Of a stretch of 11,462 nucleotides of DNA, positions 1 through 11,462 are shown piece after piece. A model generated the notes under the pieces. The model had not been told where the DNA came from. It saw only the letters and a program-made list of their open reading frames with translations, and ran no database searches. This DNA is from Promethearchaeota archaeon. GTDB lineage: Archaea; Asgardarchaeota; Lokiarchaeia; Sigynarchaeales; MK-D1. Position 1 is the first letter of the stretch; the number at the start of each line of letters is the position of its first letter. Location: assembly GCA_016839385.1 (NCBI GenBank), contig JAEOUK010000548.1, forward strand, positions 1-11,462, written 5' to 3'. The position numbers and the translations under genes are program-made.

Positions 1-110
1 GATTAAAGATATGCAGAAAAATTGCAGAATCGGGACATGGTAAATATTATCCAGTTTCTGAGTTTAAAGATATCCCGAAGACGCTTCTCCATATTCTTCG
101 TACCAATTAA
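1..110 (+). CDS. C-terminal end of a probable VWA-domain protein (5' truncated by window edge)
   Basis: An open frame enters from the left edge (first full codon at 3) and ends at TAA 108-110, giving 35 visible residues. The readable stretch contains IAESGHGKYYPV followed by FKDIPKTLLHIL. This resembles the last strand and helix of von Willebrand factor A domains, where a 'leu-x-x-IA-x-x-xGG-x-yy' stretch is followed by a short helix of the 'f-xx-l' type. Such domains bind a divalent metal through a MIDAS motif and often mediate protein-protein contacts, but the MIDAS residues would lie upstream and cannot be seen. The stop is 47 bases before the next gene on the same strand. The frame is too short to exclude another Rossmann-like C-terminus, so the family call is moderate; that it is the end of a real gene is more secure. 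Confidence 0.5.
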   Translation, partial: LKICRKIAESGHGKYYPVSEFKDIPKTLLHILRTN

Positions 111-113
111 TTC

Positions 114-130
114 TAAACCTTTTTAAATGT
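114..130 (+). promoter_or_regulatory. Candidate archaeal TATA-box promoter of the enolase-superfamily gene
   Basis: The segment TAAACCTTTTTAAATGT contains a TATA-like element (TTTTAAAT, 121-128) centred about 33 bases before the ATG at 158. With the usual archaeal spacing of about 25 bases, transcription would start only a few bases before the ATG. No Shine-Dalgarno sequence lies before this ATG, which fits a leaderless or short-leader mRNA. In AT-rich DNA such elements arise by chance, so this is inference. Confidence 0.35.
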
Positions 131-157
131 CTAAACTTCACTTGGATCTGTCGGAAA

Positions 158-1390
158 ATGAAAATTATAAAAGTTGAATTATGGCATATGAATATACCTC
201 TGAAAAAACCATTTTATCCGTCTTGGATTCCAGGATATCCACAAACTCATAATAGATTCACGCTACTCCAACTAACTACGGATGATGGATTCGAAGGATA
301 TGCAGCAGGGGTTGCATTTGGTGAAGAAAGAGAAGGTTTGGGTGGTTTGCTTGCTCCTTATTTATTAGGATTAGATCCCACGGATATTGAATTAGGACAC
401 CAACGAATAATGGAAGGTAGTTTTTTAGGATGGAGAAATTTTTGGATGGAGGCTGCATTTTATGACATTAAAGCTCAAGCGAAAGGAGTACCAGTATGGA
501 AAATGCTAGGAGGACTAAAAAAACCCGTTCCTGTTTACTGGAGTACAGGTGAGGTTTGTAGACCTAAAGACCATTCAGAAATAATTAAAAAAGCTCATGA
601 AGAGGGATATAAAGCAATTAAACTTCGTGTACATGCAAAAACTCTTGAAGAAGATGTTAGAGTAATAAATGAAACTCGTTCAAAGGTGGACCAATCAGTA
701 CGTTTAGGAGTTGATGCTAATCAAGGGTGGAGAGTCACAATTGTAGAACGTACACCTGCATGGGATCTTCAAAGAGCAAAAGAATTCATTGATCATATAG
801 AACAAAGTAACATAGAATGGTTGGAAGAACCTTTAGAAATGCATAAATATGAGGAATTAGCAGAATTACGAGACTACAGTAAAAAAACAAAGATTGCTGG
901 TGCGGAATTAAACGCTGGCTGGCACGAAGCGCGTATGTTTTTACACTTTGGTAGTTATGATCTGTACCAGCCAGATTGTACAGTATTTGGAATTTCAGAT
1001 ACATTGAAAGTGATTGAAGCTTGTAATAAAGATCCAAAGTTATCCTATTCCCCTCACACATGGACGAATGGTGTTGGGCAATGGATAAACATGCATTTAT
1101 TTGCACTTTCAGATTACAAGCATCCGTTGGAATTCCCTTATGAACCAGGATCCTGGGAACCTAAATACCGGGATGGTGTCTTAAAACAACCAGTTGTACC
1201 AGAAAACGGATTTTTGGAACTCCCAGATCAACCTGGATTAGCAATTCCGTTAGATTGGGATAAAATCAAGAAATTTGGTCGTAAATTCTTCTCAATGACA
1301 GAAGGGGATCTTACAAAAAAAGTTATTAAAGAAAAAGGCATTTTCACGGCACTTAAACTGAAGAAAAGAAAAGATCAAGAGAAAAAATGA
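158..1390 (+). CDS. Mandelate racemase/muconate lactonizing enzyme family protein (enolase superfamily)
   Basis: A 410-residue protein with an N-terminal capping domain (about 1-125) and a TIM-barrel domain. It shows the superfamily signatures: K155-L-R157 at the end of the second barrel strand, and metal ligands D186 (VDANQGW), E223 (WLEEPL) and E250 (AGAELN). It also has H300 (SPHTW) with D273 (QPD) 27 residues earlier, the spacing of the catalytic His-Asp dyad in mandelate racemase. E325 sits where a further active-site acid is expected. These enzymes use Mg2+ to abstract a proton alpha to a carboxylate, giving racemisation or dehydration, often of acid sugars. The dyad points to the mandelate racemase subgroup, but the substrate cannot be read. 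The second residue of the usual KxK motif is Arg here. The start MKIIKVE matches the family's normal first strand. The C-terminus is a Lys-rich tail (about 386-410). Probably cytosolic and monocistronic. Confidence 0.9.
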   Translation: MKIIKVELWHMNIPLKKPFYPSWIPGYPQTHNRFTLLQLTTDDGFEGYAAGVAFGEEREGLGGLLAPYLLGLDPTDIELGHQRIMEGSFLGWRNFWMEAAFYDIKAQAKGVPVWKMLGGLKKPVPVYWSTGEVCRPKDHSEIIKKAHEEGYKAIKLRVHAKTLEEDVRVINETRSKVDQSVRLGVDANQGWRVTIVERTPAWDLQRAKEFIDHIEQSNIEWLEEPLEMHKYEELAELRDYSKKTKIAGAELNAGWHEARMFLHFGSYDLYQPDCTVFGISDTLKVIEACNKDPKLSYSPHTWTNGVGQWINMHLFALSDYKHPLEFPYEPGSWEPKYRDGVLKQPVVPENGFLELPDQPGLAIPLDWDKIKKFGRKFFSMTEGDLTKKVIKEKGIFTALKLKKRKDQEKK

Positions 1391-1403
1391 AGAATTTCCG
1401 ATG

Positions 1404-1416
1404 GTTTTTTCTCTTT
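1404..1416 (+). terminator. Candidate T-rich archaeal terminator after the enolase-superfamily gene
   Basis: Fourteen bases after the TGA, the plus strand reads GGTTTTTTCTCTTT. Archaeal RNA polymerase terminates at runs of T on the non-template strand without needing a stable hairpin, and no hairpin is seen here. A second T-rich stretch (1426-1447) follows and could add to termination. Confidence 0.4.
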
Positions 1417-1425
1417 GTAATCTAA

Positions 1426-1448
1426 ATTTTTATTATTTATCTTTTAAT
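1426..1448 (+). promoter_or_regulatory. Candidate promoter region of carS
   Basis: The AT-rich stretch 1426-1448 contains TATA-like elements, the last being TTTTAAT at 1442-1448, about 45 bases before the carS ATG. This would place the transcript start near 1470 with a leader of about 20 bases. The same stretch is T-rich, so it may instead belong to the upstream terminator. Confidence 0.3.
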
Positions 1449-1490
1449 CAGATTACTAAAAAGCCTAGTTCATTATAGTGAAGAATATAA

Positions 1491-2306
1491 ATGACTCCAA
1501 TTTCAGATAAAAAACAGTCCCAGAGACGACGAGAACTTAGTTTGCAAGAAGAAAAGTGGAAAAATAGTGCGCTGATATTTTGTGGAATATTCTTGATCCT
1601 ATTTGTTGGTGAATTGATACTCTATCTACTAATTTGGAATATCAATGACTGGACATGCGTTTTATTACTTCAAATCATCCTCATTATGCCTGCATATTTA
1701 GCAAACGCAGGTATGCTCCTATTTGGAAGAGGAGGGAAACCATTAGATAAAGGAAAAAAAGCAAAAGATGGAAACCGTTTATTTGGACCAGGAAAAACAT
1801 TGAAAGGGTTAATACTAGGGCCTATATTTGCTATTGTAGTCTCTTTGATCATCCATACAATATTAATTGTGTCGTGGAATGGTATTGAGGAGATTATTCT
1901 TCTTTTTTGGGGAGGAGAAAGAGAATACATTTTATTTAAAGGCACTCCAGAGAGTGCTGTAGATCTATTCAAAGTATATATGACTGGAGCAAGGTTAGAA
2001 CAATCTTTATGGATTGGATTCATCAAATTATTTGTTCGAGTTACTCTGGTATCCTTTGGTGCAGCTGGAGGAGACTTATTTGGATCTTGGTTGAAACGGA
2101 GATTGAATAAAAATCGAGGAGAACCTGTATGGGGCCTAGATCAATTGGATTTCATTACACCTGCGGTATTGGTAGGATTTCCATTCATTATTCTTGATTT
2201 AAAATTCATTGCTATTGTGATCTTTATATTGATATTTACCCCATTTATGGCGGTGATTTCGAATACAATAGCATATTTGACAGGGATAAAGGATGTACCT
2301 TATTAA
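1491..2306 (+). CDS. carS: CDP-archaeol synthase (CTP:2,3-di-O-geranylgeranyl-sn-glycero-1-phosphate cytidyltransferase)
   Basis: CarS transfers CMP from CTP to digeranylgeranylglyceryl phosphate, making the activated precursor for archaeal polar head groups; it acts in the cytoplasmic membrane. The 271-residue protein carries the family signatures: MPAYLANAG at 66-74, then DKGKKAKDGNRLFGPGKT (86-103), GGDLFGSWLKRR (193-204) and LDQLDF (216-221). These acidic and basic cytosolic loops form the Mg-CTP site in this fold. Hydrophobic helices are visible at about 27-50, 53-75, 106-128, 178-192 and 223-262. Characterised members are about 170-180 residues. The extra length here is a charged N-terminus (1-25) and an insert of about 45 residues (129-172) between the DGxR/GKT half and the GDLxGS half. 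The ATG lacks a clear Shine-Dalgarno. The gene ends 5 bases before an opposing gene. The family call is very secure. Confidence 0.96.
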   Translation: MTPISDKKQSQRRRELSLQEEKWKNSALIFCGIFLILFVGELILYLLIWNINDWTCVLLLQIILIMPAYLANAGMLLFGRGGKPLDKGKKAKDGNRLFGPGKTLKGLILGPIFAIVVSLIIHTILIVSWNGIEEIILLFWGGEREYILFKGTPESAVDLFKVYMTGARLEQSLWIGFIKLFVRVTLVSFGAAGGDLFGSWLKRRLNKNRGEPVWGLDQLDFITPAVLVGFPFIILDLKFIAIVIFILIFTPFMAVISNTIAYLTGIKDVPY

Positions 2307-2311
2307 GAGAT

Positions 2312-2623
2312 TTATTCATCAGTATTTTCAGATTTAGAATGAAAAATTCTCGAACGTAGTTTTTGAAGCGTGTTTTCTTCTTTTTCTTCGGTTTCTTCAC
2401 CGATTCGATACTCCTTTCGAATGACTAACCAGAATGCACCTAACCCAATAGCTTCAGAAATCAAACCGATAGTAATGATTATTCCCATATTTGCGTTTCC
2501 GAGACGCACTAACCTTGCAAGTAGTGGTCCAAGCATCAGAAGGACCCCTGAGAGAATACCTTTTAGAATGAGTGAGAAGTTAGTCTTGATCCCTTTTATT
2601 AATCGTTGAAAGAAATTTGCCAA
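2312..2623 (-). CDS. Small two-helix membrane protein of unknown function
   Basis: A 103-residue protein that I do not recognise. A short basic N-terminus (about 1-17) is followed by two hydrophobic segments, about 18-38 (rich in G, L and V) and 46-67, joined by a short loop with Arg. A highly charged tail (70-103) contains the acidic run EETEEKEEN and then basic and Ser residues. The positively charged residues around both segments make topology ambiguous, though a cytosolic charged tail is likely. The start is TTG at 2623, supported by a well-placed AGGTG nine bases upstream; no ATG in frame fits. It follows the giant-protein operon on the same strand by 79 bases, with a possible promoter in between. 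It ends tail-to-tail with carS, 5 bases apart. Membership of the operon is possible but not shown. Confidence 0.7.
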   Translation of the reverse strand: MANFFQRLIKGIKTNFSLILKGILSGVLLMLGPLLARLVRLGNANMGIIITIGLISEAIGLGAFWLVIRKEYRIGEETEEKEENTLQKLRSRIFHSKSENTDE

Positions 2624-2632
2624 AATATGTCA

Positions 2633-2637
2633 CACCT
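2633..2637 (-). promoter_or_regulatory. Ribosome binding site deciding a TTG start
   Basis: On the minus strand AGGTG lies nine bases before the TTG at 2623. It matches the archaeal anti-Shine-Dalgarno complement GGAGGTGATC and supports TTG as the initiator of the small membrane protein. Confidence 0.6.
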
Positions 2638-2665
2638 AATTAGTATGATTTTCTATTATCCCTTG

Positions 2666-2673
2666 TTTTTTAA
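2666..2673 (-). promoter_or_regulatory. Candidate TATA element for the small membrane protein gene
   Basis: On the minus strand the segment CCTTAAAAAACAAGG contains a TATA-like TTAAAAAA about 45 bases before the TTG start. This would leave a leader of about 20 bases that includes the ribosome binding site. The evidence is weak because of the AT-rich background; the gene may instead be read through from the upstream operon. Confidence 0.25.
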
Positions 2674-2702
2674 GGTCGTGGTTCTTTTCTTTTTAAGAAA
2701 TA

Positions 2703-5063
2703 TTAAAGATGTTTTTTGAATTTTTGATATAATACTTTATCTAATTTCTTTCCAATTCGGTTTGAGAGTTGATTAGCAATATTCCATCTCTCACCTTCGA
2801 TAATCTCAGTGTCTACTTCACTTTCAGACGGTATCTTTCCAATCCGATTTGAAAGTTCACTGGTAATTAACTCAAATACCTCACTTCTTATTGTTTCTCT
2901 CGGATCTAATATAAAAGCAGGCCAGTGTTTCTTGATACGAGATAATGCAAAATAATAGAAATCGGTAAATAATTCCACAGTTGATTTTGTTCCTAATTCA
3001 CTGTGATTCTTCATATTCTCGGAACAAGCTTTTCCATCCTTATCTTTGTTCCAATATAATGTTGTTGGTGTAATACCTCGAGATGTAATTCGCATCATAC
3101 TTGAGGTAATTCTGCGTTCAATCCAATCTAAAGTATGTAATTCTTGCCCTCTCTTGATTTCTGCTTTTTGTTTTTCACGTTTAAGTAGTTCAATTCGCTT
3201 TGCTTCTTCCACTTGGAGTTTTCTTTTTTCATGTAACATCTTATAGCGTTCCAGTAAATCATATGCAAGACTATAAGAAACTGGAGATATTATGTCTGAA
3301 GGAAGTCTTAAATCTCGAACCTCAGCATAAATTGAACTGGGAGAAGTTTCTAAAGATTTTACGGCATCAGACAATTTGGAATCAAGGAATCGTGCAAGAA
3401 TAAAACCATTTACTAAAAATGGATCTCGTTCTGCGTCAAAAATAGTAGAAAGTTCTTTTTGCCTGCTAGTTATCCTTTTAATTATTAATTCTTCAATTTT
3501 CACAACTACCCATTGTTGATCTTCTGAATGTTCATGGAGTTTTTTAATTGCCATTAAAAATCTGGATTGATCCTCTTTTACCTTATTGTAAGTTTCAAGT
3601 ATTCTACTGATTTGCCTGGTAACCTTTGCCAACATACGGAAATAAATTTCTCGGGACAAATTTAGAAGAATATCATCATGTTCATAGAAAAGAATCATTG
3701 ACGCAAGATTAGTTATAGGTGTATCATTGAGAATGCGTTGCTCAATTCGCAGTTTTTTATGATAGAACCGACGTAAATCAACAGCTGTCATACCAATACG
3801 TTCTGCAATAGTAGTAATGATGTTATTATGTTCAGGATCTGAAGCATCCATTAAATCTTGAATGGTAATACTTTGGATACGTGGATTAATTTGTTTAATT
3901 TTAACAAGCTCAGCTTCAGCATTAGCAATAGGGTTGTTAACAGGATTTCCTATTTTTACTAAATCCATCTTGTTAATCCCATACGTCTTCAATATTTGAA
4001 AAACTCGTTTTTTATCTACACCAAATAAATTAACAAATTCTGGTATATCTACTACCCCTAATCTCTTAAAAAAGAGCGTTATTTCATTGAAATTATATTC
4101 CAATAAACTTTCTAAGAAGTAAATTAAGTAATTAGCTGTTTTTTCTTTACTAATATTGAAGATTTGTTCCCGAATTAAATCTAGTATCTCGTTTTCAAAT
4201 GTTTCATAATCCCGTTTTCGTTTGTTTGTTTGTGCAAATTTCTTAGTTAATTCCTCTCGAAATGAAATAGCATGTTGAAATGCTTCTAATCCTAAAGATG
4301 AAGTGGGAAATACTTCTAAAATATTACGCATTATCTGATTTTGTATTTGATGCATCGGCATTGTTTCAATTTTAAGATCTCGAGCTGTGTTGAATTCAAA
4401 TTTTGCTCTCATTTCATTTTGAATACCGTTTAAGACGGAAAGTTCCATATACTGATCAATATTTTCTTCCTCAATTAGCTCTTCTTCGATTGCTCTACCA
4501 ATAGGTTTGAAATCCGATGATTCCTTTATTATTTGTCGACGTACCTGCTTTGATATTCCCAATAAATCTCCTGTATAATCGAAAAAATATACTATGGGAA
4601 ATTTAAATAGAATTTCATTCAGTTGTTTCTCTAGTTTCTTACGTATTTCCTCACGTTCTTTATCTGGAATTTCTCCTCTCAAATATATCAGAGTGTCAAC
4701 ACAATTTCGTATTAAGTCGTTTTCATACTCCAGTAATTTAATTTCGTAATCAATTGTATCTTTTACTAATGAGGAAAATTCATTGAAGATCTCTTTCTTT
4801 TCGGTTTTTTCAATTAAATCCAATTTATCTGTAGAGACGGATACTTCCATTGGATCTTTGGTATGAATACCCCAATAATCAAAAGCTTGTACAACTGATG
4901 ATGCGATCAATAAATTCGATAACGTGTTCTCTTTCCCACATAATTCATAGATTTTATTTCTGCCTTCATCCCTTCGAAAATGAGATGTGATTCGTTTTGT
5001 TGTTTGGAAAAAAACGTCAGCAGATTCTTCAGCTGTTTCTCTTCTTCTTATGCCATCGATCAA
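2703..5063 (-). CDS. Large helical protein of unknown function (second gene of a two-gene operon)
   Basis: A 786-residue soluble protein that I do not recognise. It has no signal peptide or membrane helix and almost no Cys (42, 121, 680). It appears nearly all-helical. Features I can see: a charged helix at 131-150, and three short segments with a helix-turn-helix-like rhythm (GISKQVRRQII 169-179, GVDKKRVFQIL 348-358, GMTAVDLRRFY 424-434). A strongly charged, probable coiled-coil helix lies at about 603-642. Near the C-terminus LSNRIGK occurs twice (737-743 and 766-772), 29 residues apart. No Walker motif, zinc cluster or catalytic signature was found. The start is TTG at 5063, fixed by a strong AGGAGG seven bases upstream; the nearby ATG is out of frame and quickly stopped. 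It lies 11 bases after the other giant gene, so the two are co-transcribed and probably work together. A DNA-binding or scaffold role is conceivable but unproven. Confidence 0.85.
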   Translation of the reverse strand: MIDGIRRRETAEESADVFFQTTKRITSHFRRDEGRNKIYELCGKENTLSNLLIASSVVQAFDYWGIHTKDPMEVSVSTDKLDLIEKTEKKEIFNEFSSLVKDTIDYEIKLLEYENDLIRNCVDTLIYLRGEIPDKEREEIRKKLEKQLNEILFKFPIVYFFDYTGDLLGISKQVRRQIIKESSDFKPIGRAIEEELIEEENIDQYMELSVLNGIQNEMRAKFEFNTARDLKIETMPMHQIQNQIMRNILEVFPTSSLGLEAFQHAISFREELTKKFAQTNKRKRDYETFENEILDLIREQIFNISKEKTANYLIYFLESLLEYNFNEITLFFKRLGVVDIPEFVNLFGVDKKRVFQILKTYGINKMDLVKIGNPVNNPIANAEAELVKIKQINPRIQSITIQDLMDASDPEHNNIITTIAERIGMTAVDLRRFYHKKLRIEQRILNDTPITNLASMILFYEHDDILLNLSREIYFRMLAKVTRQISRILETYNKVKEDQSRFLMAIKKLHEHSEDQQWVVVKIEELIIKRITSRQKELSTIFDAERDPFLVNGFILARFLDSKLSDAVKSLETSPSSIYAEVRDLRLPSDIISPVSYSLAYDLLERYKMLHEKRKLQVEEAKRIELLKREKQKAEIKRGQELHTLDWIERRITSSMMRITSRGITPTTLYWNKDKDGKACSENMKNHSELGTKSTVELFTDFYYFALSRIKKHWPAFILDPRETIRSEVFELITSELSNRIGKIPSESEVDTEIIEGERWNIANQLSNRIGKKLDKVLYQKFKKHL
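2749..2858 (-). repeat. Short imperfect direct repeat encoding LSNRIGK twice
   Basis: The 23-base segments 2749-2771 and 2836-2858 match at 19 of 23 positions. They are 87 bases (29 codons) apart, in frame, at the 3' end of the 786-residue gene. Each encodes LSNRIGK preceded by E or Q. Conservation at the DNA level suggests either a recent local duplication or constraint on the peptide. Confidence 0.55.
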
Positions 5064-5070
5064 ATTTTTC

Positions 5071-5076
5071 CCTCCT
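5071..5076 (-). promoter_or_regulatory. Strong Shine-Dalgarno overlapping the upstream stop codon
   Basis: On the minus strand AGGAGG lies seven bases before TTG 5063. Its first two bases are part of the TAG stop of the preceding gene (5077-5075). This is a classic coupling arrangement and fixes both the operon and the TTG start. Confidence 0.8.
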
Positions 5077-7411
5077 AGAATTTGGACCGTAATTGGAACC
5101 AGTTATTAGATAAACTTACTTTGTAGAAACTCTCCCAAAATTTGAAATCCAAACTATATATTAGAGGTTTTTCATATTCTGGTTGATCCCTGTTTATTAA
5201 CTTCAAACAAACAGGGCGTGCTATTAATTTTGAAAAATATTTCAACTCAAATTCGTATACGAAATTAAAGAAATCAAGTTTTGTGTGAATTTTAGCTAGT
5301 TTTAATTTCTCAAATCGTTGAGATGAAAATTCTGGATTAATATATTGAATTGCTGGTACAGTATCCATCGTATAAGGAAGTTGAGTTAGAATTTTCAATA
5401 ATTTTTGTTTAACATAAGCGGGAAATTCTTCAATAATTCCCAAGCTATATTCATATTGCTCAAAAACAAGAAGCATTATCTCTTTCTCTTCAATATCTTC
5501 CACTTTGGCAATGTAACTGTCTAATATGTTCATAAAACGTTCAGGTTCGATGTTTTCCTGAATCTTTTTACTTAAAAATTCCATTAAACTGTTTAAATGA
5601 GTGAATTTTGACCAACTGTCCGAATTAGGTATAGTTCGAAGATTTTGTTGGTGCTGTGCAATTAATTCTAATAGATAATATTTCCACTCTATATCAAGAC
5701 CACCTATCCGTTTACGAAGGAATTGGAAGAATTTATAAGAGAGATCTTGAGAAGATGTTCCCTTTTCCTCATCAATTTCCTTAACAAAACGGTTTAATGT
5801 ATTGAACCGTAAAATATAGCTCAATAGAAACTCTAGTTGACTTGCAGCTTTCTTCAAGTTATCCAAATGGATTTTAACTTTGTTTTGATGTTTATCAAGC
5901 ATAATTTCAGTAAATTTAATTAAATCTTTTGGTAGAATTGGTATCTCATCAATGTAATTCTCTACTGCTAATTGGACGATATTCCGAAATTCCTCATTAA
6001 GTAAAGGACGATCATAACGCACGTAAAAGGGATTATTGATAATGCGCTCGTGAATCTGGATAATAAGATGCTCTGCAAATTTTGAAATGTATCGTTCTCC
6101 CAGCGATTTAGCCGGTGTTTGTTCTAATTTAAATTCTTCATTAAGATTCTCAATATATCTATAGAATAACCGTAATAAATGAGTATATGATAGGAAGCGT
6201 TCGACATTAGGTTCTAATAATGTAAAAGAAGCCTCCATCATCTGATTGAAATAATTTATACACGGAGATATTTCATTAAGCCTAACTTTTTCAACATTTT
6301 TGAATGAGCACTCTTGAATAAGGCTAATTTGAGTTTTTAAAATTTCTGCAATACATTTTTTCTTGTTCGGTTCTACTCCACCAAACAGTTCTTTTATTTT
6401 TCGAATAATGTTATCTAAACTATTATTATATCCCGATCGAAGAAATTTATCCAATTTTTGATGAAATTCGATGAATATATCTTTTATTTCTCTAAGATGT
6501 CGTTTAATTTCTATTAAAATTTCTTCACTTGAACAATTATGGGGGATTTTATTTAAACGAGTTTCCAATTCTTCAATGATGGTTTTAATAATTCCTACTT
6601 GAACTTCATTTATACTGCCAGTATTTGCTATTGTGAGTAGTTTTGCTCCTAAATCAATCGTTTTTTGAGCAATATAATACCCACTAGGTCCTGAGATTTG
6701 AGATTTTAGATGTTTTAGTTTCTCATGGTCAGGCATCGTAAATTGCAAGGTTCGATATGTAGGAGATTCCGTATAGATTTCTCGATTAGGACGGTTCCAT
6801 TTGATTTTGTATTTTGATTGTATCTCACCGAATGGTTCTAAATAACTTTCATCATCTGGAGAAGTTGTTCGAATTCCTACGAGTTTTTTATTCCACTCAC
6901 GTTCCAATAATTCACCTTGGACTTTCCGTGCAAATCTTTTTGCAAATTTTGTCAGAACAGCGATTTTTTCATGCTGATTTAATTCAGGACGATCTGCCAT
7001 TTCCAATATTTCAAAAAACAACTTTGAAATCTGTTGTATAGAATTTTGAGCTTTATCCATATCTAGTAAACTGGTTGTATAAGTAAGGGCGAGAATGATA
7101 GTATTGGTTTCTTTGTACTCTCTGGGCATTAAAATCATAGATTCAGGAAGCAATTTTATAGATTCGCGTTTCGGCATGAAATTTTTTAGCTCGAATTCAA
7201 TCGAGTAGATTTCTGTTCCTGAATAATCACGTAACATTGCGTTGTACGCATTTAAATATTCAAGAACTTTCAGAACTAGCTCGTGGGTTTTTTCCTTGGT
7301 AAGTTTACCAACGCCAATAATTTCTCCTACGTCTAAATTCTCTTTTCCTGAAAATCCCAGTATTAAGGTTAGTTGCTTTTGTAACTCTTCAATTGTGGTT
7401 AATGTACTCAT
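5075..7411 (-). CDS. Large helical protein of unknown function (first gene of a two-gene operon)
   Basis: A soluble protein of 778 residues (780 if the first of three tandem ATGs is used) that I do not recognise. The composition is rich in Leu, Ile, Lys and Glu, with long amphipathic helices throughout; there is no membrane segment, signal peptide, nucleotide-binding loop or metal cluster. A less helical, more polar segment lies at about 180-245 and contains aromatic and Pro residues. From about 270 to 680 it reads as successive helix pairs, as in alpha-solenoid or scaffold proteins. The C-terminal 60 residues are rich in aromatics. ATGs occur at 7417, 7414 and 7411. The AAAGGGG Shine-Dalgarno directly abuts the first and is six bases from the third, so I chose 7411. 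The next gene follows after 11 bases. No clear similarity to its 786-residue neighbour was seen by eye. An enzyme is unlikely; a structural partner is the better guess. Confidence 0.85.
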   Translation of the reverse strand: MSTLTTIEELQKQLTLILGFSGKENLDVGEIIGVGKLTKEKTHELVLKVLEYLNAYNAMLRDYSGTEIYSIEFELKNFMPKRESIKLLPESMILMPREYKETNTIILALTYTTSLLDMDKAQNSIQQISKLFFEILEMADRPELNQHEKIAVLTKFAKRFARKVQGELLEREWNKKLVGIRTTSPDDESYLEPFGEIQSKYKIKWNRPNREIYTESPTYRTLQFTMPDHEKLKHLKSQISGPSGYYIAQKTIDLGAKLLTIANTGSINEVQVGIIKTIIEELETRLNKIPHNCSSEEILIEIKRHLREIKDIFIEFHQKLDKFLRSGYNNSLDNIIRKIKELFGGVEPNKKKCIAEILKTQISLIQECSFKNVEKVRLNEISPCINYFNQMMEASFTLLEPNVERFLSYTHLLRLFYRYIENLNEEFKLEQTPAKSLGERYISKFAEHLIIQIHERIINNPFYVRYDRPLLNEEFRNIVQLAVENYIDEIPILPKDLIKFTEIMLDKHQNKVKIHLDNLKKAASQLEFLLSYILRFNTLNRFVKEIDEEKGTSSQDLSYKFFQFLRKRIGGLDIEWKYYLLELIAQHQQNLRTIPNSDSWSKFTHLNSLMEFLSKKIQENIEPERFMNILDSYIAKVEDIEEKEIMLLVFEQYEYSLGIIEEFPAYVKQKLLKILTQLPYTMDTVPAIQYINPEFSSQRFEKLKLAKIHTKLDFFNFVYEFELKYFSKLIARPVCLKLINRDQPEYEKPLIYSLDFKFWESFYKVSLSNNWFQLRSKF

Positions 7412-7417
7412 CATCAT

Positions 7418-7424
7418 CCCCTTT
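7418..7424 (-). promoter_or_regulatory. Shine-Dalgarno favouring the third of three tandem ATGs
   Basis: On the minus strand AAAGGGG is immediately followed by ATGATGATG. A ribosome needs some spacing, so the ATG at 7411 (six bases after GGGG) is preferred over 7417. The effect on the protein is only two residues. Confidence 0.55.
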
Positions 7425-7464
7425 GTAATTACAGACTAAGAAGTAGCTTTCACCAGTTTTATGT

Positions 7465-7472
7465 ATTAAAAT
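7465..7472 (-). promoter_or_regulatory. Candidate TATA element for the giant-protein operon
   Basis: On the minus strand TTTTAATA lies about 50 bases before the start codon at 7411. Initiation about 25 bases downstream, near 7440, would give a short leader that includes the AAAGGGG ribosome binding site. It sits on the left side of the divergent intergenic region. Confidence 0.35.
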
Positions 7473-7507
7473 ATTGATTTTGCTATCCTAAGTAAGTTTA
7501 GAAGATC

Positions 7508-7527
7508 AAGATTGACGTCAGAATCTT
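7508..7527. promoter_or_regulatory. Candidate operator: dyad in the divergent intergenic region
   Basis: The perfect 6-bp arms AAGATT (7508-7513) and AATCTT (7522-7527) flank GACGTCAG, and the palindrome TGACGTCA (7513-7520) overlaps the centre. It lies roughly midway between the two divergent start codons (about 97 bases from 7411 and 107 from 7634), where a dimeric regulator could act on both promoters. A looser 8-bp inverted pair, AAGAATTT 7536-7543 and AAATTCTT 7574-7581, follows. No regulator gene is in the window to pair with it. Confidence 0.35.
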
Positions 7528-7601
7528 AAAAAACCAAGAATTTGAAAGAATAAAATACAAATGATTTGCACGTAAATTCTTCAATATAGATGGAAAACCT
7601 C

Positions 7602-7609
7602 TTAATAAA
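7602..7609 (+). promoter_or_regulatory. Candidate TATA element of the kinase-transglycosylase operon
   Basis: TTAATAAA at 7602-7609, preceded by the purine-rich GGAAAACC (a possible BRE region), is centred about 28 bases before the ATG at 7634. Initiation at normal archaeal spacing would fall at or next to the ATG. This matches the absence of a Shine-Dalgarno there and suggests a leaderless mRNA. Confidence 0.45.
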
Positions 7610-7633
7610 AAAAATTATCCAGATGACTAGATC

Positions 7634-8404
7634 ATGAAAGTCCATGAAAATTTATGCCCATTTATTATCTTATTATCGGGAACACCGGGAACTGGAAAAT
7701 CTAGATTAGCAAAAGAACTATCCCAACAAAATAATTGGCAAACTTTTTCAATAGGAAATTTCATAAAAAAAAAAAAATTGTATAGTTCTGAGCAAGATCA
7801 TCGTGATGCTCTTATAATTGACACAGAAAAGGCTGCTTTGGAGAGTGCACGAGAGATATTGTTAAATAATATGAATTTTGATGTAATTATAGTAGATTCA
7901 CATTATGCAGATATTCTCATTGATGGATTTAACGAATTCAAAAACGAGTTCGAGCATGAATGTTTATTGAATTATCTTCAATTTCAAGGTATTGTGGGGA
8001 TTGTTTGTCGATGTCATCCAAATACCCTTCAAAAGCGTCTAAATCAACGAAATTATTCGGAATCTAAAATTCTGGAAAATATTCAAGCTGAGATTTTATC
8101 AGAATCCACACAAAATATGCTGGAAGTTTTACCAAGAGAATCTATATTCGAAATAGACACTACAAATAGCCCAGTCACTGAAGTTGTAAGAGAAATTCAA
8201 GAATTATACATGCATCAAGAGAATTTTGAACTCCAAAAGAGAAAAATTTTGAAAAATGTTGGAGAGATTGATTGGATAGTTATGTTGAATGAGAAAGGAA
8301 TTCTAAACTCGTTTTTTCAAAAGGATTTTGGAGAAAAACATGAAATTGATCTTGATGATTTTGATAAAAAAGAGATCATAGGAGATGAAGAAGATGAAAT
8401 TTGA
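7634..8404 (+). CDS. Adenylate kinase 6 (Fap7/hCINAP-like) family nucleotide kinase
   Basis: A 256-residue P-loop kinase. The Walker A is GTPGTGKS (16-23), followed by SIGNF (39-43) where the AK6 family has SIGD. VIIVDSHYAD (84-93) matches the family's VIVDYH segment, and RNYSESKILENIQAEI (139-154) matches the lid-side signature GYSEKKL-ENIECEI of AK6/Fap7. AK6 proteins phosphorylate AMP with ATP. Their eukaryotic and archaeal members also bind ribosomal protein uS11 and act in small-subunit maturation, so a ribosome-assembly role is plausible here. The kinase domain ends near 190. Beyond it are about 65 further residues, ending in an acidic tail (DLDDFDKKEIIGDEEDEI), which is longer than usual. 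Codons 45-48 lie in a 12-A run. No Shine-Dalgarno precedes the ATG. The 3' end overlaps the transglycosylase gene, so they form an operon. Confidence 0.82.
   Translation: MKVHENLCPFIILLSGTPGTGKSRLAKELSQQNNWQTFSIGNFIKKKKLYSSEQDHRDALIIDTEKAALESAREILLNNMNFDVIIVDSHYADILIDGFNEFKNEFEHECLLNYLQFQGIVGIVCRCHPNTLQKRLNQRNYSESKILENIQAEILSESTQNMLEVLPRESIFEIDTTNSPVTEVVREIQELYMHQENFELQKRKILKNVGEIDWIVMLNEKGILNSFFQKDFGEKHEIDLDDFDKKEIIGDEEDEI
7765..7776 (+). repeat. Twelve-base poly-A run inside the kinase gene
   Basis: An uninterrupted run of 12 A encodes four Lys codons (KKKK, 45-48) just after the SIGNF motif. The flanking sequence aligns to AK6 relatives without an obvious gap, so the current length keeps the frame. 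A run this long is a likely site of polymerase slippage or of sequencing and assembly error. Confidence 0.9.
8380..8384 (+). promoter_or_regulatory. Shine-Dalgarno deciding the transglycosylase start
   Basis: AGGAG at 8380-8384 directly abuts the upstream ATG (8385) but is nine bases before the ATG at 8394. This favours 8394 as the start. It lies within the 3' end of the kinase gene, consistent with translational coupling. Confidence 0.6.
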
Positions 8405-10037
8405 AGTGAAGAAATTTGATGCTGGAGGAAGATTGGGGATCATAAATCATAATAATAAAAAACTCACAACTCCCACTATATTGCCGGTCGTGTCTCCATT
8501 TGAAAATGTTATATCTCCCAAAATTTTATATGAGGAATTCAAGGTTGATGGAATTTTCACGAACGCCTATATTTTATACAATAATAAAGAAAAAGCTAGT
8601 TTGGCAGAATCTAAAGGAATACACTCATATCTTAATTATGATGGGTTAATTGCAACTGATTCTGGTGCATTTCAACACTATATGTACGGAAATGAGGGCG
8701 ATATAACTGCAGATGAGATTGAATTGTTCCAAGAAAGGATTAAATCTGATTTTCCCGTAATATTAGATGTTCCTGTTCAACTTGATGATTCTAGAGATAT
8801 CGCGCGATCTAAAATAAGACAGACCATAGAAAGAGCTCAACAAAATGTTAAAAGAAGAACTTCGAGCCATGGAGCGTGGTATGGACCTATTCACGGAACA
8901 TTATATCCTGATATCATAAAAGAAAGCTGTGAAGGAATGAGCTTACTCGATTTTGGAGTGTATGCTGTTGGAGGAATTGTTAAAGCAATGAACGATTATG
9001 CATTTGATATATGTGTAGAAGCTTTTCTAACTGTAAAAAAATATCTGAGAAAAGACAGACCAGTTCATATGTTTGGGTTAGGTCTACCTCAATTTTTCTC
9101 TTTAGCAGTTGCGACAGGAGCAGATCTAATGGATTCTGCAGCATATATTTTATTTGCAAAGGAGGGAAGGTATTTCACTATGGAAGGAACCCGACATATC
9201 ATGGATCTAAATGAGCTTCCATGTTATTGTCCAGTATGTGCAAGCTATAATGCGAATGAAATTTCTACTTTTTTTAAATTAAATAAAAAGAAAAAAAATG
9301 GACAAAATAAAGGAATTGAATTATTAGCTCGCCACAATCTTCATGTTAGTCTAGGAGAACTAAGAACTATACGAGAGTCCATTCGCAGTGGGAATCTTTG
9401 GGATCTTGTTGAACAGAGAATCCAAGCTCATCCTAAGTTGATAAAAGCATATAAAAAAATTCCTAATTATTGGGGTGTAATTGAGGAGCAAATACCACTA
9501 GAAAAGAAAAAAGGACAACTTTACAAAGGGAATATTTCATTTATACGACCAATATTTGATAGAATGACTTCAAAAGTCCAAAAGAATTACATATTAACTA
9601 AAAACTCCATTCTTTTATTTATTCCCGAGTTAGAAGAAACTCTTTTCAATTCTCAAGATGGAAGAGAGTGGATTAACACAATTGAGCATTGCGTAAAAAT
9701 GAGTGATATCAATCTAGAACCCTTTGTGATATCTCCCGTTTTTGGAATTATCCCTTTAGATTTATATGGAATTTACCCATTTTCGCAAAGAGATTGGGTA
9801 GAACCTTCAGAAATTGTGATAAATTCTCTTGTTCTGAACGTAATTTCCATTTACATTAATAATAATATTAAGCACATTGAACGAATACTAATTTTTGATC
9901 CTACATCTAAAAGTCAAGAGCCTTCAGAATATAGGTATTTCACTCGATTAGTCCATAAAATCAAAAATACGATAAAAACAAATAAAAAGATAGATTTAAT
10001 TTCCAGTTTTGTGGATTTAGAAGAAAAAATTTCGTGA
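8394..10037 (+). CDS. tgtA: Archaeosine tRNA-guanine transglycosylase (7-cyano-7-deazaguanine tRNA-ribosyltransferase), PUA-less
   Basis: This enzyme swaps guanine-15 in the tRNA D-arm for preQ0, the first tRNA step to archaeosine. Numbering is from the ATG at 8394 (547 residues). ATDSGAFQ carries the general acid/base Asp (D89). GLGLPQFF then DLMDSAAY hold the expected nucleophile (D247). The zinc site is CYCPVC (C277, C279, C282) with H314 in LLARHNL, the archaeal C-x-C-x2-C...H pattern. After the barrel comes an archaeal C1-type region: SPVFGIIPLDLYGIYPFSQ (447-465) parallels the HPIFG...YPFAQ stretch of euryarchaeal enzymes. The protein then ends; the C2 and RNA-binding PUA domains of the usual roughly 580-residue enzyme are missing. 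The start at 8394 (MKFEVKKFD) fits the family and the Shine-Dalgarno; 8385 would add three residues. It overlaps the kinase gene by 11 bases. Confidence 0.93.
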   Translation: MKFEVKKFDAGGRLGIINHNNKKLTTPTILPVVSPFENVISPKILYEEFKVDGIFTNAYILYNNKEKASLAESKGIHSYLNYDGLIATDSGAFQHYMYGNEGDITADEIELFQERIKSDFPVILDVPVQLDDSRDIARSKIRQTIERAQQNVKRRTSSHGAWYGPIHGTLYPDIIKESCEGMSLLDFGVYAVGGIVKAMNDYAFDICVEAFLTVKKYLRKDRPVHMFGLGLPQFFSLAVATGADLMDSAAYILFAKEGRYFTMEGTRHIMDLNELPCYCPVCASYNANEISTFFKLNKKKKNGQNKGIELLARHNLHVSLGELRTIRESIRSGNLWDLVEQRIQAHPKLIKAYKKIPNYWGVIEEQIPLEKKKGQLYKGNISFIRPIFDRMTSKVQKNYILTKNSILLFIPELEETLFNSQDGREWINTIEHCVKMSDINLEPFVISPVFGIIPLDLYGIYPFSQRDWVEPSEIVINSLVLNVISIYINNNIKHIERILIFDPTSKSQEPSEYRYFTRLVHKIKNTIKTNKKIDLISSFVDLEEKIS

Positions 10038-10055
10038 TTTTCCATATGAAATAGA

Positions 10056-10982
10056 TTATTCTTCAGAATCTGTTGGATTTGGACTTATTGAGGATTCATT
10101 TTCATCATCATCACTTCCGCCAGATTCTTCTATCGTTTGGATATCTAACTGCTCGATCAATTGTTTTTTCAATGTATTTTTATCACGAGACAATCCAAAA
10201 GTATCTGCAAATTGATCCGTCGTCTCTAAAATACTTGAACGCCCTTTTCGATAATCTGTAACGTAACCCCGATCTATTAGAAATTTACAGTGTTCATAAG
10301 CTGTGCTTCCTCTCATTTTCACCAACAATGATTTAAGAAGAGGCTGTTTAACTGCAATTATTGTCAAAGTTCGCATTACTGCTTTTGGAATTAACCCTCC
10401 AGATGCAAATTTTACTATTTTTTCGGTATATTCTGGTTTAATTTGCATGGAATATCCCTCTCCGATTTGAACAATTTCGATTGCAGTAGTGCGATCCATA
10501 TAATCTTCCGCAAGCTCTTGTATTAAACTGAGAATTTCTGTCTTTGATATTTCTAATTTAATACTGATTTCTTCAATTCCAATGGGACGTTGTGCTGCAA
10601 GAAGAGCAGCTTCAATGGTGTTGCGTTTGACAGTTCGTTCAGTTAATTCCTTAACAGACACCACTTTTACATCATCATCATACTCTTCATTCGAAAGTGA
10701 TTCTTCAACTTCATTATCGTCTTCTAACAAAGCATCAATATTTTCAATATCATCATCAGAAAGTTCCCCTAATTCTTCACTTGTATCTACATTAGGGATT
10801 TCTTCAATCATTGCATCATCTTCAATCTCATTTGAAGTCAAATTTTCCTCACTGGCTTCATTATATTGAGAATCCCCATTATCTAGAGAATTAGTATTCG
10901 GTTCTTCTATTTTTTCTTCGTCCGAAGACTCTTCCTCGTGTGGTTTTTCCTGGTCCAATTTGGGACGTTCTTCTTCTATCAT
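10056..10982 (-). CDS. scpB: Segregation and condensation protein B with long acidic N-terminal extension
   Basis: ScpB is the KITE-type winged-helix partner that dimerises and binds the kleisin ScpA in the SMC-ScpAB complex that organises chromosomes. Of 308 residues, about 117-280 form the conserved tandem winged helices. They contain RNTIEAALLAAQRPIGIEEI (120-139), the second-domain start MRTLTIIAVKQPL (203-215), the MRGSTAY-like recognition region (223-229) and RGYVTDYRKGRSSILETTDQF (238-258). Residues 1-104 are extraordinarily acidic: I count 44 Asp/Glu against 4 Lys/Arg. They look disordered, and a shorter acidic/Ser tail follows (288-308). Bacterial ScpB is typically about 200 residues, so both ends are extra. 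The ATG has AGGAAG six bases upstream, overlapping the scpA stop. The gene ends 18 bases from the opposing transglycosylase gene. Confidence 0.92.
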   Translation of the reverse strand: MIEEERPKLDQEKPHEEESSDEEKIEEPNTNSLDNGDSQYNEASEENLTSNEIEDDAMIEEIPNVDTSEELGELSDDDIENIDALLEDDNEVEESLSNEEYDDDVKVVSVKELTERTVKRNTIEAALLAAQRPIGIEEISIKLEISKTEILSLIQELAEDYMDRTTAIEIVQIGEGYSMQIKPEYTEKIVKFASGGLIPKAVMRTLTIIAVKQPLLKSLLVKMRGSTAYEHCKFLIDRGYVTDYRKGRSSILETTDQFADTFGLSRDKNTLKKQLIEQLDIQTIEESGGSDDDENESSISPNPTDSEE

Positions 10983-10988
10983 ATTTTT

Positions 10989-10994
10989 CTTCCT
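10989..10994 (-). promoter_or_regulatory. Ribosome binding site of scpB overlapping the scpA stop
   Basis: On the minus strand AGGAAG lies six bases before the scpB ATG (10982) and shares its first two bases with the TAG stop of scpA. This supports translational coupling of the pair. Confidence 0.55.
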
Positions 10995-11462
10995 ATACTA
11001 TGTGTCGTGGTATTGATATAATGATATCTTCAAAATCGTTATCTTGATCTATAATTAACCTTCCTCCTGTGCTTAAAAAAAGGAGCGATAAAAAAAGTTC
11101 AATATTCTTTATTTTCTTTCCGTATGCATCCTGTACTTCTTTTGCGATAACCTCGTCACAGATTTCATCATACGTAGTCTCTTTTTTCCCTGTTATTTTG
11201 ATTTGCGTGCGTATTTTGTCAAACCAATAATCCAGAGTCTCTTCAACGGTTCTATCCTTTCCAGTAATATGTCTTAAAATTTCCAATGGAAGTTTGTTAC
11301 TAGACTTTATTATCTTTAATTCAGACCGTCTTTCCTCACGAGCAATTCTTTTTCTACGTAGTAATTCCCTTTTTTGCATTGTTTCAATAATTGCAGCGCG
11401 CATTGCTCCAAATAATTCTTCCCGTGTAGCAATTTTAAGAGGTTCTCTAATTGGTTGTGGCA
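10993..11462 (-). CDS. scpA: Segregation and condensation protein A (kleisin), C-terminal part; 5' end beyond the window
   Basis: The frame is open from the right edge, so the ATG at 11403 is internal and not the start; about 155 residues are visible. Residues before that Met read PIREPLKIATREELFGA, then AMRAAIIETM, the ScpA segment that precedes the C-terminal domain. A basic helical linker follows (KRELLRRKRIAREERR). The end is the kleisin winged helix that docks on the SMC head: VEETLDYWFDKI, TTYDEICDEV, then IELFLSLLFLSTGGRLIIDQ and FEDIIISI. This order matches bacterial and archaeal ScpA C-termini. ScpA bridges the SMC heads and recruits ScpB, encoded ten bases downstream in the same transcript. 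The gene start, and possibly smc, lie outside the window. Confidence 0.9.
   Translation of the reverse strand, partial: PQPIREPLKIATREELFGAMRAAIIETMQKRELLRRKRIAREERRSELKIIKSSNKLPLEILRHITGKDRTVEETLDYWFDKIRTQIKITGKKETTYDEICDEVIAKEVQDAYGKKIKNIELFLSLLFLSTGGRLIIDQDNDFEDIIISIPRHIV

Follow-up and report, generated by a model that had tools for sequence, protein, structure and literature searches.

Three consecutive genes on the reverse strand of the window (the whole 11,462-nucleotide stretch analysed here, from a Promethearchaeota archaeon), termed B, A and C, could well be the parts of one undescribed system, in which C docks a structural complex of A and B on the membrane. This reading is built on the following findings: across the phylum A and B almost always occur together and side by side, the genes are duplicated as a unit, and C travels along with them. 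In the mechanism that we propose, a single message would supply B and A, joined by C in Loki-type lineages; the large, soluble B and A would assemble into a lasting structural, non-enzymatic complex in the cytosol, and C, as a two-helix membrane hairpin, would dock this complex at the cytosolic side of the cell membrane in the Loki-type lineages. The genes and their signals are as follows.

5075 to 7417, reverse strand: gene B, the operon's first gene, an open reading frame of 780 aa
2703 to 5063, reverse strand: gene A, an open reading frame of 786 aa with a TTG start, second gene
2312 to 2623, reverse strand: gene C, an open reading frame of 103 aa with two hydrophobic segments by hydropathy, third gene
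5071 to 5076, reverse strand: AGGAGG, ribosome-binding site of A as read in the sequence, overlapping B's stop codon
2633 to 2637, reverse strand: AGGTG, which may serve C as a ribosome-binding site, 9 bases 5' of C's TTG start

The two large frames are intact, adjacent and of similar size, and fill 41% of the window, as the first-pass annotation had described. Its reading of the junction is equally borne out: the spacing is 11 bases, and on the coding strand (TAGGAGGGAAAAATTTG) the AGGAGG overlaps B's TAG stop codon (5075-5077), with A's TTG start 7 bases further on. That annotation nevertheless counted only two genes and missed C, the two-transmembrane gene on the same strand, whose frame starts 79 bases past A. 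Against the nearest relative compared (L002), protein identity is 85% for A and 83% for B, and pN (0.089 and 0.100, respectively) lies far under pS (0.765 and 0.762); A and B are therefore real, constrained genes, and both are under strong purifying selection. Identity to L003 falls to 48% (A) and 45.5% (B), with pN of 0.344 and 0.349, so that the two genes diverge at similar rates in both comparisons.

The distribution of A and B was surveyed in 227 Asgard genomes. Initial profiles detected A in 117 genomes and B in 76; when distant members were added to the profiles, these numbers rose to 121 and 125, the latter becoming 121 once four weak B genomes (G009, G068, G175 and G219, E 1.5e-4 to 6.2e-4) were set aside. 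By this count both genes occur together in 120 genomes, that is, in 120 of the 122 that carry either one (A alone, as a piece, in G100; B alone, as a piece at a contig end, in G077), and 105 genomes have neither. In 117 of the 120, B immediately precedes A on the same strand (116 by match edges, G162 by its open reading frames), in line with the conserved adjacency that the earlier annotation had proposed as a check. The exceptions are G215, which is cut by contig ends, and G087 and G088, where the genes sit on different contigs, neither at a contig end; adjacency is thus not strictly needed. Among the 67 loci with a readable stop and start (the start being that of the longest open reading frame), B and A are at most 12 bases apart in 63 and overlap or abut in 47. 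Duplication affects the set as well: two B-A-C sets lie within 13 kb in G137, one of them with a short form of A, and G144 carries an additional B together with a fragment of A. This short form (open frames of 730-744 aa), found at L180:11253-13460 (-) and in G115, G117, G118, G122, G125 and G128, is without some 50 residues around positions 380-430.

Given this distribution, A and B can be regarded as one functional unit, and on the genomic record their functional link is well supported. Direct binding of A to B is probable on the same genomic grounds. The two proteins might also be co-expressed in one pathway without binding stably, for example as successive or mutually regulating factors, as the true separation of the genes in G087 and G088 would allow; we hold this to be unlikely, because such consistent co-occurrence, so many overlapping or abutting frames and the duplication of the set are typical of the subunits of one complex.

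Outside the genome survey, a protein database returned, apart from A itself, 11 relatives for A, and 20 for B. The named organisms were Promethearchaeota, Lokiarchaeota, Helarchaeota or simply "archaeon", and the product, where given, was "hypothetical protein". Searching with a profile of 19 diverse A sequences returned the same set; this search was word-limited and missed distant Asgard members that the 227-genome search had found, so that absence outside Asgard archaea is not established by it. A scan of contigs from GTDB species yielded 15 loci, every one of them under the title Candidatus Lokiarchaeota.

C would link the pair to the membrane in one part of the phylum. Loci were divided into Loki-range and others by handle order. 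Where there was room downstream of A, an open reading frame of 60-170 aa with two hydrophobic segments, on the same strand and at most 350 bases past A, was present in 13 of 17 Loki-range loci, and all 48 non-Loki loci lacked such a frame next to A; C therefore cannot be a universal subunit. A profile built from 13 C proteins gave 63 matches at E<=2.8e-8 in 62 genomes, all of which lie among the 66 Loki-range genomes with A. Sixty of these copies adjoin A or B: 58 come immediately after A, and two, in the split genomes G087 and G088, immediately after B; the other three lie elsewhere. The four Loki-range genomes in which C was not found (G093, G096, G108 and G149; the coordinates of G096 identify it with L003) all have A no further than about 360 bases from the end of a contig. 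The earlier proposal of a two-subunit complex is partly supported: of the two outcomes named there as refuting it, a confident match of both proteins to a known family or fold and homologues that are never adjacent, neither was seen within the reach of these searches, B and A being direct neighbours in 117 of 120 genomes. The proposal falls short in Loki-type lineages, where the conserved unit comprises three genes and the third encodes a membrane protein. Docking by C appears reasonably likely from this arrangement, and C remains beside B in the genomes that separate A from B, which would make B the likelier direct partner of C.

Direct comparison of C group profiles by hhalign related g2 to g1 (93.3%), g3 (86.4%) and g4 (91.5%) and g1 to g3 (91.4%), with scores of 35.4-41.9 against 22.9 for the best shuffle; no significant relation was seen between g1 and g4 or between g3 and g4. 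A different two-helix protein, from L077, scored 20.9 (13.5%) against the g2 profile, near the best shuffle. Weaker matches to the C profile, mostly in longer frames and in genomes with or without A and B, bring the total to 107 of 227 genomes at E<=0.01; most of these are, in our reading, membrane helices matched by chance. Relatives of C away from A occur in G158, G162 and G089, and also in G005, where A is at a contig end. C-like stretches away from A in G158, G159 and G161 share a context, lying between frames of 251-264 aa and 402-414 aa (L185:4399-5607, L186:4521-5765, L183:3979-5211). Separately, a protein of 130-133 aa that combines two hydrophobic segments with a zinc ribbon (the L077 member was scanned) is encoded divergently from B in G084, G160 and G081 (L077:12993-13385 (+), L078:1269-1667 (-), L098:7299-7700 (+)); its hhalign probability against C is 13%.

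The AlphaFold model of A is all-helical (pLDDT 84.8; 76% helix, 1% strand), and that of B is mixed (pLDDT 77.2; 62% helix, 11% strand), so that the initial description of both proteins as almost entirely helical fits A and is less apt for B. The first ~130 residues of B look alpha/beta; this domain was folded within the full chain, and much of residues 1-131 has pLDDT <50. Neither A nor B has a membrane segment by hydropathy, with no 19-residue stretch reaching a mean of 1.6. Several other lineages have a long insertion in B, a coiled coil by its matches, which the window's B lacks. A C..C-x(5-14)-C..H motif, near the C-terminus in the alignment, is found in 53 of 86 distinct A sequences and is absent from A of the window and of L001-L003. 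That A and B are paralogues was considered and rejected (hhalign of A1 versus A2, 0.2% probability; cross-searches marginal, at most 7 bits). Invariant residues are few and scattered, nine among 19 A sequences and seven among 21 B sequences, which in these alignments seems unlike an active site. We lean towards a scaffold or tether role for the complex, rather than catalysis.

Similarity searches agree with the first-pass statement that neither protein carries a recognizable signature: Pfam, NCBIfam, PDB sequences, PADLOC, PHROGs and Foldseek gave no confident family or fold match. At E<=1, the window's A had a single, meaningless Pfam match (CGLA_M, E 0.2) and B none, and neither matched NCBIfam; against PDB sequences at the same threshold A had no match and B five, the best of which, to part of an RNA polymerase V subunit (E 0.003), is not meaningful. 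In Foldseek neither model had a PDB match at E<=0.001, nor was there a confident match of either to a known scaffold fold. The best VIA-align rows were dynamin-like proteins; the window's A and B matched no P-loop or GTPase family of Pfam or NCBIfam. PADLOC and PHROGs gave no meaningful match for the window proteins (weak PHROGs matches at E 0.057 and 0.088 for A and at E 0.0063, tail tape measure, for B), and C matched no Pfam or NCBIfam model. Proteins from other loci behaved similarly: B of L083 weakly matched PADLOC DolB (E 0.012) and NCBIfam models (E 0.038-0.039), A of L078 had weak matches at E 0.022 and 0.064, and B of L078 matched SMC and Rad50 models within its coiled coil (best E 8.5e-9, far under the cut-off). 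Diverse sets of A and B gave weak matches, mainly to helical and coiled-coil families, with best E values of 0.0029 (A) and 3.9e-6 (B) among the matches listed, the first 25 of 44 and the first 25 of 116 weak families. An enzyme, a nucleic-acid binder and a defence or phage protein were each considered as identities and rejected, as the family matches were only weak and not meaningful. Literature searches, covering result listings and the beginnings of abstracts, found no paper on the A-B pair or on C. Calling these families new refers to their having no relative by sequence or predicted fold with the tools used, and not to a known new function.

The first-pass annotation had also connected the pair with SMC-ScpAB and with tRNA or ribosome maturation. 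Upstream of B, on the other strand, lie TgtA (423.8 bits, cut-off 350) and a kinase similar to NCBIfam PRK03839 (88.7 bits, below the cut-off of 152), presumably Fap7-like; ScpB and a ScpA-like frame follow beyond them. The ScpA-like frame (10993-11403 of the window, reverse strand) is truncated by the window end, and its homologue in L001 has 340 aa. Points in common with the SMC-ScpAB condensin are these ScpA- and ScpB-type neighbours in the window and the coiled coils of some B proteins in other lineages, of which that of G160 weakly resembles SMC (33.7 bits against a cut-off of 567). Across 36 loci (the window, L001-L015 and L077-L096), however, the neighbourhood is not kept: B was counted in 35 loci and A in 34; after these came a Roadblock family with 13 loci, and no other neighbour exceeded that number. 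ScpA/ScpB-type neighbours occur in three of the 36 and TgtA in 11, all Loki-type. With no other family above 13 loci, the ScpAB and TgtA neighbours are local, and the proposed connection is not supported. The coiled coil is moreover part of the insertion missing from the window's B, and the window's A and B match no SMC ATPase, ScpA/kleisin or ScpB winged-helix domain in Pfam or NCBIfam. Together with a pI above 8 in just two of the 24 proteins computed and the presence of a membrane protein in the set, this makes it very improbable that A and B are a chromosome-organization factor of the SMC-ScpAB kind or a tRNA or ribosome maturation factor.

Neighbours seen recurring beyond one lineage were the Roadblock family and a small-GTPase family (three loci). 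A gene of the Roadblock/LC7 family F2 is found in the vicinity of B and A in 11 of the 15 Loki loci (L004-L009 and L011-L015), with members also in L081 and L082; the one member scanned scored 33.2 bits against a cut-off of 23. L077, L078 and L091 have Ras/Arf-like genes near A, and L130 has a similar ORF. Such neighbours make it attractive to see the set as a GTPase-controlled membrane tether, akin to the helical-rod tethering complexes of eukaryotes and regulated by Roadblock proteins and small GTPases, and a helical A of ~800 residues and a membrane protein C would suit that role. Roadblock and Ras/Arf-like genes are common, however (11-23 Roadblock genes per genome in eight genomes), and the N-terminal domain of B, although alpha/beta in appearance like Roadblock/LC7 and longin proteins, is not a recognizable Roadblock domain; we consider this specific form of tether improbable. 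The identification of B's N-terminus (residues 1-135) as Roadblock or longin, plausible by eye, found no support: hhalign against 20 Asgard Roadblock proteins gave a probability of 0.4%, within the range of 60 shuffles. Twenty B N-terminal domains had no Robl_LC7 or Longin (PF13774) match at E<=10, and none of the Longin matches listed in eight genomes was at a B gene.

Eukaryotic helical tethering subunits of the CATCHR type (exocyst, GARP, Dsl1; MUN domain) are large, mostly helical proteins of ~700-900 residues that act in multi-subunit sets at membranes. A and B resemble them in size and helical character, and differ in that the window proteins have no match to them in Pfam or NCBIfam and no confident fold match; for C, we know of no counterpart in eukaryotic helical tethering systems. 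The distributions differ too: GARP-subunit homologues are reported to be sparse among Asgard genomes (PMC10307638), whereas A and B together are present in 120 of 227.

Our own proposal, a structural A-B complex docked by C, can be extended, more tentatively, to a vertically inherited Asgard scaffold complex on the inner membrane face, with an A-B core older than the split between Loki-type and other A/B-bearing lineages and all three families without relatives elsewhere; in this full form we regard it as possible and doubtful. If it held, B-A-C would organize the inner face of the membrane (tethering, cortex or membrane remodelling) and would parallel the membrane scaffolds of eukaryotes as an Asgard counterpart without being their homologue. 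A constrained, nearly inseparable pair in more than half of the genomes surveyed, with a membrane partner in Loki-type lineages, points to Asgard cell biology overlooked by name-based surveys.

Several loci have further features around or within A and B. In both split genomes, G087 and G088, the strand opposite A carries a gene for a Ras/Arf/Gtr-like small GTPase, with 10-11 bases between its end and that of A (L091:10833-11453 (-), scanned; L130:7834-8451 (-)). A HEAT-repeat gene directly follows A on the same strand in G078-G080 (L082:12312-13526 (+), HEAT_2 112 bits; similar frames at L081:5927-7141 and L097:2889-4085). At L085, a run of N (13208-13307) lies inside the frame taken for B, and the 1072-aa B frame there is therefore probably an assembly artefact. 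The middle of A also occurs as a module, with 50 matches in the phylum, of which, judged by position, a single one lies outside an A gene: the tail of a 773-aa frame in G185 (L177:4016-6337 (+)) is homologous to model positions 347-458 (E 3.8e-16). This protein looks secreted, has one hydrophobic segment near its end and contains repeats that, by eye, we take to be of the SBBP type.
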